From: Desulfocapsa sp.
Lineage (GTDB): Bacteria > Desulfobacterota > Desulfobulbia > Desulfobulbales > Desulfocapsaceae
Reading direction: 5' to 3'
Assembly (NCBI GenBank): GCA_013792135.1
Contig: VMSP01000051.1
Coordinates: 1 to 57,343, forward strand
Length of the DNA: 57,343 bases
Below, one piece after another: positions 1-57,343 of the stretch. The notes beneath the pieces were generated by a model that saw only the letters and a list, made by a program, of their open reading frames with translations, made no database searches and was not told the origin of the DNA. Position 1 is the first letter of the stretch. Every line of letters begins with the position of its first letter. Both the position numbers and the translations under genes were made by a program.

Positions 1-61
1 AAATAACTTCCAAATCCTTCCGCTCTTCTTTTGTAAGTGTCACTCTGTATCTTGGTGCCAT
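1..61 (-). CDS. IS630-type transposase, N-terminal fragment (cut by window edge)
   Basis: The minus strand reads ATG at 61 and codes for MAPRYRVTLTKEERKDLEVI up to the window edge. This resembles the start of IS630-family and related HTH transposases, which commonly open with a short basic stretch followed by LTxEER. A strong Shine-Dalgarno (AAGGAGGT) lies just before the ATG. A promoter-like TTCGCA-17-TATAAT lies upstream at 88-116. Only 20 residues are visible, so the family call rests on similarity of this short segment. The element sits beyond the last recognisable attC of the integron array and probably landed inside a cassette. Confidence 0.5.
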   Translation of the reverse strand, partial: MAPRYRVTLTKEERKDLEVI

Positions 62-87
62 GTTGACCTCCTTGTCTATTAAAGACA

Positions 88-116
88 ATTATAGCAAACA
101 TTACACAGAATGCGAA
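88..116 (-). promoter_or_regulatory. Candidate sigma-70 promoter for the IS630-type gene
   Basis: Read on the minus strand, TTCGCA (116-111) is followed by a 17-bp spacer and a perfect TATAAT (93-88), about 27 bp before the ATG. Inference from consensus only. Confidence 0.45.
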
Positions 117-202
117 GACTTAAATTTTACATTGTACTAGTAGAAATTGAAAGTTTCATGGTTTCCGTTTGTTAATAGCTCTTATTTAAACATAACGATT
201 CC

Positions 203-277
203 CATAACCAGCGGGCCACTAAACTGAACCGTCAGGCCGCAAACGTTCTCCCTGTCTGCGTTTATTTTCTGGTTATG
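203..277 (-). other. attC recombination site of the hemG cassette
   Basis: A perfect 9-bp inverted repeat, CATAACCAG (203-211) and CTGGTTATG (269-277), bounds a 75-bp imperfect palindrome with internal GCGGCC/GGCCCGC pairing. On the minus (cassette) strand the R'' box reads ACATAAC and the R' box GTTATGG. The R'' box is complementary to the first bases of the same cassette (GTTATGT at 860-854), as expected for an integron cassette. It lies 20 bp downstream of the hemG stop codon. Confidence 0.75.
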
Positions 278-297
278 TTGTTGATTGTATTGATTGT

Positions 298-828
298 TTA
301 TTGCATATCGCTGACAACTAGACCAAAATCTTCAACGTGTTTCCAATTTGTAAATTCAATATTTGTTTTTGGATCAGTCGGTCCTTTGGTCATCCACATA
401 ATTGCTCGGATCATCAAACGATCCCAAAATCTGTATTTTTGATATTCGATTTTCCCTGCAAAAACAGCTAGTGTTTTTGGCTTCCATGATATTTGCTTGA
501 GAAATTTTTGGAGATACGGATTTGTTTCAGGTTTGTTTTTTTCTGGTTTACGCGCAACAACGTTCACAGAGAAGAATGCATTAGATTTACTGTCTAAAAT
601 CTGTGAATTTTCTTTTATAAATTTATAAATTTTCTTGCTGTGTTTTCCATAGCGAATACTTGCACCAATAATTATTTTGTCAAATGAGTTTAAGTCGATT
701 TTGCTTTCATCATTTACGGAGATTAATGTTACTTGATTGTTATGAGTTTCGACTATTTGCTGTAGGCGTAAGCATATTTCCCTGGTGTGGCCATCAGTAG
801 ATGAATAGATAAAAAGAATTTTAGCCAT
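298..828 (-). CDS. hemG: HemG-like menaquinone-dependent protoporphyrinogen IX dehydrogenase (flavodoxin fold), cassette-borne
   Basis: The 176-residue protein matches the family length of E. coli HemG. It starts with a flavodoxin FMN-binding segment (YSSTDGHTREI, about residues 8-18). It carries the HemG-typical stretches GASIRYG (about 55-61), SVNVVARKPEK (about 87-97) and the C-terminal segment around FWDRLMIRAIMWMTKG. HemG oxidises protoporphyrinogen IX to protoporphyrin IX and passes electrons to menaquinone at the membrane. The gene is clearly AT-richer than the core genes of this window and lies between two attC sites as a complete integron cassette. hemL elsewhere in the window (42510) shows that tetrapyrrole synthesis is native. 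Whether this HemG is the housekeeping enzyme or an acquired extra copy cannot be told from here. Confidence 0.85.
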   Translation of the reverse strand: MAKILFIYSSTDGHTREICLRLQQIVETHNNQVTLISVNDESKIDLNSFDKIIIGASIRYGKHSKKIYKFIKENSQILDSKSNAFFSVNVVARKPEKNKPETNPYLQKFLKQISWKPKTLAVFAGKIEYQKYRFWDRLMIRAIMWMTKGPTDPKTNIEFTNWKHVEDFGLVVSDMQ

Positions 829-853
829 TGTAATTCCGGTTTTTATTTTTGCA

Positions 854-940
854 CATAACGCCTCGCATCACAGGCAGTGAAAAGCAGAGCGAGGAACGAG
901 CGAGCTTTTTGCTGTCCGAGTGAATACATTTGTTAGAAGC
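854..940 (-). other. attC site of the hemerythrin-GGDEF cassette
   Basis: The plus strand runs from CATAACG (854-860, R' box) to GTTAGAAGC (932-940, R'' box). Between them are paired segments CTCG/CGAG, ACAG/CTGT and AAAAGC/GCTTTT in an imperfect hairpin. The R'' box (GCTTCTAAC on the cassette strand) is perfectly complementary over 9 bases to the start of the same cassette at 2102-2094. The R' box ends in the first bases of the hemG cassette. Confidence 0.75.
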
Positions 941-954
941 ACATACAGAACCTC

Positions 955-2061
955 TCAACCTGCTGCTCTTACGCAATTTTTACCAGCGTGTTTAGCAGCA
1001 TATACACCATTATCTGCCTCCTTAATTAACTCTTCATAGTTCTTCATGCCAGGCAAACGAGACGCAACACCAACACTAATGCTCCCATGCCAGGGTTCGC
1101 CACCAGTTGGTACGCGAAGTTTCGATACAGTCTTCCGGGTTAACTCTGCGGTATGCATTCCACCCTCTTTATCTGTATTTGGACAGATAATGAAAAACTC
1201 ATCACCACCGAGACGACATACAACATCATCATTTCGTAAGGAATGCTGAAGTGTTTTAGCCAATTCTATTAGCACCAAATCCCCGACATCATGACCATAG
1301 ACATCATTTACTTCTTTAAAGTGATCCGCATCAATCATAAGACAAACCAGTGGGGCATTTTTTTTCAATGCCTCTTCCCAATGGAGGGAAAGACACCGTA
1401 AGGCATGTCGGCGATTTGGAAGTCCGGTCAAAATATCCGTCAAAGACAATTCTATAAGTTGAAGATTGGCCTCAGATAGCTCTTTGGTGCGTAATGCTAC
1501 TTTTTCTTCCAGTGACTCATTCAGTTGTTTCAGCTCCTTGTTTTGCATCGACACCTGCTCAAACAAACCATTCAATGCCTCGATCAATGGTTCCGTAGAA
1601 CTTACTCTTTCTTGTTCCAGTTTTTCATATGCTTCACCAGAGCTCATACCGGATTGTATAGCCTTGATTTGCTTGGCCATATCCTGATCTTGAGCAAGAA
1701 TATGAAAGGCAAGCCAATTTATGAGAAATTTCAGAAAAGATTCTGCCTGATCAAGGTTATCTGATGATATGCCGGAATAGATAAAAGACACGTCATCTAG
1801 AAATCCTTTATGTCTTTCTAAATGGCGATCCATGTGACGAGCATCCAGTTTGACTTCAGACATTAATTCTTCTTCTTCCTTGAAATGGTATGCCGCGTAA
1901 TCTGCTAACTGATTAAATAAACGCTCTACATCCTCGGCATGGATTATATTATCAGCCAGCAGACTGCTAAACTGATTAATGATATCGACAAGGTGATGGT
2001 GTTGATCATCAATTTCCGACAATCCAGTCACAAAATATTGATCCCAATGGAATGCTTCCAT
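955..2061 (-). CDS. Hemerythrin-like domain fused to GGDEF diguanylate cyclase, cassette-borne
   Basis: The 368-residue protein has a bacteriohemerythrin domain at about residues 5-130. Candidate diiron ligands are visible as H21-H23, H59-xxx-E63, H80-xxx-H84 and H120-xxxx-D125. A coiled-coil linker follows (about 140-200), then a GGDEF domain (about 205-368) with an intact GGDEF at 285-289. An RxxD inhibitory site (R276-D279) lies five residues upstream of it. The family makes cyclic-di-GMP from two GTP. Fused hemerythrin domains are known to sense oxygen or redox state and gate the cyclase. No membrane segment or signal peptide is seen, so it should be cytoplasmic. It occupies a single integron cassette bounded by attC sites at 854-940 and 2095-2168. 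Confidence 0.9.
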
Positions 2062-2094
2062 AGTTAGTTCTCTCGGTCTTGAATATTCATTATG

Positions 2095-2168
2095 CTTCTA
2101 ACGCAAAGCTAAGCGGTTACAATGGAGCGCAGCGGAATTACAATCCGACTTCAGCCGATTGTTCGCAT
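2095..2168 (-). other. attC site of the alpha/beta hydrolase cassette
   Basis: The cassette strand reads R'' TGCGAAC at 2168-2162 and R' GTTAGAAGC at 2102-2094. The arm GCTAAGCGG (2108-2116) pairs with CCGACTTCAGC (2146-2156), leaving single unpaired G and T bases. These look like the extrahelical bases that orient attC recombination. R'' is a perfect complement of the cassette's own first bases (GTTCGCA at 3033-3027). This is the best-formed attC in the array. Confidence 0.8.
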
Positions 2169-2171
2169 TTT

Positions 2172-2999
2172 TCATTCGAGAAAACCGACTACCTTCTCAC
2201 AGAACATGTCTGGATACTGGAACATCAGCCCGTGACCACCGTTCTCGATCAAGTCCAACTGCGCATTAGGAATTTTCTCGCTCATAAAGCGCGAGTTTCG
2301 GGGAACAACCAAACAGTCTTCCGCTCCAGTGATAAGCAGTACTGGACTGCGAATTTCGCCCAGACGGCCTACGGAGCCTTTCCATGCATCAATCGCCATA
2401 GCCTGTTGGCCTATGGTTTCTTCCGGGATGTTTCCCATAGGACGAAAGAAGATCTCGCCAATGCGCTTGCCATGATTCTGAAGCCAGTTATCGGGAAAGA
2501 GTACGCTGATGTATCGCATACCTCGTTCTTGGGGAGTCCCTGTCATGTCCGTCAGTTGTTGGATGATTTCGGGGCTAGGTGGGAACATCTCGGCACCGCA
2601 GTGGGCGGCATAGAGAATCAGCTTGTTGACCTTGGATGGATGCCGGAGGACAAGTTCCTGCGCGATCAGCGAACCCATGGACCATCCCAGCACATGAGCC
2701 TGCTGTATGCCCAATGCGTCCATAAACCCGGAAGTGTCTTCGCAAAATTGCTCGATGGAAAACTTATTCGTTCCTATCCCGGAACTGCCTATGCCCCTGT
2801 TGTCAAAAACAATCACCTTGAATCGGGAGGAGAGTTTACTTATCAGGCCCGATTCCCACAAGTTCATGGTGCTGCCGTACCCCATGATTAAGAGAAGAGG
2901 ATAGCCGCTTCCGAAAACACGATAGCCCATGTTGATATCGGCAACATTGATCGAACACTCCGCCTCACTTGATCCTAATGTTTCATGAGTTGTAACCAT
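2172..2999 (-). CDS. Alpha/beta hydrolase, cassette-borne
   Basis: The 275-residue protein has the alpha/beta-hydrolase fold pattern: an oxyanion-region MGYGS (about 39-43), DNRGIG (about 66-71) and a nucleophile elbow GWSMG with Ser107. The catalytic Asp228 lies in the TGAED segment and His256 in GGHG. Length and motif order fit the MhpC/haloalkane-dehalogenase-like superfamily. The nucleophile is Ser, so this is an esterase, lactonase or C-C hydrolase rather than a dehalogenase. The substrate cannot be read from sequence. No signal peptide is present. The stop codon lies a few bases from the R'' box of its attC, which is typical of a tight integron cassette. Base composition is more GC-rich than the neighbouring cassettes, so the cassettes probably have different sources. 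Confidence 0.85.
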   Translation of the reverse strand: MVTTHETLGSSEAECSINVADINMGYRVFGSGYPLLLIMGYGSTMNLWESGLISKLSSRFKVIVFDNRGIGSSGIGTNKFSIEQFCEDTSGFMDALGIQQAHVLGWSMGSLIAQELVLRHPSKVNKLILYAAHCGAEMFPPSPEIIQQLTDMTGTPQERGMRYISVLFPDNWLQNHGKRIGEIFFRPMGNIPEETIGQQAMAIDAWKGSVGRLGEIRSPVLLITGAEDCLVVPRNSRFMSEKIPNAQLDLIENGGHGLMFQYPDMFCEKVVGFLE

Positions 3000-3026
3000 G
3001 ACGCCTCCAGTCGTGCTGTCTGTTTC

Positions 3027-3094
3027 TGCGAACGTGTTGATAACCGGTTTGGCAGGCTTTTCGCCAAATCCGCGTTTATTAAATTGTTATGTGC
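3027..3094 (-). other. attC site of the HExxH-protein cassette
   Basis: R' box CGTTCGCA (3034-3027 on the cassette strand) and R'' box GCACATAACA (3094-3085) enclose a clear stem. GGATTTGGC pairs with GCCAAACC, leaving one extra A unpaired. The stop codon of the upstream gene (3087-3089) lies inside the R'' box, as in many cassettes. Confidence 0.72.
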
Positions 3095-3602
3095 TGCCTT
3101 TCTGATGCCAATCCCATTTGTATTTTTCAATCGCTCCACATAACTTACCAAAACGCTCAACTAATTCACGAAATGTAGAAACTTCTAAACTTGTTAAATA
3201 GTCATTGTCTAATGATCTCACATGACTGTTATACCAATCAATTGCAATATTATCAGCTTCATTTTCCTGATCTCTATTTTCATCTGTAGAAAGCTTGTCC
3301 AAACTTGGAGATTTATGTTTATTTACTGCATGTGCAATTTCATGTAGCAGAGTAATAATAAAACATTTTCCAGATTCTTCCTCTTCTGAGTGACCTGGTG
3401 GAGGAAAAATCCATTCAGATAACAATATAATCTCACGCTCTCTATATTGTTTTGGTAACCGGCAACCGCCAAAGTCTCCAACTCCAACAATGACTAAATT
3501 GCGACCTTCATCTCTCATGATTTCTTCTGGTAGATATTTCAAAGCAGTGTTAATCCACCAAGATTGTGTCTGATCGCCACTGATCAATATTTCGGAATTC
3601 AA
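3087..3602 (-). CDS. HExxH zinc-metallopeptidase-like protein, cassette-borne
   Basis: The 171-residue protein carries HEIAH at residues 87-91 and a downstream ENEADNIAIDW segment (about 113-123). The glutamate or aspartate there could be the third zinc ligand, in the layout of ImmA/IrrE-like and related zincins. The N-terminal 70 residues are unrecognised. No signal peptide or membrane segment is seen. ImmA-type peptidases often cleave repressors, but no HTH partner is encoded in the same cassette, so no target is proposed. The gene is AT-rich. The call as a metallopeptidase rests on the motif pair. Confidence 0.6.
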   Translation of the reverse strand: MNSEILISGDQTQSWWINTALKYLPEEIMRDEGRNLVIVGVGDFGGCRLPKQYREREIILLSEWIFPPPGHSEEEESGKCFIITLLHEIAHAVNKHKSPSLDKLSTDENRDQENEADNIAIDWYNSHVRSLDNDYLTSLEVSTFRELVERFGKLCGAIEKYKWDWHQKGST

Positions 3603-3633
3603 GATATCCTCTTTTTAAGTATATTTATGAAGC

Positions 3634-3786
3634 CCATAACGACTTGGGTGAGTTGCCGCGCCCGGTGCTTGCAGATTCTAACTCTTTGTCAATGATTTCA
3701 AAAATAAAGACGAGTTGCTTTTTGTAGAAATCAGGATTCTGCTGGATATATTAATCATCATTCCTAGTGGAATACCTGTTATTCCA
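3634..3786 (-). other. Probable long attC site of the first cassette
   Basis: A clear R' box (CGTTATGGGC, 3641-3632 on the cassette strand) marks the boundary with the HExxH cassette. The only GTTAT-like partner before the upstream gene is at 3779-3785. The midpoint of the two boxes (about 3710) nearly coincides with the centre of an internal hairpin, TGATTTC (3693-3699) with GAAATCA (3727-3733). ACTTGGGTG (3642-3650) weakly pairs with CATTCCTAGT. At about 150 bp it would be at the long end for attC sites. The rest of 3787-3912 holds nothing I recognise. Confidence 0.45.
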
Positions 3787-3912
3787 TGTTGAATCCCCTT
3801 CAAAAAATTTATATACTTGAAATGTGGCTTTTCCTAACGTGTCTCGAGAATCATATTTTTTTTGTTCAGTTCGCCTCCTCTCAACCTCTTCTTTCCACTT
3901 TTTATCTTCTTC

Positions 3913-4455
3913 TTACTTCTTTTGTTCTTTCGAAATGTTACACGAAACTGCGTTTGCCATGGCTTCAAGATATTTAAACTCACCTTTCCCACCTAACTCG
4001 TCCACTCCTTTTACATAGTAATACCTCAACGTTTTTTCCAACCTATCAATTTCATCACGTGTTTTTGCATTTATGATGGCTTTAAGCAAAGCCTGACTCT
4101 TTTCCCTTGCAAGTTCCTTTTTTGTCTTCCACTTCTCTGGAGGATCATTGATATTTAGAGGGTAGCGTGCAGCATGCTTTTGAGCAACAGTCGTTGCCTC
4201 CTCTACTGAAATTTTAAAAAACTCTCTACCACCTCGGTATCTAATTTTTTCTAAATCACTGTGTATTCGGCTTTCTACGAGCTCCAACCGATCACAGGAA
4301 AAAAACGCTTCACATCTAAACGGAGCAGGAACTCCTGTAGTATTCAATTGTGCTAATCTTTGCCCAATTGTTTTTTTCGTGAAACCTATTTTCAATAATC
4401 CTGGCATTGCCGGATTAGAAACTAAATAAATGCCATGTCTATTGTTATTGCTCAT
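3913..4455 (-). CDS. GIY-YIG (T5orf172/MUG113-type) nuclease-domain protein, cassette-borne
   Basis: The 180-residue protein begins with HGIYLV (about 7-12). KIGFTKKTIGQRLAQL (about 22-37), an ESRIHSDL segment (about 61-68) and a basic GGREFF segment (about 75-80) follow. This order is the signature of the T5orf172/MUG113 branch of the GIY-YIG superfamily, found in phage and mobile-element proteins. The C-terminal half (about 95-180) is a charged helical region without a known domain. Enzymatic activity is inferred from family membership. It lies 24 bp downstream of the 4480-4788 gene with no attC between them, so both seem to form one two-gene cassette next to attI. Confidence 0.75.
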   Translation of the reverse strand: MSNNNRHGIYLVSNPAMPGLLKIGFTKKTIGQRLAQLNTTGVPAPFRCEAFFSCDRLELVESRIHSDLEKIRYRGGREFFKISVEEATTVAQKHAARYPLNINDPPEKWKTKKELAREKSQALLKAIINAKTRDEIDRLEKTLRYYYVKGVDELGGKGEFKYLEAMANAVSCNISKEQKK

Positions 4456-4479
4456 TGGCCATTTCTATATTTTCTTATT

Positions 4480-4788
4480 CTAATGCACTAACTGTTGTTT
4501 CATTATCAATGTTAGGCCATCAGAGCTTTTTAGAATGAATTGTTTGCCAGCTTGATCTTGCCATACTACTTTTTCCCATCCTTCAAGATCTATTCTTCTC
4601 GATAATTTTTTCTCAGCGCTCCACGCTAATTTGTAGCCGACATTTTTTAGTTCTTCTTCTATGCCTGAATCTGTTGGGTAATTAAGATCAACAAATTTTT
4701 CTTCAATTCCTTCCGGTTCCCAACTGACACCGCCAATGGGGGTGCTTATGCCGCGGATTGATCGAAGAACTCTCCTGATGATATTCAT
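4480..4788 (-). CDS. Unknown small protein in the attI-proximal cassette
   Basis: The predicted protein has 102 residues from the ATG at 4788, which has AGGAGG at the right distance (about 4799-4794). I do not recognise a family. It has a basic N-terminus (MNIIRRVLRSIRG), a Trp-rich middle and no hydrophobic segment. A second in-frame ATG pair upstream (4836 and 4833) has its own Shine-Dalgarno (AAGGGG at 4846-4841). It lies within the presumed attI, so a 118-residue form reading through the recombination point is possible. The gene is followed by the GIY-YIG gene in the same cassette, and the pair may function together. Confidence 0.6.
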   Translation of the reverse strand: MNIIRRVLRSIRGISTPIGGVSWEPEGIEEKFVDLNYPTDSGIEEELKNVGYKLAWSAEKKLSRRIDLEGWEKVVWQDQAGKQFILKSSDGLTLIMKQQLVH

Positions 4789-4800
4789 GATGCCTCCTGT

Positions 4801-4925
4801 GCATAACAGTGTAATAAGTGGAAATTTTTCCATCATATCACCCCTTATGGGTGGACGGAATTTCCGCTTATTTTTATATTGATCTATGAAACATAGAAAC
4901 TCAACGAGTTTCTTGTCCGCTTATT
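4801..4925. other. attI primary recombination site and integrase/cassette promoter region
   Basis: The minus strand reads CTG-TTATGCAC at 4809-4799, a good G/TTRRRY-type core where the first cassette joins. To its right are three copies of a CCRCTTATT motif: inverted at 4811-4819, direct at 4864-4872 and direct at 4917-4925. These could be accessory integrase-binding sites like the DR boxes of attI1. The palindromes TGGAAATTTTTCCA (about 4820-4833), CGGAATTTCCG (about 4857-4867) and AGAAACTC/GAGTTTCT (4895-4913) also lie here. A TATAAA-like -10 for rightward-to-left cassette transcription is visible near 4872-4877 but lacks a convincing -35. Assignment is by position between intI and the first cassette. 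Confidence 0.6.
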
Positions 4926-4974
4926 GCATTTTCTCTGGTTGATTTCTAGATATTACGATATTATGTGACGTATT

Positions 4975-5985
4975 ATGGAAAGTCAAAGGAAAAACAAGCC
5001 ACAATTTCACCCGAATCCCGATATCAGGCTCATGGATCAGGTACGCGAGGTGTTTCGGTCTCAACATTACGCGTATCGCACCGAGCAGACGTATTGTCAG
5101 TGGATAGTACGTTATCTTCATTACTTCGGCGGCAAGACGCATCCGAATCTTCTTGGCGCCAAGGATGTAGAGCGGTATCTTTCTCATCTGGCAACCGAGG
5201 GCAAGGTGTCCGCCTCCACCCAGCGGCAGGCCTTGAATGCGTTGGTTTTTCTCTATCATGAGGTGCTCGGCCAGCCGTTGGATGGGGAGATTGCCCCGGT
5301 GCGCAGTAAACGCCAGCAAAGGCCGCCTACAGTCCTCACTCAGGCAGAGGTTCAGCGCTTGCTTGCGGTTATGATGGGCAGAAATGCTCTCATGGCGAAA
5401 CTATTGTATGGAGGTGGCCTGCGCCTGCTGGAGTGTCTCCGTTTGCGTATTCAGGATGTGGACTTTGGGCAGGGCCTTATCTTTGTTCGTGGCGGAAAAG
5501 GCGGGAAAGACCGGACCACCATTCTTTCCAAGAGTCTGGGAGACGAGTTGCAGAGGCAGGTTGAGGCGGTGAAGGCCCTGCATCATAAAGATTTAGAGGA
5601 AGGATTTGGTGAGGTATATATTCCGGAGGCCTTGGCGAGGAAATATCCCAATGCTGCCCGAGAGATCGGCTGGCAGTGGGTGTTCCCGGCCAAGGAACGT
5701 TCTCTTGACCCGCGTTCGGGCTGGGAGCGGCGACATCATGTGCTCGAATCCGGTCTGCAGAAGGCGGTGAAGCGGGCCGTGGTCCAGGCCGATATTGACA
5801 AAAAAGCCACTTGTCATACATTACGTCACAGTTTTGCCACCCATATGCTGGAAAACGGGGTCAATATCCGGGTCCTCCAGGAATTGCTCGGCCACGCGGA
5901 TGTGAAAACCACTGAGATCTATACTCATGTCATGTCGCGAGATATCAGGCAGCTGCAGAGTCCGCTGGATATGTTGCCGTGCTGA
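4975..5985 (+). CDS. intI: Integron integrase (IntI-type tyrosine recombinase)
   Basis: The 336-residue protein has an N-terminal SAM-like DNA-binding domain (about 20-105) and a tyrosine-recombinase catalytic domain (about 115-330). Catalytic residues are all present: Arg150, Lys174, His281, Arg284, His307 and Tyr316. The integron-specific extra segment is present at about 216-240 (ALARKYPNAAREIGWQWVFP). This separates IntI from XerC/D and phage integrases. The protein catalyses attI x attC and attC x attC recombination, capturing gene cassettes from folded single strands. It is divergently oriented from the cassette array, the classic integron layout. The ATG at 4975 lacks a strong ribosome binding site, and family homology begins near residue 20. 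No obvious SOS box was recognised. The GC-richer composition resembles the chromosome rather than the cassettes. Confidence 0.95.
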   Translation: MESQRKNKPQFHPNPDIRLMDQVREVFRSQHYAYRTEQTYCQWIVRYLHYFGGKTHPNLLGAKDVERYLSHLATEGKVSASTQRQALNALVFLYHEVLGQPLDGEIAPVRSKRQQRPPTVLTQAEVQRLLAVMMGRNALMAKLLYGGGLRLLECLRLRIQDVDFGQGLIFVRGGKGGKDRTTILSKSLGDELQRQVEAVKALHHKDLEEGFGEVYIPEALARKYPNAAREIGWQWVFPAKERSLDPRSGWERRHHVLESGLQKAVKRAVVQADIDKKATCHTLRHSFATHMLENGVNIRVLQELLGHADVKTTEIYTHVMSRDIRQLQSPLDMLPC

Positions 5986-6045
5986 GGTCATCTTATGATT
6001 TGCGCTCTTGCATAACTCTTTAATCATTAAATGGTGCATTGAATT

Positions 6046-8394
6046 TTGCTTAAAAAAAGAAAGATAGTTCCTAAAAAAACGGAGCGCATGAGCGGCAGGC
6101 GGCGGGGGTGGACCAAGTACACAATTGCGGCTCAGGTGATCCTTGTTCTTTGCGTTGCCCTTGGAATCTATGTCGTCTATCTGGATAAGCTGATCCGCCA
6201 GAAGTTTGACGGCAAGCGCTGGGCCTTGCCCGCCGTGGTGTACGCGCGTCCCCTGGAATTGTATCCCGATCTTCCTTTTACAGCGTCCATGCTGGCGGAG
6301 GAACTGCAACTTAGCGGGTATCGTCGTGACAGGGCAGCGAAAGATCCAGGCGGCTATGACCTTGCAGGCAATGTCATACATCTGGTAACCAGGGATTTTT
6401 TCTTTCCCGACGGTCTGGAAAAATCGGCCAGGATCACGGTGGAGTTTGCCGGTTCTGTGGTTAAGCAGATATCCCGGACAGATACCGGGGCAGAGATTGC
6501 CCTGGCGCGCATTGACCCGGCCCGGATCGGTAGTTTTCATCCTTTGGAAAACGAAGACCGGGTTGTGTGCAGCCGCAAGGAACTTCCTGATCTGCTGGTG
6601 AAAACCCTCATCGCGGTGGAGGATCAACATTTTTATACCCATTTTGGTGTTGATCCGTGGGGGATTTTGCGGGCCATGTTTGCCAATATCCGTGCCGGCA
6701 AGACTGTGCAGGGCGGTAGCACGCTGACCCAGCAGCTGGTGAAGAATTTTTTCCTCAATAATGAGCGTACCCTGCAGCGCAAGTTGAATGAGGTGATCAT
6801 GGCCCTGCTGCTGGAGGCGCATTACAGCAAGGACGAGATCCTCACTGCCTATGCCAATGAGATCTTTCTTGGGCAGGATCGGGGCCGGGCGGTGCATGGT
6901 TTTGGGCTGGCCAGTCAGTTTTATTTCCGGCGTGAATTGAAGGATCTTTCTGCCGCCCAGATTGCCATGCTGGTGGGGATGATCAAAGGGCCCTCCTATT
7001 ACGACCCGCGCCATTATGCGGAGCGTTGTCTGCTTCGACGGCAGGTGATACTTGATGTGATGCGTTCAGAAGGAGTGATCACGGAGGAGGCATATCTTAC
7101 GGCCAAGGCTGCCGGATTGGAGACGAGTGGTACGGTGCAGAGCGGTTTTAACCGCTATCCCGCCTTTCTCGATCTGGTGCGCCGCCAGTTGGGAGAGGAC
7201 TATCGTGAGGAGGATCTCATCTCCGATGGTCTGAAGATCCTCACCACCCTTGATCCCCAGGTGCAGATGCAGGTGGAAAGGAATCTTCGGGAAACGGTAT
7301 CGGCCCTGGAGAAACGGACCGGCACCCATGGCCTTGAGGGAGCAGTGATTGTCAGTAGTCGCGAGGGCGGGGAAATCCTGGCCGTGGCAGGAGGTCGCGA
7401 CGCCCTAAAGCCCGGTTTCAATCGGGCCCTTGATGCCCAGCGTCCCATTGGTTCGCTCATAAAACCGCTGGTTTATCTGACGGCCCTTGCTAATGGTTAC
7501 ACTTTAGCAACTCCGGTACAGGATGGTGCAATTACGGTAAAAAGTCCTGGGACCAAGGTCTGGCGGCCGGCCAATTATGATAAAAGAGAGCATGGTCTGG
7601 TGCCCTTTCATGAGGCACTGGCCTATTCCTATAATCTGGCCACCATCAAGATCGGGCTGGATGTCGGGGTGGAAAAGGTGGTGCAGAATATCAAGCGGGT
7701 GGGGATCAATCGGGACTTCAAGCCGTATCCATCCTTTCTGCTGGGAACGGCTGCCCTGTCACCCCTTGAGGTGGCCCAGATGTTCCAGCTCTATGCCACG
7801 GGTGGTTTTTATCAACCGCAACGGTCCATTGGCAGTGTTTTGACCTTGGACAACAAGGTGGTCCAGCGTTTCGGGCTGACCGTGGAGCAGCGTTTTCCGC
7901 CTCAGGAGGTTTTCCTGCTCAATACTGCCCTGAAGCGGGTGATAAGCAATGGAACCGCGAGGTCGCTTTTAAACTATATCCCTGAGACGGTGCAGGCTGC
8001 CGGTAAAACAGGAACCACTGATGAACTGCGGGATAGCTGGTTTGCCGGATTTACCGGGGACCGGCTGGCTGTCGTCTGGATTGGCCGTGACGATAACAAG
8101 CCGACCGTGTTCACCGGTTCCAGTGGTGCCATGGTGGTGTGGGGAAAGATTATGCAGTCTCTGCATCCCCAGCCTCTGGAGCTGGTGGAGCCGGAGGGGA
8201 TTGAATGGGCCAGGGTTTATGCCGGAATTTATGGTAGCTCTGCTGGTGCTTCCCGTGACAATGTGGTATTACCTTTTGTGGTGGGAACTGTACCCGCCGG
8301 GGCCGTGCCTGCGTCACCTTCTTCCCCGGATGATGGCGCTCAGGAGTGGAATGTCCCTGGGGTCTTGAACACAATACGCAACTTGTTTCATTAA
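6046..8394 (+). CDS. mrcB: Penicillin-binding protein 1B-type bifunctional glycosyltransferase/transpeptidase
   Basis: The 782-residue protein has an N-terminal cytoplasmic tail and one membrane anchor (about 27-47). A PBP1B UB2H-like segment follows (about 60-150). A family-51 transglycosylase domain (about 175-345) carries VEDQHFYTHFG with the catalytic Glu, and GGSTLTQQLVKN. A transpeptidase domain (about 400-740) carries RPIGSLIKPL with the active-site Ser, a YN pair in SYNLA, and KTGTT. It polymerises lipid II and cross-links peptidoglycan in the periplasm. The reading frame opens with TTG at 6046. The ATG at 6088, preceded by GGAG, is an alternative start. It is the first chromosomal core gene after the integron integrase. 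Confidence 0.93.
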   Translation: MLKKRKIVPKKTERMSGRRRGWTKYTIAAQVILVLCVALGIYVVYLDKLIRQKFDGKRWALPAVVYARPLELYPDLPFTASMLAEELQLSGYRRDRAAKDPGGYDLAGNVIHLVTRDFFFPDGLEKSARITVEFAGSVVKQISRTDTGAEIALARIDPARIGSFHPLENEDRVVCSRKELPDLLVKTLIAVEDQHFYTHFGVDPWGILRAMFANIRAGKTVQGGSTLTQQLVKNFFLNNERTLQRKLNEVIMALLLEAHYSKDEILTAYANEIFLGQDRGRAVHGFGLASQFYFRRELKDLSAAQIAMLVGMIKGPSYYDPRHYAERCLLRRQVILDVMRSEGVITEEAYLTAKAAGLETSGTVQSGFNRYPAFLDLVRRQLGEDYREEDLISDGLKILTTLDPQVQMQVERNLRETVSALEKRTGTHGLEGAVIVSSREGGEILAVAGGRDALKPGFNRALDAQRPIGSLIKPLVYLTALANGYTLATPVQDGAITVKSPGTKVWRPANYDKREHGLVPFHEALAYSYNLATIKIGLDVGVEKVVQNIKRVGINRDFKPYPSFLLGTAALSPLEVAQMFQLYATGGFYQPQRSIGSVLTLDNKVVQRFGLTVEQRFPPQEVFLLNTALKRVISNGTARSLLNYIPETVQAAGKTGTTDELRDSWFAGFTGDRLAVVWIGRDDNKPTVFTGSSGAMVVWGKIMQSLHPQPLELVEPEGIEWARVYAGIYGSSAGASRDNVVLPFVVGTVPAGAVPASPSSPDDGAQEWNVPGVLNTIRNLFH

Positions 8395-8433
8395 AGGGTA
8401 CTCTTCACTATATGCACCTGTCGGACTGAAGGA

Positions 8434-8592
8434 TTGATGGCGTCGCAAAAAGTCGCCAACTGCTGCGTTGCCGCATATTGTCTCGTCACTGCGGCGTACT
8501 TAAGTGCTCAGCATTCCTCGAAATGTGCGCGCCTTGCATTTGACGATTTTTGCTTAGCCATCCCCAAAAATGACTTTTTACGAGACTGTCAA
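8434..8592. repeat. MITE-like palindromic intergenic element
   Basis: The ends at 8434-8454 and 8571-8592 form an imperfect inverted repeat of about 21 bp sharing TTGA, TCG and AAAAAGTC. The 120 bp between contain further symmetric pieces such as TGACGATTTTTGC. No protein is encoded. The layout resembles small palindromic elements found between genes in Desulfobacterota genomes. No second copy was noticed in this window. The rest of the gap 8395-8734 holds only the start region of the next gene. Confidence 0.5.
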
Positions 8593-8734
8593 GGATTGAT
8601 CTCGCCCGGAATTACAGAGAATGACAGAAAACGATGAAAAATGATTCCTCCTGTGTCTTCGCAATGTTGCGGGGGCGGAGGATGTCATGTAATGATTTTT
8701 TGTGCTGAAAAGGTATGAAAGAAGGAAAACTGAG

Positions 8735-9280
8735 ATGAATAAAAGAGGCCACGGTCTTTTGTGGCATAGTGCCTGCAACTTCGGGTTGCTCATTGTGGTG
8801 ACTTTGTTTTTACATGGCTGTGCTGTGAAACATTCTGTTGATAGTCCAGTGGGGCCAGCTTCGGTTTTCCGGTCCAGCCCAACTCCTGCTCCGTATCCGG
8901 CCCCGGCCCCTGTTATTCCGGACCCGAGTCCCCCTCCCAATCGTGAATCTGTGCCGGTGGCTGAAGAAGGAAAGGCTGCCGGAACTTTGCTTGCCAGTGC
9001 CCGGCAAAGTGTGCGGTCAGGTCAGTTCAGTCAGGCCGAAATGATGCTTGAACGTGCCCTTCGGCTTGAACCTCGTAACGCCAGACTTTGGCACGAGATG
9101 GCCCAGGTCAAATATGGGCAGAATAATTATGGTCAGGTGGTGCAGTTCTGTATCAAGTCAAACAGCCTGGCCGGGAAGGATTATGGTTTGATCCAGCAAA
9201 ACTGGCTGCTGATGGAAAAGGCCTATCTGCAGCTGGGCGAACCAGAGAAGGCGAGGCGGGCGCGAATCAAATCCGGATGA
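8735..9280 (+). CDS. TPR-containing lipoprotein
   Basis: From the ATG at 8735 (AAGG about 9 bases upstream) the protein has 181 residues. It starts with a signal peptide ending in a lipobox LHGC (Cys about residue 30), so it should be lipid-anchored in the envelope. A proline-rich linker follows (PTPAPYPAPAPVIPDPSPPP), then at least one tetratricopeptide repeat near AEMMLERALRLEPRNARLWHEMA. It lies downstream of mrcB and upstream of dnaG. An outer-membrane or PBP-accessory role is possible by analogy with LpoB-type activators, but no LpoB-specific feature is seen. Confidence 0.75.
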   Translation: MNKRGHGLLWHSACNFGLLIVVTLFLHGCAVKHSVDSPVGPASVFRSSPTPAPYPAPAPVIPDPSPPPNRESVPVAEEGKAAGTLLASARQSVRSGQFSQAEMMLERALRLEPRNARLWHEMAQVKYGQNNYGQVVQFCIKSNSLAGKDYGLIQQNWLLMEKAYLQLGEPEKARRARIKSG

Positions 9281-9361
9281 TCCCGTTGTTAGCCGTAACG
9301 AGTTATTTTTTAACTATTATGGGGGCTCTCTCCTGAAACTTTTATTCATCGATCTGTCACC

Positions 9362-11197
9362 ATGGGATATTCGGAAACACGTGATTCAGTAACGGCCCTT
9401 GTCAAGGAGCAGGCTGATATCGTCCAGATCATCGGAGAGAGTGTTGATCTGAAAAGATCGGGGGCGCGCTTTCTGGGATGTTGTCCCTTCCATGGCGAGA
9501 AGACACCCTCCTTTTCTGTTCATCCTGGGCAGCAGTTTTATCACTGCTTTGGCTGTGGCGAGTCCGGTGATGTCTTCTCCTTCATGATGAAATATCATAA
9601 TATTGATTTTCCCTCAGCTCTGAAGGAGCTGGCCAGGCGCTATCAGATTGAGCTGCCGGAAAAGCAGTATTCGCAGGCAGAGCAGGAGAAGGAGCGTCTG
9701 CGCAAGGCCATGTACGCCATCAACGACAAGGCGGCGCGGCTGTTCAGGGAGTATCTGCTGCAGGCCCAGGGTGCGGCAAAGGCGCGTGCCTATCTCGAGC
9801 GGCGCGGCATCCCGCCGGCTATTCAGGAAAAGTTCCAGCTGGGATACGCGCCTTCCGTGGAAAGCGCCGGCTGGAATTTTCTGGGCAGCAGCCTGCAGGG
9901 TGAGGAGAGCGCGGCTGCCGAGGCGGTGGGGCTCCTGGTGAAAAATGACAAAGGCTCCACCTATGATCGCTTCCGCGACCGGATTCTTTTTCCCATATTT
10001 GACCCTAAAGGGAGGATAAGCGGTTTTGGCGGACGTATTGTCGGTGACGGGCAACCCAAGTATATGAACTCCCCTGAGAGCCCGATCTTTGACAAAAGCC
10101 GCCTGCTGCTCGGTCTTTTCCAGCAGGCAGCGGAGATCCGTTCCCGGCAGCGGGTGGTGCTGGTGGAGGGGAACTTTGACATGGTCTCGCTCGTGGTCCA
10201 TGGCTGTCTCAATGTGGTCGCGCCTTTAGGTACCGCCTTGACCCGGCCGCAGTTGAAGCTGCTGCGCCATTATGCGGATAACGTCATCCTGCTCTTTGAC
10301 GGCGATGCTGCCGGGGTTAAGGCGGCGGTTCGGGCCGTTCCCCTGTTTCTGGCCGAGCAGATGAGCGCCAAGGTGGCGTTGTTGCCTCCAGGTCATGATC
10401 CTGACACCTTTGTCCGTGAAAAGGGTCTGGAGCAGTTGGAGCGGTTGCTGGATTCTGCCACACCGCTGGCTGAGTTTGCCCTGGCAAAGATGATCGAGGA
10501 GCATGGGCTGACCCTTGACGGGAAAAGCAGGATTGTGGAAGAGCTACGTCCGCTGGTACAGGCAGCGGCATCCCCTTTGCAGCGTTCGGTGGTGATTGCT
10601 CATTTCAGTGAAAAGCTGGGGATTGCGACCCAGCAGTTGACGGATCTTCTCTCGGCCCATTCATCGCTGCCGTCCCCGGTAAAGGTCCAGCCAAGGGAAC
10701 TGAATCGTCCGGTGCAGGCTGGTCGAGGGAAGAGTGGTCTTAATGGTCTTCAAAATCGTCTTGTTGGTCATATGGTGCGCCATCCTCGCCATTTTGTGAA
10801 ATTGGAGAAGGCCGGGTTGCGACAACAGCTGGCTTTTAGTGTGGGGGAGATTCTATTTTTACAGATCAAGGGATTATGTGATAAAAATCAGGAGTTTGAG
10901 CCTGAAGATTTGCTTGCTGCCCTTCCTGAAGGAGAAGAACGAGCCTTGGTCGCGGAAATTCAAAAGGTCATGAAAGATGATCCTGCGAGGGAGGCTTATG
11001 CAAGAGATGAAAAAGATTTAGTTGAATTGCTGCTTTTGCTGAAAAAGGAGGAGTTGCTGGAGATGTCGAGAAAATTGTATTCAGAGATCAAAAGCGCACC
11101 ACAAGGTGAGCGTGACTATGAGACGGTTATGCAAGAACTGCTGGAGATGAATCAGGATATTCAGAAGATCGATAAAGAGCTGCGGGCCTTGGAATAG
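9362..11197 (+). CDS. dnaG: DNA primase
   Basis: The 611-residue length fits the family. An N-terminal CHC2 zinc finger has Cys41, His44, Cys62 and Cys65. The RNA-polymerase domain has a TOPRIM core with the catalytic Glu269 (EGNFD, where many primases have EGYMD) and the DGD motif at 313-315. The C-terminal 150 residues form the helicase-interacting region. The enzyme makes RNA primers for lagging-strand synthesis. It is followed by rpoD, the widespread dnaG-rpoD arrangement, here separated by 258 bp with an internal promoter candidate. The ATG at 9362 has no strong ribosome binding site. Confidence 0.95.
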   Translation: MGYSETRDSVTALVKEQADIVQIIGESVDLKRSGARFLGCCPFHGEKTPSFSVHPGQQFYHCFGCGESGDVFSFMMKYHNIDFPSALKELARRYQIELPEKQYSQAEQEKERLRKAMYAINDKAARLFREYLLQAQGAAKARAYLERRGIPPAIQEKFQLGYAPSVESAGWNFLGSSLQGEESAAAEAVGLLVKNDKGSTYDRFRDRILFPIFDPKGRISGFGGRIVGDGQPKYMNSPESPIFDKSRLLLGLFQQAAEIRSRQRVVLVEGNFDMVSLVVHGCLNVVAPLGTALTRPQLKLLRHYADNVILLFDGDAAGVKAAVRAVPLFLAEQMSAKVALLPPGHDPDTFVREKGLEQLERLLDSATPLAEFALAKMIEEHGLTLDGKSRIVEELRPLVQAAASPLQRSVVIAHFSEKLGIATQQLTDLLSAHSSLPSPVKVQPRELNRPVQAGRGKSGLNGLQNRLVGHMVRHPRHFVKLEKAGLRQQLAFSVGEILFLQIKGLCDKNQEFEPEDLLAALPEGEERALVAEIQKVMKDDPAREAYARDEKDLVELLLLLKKEELLEMSRKLYSEIKSAPQGERDYETVMQELLEMNQDIQKIDKELRALE

Positions 11198-11337
11198 GGG
11201 ATGGTTCCTGGGGAATTTCATTTTTCAATCAAGGGGGGTAACTCTGAGGGTGTACCGTGGACTTCCTTACCGGACCGCCCCCCTGCGAAACGTCGTCTGG
11301 TGGGTTCCGGTTAACTTTCTCTGTTTTCAATCACTTA

Positions 11338-11365
11338 TTGATTTAAATTTTTTTCTTGCTATAGT
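11338..11365 (+). promoter_or_regulatory. Candidate sigma-70 promoter of rpoD
   Basis: TTGATT (11338-11343), a 16-bp AT-rich spacer and TATAGT (11360-11365) lie about 90 bp before the rpoD start. This would let rpoD be transcribed separately from dnaG. Confidence 0.5.
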
Positions 11366-11455
11366 GCATGAGCTGGGAATTAGGTGATTTTGTTAAAAGA
11401 TGAGAGAGAAGGATTTATTTTTTGATGTGAAGACCTGGTATCTCGGGGGGGAGCT

Positions 11456-13111
11456 ATGGCTGGGGATAAGGATTTTGATCAGGATGAGATAGAACCGATA
11501 ATTAGTGAGGACCATCTTGACGATGATGCTTTTGATATCACAGAAATTACTAGTGCTCTTGCTCTTGAAGGTGAGGAGTTGGTTGTTGCATGGCCGGATG
11601 ATGACGCGGTGGATGACTTGCAGGTAACTCCGGAGAAGGATGAAGGCGATGATGAGTTCATCGTCGATCCTGACGAGAGCGTTTCGTACCACCTTGGCGC
11701 AGGCGCAAAGCAGGGGTGTCATACCGTTGATCCCATGAATATCTATTTGCGCGAGATGGGAACCATGACCCTGCTTAGTCATGAGGAAGAACTGGAACTG
11801 GCCCGGATGATGGAAGAGGGCTTGTATCGCATCCAGCGGGCTGTGCTGGCAACTCCTTTGGCTATTCCTGCCCTGGAGACAGTGGTGAAGGAGCTTAAGG
11901 CCGGTCGGGTAAAAATATTTCAGGCATTGAAGGGTATTCCTGATGATCAGGCTGACCTTATTGCCCAGACGCACGACGAGTTTATCAACAGGGTTGCGTT
12001 GGCCACAGAACGTGAACGGCAAAGAGAGGGTTTACGACAGCGCTTTCTCGCTTGTGTTGATGGCTCGGATGAAGATAGAGAGATTTATCAGCAGATTCTG
12101 GATATAGGGACGGAGGTGGCGGGGATCTTTCAAGACCGGCTCATCTGTCCTCGCTGTATTAATGGCATCGCTGCCAGTTTGGAAGATCTTGCCAAAGGTT
12201 TTCGTCTGGTTCGGGTCAAGGTGATGCAGGAATACAAGCTTGCGGCGGCCGGTCGGGATGATCTGGAGATCAGTCCTTTGGAGCTCGAGAAAAGGATTGC
12301 TCGGGAGATGTGTGAAGGATTTGGCTTTGGTTATCATGCCTTGAATGAGACTCTGCATGAACTGGAGACGGTGCGTGACACGGTCAAATACGCGAAAGAA
12401 TCGCTGGTACGGGCAAATTTGCGTCTTGTTGTTTCGGTTGCCAAGAAATTTATCAATCGCGGGCTGCAATTTCCTGATCTTATCCAGGAGGGCAATATCG
12501 GTCTGATGAAGGCCGTTGAGAAATTTGATTACCACCGCGGCTATAAGTTCAGCACCTATGCCACCTGGTGGATTCGCCAGTCCATTACCCGCGGGATTGC
12601 AGATCAGGGACGGACGATCCGCCTGCCGGTGCATATGATAGAAACCATCAACCGATTGCTGCGGGTGACCAGGGATTTTATCCGCATTGAAAATCGGGAT
12701 CCAAGCCCGGAGGAGATGGCGGAACAGCTTGGCTTGGATGTGGTAAAAATTAAGGCGGCGCTGAAAACAGCCAAGGATGCCATCTCGCTCGATACGCCGG
12801 TGGGAGCCGATGAAGAATCATTTTTGTCTGACTTTATTGAAGATTGTGGTGCTATGGGGCCTGATGAGTCCTCCATGGTTGACAGTCTGAAAGAATGTCT
12901 CTGTCGGGTGATGTCTTCTCTTTCTGCGCGCGAGTCCAAGGTCCTGCAGATGCGATACGGTATTGATGTGAGCTGTGATCATACCCTTGAAGAGGTGGGA
13001 AAATGTTTTGCGGTTACCAGGGAGCGGATTCGGCAGATTGAGGCCCAGGCAATACAAAAACTGAAACATCCTTCGCGAATAGATGAGTTGCGTGTGTTTA
13101 TGACCGATTAG
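11456..13111 (+). CDS. rpoD: Primary sigma factor RpoD (sigma-70)
   Basis: The 551-residue protein begins with an acidic region 1.1-like part. Region 1.2 ([11 protein letters not shown], about 92-102) follows, then a non-conserved insertion and region 2 with FIQEGN-type [31 protein letters not shown] (about 340-370). Region 3 and region 4 follow, with the helix-turn-helix ending in [20 protein letters not shown] (about 525-544). It directs RNA polymerase to housekeeping promoters. A G-rich Shine-Dalgarno (GGGGGGGAGCT) directly precedes the ATG. Confidence 0.96.
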
Positions 13112-13423
13112 GAGCCACTCTAAAATAACAACTTCATTTCTGACCTCTTCGTTACGGCTTTCTATGCAGGGATTTCTCAAGATTGCTCGTTCCAGTGGCT
13201 GCCGTCCAGAAGCTGCAATTTCTGGGTGCGAAAAGCGGTCGCCGGTCACAAGATCATAATATTACGGTTTTTTATACAATGCCTTTAAAAAGGCATGGAT
13301 TGCCGACACACTTCTCCTGAAGGGCCATTGTAGCTCTTGTCTTTTTCTGTCCTTTTCCTTCTGGCGATTTGTGCGCGGTGATGATTCCTCTTTTTTTATT
13401 TATTTCCTGCCAAGCGGTGAGGT
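13112..13423. other. Gene-free stretch between rpoD and dprA
   Basis: I see no gene here. The only structure is a perfect 8-bp palindrome ATGCCTTT/AAAGGCAT (13279-13296) without a following T-run. AGCGGTGAGGT just before 13424 supplies the ribosome binding site of dprA. Confidence 0.6.
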
Positions 13424-14551
13424 ATGGCTGATCTCCTTGATTGGGTGAGTCTGAGTCTGGTTCCAGGATTGGGGGCGGTAGGAATGAGGCGTCTTGTGGA
13501 CTTCTTTGGTGGCCCGGATCGTGTATTGCTGGCCTCCGCCAAAGAGCGATCAAAGGTTTCCGGGGTTCGGGCGGAAGCTCTTTTGGGACTGTCAAATGTG
13601 GACGAGGTGCGTTGCCGGGGTGAACAGGAGCTGGAACGACTTGCCGGTTCAGGGGCACAGGCCATCAGCCTGGAGGATCAGAGCTATCCTTCCTTGCTCC
13701 GCCAGATCAATGGTCCGCCATCAGTTTTATATATACGGGGCAGGAGTGAGCTGCTTGAAAGTTGCTGTGTGGCGATTGTCGGTTCGCGGGCGGCAACCAC
13801 ATATGGCCACCGGATTGCTTCCTCACTGGCCAGAGACCTGGCTGCCCGGGGAGTGACGGTGGTATCCGGTCTGGCCCTGGGGATTGATGCCTGCGCCCAT
13901 GCCGGGGCCTTGGCCGCGTCCGGGGCCACGGTCGCGGTGCTGGGATGCGGGCTGGATGTGGTCTATCCGCAGCAGAACAGTGGCTTGTATGGGCAGATTC
14001 AGGATGCTGGCGTCCTTGTTACTGAATATCCATTGGGAACCCGCCCTGAGGCTTTTCGATTTCCGGCGCGAAACCGTATTATTGCCGGGATGAGTTACGG
14101 AGTGGTGGTGGTTGAGGCGGCCAAAAAGTCTGGTTCGCTTATCACAGCAGAGTTGGCCCTCGAGGAAGGTCGCGATGTCTTTGCGGTTCCTGGTCAGGTA
14201 GATTCCTTTAAAAGCGCCGGGGCACACTGGCTGTTGCAGCAGGGGGCGAAGCTGGTACTCTCAGCCGGAGACATTCTGGAGGAACTCCATCTTTGTAAGG
14301 GGATACAAGGTGAAAAAAAGAGAGGGACAGGGGCGGAGGATGAAACCTTAGCGCTTGAGCCTGAGCTTCTTGCCCTGCTGGAAATGATCGAACCCTATGC
14401 GATGAAGCGCGATGCGCTTATCGCTGCCTCTGGCCTGAGTCCAGGGCGGGTGGCCGAATTCCTGCTCCTTCTGGAACTGGAGGGGCTGGTGGAGATGCTG
14501 CCCGGTGATGAGGTACGCAGGGTTGGCGGGGAAAGTGCAGGGAGAGGGTAG
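13424..14551 (+). CDS. dprA: DNA-processing protein DprA
   Basis: The 375-residue protein has an N-terminal SAM-like/HhH part (about 1-60). The Rossmann-like DprA core follows (about 75-285) with the family motifs IVGSRAATTYG (about 110-120), SGLALGIDACAH (about 147-158) and FPARNRIIAG (about 209-218). A C-terminal winged-helix-like part (about 305-370) completes it. DprA binds single-stranded DNA and loads RecA during natural transformation, and is also found in non-competent bacteria. No other competence gene is visible nearby. Presence of dprA together with an integron is compatible with uptake of single-stranded DNA, but that link is inference. Confidence 0.95.
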   Translation: MADLLDWVSLSLVPGLGAVGMRRLVDFFGGPDRVLLASAKERSKVSGVRAEALLGLSNVDEVRCRGEQELERLAGSGAQAISLEDQSYPSLLRQINGPPSVLYIRGRSELLESCCVAIVGSRAATTYGHRIASSLARDLAARGVTVVSGLALGIDACAHAGALAASGATVAVLGCGLDVVYPQQNSGLYGQIQDAGVLVTEYPLGTRPEAFRFPARNRIIAGMSYGVVVVEAAKKSGSLITAELALEEGRDVFAVPGQVDSFKSAGAHWLLQQGAKLVLSAGDILEELHLCKGIQGEKKRGTGAEDETLALEPELLALLEMIEPYAMKRDALIAASGLSPGRVAEFLLLLELEGLVEMLPGDEVRRVGGESAGRG

Positions 14552-14659
14552 GGAAATGTATCCCTTAGTGTAATTTATTCTTTCCCCTTTTTTTATTTTG
14601 CGATACCCTTTATTTGTATTCACTTTTGACAATAAGTACAACAAACAGAAGAGGAAAAT

Positions 14660-15340
14660 ATGCAGGAAATTCAATTTGCGCCATCTATATTGTCAGCGGA
14701 TTTTTCGCGTCTGGGAGATGAGATCCTGGCGGTTGATCAGGCGGGGGCGGAGTTGATCCATGTGGATGTCATGGATGGTCATTTTGTGCCTAATATTACC
14801 ATAGGTCCACTGGTGGTCAAAGCTGTGCGCCAAGTAACGGACAAGATCCTTGATGTGCATCTGATGATTGAAAATGCGGACCGCTATCTTGAGTCGTTTG
14901 CTGAGGCCGGAGCTGACTGGATCACCGTCCATGTGGAGGCCTGTCCTCATCTGCATCGGACCGTTTCCCGTATCAGGGAACTCGGAAAGAAAGCAGGTGT
15001 CGTTTTGAATCCGGCGACCTCTTTGGATACTCTTGATTTTATTCTGGAAGAGGTGGATCTGGTAATGCTCATGAGTGTCAATCCCGGCTTCGGCGGCCAG
15101 TCCTTTATCCCGTCAACCTTGCGCAAGATCAGTCGACTGAAAAAACGTATCGATGAGTTGGGCCTTGATGTCGGTATAGAGATTGATGGCGGAATCAGCC
15201 CGGTAACTATTGGAAAGGTAGCTGAGGCCGGCGCTAATATATTCGTTGCCGGTTCAGCAATCTATGGTCAAGCTGATTATCGAACTGTGATCACGGAGAT
15301 GCGGGAGCTGGCAGAGGCAGGCAGCAAAAGAAGAAAGTAA
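14660..15340 (+). CDS. rpe: Ribulose-phosphate 3-epimerase
   Basis: The 226-residue TIM-barrel protein has the family signatures APSILSADFSRLGDE (near residues 7-21), HVDVMDGHFVPN (about 34-45), HLMIENADRY and MSVNPGFGGQ, and the phosphate-binding EIDGGI segment (about 174-179). It interconverts ribulose-5-phosphate and xylulose-5-phosphate. GAGG lies just before the ATG. The next gene is pgi, so the two may form a sugar-phosphate unit, separated by 127 bp. Confidence 0.95.
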   Translation: MQEIQFAPSILSADFSRLGDEILAVDQAGAELIHVDVMDGHFVPNITIGPLVVKAVRQVTDKILDVHLMIENADRYLESFAEAGADWITVHVEACPHLHRTVSRIRELGKKAGVVLNPATSLDTLDFILEEVDLVMLMSVNPGFGGQSFIPSTLRKISRLKKRIDELGLDVGIEIDGGISPVTIGKVAEAGANIFVAGSAIYGQADYRTVITEMRELAEAGSKRRK

Positions 15341-15467
15341 TCATGGTGGTTAGTACTGAATGGTAGGTTGTAAGTGGTAAAAAACTGTTTCTATGTGAGG
15401 TACTCCATCATGTTTCACTTGGAGCCACTTCTCGCGACTAATTTGCTGCTTCGTAGCGAGGTGAGTA

Positions 15468-17081
15468 ATGAAGAGATGGCAGGCATTGACGGAAGTCCCC
15501 GTGTACCCGCATCTTGCGGGTCTGGCACAGCAACCCTTTGATCTTACGTCCCCAGGGGCGTTGGCACCTGCACGGATGCAGCAATATTGCTGTTCTGCGG
15601 CAGGGTTCGATTTGCTCTATGCAACCCAGCGAGTGAATGATGAGGTGTTGGCAGGGCTGCAGGAGCTGGCCGATCAGTGCGGACTGGTGGAGCAGTTTCG
15701 GCAGATGCGAAGGGGTGCAATAATGAATCGCATCCATGGCTTTGCCTCTGAAGAGCGTCAGGTCTTGCATACAGCCTGTCGGGATCTCTTTGCTGATAAT
15801 CCGGCAGAGCCTGTTGCCTCAGGACAGGCCGGCAGAGAGATGGCCAAATTGAGGACCTTTCTCGAAGAACTGGAAAACGGCAGCCTGGCCAATGCGCAAG
15901 GCGATCCCCTTGACACCATGATCCATGTGGGGATAGGAGGGTCGGATCTTGGTCCCCGTTCAGTGTATGAGGCCCTGCGTGCCTATAAGCGGCCGGGAAG
16001 GCGGGTCTTTTTTATTTCCAATGTTGATCCCGATGACGCGGCTGCTGTTCTGCGCCAGGTCAATCTGGCGTCCACTCTTGTCAATGTTGTGTCCAAGAGC
16101 GGAACCACCCTCGAGACCTTGACCAATGAGAGCCTGATCAGAAGGGCCTTTGAGGGACAGGGGTTAGACCCGGCCCGTCATTGTATTGCGGTGACCGGTG
16201 AGGGTAGTCCCATGGATAGTCCGGTCAGATATCTCCGTTCTTTTTATATGTTTGATTATATTGGCGGCAGATACAGCTCAAGCTCAATGGTTGGAACGGT
16301 CATGCTTGGTTTTGCCCTGGGGATTGAGGTGGTACTGGAATTTTTGGAAGGGGCCTCTTTAATGGATCTGGCGGCGGAGGAGACGGGGCTTCAGCAGAAC
16401 TTACCTCTCCTTCTGGCGCTGCTGGGGGTCTGGAATCATACCTTTCTCGGGAGTGCGACAGTGGCCGTGCTTCCTTACAGTCAGGCCCTGCACAGGTTCT
16501 CAGCCCATCTTCAGCAGTGTGATATGGAGTCGAATGGGAAGTCGGTTTCACGATCTGGAGAGTCGGTGGCGCCTCTGAAGACCGGTCCGATTCTTTGGGG
16601 TGAGCCGGGGACAAATGGGCAACATGCATTTTACCAGTTACTGCATCAGGGCACGGAGGTAGTGCCGGTGGAGTTTATCGGATTCCGCCACAGTCAATAT
16701 GGCGAAGACCTGGAGATTGAAGGGAGTACGTCTCAGCAGAAACTGGTGGCAAATCTTCTGGCCCAGTCCCTGGCAATGGCCAGGGGGCAGGAGAACGAAA
16801 ATCCCAACCGGAGATTCCCGGGGAATCGTCCAAACCTGATTCTGTTGGCCGACAGATTGACCCCGAAAATCATGGGGGCGCTTCTGGCATTGTATGAGGC
16901 CAAGATCGTTTTTCAAGGATTCTGCTGGAATATTAATTCCTTCGATCAAGAGGGCGTGCAACTCGGGAAGGTGCTTGCCGGTCGAGTGCTTGACTTGATG
17001 AGGGGTGGCCGGGAAAAGGATGATGTTGGTTTGTCTCCGGAGATGACCTTGATAAAGATGGCAAAAATGGTTAGAGAATGA
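15468..17081 (+). CDS. pgi: Glucose-6-phosphate isomerase
   Basis: The 537-residue protein carries the SIS-fold signatures of phosphoglucose isomerase: GIGGSDLGPRSVYEAL (about 146-161), SKSGTTLET (about 203-211) and GGRYSSSSMVGTVMLGFALG (about 261-280). A catalytic glutamate lies in the QCDMESNGKS region (about 340-350), and QLGKVLAGRVL is at the C-terminus. It interconverts glucose-6-phosphate and fructose-6-phosphate in the cytoplasm. GAGGTG lies before the ATG. Confidence 0.95.
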   Translation: MKRWQALTEVPVYPHLAGLAQQPFDLTSPGALAPARMQQYCCSAAGFDLLYATQRVNDEVLAGLQELADQCGLVEQFRQMRRGAIMNRIHGFASEERQVLHTACRDLFADNPAEPVASGQAGREMAKLRTFLEELENGSLANAQGDPLDTMIHVGIGGSDLGPRSVYEALRAYKRPGRRVFFISNVDPDDAAAVLRQVNLASTLVNVVSKSGTTLETLTNESLIRRAFEGQGLDPARHCIAVTGEGSPMDSPVRYLRSFYMFDYIGGRYSSSSMVGTVMLGFALGIEVVLEFLEGASLMDLAAEETGLQQNLPLLLALLGVWNHTFLGSATVAVLPYSQALHRFSAHLQQCDMESNGKSVSRSGESVAPLKTGPILWGEPGTNGQHAFYQLLHQGTEVVPVEFIGFRHSQYGEDLEIEGSTSQQKLVANLLAQSLAMARGQENENPNRRFPGNRPNLILLADRLTPKIMGALLALYEAKIVFQGFCWNINSFDQEGVQLGKVLAGRVLDLMRGGREKDDVGLSPEMTLIKMAKMVRE

Positions 17082-17136
17082 CAAAAGCTGAAATGAATAT
17101 AGATTCATTTTTGAGTGAATTCCCATTCGTTTTTTG

Positions 17137-17165
17137 TTGACAAAAAATTTGTTCAGAGATATTGT
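17137..17165 (+). promoter_or_regulatory. Strong sigma-70-like promoter upstream of dsrA
   Basis: A perfect -35 TTGACA (17137-17142), a 17-bp spacer and TATTGT (17160-17165) lie about 210 bp before the dsrA start, leaving a long untranslated leader. Downstream are overlapping inverted repeats GTATCG/CGATAC and ATACCG/CGGTAT (about 17192-17239), which could be an operator or an RNA hairpin. Confidence 0.6.
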
Positions 17166-17374
17166 CAGTCGCTGAATGATTATTCAATAGTGTATCGTTT
17201 TAGTGAACTGGTACACGATACCGAACGAAGAACGGTATTTAAAAGGTGAAGCATTCAAGGAGTAATGGCCAGGGTTATTTTGCTTCTTTTCAAAGTGCGA
17301 AGAGTGAAAGAATGCTGGTTAGTATATTTTGGTAAAGGTTGAAGTTAAACTAGTAATTTAAAGGAGGAAAATTC

Positions 17375-18655
17375 ATGGCAAAGCATGAGACGCCCCTGTT
17401 GGATGAGCTTGAAAAAGGCCCATGGCCAAGCTTCGTTACCGACATCAAGCGCCAGGCAGAGAAAAGTCCACAGTGTTGGGATATCCTTGGTCAGTTGGAG
17501 CTGTCTTTCAAAGAGAGGATTACCCACTGGAAGCATGGCGGAATCGTAGGTGTTTTCGGGTATGGTGGTGGTATTGTCGGTCGCTATTCAGACGTGCCAA
17601 AACGTTTTCCAGGTGTTGAGCATTTTCATACCATTCGTCTTGCGCAGCCTGCTTCCAAATACTATTCTACCAAGCATCTTCGCGATATCTGTGGTCTGTG
17701 GGAGAAATATGGATCCGGTATGACCAATATGCACGGTTCGACCGGTGATATTATTATGCTTGGTTGCCGTACTGAGGCCTTGGAGCCTTTCTTTTATGAA
17801 CTGACCCATAATTTCCAGCAGGATCTGGGTGGTTCAGGTTCCAATCTGCGGACTCCTGCCAACTGTCTTGGTCAGTCTCGCTGCGAGTGGGCTTGTTATG
17901 ATACAGAAGAGGCATGTCATCATTTGACCATGCACTATCAGGATGAGATCCATCGCCCTGCCTTCCCTTATAAATTCAAATTCAAGTTCTCCGGTTGTCC
18001 CAATGACTGTGTTGCCGCTATTGCCCGCTCAGATGTGGCGGTTATCGGCACCTGGAGGGATAATATCCGTATTGACCAGGCTGCCGTTAAAGAATATATC
18101 GCCGGCAATATTCCATCAAACGGCGGCGCCCATGCCGGTCGTGACTGGGGTAAGTTTGACATTCAGAAAGAGGTTATCGATCTTTGTCCAACAGAGTGTA
18201 TGTGGATGGAAGGTGGTGAACTGAAGATTGATGACTCAGAGTGTACCCGTTGTATGCATTGCCTCAATGTTATGCCTCGCGCTCTTCGTCCCGGTGCTGA
18301 TCAAGGCGCAACCATCTGTTGTGGTGCCAAGGCCCCAATTCTTGATGGCGCTCAGTTCGCAACTCTGATTGTACCTTTCATGAAGGTCTCTGCTGATAAT
18401 GAGTTTGAAGAATTGATCGAGTTCATTGAGAAGGTCTGGGATTGGTGGATGGAAGTTGGCAAGAACCGTGAGCGCGTGGGTGAGACCATGCAGCGCATTG
18501 GCCTGCCGACCTTTATCAAGGTAATGGATCTGGAGCCCATTCCCCAGCACGTGAAAGAGCCTCGTTCCAATCCTTATGTTTTCTGGTCGGAAGATGAGGT
18601 TGAGGGTGGATGGAGTCGTGATGTTGATGAGTTCCGTGCTCGCCACGCTGCCTAA
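17375..18655 (+). CDS. dsrA: Dissimilatory sulfite reductase alpha subunit
   Basis: The 426-residue protein has the sirohaem-[4Fe-4S] cysteine set Cys164-x5-Cys170 and Cys208-x3-Cys212. The spacing between the pairs is the same as in characterised DsrA. A ferredoxin-like domain (about 265-320) has Cys271 and a CxxCxxC (290, 293, 296). With DsrB it forms the alpha2-beta2 core that reduces sulfite with DsrC as co-substrate in the cytoplasm. The start is fixed by AAAGGAGG. The gene heads an operon dsrA-dsrB-dsrD. Presence of DsrD and overall similarity mark it as the reductive, bacterial type. Confidence 0.98.
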   Translation: MAKHETPLLDELEKGPWPSFVTDIKRQAEKSPQCWDILGQLELSFKERITHWKHGGIVGVFGYGGGIVGRYSDVPKRFPGVEHFHTIRLAQPASKYYSTKHLRDICGLWEKYGSGMTNMHGSTGDIIMLGCRTEALEPFFYELTHNFQQDLGGSGSNLRTPANCLGQSRCEWACYDTEEACHHLTMHYQDEIHRPAFPYKFKFKFSGCPNDCVAAIARSDVAVIGTWRDNIRIDQAAVKEYIAGNIPSNGGAHAGRDWGKFDIQKEVIDLCPTECMWMEGGELKIDDSECTRCMHCLNVMPRALRPGADQGATICCGAKAPILDGAQFATLIVPFMKVSADNEFEELIEFIEKVWDWWMEVGKNRERVGETMQRIGLPTFIKVMDLEPIPQHVKEPRSNPYVFWSEDEVEGGWSRDVDEFRARHAA

Positions 18656-18704
18656 TTAGAAGTTAAATCGAGTAATTTCTCGTATATATAAGGAGACTGA
18701 TAAA

Positions 18705-19832
18705 ATGGCCTATGATCCAGCCAACCCGATGTCCGATCGTATTTCCGACATTGGTCCCAGATATTATTCTGAATTTCATCCACCAGTTATTAAAGCCAAC
18801 AAAGGTAAATGGCTGTGGCATGAGATCACAAAACCAGGTGTTCTGGTTCATAAATCAGAGACCGGTGACGAATGCTGGACGGTCCGTGTAGGGGCTGCCC
18901 GTTTGATTTCCATCGAGCTTATCCGTGAGATGTGTGATATCGCGGATAAACATTGCGATGGCTTCTTCCGCTTCACAACCCGTAACAACGTTGAGTTTAT
19001 GGTGGACGCCAAAGCTAAGGTTCAACCACTTCTCGATGATCTGGCAAGCCGTGGCAACAAGTTCCCAGTCGGTGGAACCGGTGCCGGTGTTACTAATATC
19101 GTTCACACTCAAGGATGGGTTCATTGCCATACCCCTGCCACCGACGCCTCCGGCGTTGTTAAGGCAGTCATGGATGAGCTCTTTGACTACTTCACCTCCA
19201 TGACCCTGCCAGCTCAGGTACGTATTGCCCTTGCCTGCTGTCTGAATATGTGTGGTGCTGTACATGCCTCTGATATCGCCATCCTTGGTGTGCATCGCAA
19301 GCCACCAATGATCGATCACAAACGTATTACCGGTGTATGTGAGTTGCCCCTTGCCATAGCTTCCTGTCCCCTTGGTGCTGTTAAGCCAGCCAAGGCCATG
19401 GTGAATGGTGATGAAATCAAAACAGTAGCTGTAAATGCTGATCGTTGTATGTTCTGCGGTAACTGCTACACCATGTGTCCTGCCATGCCTCTTGCCGATC
19501 CTGAAGGTGACGGAATCGCCATTCTGGTTGGTGGTAAGGTTTCCAACTCACGATCGACTCCTAAATTCTCCAAGCTGGTAATCCCCTTCCTGCCCAACAC
19601 TCCGCCACGTTGGCCTGAGACCGTTGCCGCTGTCAAGGGTATCCTTGAGGCCTATGCTAAAGATGCACGTAAGTATGAGCGTGTTGGCGAGTGGGCAGAG
19701 CGGATTGGTTGGGAGAAGTTCTTTGAGAAGTGCGATATCCCATTCACCATCAAGAGCGTTGATGATTATCGCTTGGCTTATGACACCTGGCGTACGACTA
19801 CTCAGTTCAAGTACACCTCTCATGTAAAGTAA
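18705..19832 (+). CDS. dsrB: Dissimilatory sulfite reductase beta subunit
   Basis: The 375-residue protein has the sirohaem/cluster cysteines Cys141, Cys178, Cys179 and Cys183. All are offset equally from the D. vulgaris residues, so the functional haem site is intact. A ferredoxin domain has Cys248, Cys251, Cys254 and Cys258 ([11 protein letters not shown]). In the DsrAB complex the catalytically active sirohaem is bound at the subunit interface. AAGGAG precedes the ATG, 49 bp after dsrA. A strong hairpin follows the stop codon before dsrD. Confidence 0.98.
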
Positions 19833-19842
19833 TTGACATGAT

Positions 19843-19880
19843 GATATGGCCGATTTTAAATGGTTGAAATCGGCCATATC
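19843..19880 (+). promoter_or_regulatory. 14-bp perfect hairpin between dsrB and dsrD
   Basis: GATATGGCCGATTT (19843-19856) pairs perfectly with AAATCGGCCATATC (19867-19880) around a 10-base loop. No T-run follows, so it is not a standard terminator. It may act as an RNA-stability or processing element that sets the ratio of dsrAB to dsrD, or as a partial attenuator. Confidence 0.7.
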
Positions 19881-19924
19881 TGCTGGATGCTTGCCTGTTC
19901 ATAATTTTTTTAGGAGTATGTGCA

Positions 19925-20170
19925 ATGGCATTAAGTAATGAAGAGCTCAAGGCTGCGATCTTGAAGAAAGCAGAGACGGCCCCAAAACCACAGCTCTATA
20001 TCAAGGATTTTTATGCATGTGATCCTGATTCAAAACCCCGTGTTATTAAAAATGCGGCCAATGATCTGGTCAAGGAAGGAAAGTTGATGTTCTGGTCTTC
20101 CGGTTCCACCACCATGTATGCCATGAAAGATCGTATCAAGAATGAAGAAGGCGAAAGTGGAGTGAATTAG
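19925..20170 (+). CDS. dsrD: DsrD protein
   Basis: The 81-residue protein matches the small winged-helix DsrD family, with conserved YIKDFYACDPDSKPRVIKNA (about 25-44) and LVKEGKLMFWSSGSTTMY. DsrD is found in organisms using Dsr in the reductive direction and has been shown to stimulate DsrAB activity. TTAGGAG precedes the ATG. The operon ends in a clear terminator at 20204. Confidence 0.96.
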   Translation: MALSNEELKAAILKKAETAPKPQLYIKDFYACDPDSKPRVIKNAANDLVKEGKLMFWSSGSTTMYAMKDRIKNEEGESGVN

Positions 20171-20203
20171 TATTTAAATTCTCGAATATTGAGAGTTGAT
20201 GAG

Positions 20204-20234
20204 GTGCCGAGTGTTAAACTCGGCACTTTTTTTT
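20204..20234 (+). terminator. Rho-independent terminator of the dsr operon
   Basis: GTGCCGAGT (20204-20212) pairs with ACTCGGCAC (20218-20226) and is followed by eight T residues (20227-20234). Confidence 0.92.
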
Positions 20235-20254
20235 GCCCTTTTTTCAAGAAAAAA

Positions 20255-21004
20255 ATGAAAGATATACTGATTTTGGAGACAGTTGATTCAACAAACAGGG
20301 TGGCTCGGGAACTTGCTGCTGTGGGAAATCCCCATGGATATGCTGTTGTGGCTGGCAGTCAGAAAGCAGGACGGGGCAGACTGGGGAAGTCCTGGCAATC
20401 GCCATCAGGAAAAGGTCTCTATTCTACGATTCTGTTGCGACCTGGTCTGGGTATTAAGGAGTATTCCAGGATAACGTTGACGGCAGGGCTTGCGGTCAGT
20501 CAGGTCATTGAGGAGATATGCCAGCTGAAAGTAGCGTTGAAATGGCCCAACGATATCTATATCTCAGGGTGTAAGTGCGGTGGTATCCTAGTTGAGACTT
20601 CATCTCTGCATGGAGAGGCTGATGAATACTTTGCTCTTGTGGGCATAGGCCTGAATGTGAATGCTGATAAAGAATCATTTCCTTTAGACTTGCAGAAAAG
20701 CGCAACATCCCTCTTCTTAGAAAGCGGGAAAGAATATGAGATCTTGGTCCTCTTTGAGGCAATCCGGACCAGGCTTTTGCAGTTGGTGTCCCAACTGGCG
20801 CTGGAAGGTTTTACCGATATCCTGAATCAGTGGCGAGAACGGGATATGTTACTAGGGAAGTGGCTGCAGTGGTTAACCCCCACGGGTGAGGTTGTTTTTG
20901 GTGAGTCACTGGGAGTGGATAGTAGTGGTATCTTGTCGGTACGGGATCGTTCAGGGATAATCCACGAGGTGCTTTCGGGTGATCTGACTCTGGCCCCGAA
21001 GTGA
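20255..21004 (+). CDS. birA: Biotin protein ligase (BirA catalytic type, no DNA-binding domain)
   Basis: From the ATG at 20255 the protein has 249 residues. It carries the biotin-ligase signatures STNR (about 12-15), GRGRLGKSW (about 39-47), KWPND (about 96-100) and GGILVE (about 109-114), plus a small C-terminal SH3-like domain. It activates biotin as biotinyl-AMP and attaches it to carboxylase carrier domains. The N-terminal winged-helix repressor domain of E. coli BirA is absent, so it should not regulate transcription. An in-frame upstream start at 20189 would run through the dsr terminator and is rejected. Only a weak AAGAAAAAA precedes the ATG. Confidence 0.9.
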   Translation: MKDILILETVDSTNRVARELAAVGNPHGYAVVAGSQKAGRGRLGKSWQSPSGKGLYSTILLRPGLGIKEYSRITLTAGLAVSQVIEEICQLKVALKWPNDIYISGCKCGGILVETSSLHGEADEYFALVGIGLNVNADKESFPLDLQKSATSLFLESGKEYEILVLFEAIRTRLLQLVSQLALEGFTDILNQWRERDMLLGKWLQWLTPTGEVVFGESLGVDSSGILSVRDRSGIIHEVLSGDLTLAPK

Positions 21005-21021
21005 TATAAAAAAAATGCACA

Positions 21022-21102
21022 GGGAAGGCAGATAGGCAGAGTGATCGAAGGGAACTGATTGTATATTTGTTCTGCCTTCTGCCTTCTGCCTTCTGCCTTC
21101 CC
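21022..21102. repeat. Inverted repeat with a 4x CTGCCTT tandem tract in a convergent gap
   Basis: GGGAAGGCAG (21022-21031) is the perfect inverse of CTGCCTTCCC (21093-21102). The right arm lies within four tandem CTGCCTT units (21072-21099). The gap separates convergent birA and ahcY, so it may act as a bidirectional terminator. The tandem units give several possible pairings and could vary in number. Confidence 0.6.
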
Positions 21103-21113
21103 TTCTCTGCTGC

Positions 21114-22412
21114 CTAATATCGATAATAGTCTGGTTTGTATGGCCCTTCGAGGGGTACGCCGATATAGTCAGCCTGTTCCTGGGTCAGGATAGTAAGGTG
21201 GACGCCGATTTTCTGCAGGTGCAGTCTGGCAACCATCTCGTCTAGGTTTTTAGGTAGGAAATAGACCTTATTTTCGTACTGTCCGGGGTTTTTCCAAAGT
21301 TCGATCTGGGCCAGGACCTGGTTCGTGAATGAATTACTCATGACAAAGCTGGGATGGCCAGTGGCGCATCCCAGATTAACCAACCGTCCTTCTGCCAGGA
21401 TGATAATTTTTTTGCCGTCCGGGAAAATCACATGATCGACCTGGGGCTTGATATTGTCCCAAGGGAGGTCTTTGATCGCGGCTATGTCAATCTCTGAGTC
21501 AAAGTGGCCGATGTTACAGACAATGGCCTGGTCCGGCATCAACTCCATGTGGGGGCGTGTAATGACGCGCAGGTTCCCGGTACAGGTAACAAAGATATTG
21601 CCAATGGGGGCGGCCTCCTCCATGGTGACCACTCTATACCCCTCCATTGCCGCCTGCAGGGCACAGATGGGGTCGATCTCAGTGATGTAGACGGTGGCAC
21701 CCATACCGCGCAGGGCTTGTGCGCAGCCCTTGCCCACATCGCCAAAACCAACGACTACAGCATTTTTACCGGCAATCATTACATCGGTTGCCCGTTTAAT
21801 GCCGTCGATCAATGATTCCCGACAGCCATAAAGGTTATCAAATTTTGATTTGGTAACAGAATCGTTCACATTAAAGGCAGCGCACATCAGTTTCCCGGCC
21901 TTGGCCATCTCGTTCAGTCGGTGGACCCCGGTAGTGGTTTCTTCACTGATGCCCCGGATATTTCTCATATCGTCTGTGTATTTTTCATGCATGATCAGGG
22001 TGAGATCACCCCCATCATCAAGAATCATGTTGGGACGCCAGTTCTCCGGTCCAAAGATAGTTTGATCGATACACCACCAGAATTCTTCCTCATTCTCCCC
22101 TTTCCAGGCAAAAGTGGGAATGCCTGCGGCAGCCATGGCTGCCGCAGCATGATCCTGGGTGGAAAAGATATTGCAGGATGACCAGCGAATCTCGGCGCCG
22201 AGATCCACCAGGGTCTCCATGAGAACGGCAGTCTGTATTGTCATATGCAGGCATCCGGCGATACGGGCACCCTTAAGGGGCTGCGCCTCATGATATTCAT
22301 GGCGGAGGGCCATGAGTCCTGGCATTTCAGTCTCGGCAATTTCGATTTCTTTTCTGCCCCATGCGGCAAGGGACATGTCGGCGACCTTATAATCATTTTT
22401 TAATGCAGTCAT
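21114..22412 (-). CDS. ahcY: S-adenosyl-L-homocysteine hydrolase
   Basis: The 432-residue protein has [17 protein letters not shown] (about 48-64), [15 protein letters not shown] and DDGGDLT. The NAD-binding [10 protein letters not shown] (about 222-231) and the C-terminal KPDYYRY complete the family pattern. It splits S-adenosylhomocysteine into adenosine and homocysteine using bound NAD. It lies downstream of metK on the same strand, so the two genes cover S-adenosylmethionine supply and by-product recycling. A terminator hairpin sits between them, suggesting partial uncoupling. Confidence 0.96.
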
Positions 22413-22447
22413 TTAAAATACCTCTGTGTAAAATGGATAAGTGAAAA

Positions 22448-22486
22448 TAAAAAGGCCCACCTGTTTTGGTATAAAGAACAGGTGGG
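22448..22486 (-). terminator. Terminator-like hairpin between metK and ahcY
   Basis: On the minus strand CCCACCTGT (22486-22478) pairs with ACAGGTGGG (22464-22456) and is followed by CC and a T-rich run. It lies 49 bp after the metK stop. No SAM- or SAH-riboswitch consensus was recognised, so a simple terminator or attenuator is the best reading. Confidence 0.7.
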
Positions 22487-22534
22487 AGGGATATGTGAAA
22501 AGCAGGAGGGACGATATCTGTTCTGTAACGACTT

Positions 22535-23698
22535 CTACAGTTTGGCGTCTTCACGCAATATTTCGGCTTTATCGGTTTTTTCCCAAGTGAAATCCTCGCG
22601 CTCTCGACCAAAATGACCGTAGGCGGCAGTGGCTTGATAGATGGGCCGCAACAGGTTCAGGTGTTGGATGATTGCCTTGGGACGCAGATCGAAGTGGTGC
22701 AGGATGAGGGCCTTTATCTTATCATCAGAGATGGCACCGGTGCCAAAACTATTTACATTGATTGAAACCGGTTGGGATATTCCTATGGCATAAGCAACCT
22801 GGACCTCAATTTCCGTGGCCAAACCGGCGGCTACAATGTTTTTGGCAATATAGCGTCCCATATACGAAGAAGAACGATCAACCTTGGAAGGATCTTTTCC
22901 AGAAAAGGCTCCACCTCCATGAGACCCCTTACCTCCGTAGGTATCAACAATAATTTTGCGGCCGGTTACGCCGCAATCACCTACTGGTCCGCCAATCACG
23001 AAACGACCGGTGGGGTTGATATAGTATTTTGTATTGTTATCGATCATTTCTGCGGGCAGAATCGGCTTGATGATTTCTTCCATGACCCCTTCTTTCAGGT
23101 CTTCATAGTTAACGGTCTCATCATGCTGGGTAGAGAGGACGACTGCTTCTACCCTTTTTGGCACGTTATTTTCATATTCAATGGTTACCTGACTTTTGGC
23201 GTCAGGACGCAGCCAGGGGAGGCGACCGGATTTACGTACTTCAGACTGACGTTTGACCAGGCGGTGGGCATAAGTGATAGGCATTGGCATCAGGACTCTG
23301 GTCTCATTACAGGCGTAACCAAACATCAGTCCCTGATCACCGGCCCCTTGATCAAGGTCGAGACCAGTGCCTTCGTTTACGCCTTGAGCAATGTCTGGGG
23401 ATTGCTTGTCAATGGAAGTAATTACTGCACAGGACTGCCAGTCGAAACCCATGTCTGATGAGTTATAGCCAATGGAGCGAATGGTCTGGCGAACTACATC
23501 AGGCATATCAACCCAAGCGGTGGTGGTAATCTCGCCGGCAATGACAGCCATGCCTGTTGTGACCAGGGTTTCACAGCCAACCCGGGCAAGGGGGTCCTGA
23601 GCGAGAATGGCATCGAGAATAGCATCGGAGATCTGATCGGCAACTTTATCAGGGTGTCCTTCTGAAACGGATTCTGAGGTGAAAAGATAATTTGTCAT
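22535..23698 (-). CDS. metK: S-adenosylmethionine synthetase
   Basis: From the ATG at 23698 (GGAGACC upstream) the protein has 387 residues, close to the usual 380-400. It shows the MetK signatures [20 protein letters not shown] (about 5-24), [12 protein letters not shown], the [17 protein letters not shown] loop and the C-terminal FTWEKTD. It makes S-adenosylmethionine from ATP and methionine. An in-frame ATG 12 codons upstream adds residues with no family match and lacks a ribosome binding site. Confidence 0.96.
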
Positions 23699-24030
23699 GA
23701 GAGAGGTCTCCAGTAAGAGAGAAAGCTGACTCACTGATATACACGAAAAATGACGTATAAAAGAGCTTAAGCTTTGTTAATTTAACTGTTATCTATTATG
23801 ATAATAAAGTCTTGTATATTGACGAAAATTGACTGATTTTGTCAAGGGAAAAGGGGGGAAGTGACAAGAAAACTGCTTGTTATATCCGCTGGCGTCTCTT
23901 CGAGAGAGTTTGGTTTTTCGTCGTTTCTGAGACTTAGACATGGCGTTGAGCCTTAAGGTGAGTGACTGATTTGGTGTCCACTATTGATGACCGATCTCAA
24001 AATGAAGAAAAGTAGTTTCTAAGGTACCGG
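23699..24030. other. Divergent gap between metK and the cyclase gene
   Basis: On the minus strand TTGACA near 23844-23839 followed by an AT-rich stretch is a candidate metK promoter. It lies in an inverted repeat of TTGACAAAA with TTTTCGTCAA. CTCTTCGAGAG lies near 23895-23906. No gene, tRNA or known riboswitch was recognised. Confidence 0.5.
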
Positions 24031-25335
24031 ATGTATCCTCATATATCTGAAAACATGCTGAAGAACGGACCGGAAAGGGAAGTTGTTATTTTGATGACTG
24101 ACATGATCCAGTATTCCCTAATTTCTTCTGGTATGACACCGGTGGAGATCAGGGATTTCCTGATCGACTACCATTGTAGGATAAATGATCTCATCTATCG
24201 CGAAGGGAGTCTGCCTCTTGAGATTGAACCTTCTGCCGGCGATGGCAGCCTGGTAATTTTTGACAAGCGTCCAGGAGAGGACTGTTCCGGGGTTTGCACT
24301 AGGGCTGTGGAGGTAGCGCTGAGAATGGCAGAGGCTATCACCGATGGCACCCTGGCCCCAACCCGTATGGGAATTTTTCTTGGGCATATAATTGAAGCAA
24401 AGCTTGGCACCAGAATGGCAAAATTCGGGGCAAGTTTTGCGGTCGCCAATCGGCTTGAGGAGCTTTGCGGCCATTTTGGTACACATCTACTGATGGATCG
24501 GGAAGTAGCCAGATATCAGAAAGGTTTTGAAACAAATCTGGTAAATATAGGCAAGATCAGCCTGACAAGTGTCCTTCATCCGATGAATATTTTTACCATC
24601 TATAGACCGGGAATCCAGAATTGTCCGGCAGAGGTCGATGAGGCGAAGCTACTGAAATTTATTCAGATGAAAAATGAGGCAATGGAGCATTTCAGTGGCA
24701 ATCTGCTGCTGGGTGTCAAACCGGATTTTCCGATGGTGCGTGAAAAACTGCTTGCGGCCCAGAAATACTTCACTGAGTTAGCCGGCAGAGAAGATGTCGG
24801 CATAGAGCGTATTCTCGAATATATACGGGAGACACCTTTTCCCGCGAGCGACTTTGACCAAAGAGGGATGAAGCTTTTGGAGAAGAAACGCGATTCTCTT
24901 GGTGAACGGTTATTCCATCTTTCTAAAGAGTTGCTGCGGGCGATGAACTCTGATTTTTATCATGTCTTGGTGGTGGATACCAACTGGGAAAGATATTTCA
25001 AGCTGGAGTGGTGTAATAAAGGTGACACCATAATCCAGATAGATAGTGTTCCTGACGGTATCTATTATCTTGATAGCGGTACGGCTGAAGTCTTCAATAG
25101 TAATGGAGAGCTGCTCTCCACCCTGGAGGCAGGCACGATATTTGGCGAGATGGCCTATTTCGGTAGAGAAAAAAAGCGTACTGCCTCCGTGCGGGCCAAA
25201 ACAGATACGGTTTTGAGAAAGATATCCACCGAGGATTTTGAAAAACTGCCTGTGATAATTAAAATTTTCAAACGAATTGCTATGGCACGTCGCCAGGAGA
25301 TTGTCGATCGAGAATCCCCAGCGACCGGAAGATAA
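24031..25335 (+). CDS. Class III adenylate/guanylate cyclase-like protein with C-terminal cyclic-nucleotide-binding domain
   Basis: The 434-residue soluble protein has an N-terminal class III nucleotidyl cyclase domain (about 15-195). Metal-binding aspartates are D24 (MTDMIQYS) and D71 (SAGDGSLVIF). The later GTRMAKFGASFAVANRLEEL segment (126-145) corresponds to the G-x-G...N-x-A-x-R-L region. A helical linker (about 200-320) leads to a CNB domain (about 325-405) with FGEMAYFGREKKRTASV, including the phosphate-binding Glu373 and Arg384. This pairing could let the enzyme sense its own product. The substrate (ATP or GTP) is not certain. No crp-type gene is seen nearby, although 31424-32500 encodes another CNB protein. 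Confidence 0.75.
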   Translation: MYPHISENMLKNGPEREVVILMTDMIQYSLISSGMTPVEIRDFLIDYHCRINDLIYREGSLPLEIEPSAGDGSLVIFDKRPGEDCSGVCTRAVEVALRMAEAITDGTLAPTRMGIFLGHIIEAKLGTRMAKFGASFAVANRLEELCGHFGTHLLMDREVARYQKGFETNLVNIGKISLTSVLHPMNIFTIYRPGIQNCPAEVDEAKLLKFIQMKNEAMEHFSGNLLLGVKPDFPMVREKLLAAQKYFTELAGREDVGIERILEYIRETPFPASDFDQRGMKLLEKKRDSLGERLFHLSKELLRAMNSDFYHVLVVDTNWERYFKLEWCNKGDTIIQIDSVPDGIYYLDSGTAEVFNSNGELLSTLEAGTIFGEMAYFGREKKRTASVRAKTDTVLRKISTEDFEKLPVIIKIFKRIAMARRQEIVDRESPATGR

Positions 25336-25480
25336 AGCAGCAGCCAGCTGATTGCCCAGGAGAGTGTGTCCATGATTTCAGGGCTTCTGTCTTGCGATCC
25401 ACCAAGGTGAGCCGGATCCCGGTTCATGGGAGTGAGATTCACCAAAATGATGAGTATCTTATCAAATAAAAATCTGCCGA

Positions 25481-25489
25481 GGGGGGGGG
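25481..25489 (+). repeat. Poly-G(9) tract forming the ribosome binding site of the acuI-like gene
   Basis: Nine consecutive G residues lie 6 bp before the TTG start at 25496 and supply the only Shine-Dalgarno-like sequence. Runs of this length are prone to slippage. Confidence 0.6.
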
Positions 25490-25495
25490 ATTTCT

Positions 25496-26485
25496 TTGGC
25501 TTTATATAGATGTTTTGTGGTGCGAGAGCAGAGTAAAGGTGAATTCGTCGGATCGGTTGAAGAGAAGGACACAGAGGAACTGCCACCAAGTGAACTCCTG
25601 ATCAGGGTCCATTATTCGTCGCTGAACTATAAGGATGCCCTCTCTGCCACGGGAAATCGTGGTGTCACAAGACGGTATCCTCATACCCCGGGGATTGATG
25701 CGGCCGGTGTGGTGGAGGAGTCCACTGTTGCCTCTTTCCATCCGGGAGATCAGGTTGTCGTCTCAGGATATGATCTGGGTATGAATCATCCTGGCGGCTT
25801 TGCAGAATATGTGCGGGTTCCTGCAGCATGGGCAGTGAGGCTTCCTGCAGGTCTGACGCTTAAACAGAGTATGATGCTGGGGACGGCCGGCTTTACGGCT
25901 GGTCGTTGTGTAGAGATGCTTGTGCGGCAGGGTTGTGTCCCTGGGGAAGGTGATATTCTTGTGACCGGAGCTACCGGTGGTGTTGGGTCGACCAGCGTGG
26001 CTATGCTTGCCAAGCTGGGTTTTGCAGTGACAGCCCTCACCGGAAAAATTGAGCCTGCGTTTCTTCTGGGGCTGGGAGCTCGTGAGGTCTTGGCCAGGGG
26101 AGAATTTGTTCGGTCTCGTAAAAAAATGCTCCTGCCGGAAAGATGGGCAGGGGTGGTGGATACCGTCGGTGGCGAATATCTTGAGACTGCTATCAAAGAG
26201 ACTCGTTATGATGGGGTTGTTACCAGTTGCGGCAATGCGGCCTCTGGTGACCTGGCTCTTACAGTCTATCCCTTTATTATCCGTGGAGTACGGTTGATTG
26301 GCATTGATTCCGCCAGGTGTTCCCTGGCCGTCCGAGAGCGAATCTGGCAGTTGTTAGCAATAGAGTATAGATTCAGTCAGCTTGATCATCTGGCGTCTGT
26401 GATTACCTTGGAACAACTTGATGGGGCGATCCAGCGTATGCTTGCTGGGAGTTTACGGGGACGGGTGGTTGTACAGTTGATATGA
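25496..26485 (+). CDS. acuI: YhdH/AcuI-type quinone-oxidoreductase-family NADPH dehydrogenase (acrylyl-CoA reductase-like)
   Basis: The 329-residue medium-chain dehydrogenase has YKDALSATGNRGVTRRYPHTPGID (about 42-65, the YhdH/AcuI signature). The nucleotide-binding TGATGGVGSTSVAML lies at about 158-172, and FIIRGVRLIGIDS (about 261-273) follows. The zinc ligands of alcohol dehydrogenases are missing, as in this subfamily. AcuI reduces acrylyl-CoA to propionyl-CoA. Family members also act on other enoyl substrates, so the substrate is inferred. Translation seems to start at TTG 25496. Its stop overlaps the kdsD start as ATGA. Confidence 0.8.
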   Translation: MALYRCFVVREQSKGEFVGSVEEKDTEELPPSELLIRVHYSSLNYKDALSATGNRGVTRRYPHTPGIDAAGVVEESTVASFHPGDQVVVSGYDLGMNHPGGFAEYVRVPAAWAVRLPAGLTLKQSMMLGTAGFTAGRCVEMLVRQGCVPGEGDILVTGATGGVGSTSVAMLAKLGFAVTALTGKIEPAFLLGLGAREVLARGEFVRSRKKMLLPERWAGVVDTVGGEYLETAIKETRYDGVVTSCGNAASGDLALTVYPFIIRGVRLIGIDSARCSLAVRERIWQLLAIEYRFSQLDHLASVITLEQLDGAIQRMLAGSLRGRVVVQLI

Positions 26486-27498
26486 GTCTTTATCACAAAA
26501 TGTTTGGAGTGGAGAAAAACGAGGTAATGTCGATACAGGAAGCACAGAAGGTTTTTTTAATCGAAGAACAAGGCCTTGCCGCTGTCCGCGAGCGGATTGG
26601 CGAGGAGTTTGAAAAGGCGGTTGATATGCTTTTTCATTGTCCCAGTCGTGTGGTTATTACTGGAATTGGGAAGTCTGGAATCATTGGACAGAAAATTGCT
26701 GCAACCCTGAACAGCACAGGTACGCCGTCGTTTTTTCTTCACCCGGTAGAGGCCATGCACGGTGACCTGGGTATGGTTATGCCCACTGACGTGGTGATTG
26801 CCATATCGTATTCTGGTGGAACCACTGAGTTGAATGGGCTCATGGGTAGTCTACAAAAGAGAGGGGTGGCGATTATTGCCATGACTGGCGGTCTGCATTC
26901 AATCCTTGCCGAGGCAGCGGATTTGATCCTTGATATCGGGGTGCCGATGGAGGCCTGTCCGTTGGGACTTGCCCCCACTGCCTCGACCACGGCAACCCTT
27001 GCCATGGGAGATGCCCTTGCTGTTGTGCTGTTGCAGAAGAAGCATTTTCTGGCTTCAGATTTTCGCAAGAATCATCCAGGCGGAAGCTTGGGAGAACGTT
27101 TGAAGGTGAGTGTGTGTGAGGTGATGCTTACGGGTGATGCCGTTCCCTGGGTGAATGGTGAAGCACCGGCTGCCAAGGCTATAGAGGTGCTGAATGAAAA
27201 GAATATCGGAGCGGTCTTGATCATGGGAGCAGGCGAGAAAATTCTGGGTATTGTCACTGATGGTGATGTACGCCGCAGCATCGTTGAGAATAAGGTACTT
27301 GCCTCTTTGCACGCGGTAGACATTATGACGCCAGATCCGGTGGCTATTGATGGTTCGATGCTTGCGGCCGATGCATTGAGTATCATGCAGAGGCATGAGA
27401 TTACAGTCTTGCCGATTGTGAAAAAGGGTGGAGGCCTTGCAGGGATTCTTCATCTTCATGACCTGTTGGGCAAGGGTGAATTTCGTTTTCTGGTCTGA
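26482..27498 (+). CDS. kdsD: Arabinose-5-phosphate isomerase (KdsD/KpsF)
   Basis: The 338-residue protein has a SIS domain (about 45-190) with GIGKSGIIGQK, SYSGGTTEL and HPGGSLG. A C-terminal pair of CBS domains follows (about 210-335). It converts ribulose-5-phosphate to arabinose-5-phosphate, the first step towards Kdo for lipopolysaccharide, in keeping with a Gram-negative envelope. The ATG at 26482 overlaps the previous stop by four bases. An internal ATG at 26527 preceded by GAGG is an alternative start, closer to typical family length (about 320-330). Confidence 0.93.
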   Translation: MSLYHKMFGVEKNEVMSIQEAQKVFLIEEQGLAAVRERIGEEFEKAVDMLFHCPSRVVITGIGKSGIIGQKIAATLNSTGTPSFFLHPVEAMHGDLGMVMPTDVVIAISYSGGTTELNGLMGSLQKRGVAIIAMTGGLHSILAEAADLILDIGVPMEACPLGLAPTASTTATLAMGDALAVVLLQKKHFLASDFRKNHPGGSLGERLKVSVCEVMLTGDAVPWVNGEAPAAKAIEVLNEKNIGAVLIMGAGEKILGIVTDGDVRRSIVENKVLASLHAVDIMTPDPVAIDGSMLAADALSIMQRHEITVLPIVKKGGGLAGILHLHDLLGKGEFRFLV

Positions 27499-27533
27499 TA
27501 GGCTGGAAACTTGAGTGCTATGGAGGGGTGAGA

Positions 27534-27749
27534 ATGTGTCAGATGAGTGTGGTTGTTGAAGATGAAGGAGTTGAAACCATGATCATGGAGAATGTGACCC
27601 ATCTGCAAGTGTCCGGGACGACCATTGAGGTGAGTGCTTTTTTTGAGGACCCTCGAGCGGTTGAAGGAGTCTTTATTCAGGCCATCGACTTCCTGGGAGG
27701 GAAGGTCATTCTTAAAAAAGTTCGAGCTGATTCGGAGATTTTACCCTGA
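27534..27749 (+). CDS. CooT-family small protein (predicted nickel-binding)
   Basis: From the ATG at 27534, preceded by GGAGGGGTGAGA, the protein has 71 residues starting MCQMSVVVEDEG. CooT-like proteins begin MC and use Cys2 with the N-terminus for nickel binding, followed by a compact beta domain as here (VTHLQVSGTTIEVSAFFEDP). Family assignment is by start motif, length and beta pattern. The next gene encodes a histidine-tailed protein, which strengthens a metal-handling role. No carbon monoxide dehydrogenase gene lies in this window. Confidence 0.7.
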   Translation: MCQMSVVVEDEGVETMIMENVTHLQVSGTTIEVSAFFEDPRAVEGVFIQAIDFLGGKVILKKVRADSEILP

Positions 27750-27904
27750 CAAGACTTCATGTGCTTATAATTAAATAAACAGGTTTGTTGTTGCTTCCGG
27801 GATCATAGGAACTGTACGGAAATAAAAGTAAAATTACTTTCTGTATTGTGTTTTGTTTTATGTTTGTAACAGAGATGAGAGAATTTACAACAGGGGAGAG
27901 TAAA

Positions 27905-28147
27905 ATGGAACAGATGGAAAAATTAAGGGTCTTGTTGCCGCATTGGATTGAACATAACCGGGGGCATGCTGAAGAATGCGGGAAATGGTCTGCTTTTGCC
28001 CATGACGCGGGAGAAGAGACAGTGGCTACTTATATCGAGAGCGCCATTGCGGCCATGAATCAGGCAAGTGAGTTTCTCGATAAGGCCTTGCTGGCGGCTG
28101 GCGGCAAGATGCCGGAGCATGAACACCATCATCACCACCATCATTAA
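27905..28147 (+). CDS. Small helical protein with natural C-terminal heptahistidine tail
   Basis: The ATG at 27905 (GGGGAGAG upstream) gives an 80-residue protein. Residues 1-65 look all-helical, with WIEHNRGHAEECGKWS (His, Glu and Cys that could bind metal) and a second helix AAMNQASEFLDKAL. The protein ends MPEHEHHHHHHH, coded by mixed CAT and CAC codons, so the tail is natural and not a cloning tag. It follows the CooT-like gene by 155 bp. Nickel or zinc binding or storage is inferred. I do not recognise a named family with certainty. Confidence 0.75.
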   Translation: MEQMEKLRVLLPHWIEHNRGHAEECGKWSAFAHDAGEETVATYIESAIAAMNQASEFLDKALLAAGGKMPEHEHHHHHHH

Positions 28148-28188
28148 TCAGGAAGATCTGTGTTGCCAGGGATGAACCTATTGTGCTC

Positions 28189-30906
28189 TTATTTGTGATA
28201 TGGTTCCCATTGATTCTTTTTCGGATCATAGAGATAGTTGACTTTCAGGAGCGTTGAGTCGTCGGATTCTTGCTCGAAGCACTGGAGCATAAATAACATT
28301 TTTCCACCTATTCTCTTAAGAAAGCTTGCTTGCGGTTTGGATAAGTTTTCAGGGAGCAGGGTAGGGGTGTCCTGGATGAAAAGGGCCTGAAAATTGTCGG
28401 TCAGATACAATATCTGTTCTGATATCAAACGATCTTCCTGGGCCTGATAGGCTGAGGAGAGTATTTTCTGGCCTGCAGTTATGGCGTTCTGCTCATTGGC
28501 GGAGTTTTCATTACTGAAAAAACGCCATTGTCTGGTGGCTGGGTCGTAGAGATAACTTGTCTGCAGGAGCACCGGCCGACTATTTCCCTGCTCAGAACAC
28601 TGGATTCTGTAGAGCATTTTGCGGCCTATTTTCTTAAGAAATGTGACGTGAGGATTTGATAAATTTTCAGCGTTCAAGGCTGGGTTGTTCTGGGTAAAAA
28701 GCTTTTGATAGTTGTCTGTCAGATATGAGATATGTTGGCTCTTCAGCAGATCTTCCTGCGCCTGAATGATAGAGAGTTTTGTCTCTTTGATAATTGTCTG
28801 GAACTCCTCTTCGCTGGCGAATGAGCTCATGTCTGTTGTTTCAATGATCGTCTGCAGTTTGTCGATTGCTGGGGAGAATTCATGGTTTTTCAAGTGGTTG
28901 GCAACGCTCTGCTGGTCTCTGATAATGGCGGCATGAAGCATGAGTCTTGAAATTTTCTGCTGGCTTTGCAGGGGATTGTCGCGACGCAGGAGTTCGCTAT
29001 TTTCTTCAAGGAGTTGAATAGCCTTTTCGTATGAACTGATAGCTTGATCCCATTGGGCATCGGTAAAAGCTTTTTTTCCCTGTTCCAAGGAGTTGAATAC
29101 CTTGCTGCGGACGATTATTTCCTGGAGGGAGGCGACTGTCTCGGCATCAGAAAAAGAGAACTTTTGTTCTATCTCGTGGGCTTGTTCGAAAGCAGTAAGG
29201 GCATTCGCCCAGTCTCCTTTAGAAAAATATTCATCGCCTGAGGCCATTAATTTGTTAAATTCGACCTGGCCGTTGAGCGATTGAATCCTTGAGATGTTGG
29301 CAGTTGGAATCTGTGGGTTTTTCCTGGCAAGATCCAGGGCTTTATCAAAGTATTTTTTTGCAGAATCTCCTTCTGTCCGAGCCAAAGCCTGCTCACCTGC
29401 CTGCAATGCAATGTTGAATTCGGAGGTTGTTATGTTTCTACGAATCTGGTCAAGGAGACTTTGATCGACCTTTGGTATTGCGGAAGCAAACTGCAATGCG
29501 TGCGTATACCCCGTCAGAGCAGCTTGCCAATTGGTATCAGCAAGCTGCTGATCAGCAAGCTTCATAGCTTGCTGCCATTCCGGTATGCTGTCTTCTTTGC
29601 TGAGTGCAGGGCCTTTGTTCTGGTTAATGGAGTCCTGAGCTTGTTTAATCTCTTCAGTGAGAAGTTTTTTCTCATCTTGCTTGATGAAAATAACTTTTGA
29701 GGTCAGCTCCAAGGCGTCGGTACATTTTTGTTCAGCCTCAGTAATTTTGCTTGCTTCCTGAAGCTCTTGACACTCTTTGAATATTGTTTGGGCATGTTCT
29801 AATTGAGTGCTCAAAAACAAGTAGCTAAAGCTCAAGATGAGCAGAAAACCCATACCGCCACAGCCAACGATGACTGGCCAGCGGGAACTGCTCTGTTTTC
29901 TTATTGATTGAACCGAAGAGCTTTTTTGGGGAGTGGGAGTAACCGGATTTTCATCGCGTTTTGAGGCAGTTTTTTTCTTGTCATTACCGGTATTCTTTTC
30001 AGTAACTTCTTCTACTGCCCAGTCGCCAAGCATCTCCAGAGAATATTGTGCCCGATTGATATCTTTATCTATCTCATAAAAATCCGGGACTAAATTCTTT
30101 ACTGCTTTATATCGCTGTAAGGCCTTTGCCGGATTTCCCTGGTGTTCAAAGGCCTCTCCTTCCTGGTGTTTTTGATGTGCTTCATTGAGATTTCGCTGCA
30201 TCTGGCTATCCAAATCGGCATTGGGCACTTGATGTTCCGTGGTATCGGAAGAGGGCTCCAGGGAAAGGTGCGGATGCGGAGATTTTTCTGCTGCGATTTC
30301 AGAAGAGGAATTTTCTCTTTGTTCGAATACTTCAACGTCGTCAACTTCTGCTATCTCATTGCTTGGAAAAAGGATATCATCAACAATATCCATTTCCAGC
30401 GCCCTTTCAGCGGGGGCTGTTTGCTCCTCTTGGACTAATAATGGGCTTGACGAGAGTTGATGGATGGTATCCAAGGGTAGTCTGTTTTTATTCTCCTGGT
30501 ACCAGATTGCCGCGTTTTCATTGAAAGCATTATTGGTTGAGTAGATCTCGCCGCAAAGCATGTGGCCAATATGGATGATCAGCTCAGAAAGAGATTGGTT
30601 GTTTTCCCAAAAATCCCCTATGCATATGGCCGCCTGATCAAAGTCAGGGTGGAAAACTGGAGTATCTGGTTTACAGTTTGGTGGGAAATGGGGGAATCCA
30701 AAAGGAAGGGTGAGAATGACGACATGGTCCGTACATTCTCGGACCTCGCCATTATCTTCTTTGCAAAGACCTTGTAGATGATAGGTTATACGATATTGTT
30801 CAGGAGGAGTTCCGGCAATGGGTGTTACTCGAATCTGTTGATGTTGGGAAAATCTGACATTGATTTCCTGAAAAATGGCTTCCAACTGTTCAGAAAGGAT
30901 GGTCAT
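28189..30906 (-). CDS. Membrane protein with N-terminal E2 (UBC)-like domain, TPR-like repeats and duplicated C-terminal module
   Basis: The 905-residue protein opens with a UBC/E2-like fold (about 1-140). LPFGFPHFPP (68-77) corresponds to the E2 LPxxYPFxPP strand. FHPDFD (85-90) corresponds to the HPN motif with D for N, and AICIGDFW (93-100) places Cys95 where the catalytic cysteine lies. Helical SELIIHIGHMLCGEIYSTNN follows like the E2 C-terminal helices. An acidic linker, a TPR-like pair (about 235-295) and one transmembrane segment (about 343-367) come next. A long TPR/helical part is probably extracytoplasmic. Two similar 72-residue modules end the protein (728-799 and 834-905), each with YLTDN at the start and YLYDP near the end. 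No E1, JAB peptidase or ubiquitin-like gene is adjacent. The E2 call rests on motif order and is not proven activity. Confidence 0.7.
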   Translation of the reverse strand: MTILSEQLEAIFQEINVRFSQHQQIRVTPIAGTPPEQYRITYHLQGLCKEDNGEVRECTDHVVILTLPFGFPHFPPNCKPDTPVFHPDFDQAAICIGDFWENNQSLSELIIHIGHMLCGEIYSTNNAFNENAAIWYQENKNRLPLDTIHQLSSSPLLVQEEQTAPAERALEMDIVDDILFPSNEIAEVDDVEVFEQRENSSSEIAAEKSPHPHLSLEPSSDTTEHQVPNADLDSQMQRNLNEAHQKHQEGEAFEHQGNPAKALQRYKAVKNLVPDFYEIDKDINRAQYSLEMLGDWAVEEVTEKNTGNDKKKTASKRDENPVTPTPQKSSSVQSIRKQSSSRWPVIVGCGGMGFLLILSFSYLFLSTQLEHAQTIFKECQELQEASKITEAEQKCTDALELTSKVIFIKQDEKKLLTEEIKQAQDSINQNKGPALSKEDSIPEWQQAMKLADQQLADTNWQAALTGYTHALQFASAIPKVDQSLLDQIRRNITTSEFNIALQAGEQALARTEGDSAKKYFDKALDLARKNPQIPTANISRIQSLNGQVEFNKLMASGDEYFSKGDWANALTAFEQAHEIEQKFSFSDAETVASLQEIIVRSKVFNSLEQGKKAFTDAQWDQAISSYEKAIQLLEENSELLRRDNPLQSQQKISRLMLHAAIIRDQQSVANHLKNHEFSPAIDKLQTIIETTDMSSFASEEEFQTIIKETKLSIIQAQEDLLKSQHISYLTDNYQKLFTQNNPALNAENLSNPHVTFLKKIGRKMLYRIQCSEQGNSRPVLLQTSYLYDPATRQWRFFSNENSANEQNAITAGQKILSSAYQAQEDRLISEQILYLTDNFQALFIQDTPTLLPENLSKPQASFLKRIGGKMLFMLQCFEQESDDSTLLKVNYLYDPKKNQWEPYHK

Positions 30907-31411
30907 GAAGGTTCACGTGGTGGCTTATGTTGAATGATAGTGCCTTGTACTCTTGCTTATTAAGGATGACACTTGGAGAATGAGTCTTTCGTCATATCAG
31001 TTAGATGTGATATCAAACTCTAAACCGTTGTCTCAAAGTAATGTTCATCTGGGTGGTAAAAACGGCATAAGAAATCGTAACTTTAATACTTTAATAGTCA
31101 GGAATAGAATTGCTTTTTAATGGCCCCAGATGTGTATGATTTCATAATTAGTTCGATAAGTTCAGACAGTTGACGAAAATATTAGTATGAATGTATCAGG
31201 TTTTTCTAAGAAGAGGAATTTATTTATTTCTTGTAAGAGAAATATAAGTTCTCGTTTGTGGCTCTCTTTTAAAGGAATTCTTTGGTGAAGACAGAAATAG
31301 GTATTGATTTTCTTGAAAAAATCTTTGCAGGAAGTGTAAAGAGGGGATATCAATTAGAATAGTTGAACAATAAGAGTCGACTTAACATAAAAAATCAATT
31401 TAACTCCTTAA
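30907..31411. other. AT-rich divergent intergenic region
   Basis: About 500 bp without a convincing gene lie between two divergent genes. A 63-codon frame on the minus strand (31162-31353) has no ribosome binding site or recognisable content. It should hold both promoters, but none stands out. Confidence 0.5.
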
Positions 31412-31423
31412 TTGACGCAGAGT

Positions 31424-32500
31424 ATGAAATCTTTTCAGGTCATTTTTAAAATTATTGAAGGCAACCACTGTCCATTATATAAGGTTGGCGAGAAGTTGAT
31501 TTTGTCGGACAAGGCACTTTCCTGTCCGGGGAATAAGGCAACCTGTTTGATTTTGGTACGGGAAATGACCCAGTTGTTGTTCAAACTCCTTGCGGCAAAG
31601 GATGATCATCTGGTGGCTGAAAAATCGATATTCAGCTGCAGTGGTTGTACTGGTCTTATTAAATTTATTCCGGTCTCAATTCCTGAGAATCTGGCGCCAG
31701 GAACTGCTCCTGTCCTGAGGGCCAGGGAACAAGAACTTCTTGCGAAGATTCAGTCGTTTCCCTTGATCCAGATAATTCCTGATGATGAATTAAAGAATTT
31801 TATTGGACGGTGTCAACTGGAGCTTATTCGTGAAGGGACTCTTCTGATCCATAAAGGGGAACTAAATTCCTCTCTTTACCTTATCATCTCAGGGCAAGTG
31901 CTTGTGATTGATGGACCTGTTGTGATCACGACTTTGGGGGCTGGTGAGATTTGTGGAGAGATGAGTTATCTGGGAGGGGATGTGGCTGGGGCCTCGGTCC
32001 GGGCCTTGTGCGATACAGAGGTGCTTGCTGTTTCCAGTGATGATTTCAATCTTCTTCTTGATAAGCTGCCTGCTGTTCAGATTTTTATGGCCCGCTTATT
32101 GGCGCAGCGGCTGACTCGGGTGAACAGGGCCAGGGCTGAAGATTTTGCCTCATGTATGCAGGGTAAATTGCAGGATATGGCCCCCGCAGAACTGTTTCAG
32201 ATTTTTCATATGAACAGTAAAACAGGAGTTCTTGCCCTGAATCTTCCTCGCGGGCCGGGAAAGATTTCGTTCCGGGAAGGGTGTATCATTAATGCCCATT
32301 ATCAGGGACAAGAGAATGAAGAGGCAATCTTCGCCATGCTGGCTGAACATGAAGGAACTTATAGGTTTACCCTTGGGCTTTCTCCACAAGAGATGAAGGC
32401 GGCAGAAGTTGGTGATTTTATGAAACTTCTTATGGAAGGAGTTAAGCGGGTGGATGACGCGCAGGAGGGAAGACAGGAGAGAGCTGCAAAAAATTTCTAG
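31424..32500 (+). CDS. Cyclic-nucleotide-binding-like domain plus DUF4388 (PATAN) protein
   Basis: From the ATG at 31424 the protein has 358 residues. The first 95 residues form a cysteine-containing domain (CPLYKVGEKL, SCPG, then CSGC), similar in layout to small TIGR04076-like proteins. A CNB beta-roll follows (about 115-235) with ISGQVLVIDGP and CGEMSYLGGDVAGASVRA. The arginine that normally grips the cyclic phosphate is replaced (GAS instead of RAS), so it may not bind cAMP. The C-terminal part (about 250-345, DMAPAELFQIFHMNSKTGVL...) matches DUF4388/PATAN signalling domains. The frame also opens at TTG 31412. The gene resembles the C-terminal half of 24031-25335 in its CNB part and is probably a signalling protein. 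Confidence 0.7.
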   Translation: MKSFQVIFKIIEGNHCPLYKVGEKLILSDKALSCPGNKATCLILVREMTQLLFKLLAAKDDHLVAEKSIFSCSGCTGLIKFIPVSIPENLAPGTAPVLRAREQELLAKIQSFPLIQIIPDDELKNFIGRCQLELIREGTLLIHKGELNSSLYLIISGQVLVIDGPVVITTLGAGEICGEMSYLGGDVAGASVRALCDTEVLAVSSDDFNLLLDKLPAVQIFMARLLAQRLTRVNRARAEDFASCMQGKLQDMAPAELFQIFHMNSKTGVLALNLPRGPGKISFREGCIINAHYQGQENEEAIFAMLAEHEGTYRFTLGLSPQEMKAAEVGDFMKLLMEGVKRVDDAQEGRQERAAKNF

Positions 32501-32524
32501 CTCTTCGCAGAGTTTTGACTGGAA

Positions 32525-33154
32525 TCAGTGAGATTCAAGAAAAGGGGGGAGTCCCAGAATCTCCATAAAACTGGTCACATGATATTCGGCCGGCAGGGCT
32601 GAATTTTTGAATCCAATCAAACGCATGCCGCAGTTTGCAGTATGTTCACGATCAATGATGGAGTCACCAATATAGATGGCCTCATCTGTCTCGTACTCAA
32701 AATAATCAAGGATCTCCAGCAAGGCGTCCGGCGCCGGTTTGGGGCGACGTGCATTTTCTGCGGTCATTACCTTTTCAAAGTAGCTCTCCAGTTGAAAGAG
32801 CTGCAGGATTGGCATCATGGTGTTGGTGCGGTTGGTGGAGATAGCTAGCTTATATCGAGTTTTGGTCTTTTCAAGAAATTCGATAAGATCCGGTTCTATC
32901 CGCATGTGGCCGAGAAAGGGAGTGTAATCAAGGCTTATTCGATAGGCGTTTACTTCTGCCAGATCCTGGTCGGGATAATGGCGGAAGATGTGCCGAATGG
33001 AGTCCATCACGTTGTGGATATGGACATGCTCAAGCTCTGACGTACTCATTGCAGGTCGCTGGAAGCGGGCAAGCAGTTGATTGTAATATTCCTGGTTGGC
33101 AAATTTGGAGTCAAACATGACCCCGTCACAGTCGAAGATAATGAGCTTGAGCAT
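32525..33154 (-). CDS. HAD-superfamily phosphatase (phosphoglycolate-phosphatase-like)
   Basis: The ATG at 33154 begins MLKLIIFDCDGVMFDS, containing the DxDG nucleophile motif. A cap domain follows, then STNRTN (motif II), the lysine in RRPKPAPD (motif III) and IGDSIIDREHT (motif IV). The mature length of 209 residues fits Gph-like hydrolases. An in-frame extension to 33322 lacks homology and is rejected. It is third in a minus-strand run secDF-ykgJ-HAD. Substrate is unknown. Confidence 0.82.
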   Translation of the reverse strand: MLKLIIFDCDGVMFDSKFANQEYYNQLLARFQRPAMSTSELEHVHIHNVMDSIRHIFRHYPDQDLAEVNAYRISLDYTPFLGHMRIEPDLIEFLEKTKTRYKLAISTNRTNTMMPILQLFQLESYFEKVMTAENARRPKPAPDALLEILDYFEYETDEAIYIGDSIIDREHTANCGMRLIGFKNSALPAEYHVTSFMEILGLPPFLESH

Positions 33155-33233
33155 AGTTTGTCGAGATGTAATAAAAATGGGGCTTAAAAGTTTTGAGGGC
33201 GTGCTCTTGCCGGCTGCTTGTTGTTCCGTATTT

Positions 33234-33968
33234 TCAGTTCCTAAACAATATTTTCTGCAGCCACTCGATAGCGTAGAGGAGCAAGGCCTCGTCATCGGCC
33301 AGACGCGCTTTGCTTGTATCATCTAATGGAATCGTTTGTGGAAGTTTTCCCGCCAGAAGCAGGGGCCGGAATTGGTCAAGATTATAGAGGGCCAGGATAA
33401 ACTGTTCTCTCTGCTGTTCCGAAAGCTGTTTTCCCTGTCGTATCTGCTCATGTTGCAGGAGAGTTGCCACTGCATCATTAAAGCGGTTGTAGATCGGAAG
33501 TTCCTGCTCTGTGCTGTAGGTGAGTGCGTTGTGCTCCTGGTGCTCCTGAAATCCATGGCAATGGTTTTCTCGCAGAAGAACGAAGAACGCATCCATGCTA
33601 TTGTCTGTTTGACGGATGGATGCCCTGCCCATGGGATAGGCCCGGCAGGCCCCCGGTCGATCCTGATACTGGGTGCAGCCGACGTCTGAGACAAAGACAC
33701 AGCTAGCCCGGCCATCGTCCACCATGGTGAGATAAAAGCGGGGGAAGGTTTCATGATCTTCCTGCTCCATAATCACATAGCGGTCGAGAAATTCCTCAGA
33801 GTGCAGGCCGCAACCCTTTTTCAGGCGCAGAATATCGTAAGGAGTCAGGGCCAGTTCCAGCTGGCGGCAGCAGTCGGTAAAACAGCCGATAGATGGATGA
33901 CAGGAGAAATGGAATGTTTCCTCTTTTTCTATCCTTGTGACATTTCTGGGGAGCAGGTGCTGGTTCAT
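33234..33968 (-). CDS. YkgJ-family cysteine-cluster protein
   Basis: The 244-residue protein has an N-terminal cysteine cluster, CHPSIGCFTDCC (about 23-34), and later CVFVSDVGCTQYQDRPGACRAYP (about 90-112). These match the CxxxxCxxxCC and CxxYxxRPxxCRxYP pattern of the YkgJ family (metal or Fe-S binding, function unsettled). It overlaps the secDF stop by four bases (ATGA), so the two are co-translated. Confidence 0.85.
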   Translation of the reverse strand: MNQHLLPRNVTRIEKEETFHFSCHPSIGCFTDCCRQLELALTPYDILRLKKGCGLHSEEFLDRYVIMEQEDHETFPRFYLTMVDDGRASCVFVSDVGCTQYQDRPGACRAYPMGRASIRQTDNSMDAFFVLLRENHCHGFQEHQEHNALTYSTEQELPIYNRFNDAVATLLQHEQIRQGKQLSEQQREQFILALYNLDQFRPLLLAGKLPQTIPLDDTSKARLADDEALLLYAIEWLQKILFRN

Positions 33969-36538
33969 TGGGGGTGTTCCTGCTTTTCAGGCCAGAGTAA
34001 CAGCACCGGGCTGGCCACGAATACAGAGGAGAAGGTTCCGACGATGATACCGGCCAAGAGAACGAAGGCAAAGTCATGGATCACTGATCCGCCCAGGAAC
34101 AATAAGGCGGATAAGGTCATACAGGTGGTGAGCCCGGTGACAATCGTTCTTCCTACAACCTGATTGACACTGTCGTTGATCTGGCTGATGAGGCGGTGGC
34201 TCCGGTCCTTGGCCATATTTTCCCGGATACGGTCAAAGACCACAACCGAGTCGTTGAGGGAATAGCCGCCAAGGGTAAGCAGGGCCGTGACAATGAGCAG
34301 GGTTATCTCAATATCCATCACCCAGCAGAGTCCGATAATGATAAAGACATCATGAAGGGTGGCAATGGCGGCCGCCACTCCAAAACGGATATCAAAGCGC
34401 AGGGCCAGATAGATAATTACGCCGATCAGGGAGATGAGGATGGCCATCCCTGCCTTGTCCCGCAGAACAGAACTCACGGAAGAGCCGATCTCGGACTGAC
34501 TCTCCAGGGTAAAGTGTTTGTCACTAAACTCTGTGCTCAGGATGGAGCTGATCTGCTCACTGAGAGTGCCAATAACCTCTTCTGATTTTTTGATCTTGAC
34601 AATCAGGCTGTGTTCATTTTCCACTTCCTGCAGATCAAGTCCTTCCATTTTGTGTTTGTTAAAGGCCTGACGAACCTCGCTCATGGTAAAGGCCTGAGTT
34701 GCTTTATATTGCAACAGGGTGCCGCCGGAAAAATCAACCCCCATATTGGCCTTGCCCCTGGCAATCTGGATGGAGGCGATGAGGCCAATACCGACCAGAA
34801 CGGCGGAAATAGCATAGGTGATATGCCGTAACTTCATATAATCGAGGTTGGGCTTTCTGGTAAAGCGGAGGAAACTTAGTTTTTTCAGGAGATTGAAGGA
34901 GTGGAGGGCGTCAAACATGAAACGGGAGCAGTAGAGAGCGGTGAACAGGTTGAAAATAATCCCCAGAGACAGAGTGATGGCAAAACCCTTGATCGGGCCG
35001 GTCCCAAAGAGAAACAGGGCCATGGAGGTGATCAGCGTGGTCACCTGCGAGTCAACAACGGTGGAGAGTGCCTGACTGAAACCGCTGTCGACGCTGGATC
35101 GGACTGATTTTCCCAGGTCATAACTCTCGCGCATCCGTTCAAAGATCAGGATATTTGAGTCCACGGCCATACCGATGGAGAGGACAATGCCGGCAATACC
35201 CGGCAGGGTCAGGGTGGCGTTGAGTATGGCAAGTCCGGCAAAGAGAAAGAGGATGTTGAGTGCCAGGGCTGCATTGGCAATGACGCCTGAGATCCGATAA
35301 AAAATCACCATGAAGGTGATAACCAGGAGCGAGCCGAAGACCCCAGCGGTCAAGCCCTTGTTGATGGAGTCAGCGCCAAGGCTGGCGCCGACGGTCAGAT
35401 TCTGGATAATGTCAACCGGCGCCGGCAGGGCGCCAACTCTCAAGACAATGGCCAGGTCGGCCGCTTCCTCATGGCTGAAACTGCCGGATATCTGGGCTGA
35501 GCCGCCCATGATTTTTTCCCTGATGGATGGGGCCGAGCGGATAACTTCGTCGAGTACAATGGCCAGTCGCCGGTTAACGTTGTTTTCGGTGACATGGGCA
35601 AAGATCTTGCCGCCCCGACCGGTGAGGTCAATGCTGACATAGGGTTCGTTGAACTGGCCGCCGATACGGACCTGGGCATTTTTGACCATGTCACCGGTCA
35701 TCAGAGTCTGGTTCTCTACAAGTAGAGGCCGGATAACTTCTTTCCCGGTCTGCTTGTCTTTATCTTTTTCGAAATAAATCTCCGTGTCCGCTGGCAGTCG
35801 ATTCTGCAGGGCCCGGTTGAGTTTTTTTCGATCTTGGCCTTCGGCCCATTGGCCATTGCTTTTGGCCTGCTCAATCATCTCCTGCAGGTTGATGCCAGCC
35901 GTGTCTGCCACTAGTTTAAATTCAAGCTGGGCGGTTTCCCCCAGAAGTTTCATGGCCCGTTTTGGGTCCTTCACCCCGGGAAGCTGCACGACAATTTCGT
36001 CAGTGCCTTGACGGATGATCACCGGTTCGGCCACACCAAACTGGTCAATCCTGTTTCTGATAATCTCCAGAGATTGATCAACGGCATGGGTGCGGATAAA
36101 GGTGATCTCTGAATCTTTGAGATTAAGGGTGATTCGGGGGAATGAACCCTCTTTGGCCTCCACCTGCACAACAATATTGGGGAAGTCATCTTTGATAAGG
36201 TTATTGACTGTCTCCACTGCGCCGGTGTTAGGGAGGGTAAAGATAATGGTCCCAGGCTTACTGTCGCTGCGCACCGCCGTGATCGATTTTTCTTTGAGGC
36301 TGTCTTTAAGGTCGGTCGCGGCCAGTTCCAGGGAATCTGCCTCTGCCTTTTTCAGGTCAACCTTCAGTACCAGATGCATTCCTCCCTGCAGGTCAAGACC
36401 TAGGCGTAAGCCTTCCGGCGCCATGTATTTTTTCCACCAGTCCGGCGTTGCCGAATAAAAGGAGGGCACAATAGTGACGATGGAAAGGACGATGAGAGAT
36501 AGGAGTATGGCGATCTTGAGCTTGAGTGATGTGTTCAT
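33965..36538 (-). CDS. secDF: SecDF fused protein-export membrane protein
   Basis: The 857-residue protein joins SecD and SecF. It starts with a membrane segment (about 8-27) followed by LRLGLDLQGGMHLVLKVD (about 43-60, the SecD signature). A large periplasmic domain (to about 380) and six membrane segments follow, including GMAVDSNILIFERMRE. A second SecF-like unit (about 575-857) has NMGVDFSGGTLLQYK and six more segments with SLNDSVVVFDRIRENM. It uses the proton or sodium gradient to pull proteins from SecYEG. No yajC gene is seen upstream. The next gene upstream is larB, separated by a 231-bp gap with an inverted repeat. Confidence 0.95.
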   Translation of the reverse strand: MNTSLKLKIAILLSLIVLSIVTIVPSFYSATPDWWKKYMAPEGLRLGLDLQGGMHLVLKVDLKKAEADSLELAATDLKDSLKEKSITAVRSDSKPGTIIFTLPNTGAVETVNNLIKDDFPNIVVQVEAKEGSFPRITLNLKDSEITFIRTHAVDQSLEIIRNRIDQFGVAEPVIIRQGTDEIVVQLPGVKDPKRAMKLLGETAQLEFKLVADTAGINLQEMIEQAKSNGQWAEGQDRKKLNRALQNRLPADTEIYFEKDKDKQTGKEVIRPLLVENQTLMTGDMVKNAQVRIGGQFNEPYVSIDLTGRGGKIFAHVTENNVNRRLAIVLDEVIRSAPSIREKIMGGSAQISGSFSHEEAADLAIVLRVGALPAPVDIIQNLTVGASLGADSINKGLTAGVFGSLLVITFMVIFYRISGVIANAALALNILFLFAGLAILNATLTLPGIAGIVLSIGMAVDSNILIFERMRESYDLGKSVRSSVDSGFSQALSTVVDSQVTTLITSMALFLFGTGPIKGFAITLSLGIIFNLFTALYCSRFMFDALHSFNLLKKLSFLRFTRKPNLDYMKLRHITYAISAVLVGIGLIASIQIARGKANMGVDFSGGTLLQYKATQAFTMSEVRQAFNKHKMEGLDLQEVENEHSLIVKIKKSEEVIGTLSEQISSILSTEFSDKHFTLESQSEIGSSVSSVLRDKAGMAILISLIGVIIYLALRFDIRFGVAAAIATLHDVFIIIGLCWVMDIEITLLIVTALLTLGGYSLNDSVVVFDRIRENMAKDRSHRLISQINDSVNQVVGRTIVTGLTTCMTLSALLFLGGSVIHDFAFVLLAGIIVGTFSSVFVASPVLLLWPEKQEHPQ

Positions 36539-36597
36539 TGATGTCCCGGGATTTCTTCCATGGAAATGATAGATGATGAATTTAGGGGTCGTTAAGA

Positions 36598-36670
36598 AAT
36601 AACCACTACAATTTATTTATTTCATTACGGCCCCTTATGCCGCTAATGATATTGAAATGTAGTCATTATT
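36598..36670. repeat. Imperfect 32-bp inverted repeat between larB and secDF
   Basis: The arms 36598-36631 and 36639-36670 share AATAA, ACTACA, TTT, CATTA and CGGC blocks in inverted order. No T-run follows on the minus strand. It could be a larB 3' structure or a secDF leader. Confidence 0.45.
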
Positions 36671-36769
36671 TTTGAACGACGGTTTAAATCGAAGGCTGCA
36701 GATTATAATCTGAACAGTTAGTGCGGCGATTATACAGCACTGCCTGAATCTTGCAAGTTTTGCTTGTGT

Positions 36770-37525
36770 TTATTTCTTTCTGTTAATTGCCGCTGCAAGG
36801 CAGGCAGCGCCAAAGCCATTATCGATGTTGACCACACCAAGTCCCGGTGCACAACTGTTAAGCATGCCAAGCAGGGCGGCAATTCCGCCAAAGCTTGTTC
36901 CGTATCCCACTGAAGTTGGAACCGCAATGACCGGACAGGCCGTAAGGCCACTGATTACACTGGGAAGCGCTCCTTCCATTCCCGCCACCACAATAATGAC
37001 GGCGGCTGTGTGCAGCAGGTGCTGATGGCTCAGGAGGCGATGCAGGCCGGCGACCCCGACGTCATAGAGGGTTTGCACTGCATGGCCCAAGGTTTCTGCC
37101 GTGACTTTGGCCTCTTCTGCCACCGGGATGTCAGAAGTGCCGGCGCAGATGATAAGAATGGTGCCGCAGGAACTCTCCGGGTCTGGCTTGAGCTCATTGG
37201 CAGTCAGCATCCTGGCTTGGGAATGATAGTGAACCTGTGGCAGAGAGTGCTGGACAAGCTTGGCCTTGTCGGCATCCACTCGAGTGGCCATCAGTAGAGA
37301 TGATTGCGTCAGGAGGCTGGCGGCAATGGCGGAGATCTGCTCCGGGGTCTTGGATGCTCCGTAAATGACCTCCGGAATCCCGGTGCGCAGGCAGCGATGG
37401 TGATCCAGGCAGGCATCCTGGATAGTCTCAGACGGCAGATGCTTCAGTCTGCTGACGGCATTATCGACGCTGCATTGTCCGGCCTGTACTTCTTGAAGAA
37501 GTCGGGTCAGTTGATCTTGATTCAT
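36770..37525 (-). CDS. larB: Nickel pincer cofactor biosynthesis protein LarB
   Basis: The 251-residue protein has an N-terminal helical part (about 1-50) and IPEVIYGASKTPEQI (about 50-64). The PurE-like core is at about 118-245 with ICAGTSDIPVAEEA, YDVGVAGLHRL, VAGMEGALPSVISGL and PTSVGYG. LarB carboxylates and hydrolyses nicotinic acid adenine dinucleotide as the first step to the nickel-pincer cofactor of LarA-type racemases. larC and larE are not in this window. With the CooT-like and His-tailed genes this is a third possible nickel-linked gene. Confidence 0.9.
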   Translation of the reverse strand: MNQDQLTRLLQEVQAGQCSVDNAVSRLKHLPSETIQDACLDHHRCLRTGIPEVIYGASKTPEQISAIAASLLTQSSLLMATRVDADKAKLVQHSLPQVHYHSQARMLTANELKPDPESSCGTILIICAGTSDIPVAEEAKVTAETLGHAVQTLYDVGVAGLHRLLSHQHLLHTAAVIIVVAGMEGALPSVISGLTACPVIAVPTSVGYGTSFGGIAALLGMLNSCAPGLGVVNIDNGFGAACLAAAINRKK

Positions 37526-37585
37526 GGCTTATGGGGCTTAACGAGGGCTATTTTGTTATGGTTTCTTGTATGTAGTTTGTCAGAC

Positions 37586-37635
37586 GCCGCTTCAAAGAAA
37601 CCGCCTGAAAAGATTGGCTGTTTCTTTGAAGCGGC
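37586..37635. repeat. Perfect 16-bp palindrome (first of a twin pair)
   Basis: GCCGCTTCAAAGAAAC (37586-37601) and GTTTCTTTGAAGCGGC (37620-37635) are exact inverse complements with an 18-base spacer. It lies in the divergent gap between larB and the 37877 gene. Confidence 0.85.
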
Positions 37636-37693
37636 TTTAGGTGCCGTAATAAAATAAGCAAAAAACACTGCTTATTTTATTACGGCACCTAAA
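37636..37693. repeat. Perfect 25-bp palindrome directly abutting the first
   Basis: Bases 37636-37660 and 37669-37693 are exact inverse complements over 25 bp with an 8-base loop (AAAAACAC). It begins at the base after the first palindrome ends. Neither side has a terminator-like T-run, and both flanking genes point away. The rest of the gap 37526-37876 has only a ribosome binding site (AAGGAG) before 37877. Confidence 0.85.
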
Positions 37694-37876
37694 AAGAGAG
37701 CCATCGTCTTGCAGGAATGACTCCATTTTTGTAAAAGGATGTTTATCATGATACTAAAATAAGGTAAAGCCTTTGTCGTGCTTTATTGATAAGCGATGAG
37801 GGCTGGTGCTTGATTGCTGAGGCATCAGGTGATGAATTAAATTTTATTAAGTAAGCTGGTAGGCAAGGAGTTATAA

Positions 37877-38899
37877 ATGAGTGAAGATATTCTCCCCCAA
37901 CATATCCACTATCTGCAGCAGGGCAGTAGCTATCCACATCATGTGGATGGGGTTCAGCTGCTCCAGACCCATATCTCTTTTGTCCTGCTTGCGGGGGATT
38001 TTGTCTACAAATGGAAAAAACCGGTGAACTTTGGTTTTCTCGATTTCTCGACTCTGGAGAAGAGAAAATATTATTGTGAGCAGGAGCTGATTCTCAACCG
38101 TCGTCTCTGTCCTGATATCTATCTGGATGTGGTTACGATTACTCGCGTGGGGAATCAGTATAATCTGAACGGGGAGGGCGAGGTGGTCGAATATGGGGTG
38201 AAGATGGTCCGTATGCCGGAAGAGCGGATGATGCCCCATGTGATTGGTGCCGGTAAGTTGGATCAAGGGCAGATTGACCGGATCATTGCTGTTCTGGTTC
38301 CTTTTTATCAGCGGGCTGAGGGGACAGAAACTATTAGTGAGTTTGGCCGTGCTGCCTCTGTTGCCATTAATGTCCTGGAGAATTTTGATCAGACTGAAGA
38401 TTTTATCGATCAAGGGGCGCTCAGTCGTGAGCAGTTTGATCAGATTGGTGAGTATGCCCGTATGTTTCTGAAAGATGAACAGCGATTTGAGCGACGCAGG
38501 GAGGCAGGGAAGATTCGTGATTGCCACGGAGATCTTTATTCTGCCAATATCTGTTTGACAACCCCTGTGCACATCTTTGATTGTATTGAATTTAATGAGC
38601 GTTTCCGCTATTCGGATGTGGCGGCTGATGTGGCGTTTCTGGCCATGGATCTCGATTTTCATGGACTGGAGGAACTTTCGACCTATTTTGTGGAGCGTTT
38701 TGTGGAAGAATCGGCAGATCCCGGCCTTATCGAGATGCTTGATTTCTATAAATGTTACCGGGCCATGGTTCGCGGTAAGATAAATCTTTTTACGGCCAGT
38801 GATCCGGCGGTGGATATATCTGTTGGGGCGCGGTGCAGAGAACATGCTGCCCACTATTTTGTCCTAGCCCAGAAATATGCGGTCAGGGAGGGTGGCTGA
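37877..38899 (+). CDS. Aminoglycoside-phosphotransferase-like protein (COG2187 type)
   Basis: The 340-residue protein has a kinase-like fold with FVYKWKKPVNFGFLDFST (about 42-59, the lysine of the ATP site). The catalytic-loop segment CHGDLYSANI lies at about 215-224, and FDCIEFNERFRYSDVAADVAFL (about 234-255) is the signature of the COG2187 branch. These domains are usually fused to a COG0645 P-loop kinase as one bifunctional protein. Here the second part is a separate frame that follows directly. The substrate of the family is unknown and drug resistance is not implied. Confidence 0.8.
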   Translation: MSEDILPQHIHYLQQGSSYPHHVDGVQLLQTHISFVLLAGDFVYKWKKPVNFGFLDFSTLEKRKYYCEQELILNRRLCPDIYLDVVTITRVGNQYNLNGEGEVVEYGVKMVRMPEERMMPHVIGAGKLDQGQIDRIIAVLVPFYQRAEGTETISEFGRAASVAINVLENFDQTEDFIDQGALSREQFDQIGEYARMFLKDEQRFERRREAGKIRDCHGDLYSANICLTTPVHIFDCIEFNERFRYSDVAADVAFLAMDLDFHGLEELSTYFVERFVEESADPGLIEMLDFYKCYRAMVRGKINLFTASDPAVDISVGARCREHAAHYFVLAQKYAVREGG

Positions 38900-38900
38900 A

Positions 38901-39491
38901 GTGGCGGCTACCGGAAAGGTATTAGTCTTTTTTGGGATGATTGCCACTGGGAAAAGTTATCTGGCTGCTGCCTGGGCCAGGCAGCATGGTTGTGGCTATT
39001 ATAATTCGGACAGGGTGCGTAAAGAGATTGCAGGTCTAGCCCCAGAGAGCAGGCAGTCAGGCCCGGCGGATCAGGGGATTTACAACCACGAATTCTCCCG
39101 CAAGACCTATGATCAATTGTTGATTCTGGCAGAGCAGGATCTGGATGAAGGCCCTATGGCTTGTGTGGTTCTTGATGGATCGTATCAGGCCTGTTGTGAG
39201 CGGGAGCTGGTGCAGGAGAAGTTGGCAGCAAAAGCCAAAGTCTTTTTTGTGCACTGCATCTGTCCCGAAGAGGTGATGCGAGAGCGGATGGAACAGCGGC
39301 AGAACGATCCGCAGGCGGTGTCTGATGGGCGTTGGGAAATTTATTTGCAACAGAAGACGAGATTTGAGATGCCAAGTGAGCTTGGCCCGGAGCAGTTGTT
39401 AACCATAGATACGAATCAAGCTTTAGACGTACTTCTGGTCTTGCTTGAGGAGTGGATGGTCAGAGTAGTGGATCCGCAGGTGGTCGTATAG
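38901..39491 (+). CDS. P-loop kinase (COG0645 type), separated half of a usually bifunctional protein
   Basis: The likely GTG start at 38901 lies one base after the preceding stop and has GGGAGG upstream. An in-frame ATG at 38877 would overlap that gene by 23 bp. About 196 residues follow, with Walker A GMIATGKSYLA near the N-terminus, a VLDGSY segment and a lid region RMEQRQNDP. The pair with the previous gene looks like a fission of the common fused architecture. Substrate is unknown. Confidence 0.78.
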   Translation: MAATGKVLVFFGMIATGKSYLAAAWARQHGCGYYNSDRVRKEIAGLAPESRQSGPADQGIYNHEFSRKTYDQLLILAEQDLDEGPMACVVLDGSYQACCERELVQEKLAAKAKVFFVHCICPEEVMRERMEQRQNDPQAVSDGRWEIYLQQKTRFEMPSELGPEQLLTIDTNQALDVLLVLLEEWMVRVVDPQVVV

Positions 39492-39522
39492 CCCCTGCAA
39501 TAGAAAAAAGAGAGGTGTTATT

Positions 39523-39963
39523 GTGTATAACCGTATTTATATTTTACATTTTCCCAAGAATACCAGCAATGAGCCGATTATTTATCAGTTAGTGAAGCAG
39601 TATGATGTTGAGTTTAATATCCTGAAGGCGGATATCCTGCCACAGAGGGATGGGCTTATGATCCTTGAGTTGAAAGGAACTAAGGCCAATGTGGTCAAAG
39701 GGCTTGAGTACCTGGAAGAGCGTGGGGTCAAGGTCGAGCGTCTTGCGGCCAGTGTCCGTCGGGATGATGAAAAATGTTTTCAGTGCGGGGTCTGTACGGG
39801 CGTTTGTCCGGTGGGTGCCTTGTCCCTGCATCGACCAGATATGGCAGTGCTTTTTGATCCGGATAAATGTACAGGATGCAGCTTATGCGTGCCTATCTGT
39901 CCGGTCAGGGCCATGGAGCTCTCTCTGGGGCAAGACGCACTGACTGAGGAGATAGGTTCCTGA
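39523..39963 (+). CDS. NIL-domain plus two-cluster 4Fe-4S ferredoxin
   Basis: The 146-residue protein starts at GTG 39523 (AGAGAGGTG upstream). Residues about 1-75 form a ferredoxin-like NIL domain (ligand-binding, known from methionine transporters). Residues about 84-135 carry two 4Fe-4S motifs, CFQCGVCTGVCP and CTGCSLCVPICP. Such fusions occur in anaerobes, often near sulfur-amino-acid genes, but the partner is unknown. A convergent terminator follows. Confidence 0.88.
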   Translation: MYNRIYILHFPKNTSNEPIIYQLVKQYDVEFNILKADILPQRDGLMILELKGTKANVVKGLEYLEERGVKVERLAASVRRDDEKCFQCGVCTGVCPVGALSLHRPDMAVLFDPDKCTGCSLCVPICPVRAMELSLGQDALTEEIGS

Positions 39964-39985
39964 GTAGAGTGGCTGATAGATAAGC

Positions 39986-40018
39986 AATCTGCCGAACTGA
40001 ATATTTGTCCGGCAGATT
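39986..40018. terminator. Convergent hairpin between NIL-ferredoxin and bamD
   Basis: AATCTGCCG (39986-39994) pairs with CGGCAGATT (40010-40018). It lies between converging stop codons. It lacks a long T-run on either side, so terminator strength is uncertain. Confidence 0.6.
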
Positions 40019-40030
40019 TGGAGATGAGAC

Positions 40031-40825
40031 TTATTTGGTCGGCAGAGGTTGTTCCGGCGTTTTTTCAGAGGAAAAGAGATGCCAGTCCGGCAGTTCAACC
40101 AAGCCGGAGAACCATGAAGAGAGGTTGAATCCCAGCTTCTCGCCGGATTCTATTTTGGCGAGCAATTCTTTGGCCTTGGGGGTTATCGATGCGTCAGGAT
40201 AGGTGTTGATCAGGTACTTCAGTCTGTTTTTTGCATCAAGGTATTTGTCGGTTCGAAGGTAGAATTCCACAACAAGGTATTCATGGTTGACCAGAAACTC
40301 GTTGGCGGCCCTGCTCCTGGCCTTGGCCTCATCGGTATAGGGTGATTCGGGAAAGGCCTTGATTAATCTGGTAAACTCCCGGATTGCTTTTGTAGCTCCG
40401 GAGGTGTCCCGATCAATAGTGTCAATCTGCTGGTAACTGCACATGGCGATTTGATACAAGACATAGGGAATGGCCTCGTTGGTTGGGTGTTGTTCCTCAA
40501 ATCTCTTGTAAAGCACCAGCGCTTCCGCATAGTTTTCCATGAAATAGTTACAGTCAGCGCCTTTCAGCTCAGCAAGCATCGCTTGGGGACTGAAAGGATA
40601 GTTGTCCAAAATTTCGTTAAAATGTTTTGCAGCCTCATAGTAATCGCCCACGTCGTAGGCATCCATGCCCTTAATAGCGAGGCTGTCTGCTGGAATCTGG
40701 ATCTCTTCACCTCCCATGCCAAACCAGGATTTCATGGTGGCGCATCCACTCAGTGAGAGGGTGAGAAGGGTTGCGGCAAGCAGGGTGATAATCAAGGAGC
40801 GGGAGAAAGAGGTAGTTGATTTCAT
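40031..40825 (-). CDS. bamD: Outer-membrane assembly lipoprotein BamD
   Basis: The 264-residue protein has a signal peptide ending in a lipobox LSGC (Cys about 28). A series of TPRs follows (about 50-235), including MDAYDVGDYYEAAKHFNEILDNYPFSPQA and the family-typical YLRTDKYLDAKNRLKYLINTYPD near the end. BamD is the essential lipoprotein of the BAM complex that inserts outer-membrane beta-barrels. It is separated from the trxB stop by only 6 bp, so trxA-trxB-bamD form one transcription unit. Confidence 0.9.
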   Translation of the reverse strand: MKSTTSFSRSLIITLLAATLLTLSLSGCATMKSWFGMGGEEIQIPADSLAIKGMDAYDVGDYYEAAKHFNEILDNYPFSPQAMLAELKGADCNYFMENYAEALVLYKRFEEQHPTNEAIPYVLYQIAMCSYQQIDTIDRDTSGATKAIREFTRLIKAFPESPYTDEAKARSRAANEFLVNHEYLVVEFYLRTDKYLDAKNRLKYLINTYPDASITPKAKELLAKIESGEKLGFNLSSWFSGLVELPDWHLFSSEKTPEQPLPTK

Positions 40826-40831
40826 TATTAG

Positions 40832-41764
40832 TTATGGTGTTAAATTATTCAGATAATGTTCTGCGGCGAGCACGGCGGTTGCCCCTTCGCCAGCAGCGTT
40901 GACAATCTGTCGCACTTCTTTGCTGCGGATATCGCCCGCAGCCATGACTCCTGGAATTGCTGTTCTGGTCTCGGTATCTGTGGGGATAAAGCCGCCATTT
41001 TCTGCCCTCAGGAGTTGCAGGGGCAGCATCTCATTGTTGGGGATCACGCCAATGAGGATAAAGATACCATCAACGGCCAGAGTGCTCTCTTTACCGGCAG
41101 TATCTCTGAGGCGAAGTCGTTCCACTCCCTTTTCTCCCTCAATGGCGATGACCTGACTATCCCAGATGAAATCAATTTTATTGTTGGCAAAGGCTCTTTC
41201 TTGAACAACCTTTGTGGCCCGTAACGAGTCACGGCGGTGGATCAGGGTCACTTGGCTGGCAAATTTAGTGAGATGGCAGGCCTCTTGGACTGCAGTATTG
41301 CCTCCACCTACCACGGCAACATGCATGTCGCGATAAAATGGAGCATCGCAGGTGGCACAGTAGGAGACACCCTTGCCGGAGAATTCGATTTCTCCCGGAA
41401 TCCCCAGTTTTTGGGGGCGGGCTCCGCTGCAGATGATCAGGGCATTGCAGCTGACGTGCTCGCCGTTTTCAAGGGTGAGCTGTTTCGGGGTCTGCAGGAG
41501 ATCCATACTGACCACATTAGCAGTCAGGGTGTTGAGCCCGAAGCGCCGGGCATGTGCCTCCATCTTTTCGGCAAGTTCAAAGCCGGAAAGGCCGTCAGGA
41601 AAACCAGGATAGTTGTCGACCCAGTCGGTAAGCAGAACCTGACCGCCGGCAGCGCCTTTTTCGATCAAGAGGTGATCAATCCTGGCTCTTGCCGCATAGA
41701 GACCAGCGGCGAGTCCGGCAGGGCCGGAGCCCAGAATGATCAGTTCATAATGCGTCTTTTCCAT
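40832..41764 (-). CDS. trxB: Thioredoxin reductase
   Basis: The 310-residue flavoprotein has the FAD-binding GSGPAG (12-17) and the redox-active CATC (136-139). The NAD(P)H-binding GGGNTA (about 153-158) and HRRDSLRA (177-184), with arginines favouring NADPH, follow. GVMAAGDIR lies near the C-terminus. It reduces thioredoxin, whose gene lies just upstream on the same strand. Confidence 0.95.
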   Translation of the reverse strand: MEKTHYELIILGSGPAGLAAGLYAARARIDHLLIEKGAAGGQVLLTDWVDNYPGFPDGLSGFELAEKMEAHARRFGLNTLTANVVSMDLLQTPKQLTLENGEHVSCNALIICSGARPQKLGIPGEIEFSGKGVSYCATCDAPFYRDMHVAVVGGGNTAVQEACHLTKFASQVTLIHRRDSLRATKVVQERAFANNKIDFIWDSQVIAIEGEKGVERLRLRDTAGKESTLAVDGIFILIGVIPNNEMLPLQLLRAENGGFIPTDTETRTAIPGVMAAGDIRSKEVRQIVNAAGEGATAVLAAEHYLNNLTP

Positions 41765-41804
41765 TACTTTTTTTGATCACCATATTCAGGCGACGGCAGG
41801 TAAC

Positions 41805-41837
41805 TTTTTGTGACAAGAAAAGCCCTTGCCACAAAAA
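41805..41837. repeat. Hairpin between trxA and trxB
   Basis: TTTTTGTG (41805-41812) pairs with CACAAAAA (41830-41837). On the minus strand CAAG and CTTG extend it inwards. It may be an RNA-processing structure and is not a canonical terminator. Confidence 0.5.
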
Positions 41838-41857
41838 GGAATGAGATCGGACGTTGA

Positions 41858-42184
41858 TTACAGGGCCTTGTTAATGAGGTCAACAAGTTGTTTTTTTCCA
41901 ACAGCTCCAGTAATCTGGTCCACTACCTCACCGTTTTTAAAGAGGATCAGCGTAGGAATGGCCCGGATACCAAATTTCCCTGGAGTGACCGGGTTGTCGT
42001 CAACATTCATCTTAAGGATGGTTACTTTACCGGCATATTCATCGGCCAGATCTTCGATGACTGGGCCGATAGCCTTACAGGGGCCACACCAAGGCGCCCA
42101 GAAATCCACAAGGCAGGGCACATTTGAAGAAACAGTTGTCTTAAATGCAGCATCATTTATTGCTTGAACTTTGTCGCTTGCCAT
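41858..42184 (-). CDS. trxA: Thioredoxin
   Basis: The 108-residue protein has the active site WCGPCK (32-37), the cis-proline segment IPTLILFKNG and the typical thioredoxin length. It supplies reducing power to cytoplasmic disulfides and is reduced by TrxB encoded next to it. Confidence 0.96.
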   Translation of the reverse strand: MASDKVQAINDAAFKTTVSSNVPCLVDFWAPWCGPCKAIGPVIEDLADEYAGKVTILKMNVDDNPVTPGKFGIRAIPTLILFKNGEVVDQITGAVGKKQLVDLINKAL

Positions 42185-42509
42185 TGTTTAGCTCCGTTGT
42201 TGATTGATCTGTAGAATGAATATTTAGTATTATTTCAATTTAAAGGGTAATTATTGAACTGTGTTTATAGTGTACCTTCTGGGATTTTGCCTGACAAGTA
42301 AAAATTACAGTAAAAGCGTCAGCAAAGCATGAGGATGAATATTAGTGAAACCCTAATAAATTGTGCATGATTGCAAAAAAGGTCAAGGTGTGGAACTTGT
42401 TTGGCACTTTTTCTACTGGCATGCTATGATTATGCTGTTTATTAATGGAAATTAATAATGGTGAGTCGTGAATCGAAAAAATATAAGGAATTGTTGAAGG
42501 AGTCGAACA
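42185..42509. other. Divergent trxA/hemL promoter region
   Basis: TTGGCA (42401-42406), an 18-bp spacer and TATGAT (42425-42430) form a candidate hemL promoter about 80 bp before its start. The trxA promoter is not obvious. A TTGGCAC that could suggest a sigma-54 site lacks the required GC box at -12. No gene is seen. Confidence 0.5.
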
Positions 42510-43796
42510 ATGAAAACAAGCACATCAGAACAGATGTTTCAACAGGCACGAAAGGTTATTCCCGGTGGTGTGAACAGTCCGGTGCGGGCCTGTCGATCGG
42601 TGGGGTGCGACCCGGTTTTTATTGAACGGGCACAGGGGGCATCTGTTTATGATGTGGATGGCAATGAATATATAGATTTTGTCTGTTCCTGGGGGCCGAT
42701 GATCCTTGGCCACGCCCATCCTCAGATCCTGGCAGCCATTTCTGAAGCAATGCAGCATGGAACCAGTTTCGGGGCACCCACCCCAAAAGAGATAGAGCTT
42801 GCCTCCATGGTGGTGGACGCCCTGCCATCGGTGGAAAAGGTCCGTTTTGTCAGCTCCGGCACCGAGGCAACCATGAGCGCAGTCCGTCTGGCCAGGGGCT
42901 ATACCGGTAAAAAAGTGATTGTTAAATTTGATGGATGCTACCATGGCCATGCTGATTCTTTTCTGGTCAAGGCAGGCTCCGGAGTGATCACCCTTGGCAT
43001 TCCCGGAAGTCCAGGGGTGCCGGAGGAGATTGTGAAGAACACTGTCTCCATCCCTTATAATAATGAAGAGGTCCTGGAGAGGACATTGCGCGATGCTGCA
43101 CTCGATATCGCCTGTGTGATTGTCGAGCCAGTGGCCGGCAATATGGGTTGTGTTGCCCCTGCCCCTGGTTTTTTACAGAAGTTGCGGGCGCTCACTGCGG
43201 AACTCGGCATCGTTCTTATCTTTGATGAAGTGATCACCGGGTTCCGTCTCGCCTATGGCGGGGCGCAGGAGTACTTCGGGATCATTCCTGACTTGACCTG
43301 TCTTGGAAAGATTATTGGTGGGGGACTTCCGGTTGGGGCCTATGGTGGCCGGGCGGATATCATGGACAGGATAGCTCCGGACGGACCTGTCTATCAGGCT
43401 GGGACTCTGTCCGGGAATCCTCTGGCCATGGCCGCTGGTATTGCCACCTTGAAATTACTTAAGCAGGAAGGATTCTATACTCACTTAAATGACAAAGCTG
43501 CTGGTTTTGCCAACCGTCTTCGAGAGATCAGCGAGCGAACGAAGATTCCCGTCCAGTTGAATAGGGTGGGATCGTTGATGACAGGATTTTTTACCACTAC
43601 AAAAGTGGTTGATTTTGAATCGGCCATGACTGCCGATGCGGATCGCTATGGCCAGCATTATCGGCAGATGTTGTCGCAGGGGATTTACCTGGCGCCATCT
43701 CAGTTTGAGGTTGCGTTTATCTCGGCAGCCCAGACTGAAAAACAATTGGAAAAGGCCCTTGAAATGACTGAATGGTCATTCAAAAAAATAGCATAA
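42510..43796 (+). CDS. hemL: Glutamate-1-semialdehyde 2,1-aminomutase
   Basis: The 428-residue PLP enzyme has [24 protein letters not shown] at its start. [22 protein letters not shown] (about 113-134) and [11 protein letters not shown] (about 236-246) follow. The PLP lysine lies in [16 protein letters not shown], and [16 protein letters not shown] completes the family pattern. It converts glutamate-1-semialdehyde to 5-aminolevulinate in the C5 tetrapyrrole route, needed here for sirohaem of DsrAB. GAAGGAG precedes the ATG. Confidence 0.97.
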
Positions 43797-43889
43797 AATT
43801 TAAAAAATCGTTGACTTTGACAGGTGGGCGTGCTAACAGATTCGATTGGTTGTTAAAGAGTCGTTCTTAGAACGAAGGTGGAAACGAAG

Positions 43890-44117
43890 ATGTCGAAAAT
43901 GAGTAAAGAGATGATCCACCTGCTGGGCAACTATGGTCATATCGGATTTACCTTTGTTGCGGCAATTTTTATTGGTATGGGGGGGGGGATTTATCTCGAT
44001 CAGAAGGTGTTTGATGATCGAACCACTCCATGGTTTACTTTTATCGGGCTTGCGTTTGGCATAGCCGCCGGTTTTAAAAGTCTGTTCGATATTATCAAAC
44101 AGCAAGATAAAGACTAA
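43890..44117 (+). CDS. atpZ: AtpZ/AtpI-family small membrane protein of the F0 operon
   Basis: The ATG at 43890 gives about 75 residues with two membrane segments (about 12-32 and 46-66). The GGGIYLD loop between them is typical of the small AtpZ-like family, proposed to help ion handling or assembly of ATP synthase. An in-frame GTG at 43878 is a weaker start. The coding sequence includes a run of ten G (43979-43988) encoding MGGG, a possible slippage point. First gene of a run atpZ-atpI-atpB-atpE. Confidence 0.8.
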   Translation: MSKMSKEMIHLLGNYGHIGFTFVAAIFIGMGGGIYLDQKVFDDRTTPWFTFIGLAFGIAAGFKSLFDIIKQQDKD

Positions 44118-44138
44118 GGTCTGGGCGGTTGCAACAGA

Positions 44139-44561
44139 GTGTCGGATGAATTGGTGTCCCTGCGCAAGATGCAGGTGTTGAGTTGGGTCTGTCTTCTGAT
44201 TTTGTGTGGTGGATCCTGGGTGTTTTTTTCCTGGGAGATTGCCTGGGCAGTGGCTGTCGGTGGGGTTATCTCTATCGTCAGTTTCATGTTGACACACCAG
44301 GATGTAGCCCGCTTTATGAAATCTCTTGATTCTTCTGAGGAAGGCCAGGAAGAGAAAAAGGCGCTTAAGGTCGGGAAAGCACGTTATATTATTAAATTTT
44401 GGCTCCGGCTGGCAATCATCGGGCTTGTCTTGCTGATGCTCATAAAGAGCGGCAAGGTGAACATCTTTGGATTGCTGGTGGGGCTGTCAACGGTAGTGTT
44501 TACCATCACCCTGACGACAGTCGGTGCGGCGGGACGCTATATTATCAGCAGCAGGAGGTAA
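44139..44561 (+). CDS. atpI: ATP synthase subunit I
   Basis: The 140-residue protein starts at GTG 44139 and has four membrane segments. The layout matches the AtpI family of F0 assembly factors, which help c-ring formation. It precedes atpB by 8 bp. The gene's tail contains the ribosome binding site GGAGG of atpB. Confidence 0.75.
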   Translation: MSDELVSLRKMQVLSWVCLLILCGGSWVFFSWEIAWAVAVGGVISIVSFMLTHQDVARFMKSLDSSEEGQEEKKALKVGKARYIIKFWLRLAIIGLVLLMLIKSGKVNIFGLLVGLSTVVFTITLTTVGAAGRYIISSRR

Positions 44562-44569
44562 GAGGGATT

Positions 44570-45292
44570 ATGGAACATCCAATACTATTTATATCAATTA
44601 TCCTGGAGAAACTAGGGCTGCCCATTCCTCATGGCCCTGTCGGTCATGGTCTGGTTGAGCAACTATGTGCGCCCTATATGACCTATACCTGGTTTACCAT
44701 GCTTTTTCTGGTGGTGGTTGGTAAATTGACTCTGGGGAATTTGGAGATGGTGCCGGGAAAAGGACAGAATTTCTGGGAGATTCTTATTGGTGGTATGGAT
44801 AACTTTTTCGTTGAAAATATGGGAAGGGATTTAACGGATAAACTTTTTCCCATGATTGCCACTTTCGCTCTGTATATTGCTGTGGCCAATCTGATCGGCT
44901 TGATTCCAGGATTCATGTCTCCTACTTCAAGTATCAATACCACTCTTGCCTTGACCATTATTGTCTGGATAACACATCATATCATTGGTATTCGAGCCAA
45001 TGGCTTTGCCTATGTAAAACATTTTCTTGGACCTATGCCGGTGCTGATCCCGCTGATGCTTCCCATTGAGCTGATCAGTAACTTTGCCCGTCTGCTGTCA
45101 CTCTCTATTCGTCTTTTCGGAAATATCATGGCGAAAGAGACACTGTTAGGAATTCTCTTTATGCTGGCTGGAGCATATTTTGCCCCCCTGCCGATCATGG
45201 TTCTGGGTGTTCTGGTTTCACTGGTGCAGGCCATGGTTTTTGTATTGTTGACCGTTGTTTATTTCACTCAGTCTAATGAGCATGCGCATTAA
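44570..45292 (+). CDS. atpB: ATP synthase F0 subunit a
   Basis: From the ATG at 44570 (AGGAGG upstream) the protein has 240 residues and about six membrane segments. It includes the essential arginine segment LLSLSIRLFGNIMA (about 180-193) and the C-terminal LLTVVYFTQSNEHAH. It forms the ion half-channels next to the c-ring. A longer in-frame opening at 44399 lies within atpI and is rejected. Confidence 0.95.
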   Translation: MEHPILFISIILEKLGLPIPHGPVGHGLVEQLCAPYMTYTWFTMLFLVVVGKLTLGNLEMVPGKGQNFWEILIGGMDNFFVENMGRDLTDKLFPMIATFALYIAVANLIGLIPGFMSPTSSINTTLALTIIVWITHHIIGIRANGFAYVKHFLGPMPVLIPLMLPIELISNFARLLSLSIRLFGNIMAKETLLGILFMLAGAYFAPLPIMVLGVLVSLVQAMVFVLLTVVYFTQSNEHAH

Positions 45293-45391
45293 TATTGCAA
45301 ATCAGGTTTTAAATGATTCGGGTTGCACCTGAGTTATTGATTTTATATAGGAAGAAGGCCAAAAAACTTTAATTTTTACAAGGAGAACACA

Positions 45392-45643
45392 ATGGAAAGT
45401 AATTTGATGCTTGGTTTGGTTTGTATTGGCGCTGCGCTCTCTATCGGTCTTGCCGGTCTTGGAGCAGGTATCGGTATTGGTAATGTTGGTAACGGTGCGA
45501 CCCAAGGTCTTGCCCGTAACCCTGAAGTACAACCAAAATTGATGACCTTCATGATCCTCGGTATGGCTCTTGCTGAGTCTGTTGCAATTTATGGTCTTGT
45601 TATCTCTCTGATCCTTTTGTATGCAAATCCATTGATCAAATAG
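45392..45643 (+). CDS. atpE: ATP synthase F0 subunit c
   Basis: The 83-residue hairpin has a glycine-rich first helix, the polar loop ARNPEVQPKL (about 41-50) and the ion-binding glutamate in ALAESVAIYGLV on the second helix. Ser after the Glu and Tyr five residues later match Na+-type rings. The first-helix Gln ligand of Na+ rings is Ile here, so proton coupling seems more likely. AAGGAGA precedes the ATG. The F1 genes are not in this window, a split layout known in Desulfobacterota. Confidence 0.95.
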   Translation: MESNLMLGLVCIGAALSIGLAGLGAGIGIGNVGNGATQGLARNPEVQPKLMTFMILGMALAESVAIYGLVISLILLYANPLIK

Positions 45644-45676
45644 TATAACAGCAGCGTGTGATCGTTACTGATCGCA

Positions 45677-45710
45677 CAAAAAGGCCACAGAGAAATCTGT
45701 GGCCTTTTTG
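45677..45710. terminator. Bidirectional-looking terminator after atpE
   Basis: CAAAAAGGCCACAG (45677-45690) pairs with CTGTGGCCTTTTTG (45697-45710) around a 6-base loop, giving an A/T-flanked GC stem ending in five T. Confidence 0.9.
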
Positions 45711-45770
45711 CGTTTGGATAGTGAGGGATGTGATTTTTTACCAAGAGTAGTAACAGCAGAAGGATGTTCG

Positions 45771-46526
45771 ATGAGTGACCATGAGGAAGAAGATGTGGTA
45801 ATGCATCCGCTGCGGGGGAGGAAAGAAAAAGTGATTCCTGCGGCAGGGATTTTTTTTGTAAATCCTGCCGAGGCAACGTCTGCGATGAACACGATGATCA
45901 CCGGGGGCGGCAAAAAACGATTTCTTTTTAACAGCATGCTTTGTGTGTATGGTGATGAGACCTTCTTTGTGGCCGGGCCGGCGGTTGGTGCGCCCATGGC
46001 AGTCCTCTGTATGGAAAAATTGATTGTCCTTGGCGCCAGACGGATTATCCTTGTGGGGTGGTGCGGCGCTTTGCAACAGGGACTGGAGGTCGGTAGCGTC
46101 TTGCTGCCGGGGCAGGCATTATGTGGAGAGGGGACGTCCCACTATTATAGCAGTGATCAGGGTCCAAAGCCCTCTGCTCCTCTAATTTCCTGGTTACGTG
46201 ATACCCTCAGTCGGAGAATGGTTCCATGGCAGGAAGGGAGGGTCTGGTCCACGGATGCGCCTTACCGTGAATCGCGGGATCTGCTTGCGCGTCTGCACAA
46301 GGAACAGAATATTGTGGCCATTGACATGGAGTATTCGGCGCTGTGCACGGTGGCTCTTTTCCGCGGAATTGAGTTTGCATCCCTGATGCTGGTCTCTGAT
46401 GAGTTGTGGCAGAAAGAGTGGAAGTCTGGATTCTCAACGCCTGCATTTCGGCGGCGGAGTCAGGAAATGTCTGGGGTGTTAATGGGGGCCATGCAAAGTA
46501 TGCCCCATGTGCTGAATGGAGCTTGA
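45771..46526 (+). CDS. PNP/UDP-family nucleoside phosphorylase
   Basis: The ATG at 45771 (AGAAGG upstream) gives about 251 residues. The PNP_UDP_1 fold is suggested by VAGPAVGAPMAVLCMEKLIVLGARRIILVGWCGAL (family GxxGxGxxxAxxxxExLxxxGAxxxIRxGxxG-like) and later VAIDMEYSALCTVALFRGIEFASLMLVSDE, with the ribose-binding Met-Glu pair. The family cleaves nucleosides with phosphate. Substrate (uridine, purine or 5'-methylthioadenosine) is not clear. It lies after the atp terminator and before rimO. Confidence 0.8.
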   Translation: MSDHEEEDVVMHPLRGRKEKVIPAAGIFFVNPAEATSAMNTMITGGGKKRFLFNSMLCVYGDETFFVAGPAVGAPMAVLCMEKLIVLGARRIILVGWCGALQQGLEVGSVLLPGQALCGEGTSHYYSSDQGPKPSAPLISWLRDTLSRRMVPWQEGRVWSTDAPYRESRDLLARLHKEQNIVAIDMEYSALCTVALFRGIEFASLMLVSDELWQKEWKSGFSTPAFRRRSQEMSGVLMGAMQSMPHVLNGA

Positions 46527-46601
46527 GCTGCGTCGGACCAAGAAACACTGGTGAAAGGCGCAGAGAAGGATTGTTACGTATAGATAAGAGGAAGAAAAAA
46601 T

Positions 46602-47933
46602 ATGGCGAGTTTTCACCTGGTCAGCCTTGGTTGTCCGAAAAACCTTGTGGATTCAGAACTGATGTTTGGGCTTCTGGAGCAGTCTGGTTGGGTTTTTGAG
46701 GAAGATCCAGAACAGGCGTCGATGTTGGTCATCAATACCTGCGGATTTATCCAGTCGGCAGTGGAAGAGGCCATTGAGGAAATTCTGGGGCTGGCGCTCT
46801 TAAAACAAAACGATCCAGATAAATTACTGGTGGTGACAGGGTGTATGGTGCAGCGATACCGGGAAGAGCTTATCCATGAACTCCCAGAGGTTGATCTCTT
46901 TATTGGTACCGATGGCTGTCATCAAATAGTGGAGCTGGTTGCAGCGCTGATGGAGGGAGAGCTGAAGGACAAGGTTGTTATCGCTGAACGATTTCTGATG
47001 GACAGTAGCATGCCACGGCGCATTTCCACCCCCTTCTACCGCTCCTGGTTGAAGATTACGGAAGGGTGCAACAACCGTTGTTCCTATTGCATGATCCCGT
47101 CTATCAGGGGAGATCTGCGCAGCAGGCCTATAGCTGATCTCGTCAATGAGGCCGCATCTCTGGAACAAAAGGGAGTGCGGGAACTCTCTCTTATAGCCCA
47201 GGATCTGACTGCCTACGGAGATGACCTGGCAGATTCCATTCATCTGCCAGCATTGCTGAAGTCCCTTCTGGCTGAGAGCTCCATCCCTTGGTTCCGGCTC
47301 ATGTATTTGTATCCCTCAGGTATCAACGACGCGCTTCTGTCCTTGATGGCCGAGCAGCCGCGTATCGTGCCCTATATGGATATTCCTTTCCAGCATGTCA
47401 GTGATAAGGTTCTCAAGCGCATGAATCGTCATTATGCAAGTGACGATTTGTATCAACTTATTGGTCGCATCCGCTCCTTTCTCCCAGATGTGGCTTTACG
47501 TTCTACGTTGATGGTTGGTTTTCCCGGCGAAACAGATGATGATGTGAGGCAGCTGGAACAATTTTTAAGAGATGCTCGCCTTGATCACGTTGGTGTCTTT
47601 GCCTATGCCAATGAGACTGGCTGTCCTTCAGAAAATTTTACTCACCAATGTTCTGAGGATGAGAAAAGTGATCGTTTTGATTTTATTCTCGCAGTGCAGG
47701 CAGAGGTGTCAGCGACAAATTTGCAGAAGTATGTCGGACGAGTAGAGCCGGTGCTGGTGGAAGGAGTGAGCGGGGAGTCAGATCTGTTGCTGGAAGGCAG
47801 GACCCGCTTTCAGGCACCTGACATTGATGGCTGTGTTTATATCACTGATGGCAACGCCAGCCCTGGAGATATTGTCCAAGTACGAATTAACGAAGCTCAG
47901 ATCTATGATCTTGTGGGAGAAATTATCGATTGA
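46602..47933 (+). CDS. rimO: Ribosomal protein S12 methylthiotransferase RimO
   Basis: The 443-residue protein has the N-terminal MTTase cluster cysteines C11 (SLGCPKNLVDSE), C47 and C81. The radical-SAM cluster CNNRCSYC (C156, C160, C163) and a C-terminal TRAM domain (about 375-440) follow. It adds a methylthio group to an aspartate of ribosomal protein S12, using S-adenosylmethionine. SLGCPKNLVDSE and the SIRG-R-S segment favour RimO over MiaB. Confidence 0.95.
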   Translation: MASFHLVSLGCPKNLVDSELMFGLLEQSGWVFEEDPEQASMLVINTCGFIQSAVEEAIEEILGLALLKQNDPDKLLVVTGCMVQRYREELIHELPEVDLFIGTDGCHQIVELVAALMEGELKDKVVIAERFLMDSSMPRRISTPFYRSWLKITEGCNNRCSYCMIPSIRGDLRSRPIADLVNEAASLEQKGVRELSLIAQDLTAYGDDLADSIHLPALLKSLLAESSIPWFRLMYLYPSGINDALLSLMAEQPRIVPYMDIPFQHVSDKVLKRMNRHYASDDLYQLIGRIRSFLPDVALRSTLMVGFPGETDDDVRQLEQFLRDARLDHVGVFAYANETGCPSENFTHQCSEDEKSDRFDFILAVQAEVSATNLQKYVGRVEPVLVEGVSGESDLLLEGRTRFQAPDIDGCVYITDGNASPGDIVQVRINEAQIYDLVGEIID

Positions 47934-47940
47934 AGAGGAT

Positions 47941-47960
47941 TGGGGCCTTGTCTGGCCCCA
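47941..47960. terminator. Hairpin between convergent rimO and HU-like gene
   Basis: TGGGGCC (47941-47947) pairs with GGCCCCA (47954-47960), followed by AAAA. It is likely a shared short terminator. Confidence 0.65.
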
Positions 47961-47963
47961 AAA

Positions 47964-48251
47964 TTATTTCTTACCGTGTAAGTTAACCTGCTCGCGCAAC
48001 TCTTTTCCTACTTTGAAAAAAGGAAGCTTTTTGGGAGCAACTTCTATCTTCTTGCCACTTTTAGGATTACGTCCTTCATATGAGCGATACTGCTTGATCA
48101 CAAAACTGCCGAAACCACGGATCTCAATGTTGTCACCCTTGGCGAGGGCTTCGATCATTGTTTCTAATATGGTATTGGTAATGGCTGCAGCCTCGCGATG
48201 AGGAAGGTCAACTTCTTGTGCCAGAGTTTCAATAAGTTCTGATTTGTTCAT
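47964..48251 (-). CDS. HU/IHF-family DNA-binding protein
   Basis: The 95-residue protein fits the HU/IHF family: MNKSELIETLAQEV at the start, an IEIRGFGSFVIKQY core and the beta-arm GRNPKSGKKIEVAPKKLPFFKVGKEL. The arm sequence RNPKSGKKI resembles IHF-beta as well as HU, so the exact member is open. It bends DNA and compacts the nucleoid. Confidence 0.92.
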   Translation of the reverse strand: MNKSELIETLAQEVDLPHREAAAITNTILETMIEALAKGDNIEIRGFGSFVIKQYRSYEGRNPKSGKKIEVAPKKLPFFKVGKELREQVNLHGKK

Positions 48252-48437
48252 GCCTTACTCCTGTGAATTCAGCTGCTGTCGTAGTGTGATAAAAAACATT
48301 CGTTAAAGTTGAAAACTGCCTGAAGCGCAGTACGCCTTAAGCAGATGCAAGCATGTTTCAGTTTGAAAAAACGAGTGAGAATTTTTTTTTCTAGTCTTCT
48401 AAGATTGTTAAATTCCTAACAGCTTAAGTTTAATCAA

Positions 48438-49181
48438 CTATTTCTTCTTTTGTAAAGGGATTTTCTTTATAAATATTTTTTTAAGATCTTCCGGGCAGAG
48501 AATACGATATTTTCCCGTCGACAGTCCCTGCAAAAAGAGATTGCCATAGGCAACACGTTTCAAGTGGACGACAGGATGGCCAATGGCCTGGAACATCTTT
48601 CTTACCTGGCGTTTTCTCCCTTCATGGATGGTTATTCTGATGCTGCTTGTCCCAGTTTCTCTGGCAATAATCAAAATCTTGGCAGGGGCCGTTTGTTTTC
48701 CTTCCAGTAGAATTCCGTGCTCCAGTTTCTGGAGCATTTTCTCAGCGGGGCGCCCAAGGACCTGTGCCTCATAGGTCTTTGTTACCTCGTAACTTGGGTG
48801 TTGAATCTTCTGGGCCAGTTCCCCGTCGTTGGTGAGAATAAGAGCCCCTTCAGTGTCCAGGTCCAGTCGTCCGACCGGAAACAGGCGAACATTGATTCCA
48901 TGAAGCAGGGAGGTGACAATGGGGCGCCCCTGGGGATCAGACATGGTGGTCACAAAGCCCTGTGGTTTGTTGAGCAGGATATAGAGAAAATCATTATGGG
49001 GGGTTACGAGTTTTCCGTCCAGACGGATCTCCTGGCTGGACGGATCAATCTGTGATCCCATGGCAGTGACAATCTCATCATCTACAGTTACTCTGCCTTG
49101 GGCTATTATCTCTTCTGCCTTTCGTCTGGAGGCAATTCCACATCCGGCAAGGTACTTCTGCAGACGGACTGTTTCGCTCAT
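48438..49181 (-). CDS. rluB: Pseudouridine synthase of the RsuA/RluB/E/F family
   Basis: The 247-residue protein has an N-terminal S4 RNA-binding domain (RLQKYLAGCGIASRRKAEEII, about 6-26). The catalytic domain has GRLDLDTEGALILTNDG with Asp107, and GRKRQVRKMFQAIGHPVVHLKRVAYG. The family modifies 23S or 16S rRNA. Length and motif favour RluB-like over RsuA. It overlaps the ubiD stop by four bases. Confidence 0.88.
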   Translation of the reverse strand: MSETVRLQKYLAGCGIASRRKAEEIIAQGRVTVDDEIVTAMGSQIDPSSQEIRLDGKLVTPHNDFLYILLNKPQGFVTTMSDPQGRPIVTSLLHGINVRLFPVGRLDLDTEGALILTNDGELAQKIQHPSYEVTKTYEAQVLGRPAEKMLQKLEHGILLEGKQTAPAKILIIARETGTSSIRITIHEGRKRQVRKMFQAIGHPVVHLKRVAYGNLFLQGLSTGKYRILCPEDLKKIFIKKIPLQKKK

Positions 49182-50956
49182 CGAAGATTTGGAGGAAGCA
49201 GAGTGTGGATGCGTTTATCTACCAGTGTTCTTGTGGCCTCATCTACTTCAAGGACATCGGTGTACCAGGGTTTCATCCGGCAGTCAAAGACGATGGGCGG
49301 AGTGAGGCCAACATGGAAGCGCTGGACAGCCGTGGCTGCGCCATGGATATCGGCAGCCGGTTCAAAACGGGTGAACAGGGTCCAGAGGAATTCCTGCATG
49401 GAGCAGGTGGCGTCCGTGCTGTTATCAACAAGAATAATGACTGGCCATTCTGCCACTCCTTCCCATAGGCAGAGCTCAGCCGCAAGTTCCGGCGCTTCCT
49501 GGTAAGCACTCCCCTGGAGAACCAGAGTCCCAGGCATGAAGACGACTGGACGTACGCAGGAAGGGGGGAGAGTACCTGAAAATGACCCTGGAAGTTCCCG
49601 TTTTTTGTCTTTGCCCAGTCCCATCATCATGGCCTTTGAGCCCTTGTTGACGGATGGGCCGGTGTAATCAAGGGTGTCCTGGGAGACATTGGCAAAAACA
49701 AAAAGGTCACGCTCCCATTCGATGTGTTCCAAGACATGCACCCACAGTTTGCGGAAGTCGGTGATGTCGATATCTCCATCGGTGATGATGAGAAATTTGG
49801 TCAGGGAAAGCTGGCCCTCTCCAAGGACCCTCAAGCCACAGGCAAAGGCCTCACGTGGATAGCGGTCCTGAACCTTGGCTGCAGCCAGACAATGAAATCC
49901 GGTCTCACCAAAAGTCTTCAGCTCTAGAACCCCCTTCATGACCAGGGGAAAAAGCGGGGAGAGCAGTTCCTGCAGAAAGTCACCAATGAAATAATCCTCC
50001 TGTCTTGGCCGTCCGACGATGGTTGCCGGATAAATGGCCTTATGGCGATGGTAGAGGTGACTGACCTGGAAAACGGGATAATCATGCTGCAGAGAGTTAT
50101 AGCCATAATGGTCGCCAAAGGGGCCTTCCGGGCGTCGAATATGGGGCGGGACTTCACCTTTGATGGCAAATTCGGCGTTCGCCACCAGTCGATGTCCACC
50201 TCTGGGGTCAGCCACCATCGCCAGTTTTTTACCCATGAGCAGGGAGGTGAGCATCAGTTCGGGGATATCTTCCGGCAGGGGGGCAATGGCTGAGAGCATG
50301 AGGGCAGGCGGACCGCCGATATAGAGGGTAAGGGGCAGGGCTTGATTAAGCTTCTCTGCCTCATGGTAGTGGTAGCCCCCCCCCTTATGGATCTGCCAGT
50401 GGATGCCGGTGCTGGTGTCGTCATGGCGTTGGATGCGGTACATGCCGAGATTATGGCCGCGTCCGTCCGGGTGTTCGGTATAGACAAGGGGTAGCGTGAC
50501 AAAAGGGCCACCGTCGCTGTGCCAGGAGGTGAGCATGGGCAGACTGCTTAAACGGGCGGGAACCTGACAGTTTTCCAGGATCGCGCCCTTGCTGCTCTCT
50601 TTCAGGCCGATTTTTAACCCTTCGGTGAACAGGTGACGATTGTCCCACAGTTTTTTCAGCTTCAGGGGCATGATGGTTTCGGTCAGATGCACCAGGTCGC
50701 GGACAAATTGCTGTGGTCTGCGGCCAAAAGCCAGCTCAAGACGTTTGTTCGTGCCGAAGAGATTGGTCGCCACCGGAAAAGTACTGCCCTTCACCTTAGT
50801 GAAAAGTAGGGCTGGACCCTGTTTCTGAATAACACGGCGATGGATCTCGGCAATCTCCAGATAAGGATTAACCTCCTGATCGATAATGAGCAGTTCTCCT
50901 TCCTGCTCGAGCAGATTGAGATAGCTGCGCAGATCGTCCAGGTTTTTTTCGGCCAT
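49178..50956 (-). CDS. ubiD: UbiD-family (prenylated-FMN) decarboxylase
   Basis: The 592-residue protein is of UbiD family length. GGYHYHEAEKLNQALPLTLYIGGPPALMLSAIAPLP and EGPFGDHYGYNS (the Glu-Asp catalytic loop) are visible. ATIVGRPRQEDYFIGDF, which binds prFMN and metal, also lies in its usual place. Members decarboxylate aromatic acids, and this size class includes menaquinone-pathway MqnL-like enzymes. The substrate is inferred. The ubiX prFMN synthase gene is not in the window. A poly-C run (50376-50384; G9 in the coding sense) encodes GGG. Confidence 0.88.
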   Translation of the reverse strand: MAEKNLDDLRSYLNLLEQEGELLIIDQEVNPYLEIAEIHRRVIQKQGPALLFTKVKGSTFPVATNLFGTNKRLELAFGRRPQQFVRDLVHLTETIMPLKLKKLWDNRHLFTEGLKIGLKESSKGAILENCQVPARLSSLPMLTSWHSDGGPFVTLPLVYTEHPDGRGHNLGMYRIQRHDDTSTGIHWQIHKGGGYHYHEAEKLNQALPLTLYIGGPPALMLSAIAPLPEDIPELMLTSLLMGKKLAMVADPRGGHRLVANAEFAIKGEVPPHIRRPEGPFGDHYGYNSLQHDYPVFQVSHLYHRHKAIYPATIVGRPRQEDYFIGDFLQELLSPLFPLVMKGVLELKTFGETGFHCLAAAKVQDRYPREAFACGLRVLGEGQLSLTKFLIITDGDIDITDFRKLWVHVLEHIEWERDLFVFANVSQDTLDYTGPSVNKGSKAMMMGLGKDKKRELPGSFSGTLPPSCVRPVVFMPGTLVLQGSAYQEAPELAAELCLWEGVAEWPVIILVDNSTDATCSMQEFLWTLFTRFEPAADIHGAATAVQRFHVGLTPPIVFDCRMKPWYTDVLEVDEATRTLVDKRIHTLLPPNLR

Positions 50957-50959
50957 GAT

Positions 50960-51214
50960 TTATCCTTTTTCTGCTGGATGATGAGGATGGTGTTCGTCCT
51001 GGAGAAAGAGGCGATGGTATTCCTCTTCACTGAGATTGCGCTTCAGAATACCAGTAAAAAAGTCGACAAATGCATGGATTTCCTCTTCGGAAAGGCGCTG
51101 ACTCAGGAAATCAGCAAATTCCTGCCTGCCTGCAAGTTGCAGAAAGGAGGAGAGTGATTGCTGATCGAGCTGTGGGTTCAGGCCAAAACAAATCTGTTGG
51201 GATTCAAGGGTCAT
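50960..51214 (-). CDS. Small conserved cytoplasmic protein
   Basis: From the ATG at 51214 the protein has 84 residues beginning MTLESQQICFGLNPQLDQQSL. The ending is LKRNLSEEEYHRLFLQDEHHPHHPAEKG. It resembles a short family annotated only as cytoplasmic protein in Geobacter-like and Desulfobacterota genomes, with the conserved LSEEEYHRLFL. An upstream in-frame ATG at 51295 would overlap yjbQ by about 50 bp. Neither start has a strong ribosome binding site. Function unknown. It lies between yjbQ and ubiD. Confidence 0.6.
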   Translation of the reverse strand: MTLESQQICFGLNPQLDQQSLSSFLQLAGRQEFADFLSQRLSEEEIHAFVDFFTGILKRNLSEEEYHRLFLQDEHHPHHPAEKG

Positions 51215-51242
51215 GGAATGAGAAAGGAAGAGATTAAAGAAA

Positions 51243-51650
51243 TCAGGCGCTGGTTGGAATAACTCGCCATTGGATGCTTCTGCTGCGTGGACCATCAAAT
51301 TCACAGAAAAATATCTTCTGCCAGGTGCCCAGAGCCAGTTGTCCATTCTCAATAAAGATAGTCAGCGTGCTGCCCATAAGAGATGTCATGATGTGGGCAG
51401 GTGAGTTTCCCTCAAGATGTTTGTAAGCATAGTGCATGGGAATCATTTTTTGGAAACCGGAGATAATGTCATCTTTGACAGTTGGATCCGCACCTTCGTT
51501 GATGGTCAGGCCAGCGGTGGTGTGCGGATTGAAAAGATAGCAGATTCCTTCTTTGATATTTACTTTGCTTATTACTTGATCTATCTGATCGGTGATGTCA
51601 ATGAGCTGTATGGAGCTAAAGGTAGTAATTTCGATTTTTTCTAGAGACAT
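51243..51650 (-). CDS. yjbQ: YjbQ-family protein
   Basis: The 135-residue protein has the UPF0047/YjbQ signatures CYLFNPHTTAGLTINEGADPTVKDDI (about 38-63), AHIMTSLMGSTLTIFIENGQLALGTWQKIFFCEFDGPRSR (about 84-124). Members have weak thiamine-phosphate synthase activity and a conserved histidine site. True role is uncertain. Confidence 0.9.
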   Translation of the reverse strand: MSLEKIEITTFSSIQLIDITDQIDQVISKVNIKEGICYLFNPHTTAGLTINEGADPTVKDDIISGFQKMIPMHYAYKHLEGNSPAHIMTSLMGSTLTIFIENGQLALGTWQKIFFCEFDGPRSRSIQWRVIPTSA

Positions 51651-51660
51651 TGGGCACCTC

Positions 51661-51705
51661 AGAACAAAAAAAGCAGACCCTGTTGGTGTCTGCTTTTTTT
51701 GTTCT
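51661..51705. terminator. 18-bp perfect-stem bidirectional terminator
   Basis: Bases 51661-51678 and 51688-51705 are exact inverse complements around a 9-base loop, with A7 on one side and T7 on the other. It terminates the glycine-zipper gene on the minus strand and shields yjbQ. Confidence 0.88.
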
Positions 51706-51729
51706 GCTTTTCAAGTTTTTATTGTCTGA

Positions 51730-52176
51730 TTACTTGTTCTGCAGCTGCCAGTGACCATTGTCATCCCGGCAGGCTGTAGTATAGGTTCTTTCGGTCTTGC
51801 CATCAATGATGGCGATGATTTCTGCCTGTCTGCATGGCCTGTTTGATACTGGATCAGAATAGGCGGGTTGTGGTCTGACGTCGTAGCTGTTGCCGGAGTC
51901 TGGGTTGCGCCAGGTAGTAGGCTGTCCGGAGACCCCTCGTTCATAAACATGATTGAGCTGTTCTCGATCATATTTATCCATCTCGTTGCCTACCATGTAA
52001 CCAAGCATAGTACCTACGGCCGCTCCAATAAGGGTGGCCTCTGTATTGTGGCCAATGGCCTGTCCGACAAGCGCGCCACCCACAGCCCCTGCTCCTGCGC
52101 CGGTTTGGCCTTTGGTGGCACAGGATGAGGTGAAGATAGAACACAGTAGAAAGATACTGAGAAGAATTTTATTCAT
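51730..52176 (-). CDS. Glycine-zipper lipoprotein (17-kDa surface antigen-like)
   Basis: The 148-residue protein has a signal peptide and lipobox TSSC (Cys about 19). A glycine-zipper region follows (GAGAGAVGGALVGQAIG..., about 26-60). The C-terminal WQLQNK domain resembles the 17-kDa surface antigen/RcnB-like outer-membrane lipoproteins. Envelope location is inferred. It stands alone, followed by a strong terminator. Confidence 0.82.
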   Translation of the reverse strand: MNKILLSIFLLCSIFTSSCATKGQTGAGAGAVGGALVGQAIGHNTEATLIGAAVGTMLGYMVGNEMDKYDREQLNHVYERGVSGQPTTWRNPDSGNSYDVRPQPAYSDPVSNRPCRQAEIIAIIDGKTERTYTTACRDDNGHWQLQNK

Positions 52177-52456
52177 TGGAGACCTCTTTAATGCTTAATC
52201 TGGGTTTATGAAAAAAAATTTGCAAAAGTAAATTCTGCTGGAAGAAAGCAAGATTCTTTATATATCTTTCTTGAAAATAATCATCTCCAATGAGAGTTGT
52301 CAATGTTTTTATCTTGATGTGTATGTGTGGCATGACTGCGGATGCTATATTGTTACTTGCTTTTATTTGCTTCGCAAGGAACAAAAGAGTATCATGTTTT
52401 TAGGTGATGTGCTGTATCCCCTATAGGGAAATGTGTTTTATATCAGGAGAAATGTG

Positions 52457-54457
52457 ATGAAAAGACGATTTTTTAAGCTCTTTTTAAGTGTGCTTGTATC
52501 TTTTTCTTTTTTGTTTCATGGGCATGCTGTTTCTGCAGTGGTGATTGATTCTTCGTTTGGCCAGGATGGTTTTGTCAAAACCAAGGTCGGATATTATGAA
52601 GATAGGGCTCATGCAGTTGTCATTCAACCTGATGGCAAAATCCTTGTTGCCGGTTCTTCGTCCAATAATTCCAATCTTGATTTTGCTCTCGTGCGTTATA
52701 ATCCAGAAGGTGGTCTCGATAATTCCTTTAACTTGAACGGCCAGGTTGTGACCGTTGTCGGAAATGGTGATGATGAGGCTCTGGGGATTGCGCTGCAGGG
52801 TGATGGTAAGATCGTTACCTGCGGTTACACTTTCAATGGCCATGATCGCGATATCGCCTTGTTGCGCTTTACGGCAAATGGCGACCTTGATCCTGATTTC
52901 GGGGTGAATGGGATGGTCACTTTGTCTGTCGGCAGCGGGAATGACATTGCTGCTGCGGTTGCCATCCAGGAAAGTGGTGCTATTCTGGTATCGGGGTCGG
53001 TTGAAGAAGGTTCCAGGAATGTGGGAGCCCTGGTTCGTTTTCTGCCGAATGGATCTTTAGATCATTCCTTTGGCAAAGCGGGTATCGTCCTTGCTGAAGT
53101 TGGTGATAATACTGAAATCGCTGCCATGGCAATTCAAAATGATGGCTGCATTGTTATGGCTGGTTCTTATGAAGAAAAAGAGCTGAAAAAAGTATTGTTG
53201 CTTCGTTTCTTGGCCGACGGTTTTCTCGATGTCGGATTTGGTACTGGTGGTATAGCTGAGACTGTGGACGATACCAGGACTGCTATTGGCAAAAGCCTGT
53301 GGGTACAGGAAGATGGTGCTATTCTGGTTGCTGGTTCTGTGGGTGGGGAACAAAATCAGGATGTCGCTCTTTTTCGATTTACCAGCGACGGCAAAGTGGA
53401 CCGTGACGTTGGCGGGGATGCCGGAATGCTGAGTTATGATCTCGGTGGTGAAGATGATGTCGGGTATAGTGTCTTGGCTACTGCTACCACTGTTTTTATT
53501 GCCGGATATGCAACTGTGGATGGCAAGCATGAACAGGTTCTCCTGCAATACCCTTTGACTTCAGGTTCTCAGGCAGAGCTTTCAGTCGTAACAACCGAAA
53601 TGGAGCAGTTGGATGGTGAGGTGTCTGCATTGGCCCTGCAGGCTGATGCAAAACTCATTGCTGTTGGTTCCAGCGAAGAGAGTACTATCAGTAGTTTTGC
53701 GCTTGTCCGCTATACGGGGAAAGAGTTGGCTGCAGTAAAAGCAGTTGAGTCGGGTAAAGAGTCGGAGTTTATTGCCACAATAGACATTACAGAAATAACT
53801 AGAGTGGGTTGTTTTACCGGAGGCGAAATTAAAGAGGGTTCCGGGTTGAGCTTTACCAGCAGGGGAGTCGTGTATTCCATTGTTCCTTATCCGGTATTGA
53901 AAACTATTGCTGCTACCACTGTTACTGTCAGCAAGTCTGTAACAACAACAGATACATCCACAACTGATATTGCCAGAGAAGGAGTTACCAGCGATGGAAC
54001 GGGTGTTGGTCGCTATGGCAGCATTCTCGGTAACTTGACTCCGGGAACACATTATTATGTCAGGGCGTATGGGGTTACTTCTGATAATAATGTTTATTAC
54101 GGTAACCAACTTGATTTTGTAACTATAGATGCCTGCTTTATCGCAACTGCGGCGTATGGTTCTTTTCTTGATCCCCACGTTCAAAGCCTGCGTCTTTTCA
54201 GGGATAAGTATCTAGTGACCCATGAGGCAGGTCGATTGTTCGTGCGTTTTTATTATCGTTACTCGCCGCCGATTGCTGCGTTTATTGCTGATCAACCAGT
54301 CCTGCGCCTGTTAGTTCGCTTCTTTCTGTTTCCAGTGTTTTTATGCAGTTATATAGCCCTCCATTTAGGGGTGCCTGGTATGTGTATGAGCATATTTGCA
54401 CTATGTGGAACAGTGATGTTTGGCTTCAAAATGCATTATCAAAAAAGGTGGCAGTAA
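52457..54457 (+). CDS. Delta-60-repeat surface protein with C-terminal CFIATAAYG module
   Basis: The ATG at 52457 (AGGAGA upstream) gives 666 residues with a signal peptide (about 1-28). At least five delta-60 beta-repeats follow, of the form [10 protein letters not shown]...[17 protein letters not shown] (about 35-400). An Ig-like/fibronectin-type part follows (about 450-560). The end carries [26 protein letters not shown] (about 560-585), then basic and hydrophobic stretches. This [10 protein letters not shown] module recurs at the ends of surface proteins in Desulfobacterota and has been called CFI-box. It may act in sorting or anchoring, and its cysteine could be processed. The protein is probably cell-surface or outer-membrane associated. 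Ligand unknown. Confidence 0.8.
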
Positions 54458-55469
54458 AAGTCTTGCCTCTTTCCCGGAGTTAGCGTTTACTTCGGGGAGG
54501 AAATATCAAAAATTTAGGCGACAAATATGTTCTCAACTGGTTGATATGTTTGGTATGAATGCGATGGGTTTTTACAAGTTATGGCTTGTATATTCCTGTT
54601 CGCATCTTTTCTCATTCTTTGGTGGTGGGTGGGGTGCTAAGTGTTTGCACCATTTTCACCCATCACCCTTTTAAAACTGCTCGCTTTCAAAGATACGAAA
54701 TGTTTGTCCCCCCGTTTTCCGCTGGAAAATTCAAAAAAACAGGTTTGAAATAACTGCAAGGTACCACCATCTTTCCCCTGATTAAGGGCTGATTGAAAAA
54801 AATCCTACGTCTTCTTTCTGGAAAGAAGTGTAATAAATAAACGTACGTCATCGGCGATTTGTGGCTTGTACATTTTTTATATCCTTGATCTGCTTATTTC
54901 AGTTCATATGCATCTTTTTGCGGTATAAAAAATGATAGGAGCGGTTATGGTGGGAGTAGTTGATTTAGCGATATATTCAAAAAATATACTATGAAATGTA
55001 GCGATATTTTAAGATAATTGCCGATTTTATGAGTAAATGTGACATGTCGACTTGTGGACAAATGTTGATAACTTGTGAGGTGGTTGAGTAACGTGCGAGG
55101 ATGACACGAGAAAAAGAGTGATTTTGTCGATGCCCAAAAAACAAGGGATTTGAATGGGGGTGGGGCTGGAGATCAATTGTTATGGGTGTGTTAGGAAATG
55201 CCATTATTGCATGGAGAGCATTGAGAAATGGGCATCAATCGTCTTTGACTGAATGCCGGATTTAGGTTTTATATCGGCCTATGATTTGAATAAATAATCC
55301 TGGTTCTAGAAAAGCTGGTTGATAAGGGCTGTGGCTTTTTTATTGAGGAGCGTTTGTGGGTGGGTGTTTTTTTTAAGTCTCAGGAAAGAGTATATGTGAA
55401 TTTTATAGCGATAAATTGTCTCAAATAGCATTTTATCGGCTGTAAAGTAAGACTTTAAGAGGAACTGGC
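54458..55469. other. oriC: 1-kb gene-free AT-rich region before dnaA, candidate oriC
   Basis: No convincing gene is present. An 84-codon frame at 54420-54674 lacks family features and composition. The right half has an AT-rich tract (54963-55038) immediately beside DnaA-box-like sequences (55053-55071, and weaker at 55317-55325). Three copies of TAGCGATA lie at 54966, 54999 and 55406. Position next to dnaA fits an origin, but origins are not always there. Functional proof is absent. Confidence 0.45.
55053..55071. promoter_or_regulatory. Two adjacent DnaA-box-like sites
   Basis: TGTGGACAA (55053-55061; complement TTGTCCACA) and TGTTGATAA (55063-55071; complement TTATCAACA) each differ by one base from TTATCCACA. 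They share an orientation and are one base apart. Confidence 0.55.
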
Positions 55470-56792
55470 ATGGTGTGGCAGAAGGTAAAAGAGAGCTTGC
55501 GTGATGTCTTTGCTGAGAATGTATATAATCTCTGGATTGAGCCCCTTGTGTGTGTGCAGTGTGATGACGAAAGTATACGGCTTGTCTGTCCGGATCGATT
55601 CTATCGGGCGCATCTGGCTCAGCATCATCTTGGCCTGATTCAAGAGCAGGCGAATGCGATAGATGGCACTCCGAGGCAGGTTGTTTTATGTGAGGCAGGC
55701 CAGAAGGACCTGCCAGCCTCTCCGCAGGCGAGTCAGTTACGTCTGCCTCATATCCCAGACGTTAGGTCGTCTGTCCGGGCACTGCACCCTCGTTATATTT
55801 TTGATGAGTTTATGGCAGGCGACAGTAATCTCTTGGCACTGTCGGCTTGTAAGTCAATGGTTGCAGGCACTGATACCGTTGGTCCTTGTCTGTATATCAA
55901 CAGCTCTACCGGGCTTGGTAAGAGTCATCTGACCCATGCAGTTGCCCATCAGATCCTGTCCACCTCTCCTTCGGCCCGGCTTCATTATCTGACCGCCCAG
56001 CAATTCTCGGCCGAGATGGTGCGCAATATTCAAGCCAATAGCATGGATAGTTTTAAACGTAAATATCATGATCATTGTGATATCCTGCTGGTGGAAGATG
56101 TCCATTCGCTGACCGGTAAAAAAAAGACCCAGGAGGAGTTGAACGAGCTTCTTGATTCCCTGATTAAAGGTGGGAAAAGGGTAATTCTTACTGCGAATAG
56201 TGTTCCTCGGGAATTGAATGGTATTGATGAAGAGTTTCGTTCACGGATGACCTCCGGGCTGGTTACCACGATTGAAGCGCCTGATATTCAGACCCGCCAC
56301 CGGATTGTGCATAAGAAAGCAGAGTCGCAGGGGCTTTTACTTGCTGAGGAGTTTATCGCCTATCTCGCTCAACATATCAAGGGTGATGTGCGCCAGATTG
56401 AATCTGCCATTCTTGCCATCCGGGCCAAATCTGCCTTAATGGGTGGCGAGGTGGAGATGGCCCTTGTCCGTGAAGTGGTGGAAGGGATTGTTGGAGCTCC
56501 GAAAAATCTCTCGGCGGTAACGATTGGTGAGTTTGTCAGTAGCCAGTTTAATGTCAGTGTCAAGGATATGCAGTCACGTACCCGTAAAAAGGGCATCGTT
56601 TTTCCTCGGCAGGTTGCCATGTATCTCAGCCGGCGGCACACCCAGCAGTCGCTGGCCGATATCGGCAAGGCCTTTGGGCGTGATCATGCAACTGTGCTCC
56701 ATTCCATTAAAGTGGTGACGGACCGTATCTCCCGTGATGTCTCCGTTTCGGCTCAGTTGGAGTTGCTGAACAGAAAAGTGAAACAGATTTAG
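55470..56792 (+). CDS. dnaA: Chromosomal replication initiator DnaA (divergent)
   Basis: The 440-residue protein has the DnaA N-terminal domain (about 1-70). The AAA+ domain has Walker A SSTGLGKSH (about 145-153), and Walker B DILLVEDVHSL where most DnaA have LLIDDIQF. Sensor/arginine residues lie in EEFRSRMTSGLV. The C-terminal DNA-binding domain has the signature GRDHATVLHSIKVV (about 409-422). The ATG has AGAGGAA upstream. The changed Walker B residue (Glu for Asp) and the altered linker make it a divergent copy, so a paralogue role cannot be excluded. Confidence 0.9.
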   Translation: MVWQKVKESLRDVFAENVYNLWIEPLVCVQCDDESIRLVCPDRFYRAHLAQHHLGLIQEQANAIDGTPRQVVLCEAGQKDLPASPQASQLRLPHIPDVRSSVRALHPRYIFDEFMAGDSNLLALSACKSMVAGTDTVGPCLYINSSTGLGKSHLTHAVAHQILSTSPSARLHYLTAQQFSAEMVRNIQANSMDSFKRKYHDHCDILLVEDVHSLTGKKKTQEELNELLDSLIKGGKRVILTANSVPRELNGIDEEFRSRMTSGLVTTIEAPDIQTRHRIVHKKAESQGLLLAEEFIAYLAQHIKGDVRQIESAILAIRAKSALMGGEVEMALVREVVEGIVGAPKNLSAVTIGEFVSSQFNVSVKDMQSRTRKKGIVFPRQVAMYLSRRHTQQSLADIGKAFGRDHATVLHSIKVVTDRISRDVSVSAQLELLNRKVKQI

Positions 56793-56993
56793 GGGGGGCG
56801 TCAGCTAGTCGTTCCTTCTCTTCAGGAAATGGGCAAGATGGTTTTTGTAATCAAGCGGCCTGCGGGTAAACCCTCAGGGTGAATTTATCCTAACTCGCTT
56901 ACAAAACAATATCGACAATTTGCATTATATCCTGGACAACACCTCCCGCAACTGATAGAAGATTCATATTACAAATATGAGGGAGGAGTTACT

Positions 56994-57343
56994 TTGAATG
57001 TGAACCATGTCATAGTTCGTCCTGTGCAATCTTCAGAAGAGCCACTGTTTCAAAAACTTATGCAGGCGCATCACTACCTTGGGAGCTTGCCTAAAATTGG
57101 TAATACTCTTTGGTATGTCGCCATCACACCACAAGGCGAATGGCTTGCCATCCTCAGTTGTTCCGCAGCAGCTTTGAAATACAGGGCTCGAGACCAATGG
57201 ATCGGATGGGATTTGCGCCATCAGTACAACCGGCTCCATCTTGTTGCCAATAACTCTCGATTTCTCATCCTTCCACAGCATCATCACTTCAATTTGGCTT
57301 CAAAAATACTCTCCTTGTGCAGGCGAAGAATCGAGCAGGACTG
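56994..57343 (+). CDS. DUF4338 (DruA-like) protein, N-terminal part, cut by window edge
   Basis: The frame opens at TTG 56994 (or GTG 57000) after a strong GGGAGGAG. It reads without stop to the window end, about 116 residues. Segments EEPLFQKLMQAHHYLGSLPKIGNTLWYV, WLAILSCSAAALKYRARDQWIGWD and HLVANNSRFLILP match the DUF4338 domain. This domain occurs in the Druantia defence protein DruA and as the first part of some transposase-like proteins. The visible part does not decide between these. The gap 56793-56993 contains GGGTAAACCCTCAGGGT palindromic pieces near 56874-56880 but no gene. Confidence 0.7.
   Translation, partial: MNVNHVIVRPVQSSEEPLFQKLMQAHHYLGSLPKIGNTLWYVAITPQGEWLAILSCSAAALKYRARDQWIGWDLRHQYNRLHLVANNSRFLILPQHHHFNLASKILSLCRRRIEQD

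Follow-up and report, generated by a model that had tools for sequence, protein, structure and literature searches.

An uncharacterized frame in Desulfocapsa sp. encodes a TPR protein with one predicted membrane span and an N-terminal domain that can be assigned with confidence, from profiles and a structure model, to the UBC fold of ubiquitin-conjugating (E2) enzymes. The gene lies at positions 28,189 to 30,906 of the window, i.e., the whole 57,343-nucleotide stretch of contig VMSP01000051.1 (assembly GCA_013792135.1) that was analysed. In the most probable reading, the protein is an inner-membrane TPR scaffold whose UBC domain serves docking in the cytoplasm; the protein of a divergent DUF4388 gene is its candidate partner, and Cys95, the residue at the E2 catalytic place, would carry no ubiquitin-like protein (Ubl). 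Residue 95 is swapped in related lineages, for which reason a docking surface is considered most likely, and not an enzyme.

Domain order, topology and fold

The frame begins with ATG, ends at a stop codon and occurs once in the genome according to a contig search (a draft of 4.2 Mb in 186 contigs, with an estimated completeness of 99.99%); as it is also present in relatives, it is regarded as a real gene. Its features are:

28189..30906, (-) strand: whole gene, 905 aa, in the order UBC, linker/TPR, transmembrane helix (TM), TPR, C-terminal modules
30463..30906, (-) strand: UBC (E2-fold) domain, residues 1-148, from profiles, AlphaFold2 model and structure searches
30643..30651, (-) strand: His86-Pro87-Asp88, HPD where classical E2s have HPN, from alignments
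30622..30624, (-) strand: codon of Cys95, which aligns with the catalytic Cys of E2s; lineages have Cys, Arg, Lys or Ala here, from alignments
29875..30462, (-) strand: acidic linker and TPR-like stretch, residues 149-344, predicted cytoplasmic, from Pfam and charge
29809..29874, (-) strand: transmembrane helix, about residues 345-366, from hydropathy
28762..29808, (-) strand: TPR region, residues 367-715, predicted periplasmic, from Pfam and the TM-to-end core alignment (A3)
28525..28761, (-) strand: C-terminal module copy 1, residues 716-794, a helix and four strands in the model
28207..28443, (-) strand: C-terminal module copy 2, residues 822-900, observed in the window's genus alone

The Pfam model UQ_con matched the window protein by itself at E 4.5e-4, which does not reach the curated cut-off, and matched all 24 aligned relatives (best 2.9e-9), across which 18 alignment columns are invariant. 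A profile of these 24 relatives retrieved human UBE2C from the PDB at E 9.1e-7. Residues 1-153 were modelled by AlphaFold2 with pLDDT 92.2 and pTM 0.89; the 50 matches listed by Foldseek for this model were all E2s or E2-containing complexes (best E 4.6e-6), and VIA-align aligned it with UBE2S over 128 residues (Z 13.8, 2.5 A). The UBC-like domain proposed in a preliminary description of this gene, together with the comparison of an AlphaFold model with E2 structures suggested there, was thus borne out.

The fusion to a transmembrane segment and TPR-like repeats, also claimed there, agrees with the single hydrophobic segment found (~345-366) and with two TPR models over the Pfam cut-off (TPR_2 at 33.6 bits vs 27); a further TPR_14 match at residues 250-279 of the linker lies below the cut-off. 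The side N-terminal to the helix is the more positive one in 77 of 90 homologues, with three equal and ten reversed. By the positive-inside rule, on which the topology of membrane proteins is predicted, the UBC domain would consequently be cytoplasmic and the C-terminal half periplasmic. The two C-terminal copies (716-794 and 822-900) are identical at 44 of 79 positions, so that the duplication described earlier stands, with a length nearer 79 than 72 residues and with doubling observed in the window's genus only. Fold searches with the module gave a best Foldseek E of 0.06 and a best VIA match to a de novo cystatin design (Z 7.1), followed by VirB8-like and NTF2-like structures at Z near 6, and no fold was assigned.

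Exchange of Cys95 and the search for E1 and JAB genes

His86-Pro87-Asp88 and Cys95, earlier named as a candidate catalytic Cys with HPD for HPN, were verified in the sequence; Ile94 precedes the Cys and Trp100 follows it. In the window's own family (f1), 51 distinct sequences of the main copy were compared, and 49 of these have Cys at position 95; the other two have Tyr (G080) and His (G047). Set apart from this count are two short paralogues, with Arg (G036) and Pro (G039), and the E2 of G048 that lies in an operon of its own. In the family f2, 23 of the 25 genomes read (51 matched) have Arg and two have Ala, and all 14 genomes of f3 divide into seven with Cys, six with Lys and one with Arg. 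These counts come from alignments of 98 and 97 rows with identical UBC rows collapsed; both alignments hold G104 twice, which is counted once here, and the partial row L023 is included in the larger one only. At least six changes between Cys and other residues are placed on a tree that was quick, built on few columns, and left 42 of 94 inner branches open. The remaining site motif and the architecture are kept where Cys95 is exchanged. Of the two points on which the preliminary description had staked its proposal, the fold therefore held, and conservation of Cys95 among homologues held for f1 and for half of f3, with Arg or Ala in all 25 f2 genomes read.

HPD is found in all f1 main-copy rows, all f3 rows and 23 of 26 f2 rows; the other three f2 rows (two genomes) have HPA, and the f1 paralogue of G039 has HPE. 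Since a Cys conserved family-wide, as in E2 enzymes, and HPN were both looked for and not found (f2, Arg/Ala in 25/25 read; f3, Lys/Arg in 7/14; HPD in the window protein), the scaffold was not filed as an E2 enzyme. A basic helix 1 serves E1 binding in E2s. The mean charge of this helix is -1.7 in 47 Cys forms of f1 (single values -4 to +1), -2.8 in 26 f2 rows, and -1.0 and -3.1 in the Cys forms and the other forms of f3, respectively, whereas UBC domains lying with E1 genes have +2 (G423) and +4 (G048); the value of L071 from G473 (-2) was set aside as this helix was poorly captured. Given the spread within f1 and a value of +2 in G116, which has neither the Cys nor an adjoining E1, the contrast is a soft argument. 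A further Cys, at position 78, occurs in all f1 main-copy rows and 14/14 f3 rows, and in 0/26 f2 rows. An obligate Cys78-Cys95 pair was considered and rejected, as Cys78 is retained where residue 95 is Lys or Arg (7/14 f3 rows), Tyr or His. Columns 97, 130 and 89 change along with the loss of Cys, as could be expected of an active site and hence a point against docking, although shared ancestry would explain this too.

Homologues of E1 or JAB were not found at E 1e-3 near 47 UBC loci (812 kb, including two loci that hold short paralogues) or in the window, using as queries three E1s, the three ThiF-domain proteins of the window's genome and two JABs; the seeds' own loci were recovered as a positive control. 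The window also holds no further UBC gene. Because adjacent E1 and JAB genes were looked for and not found, the scaffold was not filed in a known Ubl operon. The earlier remark that no partner gene is near thus applies to E1 and JAB, and not to the DUF4388 gene, which is a conserved divergent neighbour (see below). Elsewhere in the window's genome, four ThiF matches were found, none of them on the window's contig, comprising three full ThiF-domain genes and one fragment: one scores over the NCBIfam cut-off for ThiF, one best matches TcdA under the cut-off, and L158 is MoeB/ThiF-like and under every NCBIfam cut-off, next to a frame that we take to be a MoeA C-terminus. ThiF-domain proteins occur in 111 of 113 genomes of the order; genomes of f1, with Cys, and of f2, with Arg, have overlapping numbers of them. 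Prok-JAB gave one match below the cut-off in the window's genome and was over the cut-off somewhere in 12 of 61 family genomes.

Four other UBC relatives (G423, G048, G473 and G116), all with HPN, offer a comparison. Three of them bear the Cys and adjoin E1 genes, two of these also with JAB. In G423, a same-strand run holds ThiF (E 1.3e-54), JAB (7.1e-13), Prok-RING_1 (1.4e-8), a Cys-bearing UBC and DnaJ, and its UBC domain matches the scaffold UBC profile at E 1.5e-31. G048 belongs to f1 and has the scaffold gene as well as three successive genes, for ThiF, a second UBC protein with the Cys, and JAB; in G473 a Cys-bearing UBC, matched by the relatives' profile (E 3.6e-6) and not by Pfam, adjoins a ThiF-domain protein. 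The fourth, a UBC-TPR protein of G116, carries Asp instead of the Cys; in the surrounding stretch as listed, no E1 was recognised. Parts of PMC1779556 describe bacterial operons that combine E1, E2, JAB and RING genes; the UBC of G423, akin to that of the scaffold, lies in such a run, while the scaffold gene and the loci of its relatives differ from this arrangement.

Inheritance, conserved neighbours and the core without UBC

Within the family, a homologue search found the scaffold gene in 84 of 93 genomes and in 18/18 genera. Across 197 genomes of the order it was found in 132 (67 of f1, 51 of f2 and 14 of f3) and in none of the order's other families. In a phylum sample, the UBC profile matched 13 of 395 genomes (ten order members, G116, G423 and G473) and Pfam UQ_con 8 of 296 (seven order members and G116), with 0/14 control genomes matched by UQ_con. 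Full-length matches outside the window's genus are ~27-42% identical; when the pieces are aligned apart (main copies, outside the genus), the N-terminal piece has ~41-57% identity and the longer remainder ~23-35%. Two flanking genes recur beside the scaffold gene:

31412..32500, (+) strand: protein with cNMP-binding and DUF4388 domains, divergent conserved neighbour and candidate partner
26482..27498, (+) strand: isomerase of the KpsF/GutQ family (KdsD-like), usually found 3' of the scaffold gene in f1 and f2, a synteny marker; over the cut-off of the family model and under that of the KdsD equivalog

The gene order in f1 is dsrA, dsrB, birA-like, ahcY, metK, kdsD-like, scaffold gene and DUF4388, followed by a HAD phosphatase, a YkgJ-like gene (assigned by eye) and secDF. 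Among 27 stretches, many of which end early, dsrB is found in 18, the kdsD-like gene in 21 and secDF in 22. Much of this order recurs in f2, without ahcY and metK (14 stretches; dsrB in 6, secDF in 7), and f3 chiefly retains the DUF4388 neighbour. The dsrAB genes of sulfite reduction lie ~8 kb from the scaffold gene; many other genes share this place, so that no functional claim follows from their nearness. On this genomic context, the scaffold gene is read as an inherited core gene, neither mobile nor part of a defence locus. A defence island was considered and rejected, as the genes annotated nearby have housekeeping functions (dsrAB, ahcY, metK, kdsD-like, secDF) and stand in an order that is conserved in f1. 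PADLOC gave only a weak TPR match for the whole window protein and no match to a Bil or E1-E2 model; it also gave nothing for the three UBC proteins that adjoin E1 genes, so its silence is a poor test and says little.

In 35 of the 43 UBC loci that include 1 kb or more of upstream DNA (f1, 19/24; f2, 10/13; f3, 6/6), a homologue of the window's DUF4388 protein (DUF4388 is also named PATAN) is encoded divergently upstream, ~0.1-1.2 kb away from where the UBC gene starts; such a homologue was found beside 0/9 loci without UBC and 0/2 short paralogues. Pfam confirmed DUF4388 in five of these neighbours; the others were identified by BLAST against the protein of the window, for L115 with a match that covers a fragment only. 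Fusion of DUF4388 to a cNMP-binding domain is seen in the window's protein and, among the other cases scanned, in one from f3 but not in three from f2/f3. Five f3 loci extend far enough downstream for a search of 2.5 kb; none showed a kdsD-like gene, yet all keep the DUF4388 gene. From this adjacency, we infer that the DUF4388 protein is the likeliest partner, and it is treated as a candidate; the adjacency could also be inherited synteny, since the loci are related and 8/43 have no DUF4388 neighbour.

The core of the scaffold also exists without UBC. Searches with the module and with the TM-to-end core found homologues of 706-734 aa in seven genomes of f112, f113 and f114, as well as paralogues near 600 aa in f3, and none of the eleven UBC-less loci read has a UBC match at E 0.01. 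These TPR-TM-TPR-module proteins of the order align with the scaffold from TM to end and share one tree with it; they differ in having neither the UBC domain nor the DUF4388 neighbour. In a careful tree, built on 27 cores of which 16 carry UBC and 11 do not, one branch divides the two forms with support 100/99. As the tree is unrooted, this division may reflect either a single gain of UBC or a single loss. In the phylum, the core profile matched 16 of 385 genomes, ten of them order members at full length; the six others are matched over part of the TPR region (E 1e-11 to 5e-16), which is read as TPR similarity. In five of the seven f112-f114 genomes (G559, G562, G563, G565 and G566), the UBC-less core adjoins dsrJOP-like genes, with the DsrO model just under the cut-off in the two loci scanned; none were found in the stretches from G560 and G564.

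Possible roles of the UBC domain

Compared with eukaryotic E2s (UBE2C, UBE2S, UBE2K), the scaffold UBC is alike in fold and sequence profile and, in f1, in the Cys at the catalytic place with a Trp following; it differs in HPD for HPN, the mostly acidic helix 1, the membrane TPR fusion, the exchange of the Cys in sister lineages and the lack of a nearby E1. Inactive E2 folds are known as UEV (TSG101, MMS2) and RWD domains. Like these, the scaffold UBC has an E2 fold able to do without the Cys and is proposed to act as a binder, but it is fused to a membrane protein, has no adjacent E1 or JAB and has lost the Cys in some lineages only: a UBC fold without the Cys is the state of the f2 genomes read and of half of f3, and not of the window protein. 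Among bacterial E2 folds, Cap2 of CBASS is an E1-E2 fusion. The scaffold differs from it, as it does from Bil, in lacking an adjacent E1 or JAB and a defence island; no ThiF domain of a Cap2-like type II fusion is present in the scaffold protein (Pfam, UBC and TPR). BilB is another bacterial E2 fold, described in part of PMC11354881, and RWD-like inactive bacterial E2s are mentioned in part of PMC1779556.

The best reading is that the scaffold UBC works like an inactive E2-type binder. The protein would be a bitopic inner-membrane scaffold, with the C-terminal TPRs and module(s) in the periplasm and the UBC domain and TPR-containing linker in the cytoplasm. The UBC domain would share ancestry with the E2s of bacterial E1/RING/JAB operons, and may have been recruited from them; it may dock a protein or peptide, comparable in principle to the UEV and RWD relatives of eukaryotic E2s, and would carry no Ubl on Cys95. 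Together with the DUF4388 protein, it might pass a cytoplasmic signal to an envelope assembly, possibly linked to cyclic nucleotides in the window's genus. Of the two possibilities raised in the preliminary description, a non-catalytic UBC scaffold is hence the one supported, by the exchange of Cys for Arg, Lys or Ala with the architecture kept, by HPD and by the 47 loci without E1 or JAB; the same findings give no support to a new membrane-anchored E2-like system.

The near-invariance of Cys95 in f1, at ~27-42% identity outside the genus, would nevertheless exceed what is expected of a useless residue and counts against docking alone. It is unlikely, though worth weighing, that the Cys95 lineages have an active E2, charged by a MoeB/ThiF-type E1 with a small beta-grasp protein and directed by the membrane anchor to envelope or membrane-proximal proteins, the Arg/Lys lineages having lost this activity. 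Such an enzyme would fit the Cys with Ile94 and Trp100 (retained in 49/51 f1 and 7/14 f3), the E1 genes beside the three other Cys-bearing relatives (two also with JAB), and the ThiF-domain proteins found throughout most of the order, among which L158 falls under every NCBIfam cut-off; it agrees poorly with HPD in the Cys forms too, the mostly acidic helix 1, the loci without E1 or JAB, ThiF counts that overlap between f1 and f2, and an architecture that persists after Cys loss. In a bolder form, to which a smaller chance is given, the Cys95 lineages would have a membrane-anchored housekeeping E2, charged via MoeB/ThiF with a sulfur-carrier-like protein and modifying inner-membrane proteins outside operons; the Arg/Lys forms would then be natural switched-off descendants that retain the docking role only.

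Chemistry of Cys95 unrelated to Ubl, such as redox sensing, metal or cofactor binding, or lipidation, with Arg/Lys as a fixed state, is improbable: Cys78 in f1 and f3 but not in f2 and the nearby dsrAB genes would suit it, yet Cys78 persists in sequences with Lys, Arg, Tyr or His at position 95. Least of all is a passive fold expected, i.e., a UBC domain that serves stability or oligomerisation of the TPR scaffold and binds no ligand. The core that does without UBC in f112-f114 is in line with this, but UBC is the best conserved part of the protein (N-terminal piece vs remainder, and the 18 invariant columns), which is hardly what a passive role would lead one to expect.

In the parts of PMC1779556, PMC7159879 and PMC11354881 consulted, E2-like domains of bacteria figure as components of Ubl operons. 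The present case is an E2 fold as an inherited domain of a membrane scaffold, with a natural series from Cys to Lys, Arg or Ala and relatives without UBC, all within one order. Loss of catalysis followed by a role as binder is the step that is assumed for eukaryotic UEV and RWD domains, and the series would offer a direct test of an E2 taking this step. A literature search, with subscription papers mostly outside its scope, recognised no paper on the scaffold protein. The findings point to an apparently unstudied protein of sulfate reducers which, by its predicted topology, would belong to their envelope.

Genes flanking the UBC gene

The UBC gene of the window is flanked by the following two genes:
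31412-32500, gene for a protein with cNMP-binding and DUF4388 domains
27848-28147, gene for a 99-aa protein whose tail is His-rich, between the kdsD-like isomerase gene and the UBC gene
A homologue of the former adjoins the UBC gene divergently in 35 of the 43 loci. The 99-aa protein gave no match to Pfam or NCBIfam; a few relatives also carry homologues of it.

Variation of the core and short paralogues

In three relatives from the window's genus (L003, L004, and L008), the reading frame stops after the first C-terminal module; of these genomes, two or three were also counted as having stops farther along. A G-x-V-x-x-x-G-x-Y-like stretch (columns 101-114 of the core alignment, A3) is present in most cores and absent from the window protein. 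UBC-less core genes are adjoined by dsrJOP-like genes in five genomes (L178, L179, L191, L193, and L195). Short or broken UBC copies were found as follows:
L043 8384-9970 and L045 7825-9423, short UBC-TPR paralogues of about 530 aa, genera g7 and g8
G510:C102:2688-3100, broken UBC remnant with stops, in a genome of family f2
In the core tree, the cores of the two short paralogues cluster with f2, and their residue 95, the place of the E2 catalytic Cys, is Arg or Pro.

UBC genes beside E1 genes in other genomes

The following two genomes are among those that carry UBC genes next to E1 (ThiF) genes:
L123 3425-5997, compact ThiF - UBC - JAB row, genome G048
L121 7451-14217, single run of ThiF, JAB, Prok-RING_1, UBC, and DnaJ genes, genome G423
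G048 belongs to the same family as the window genome, and its row, of which the UBC has both HPN and the Cys, stands apart from the scaffold gene. The G423 run is an E1-E2-RING-JAB-like operon.
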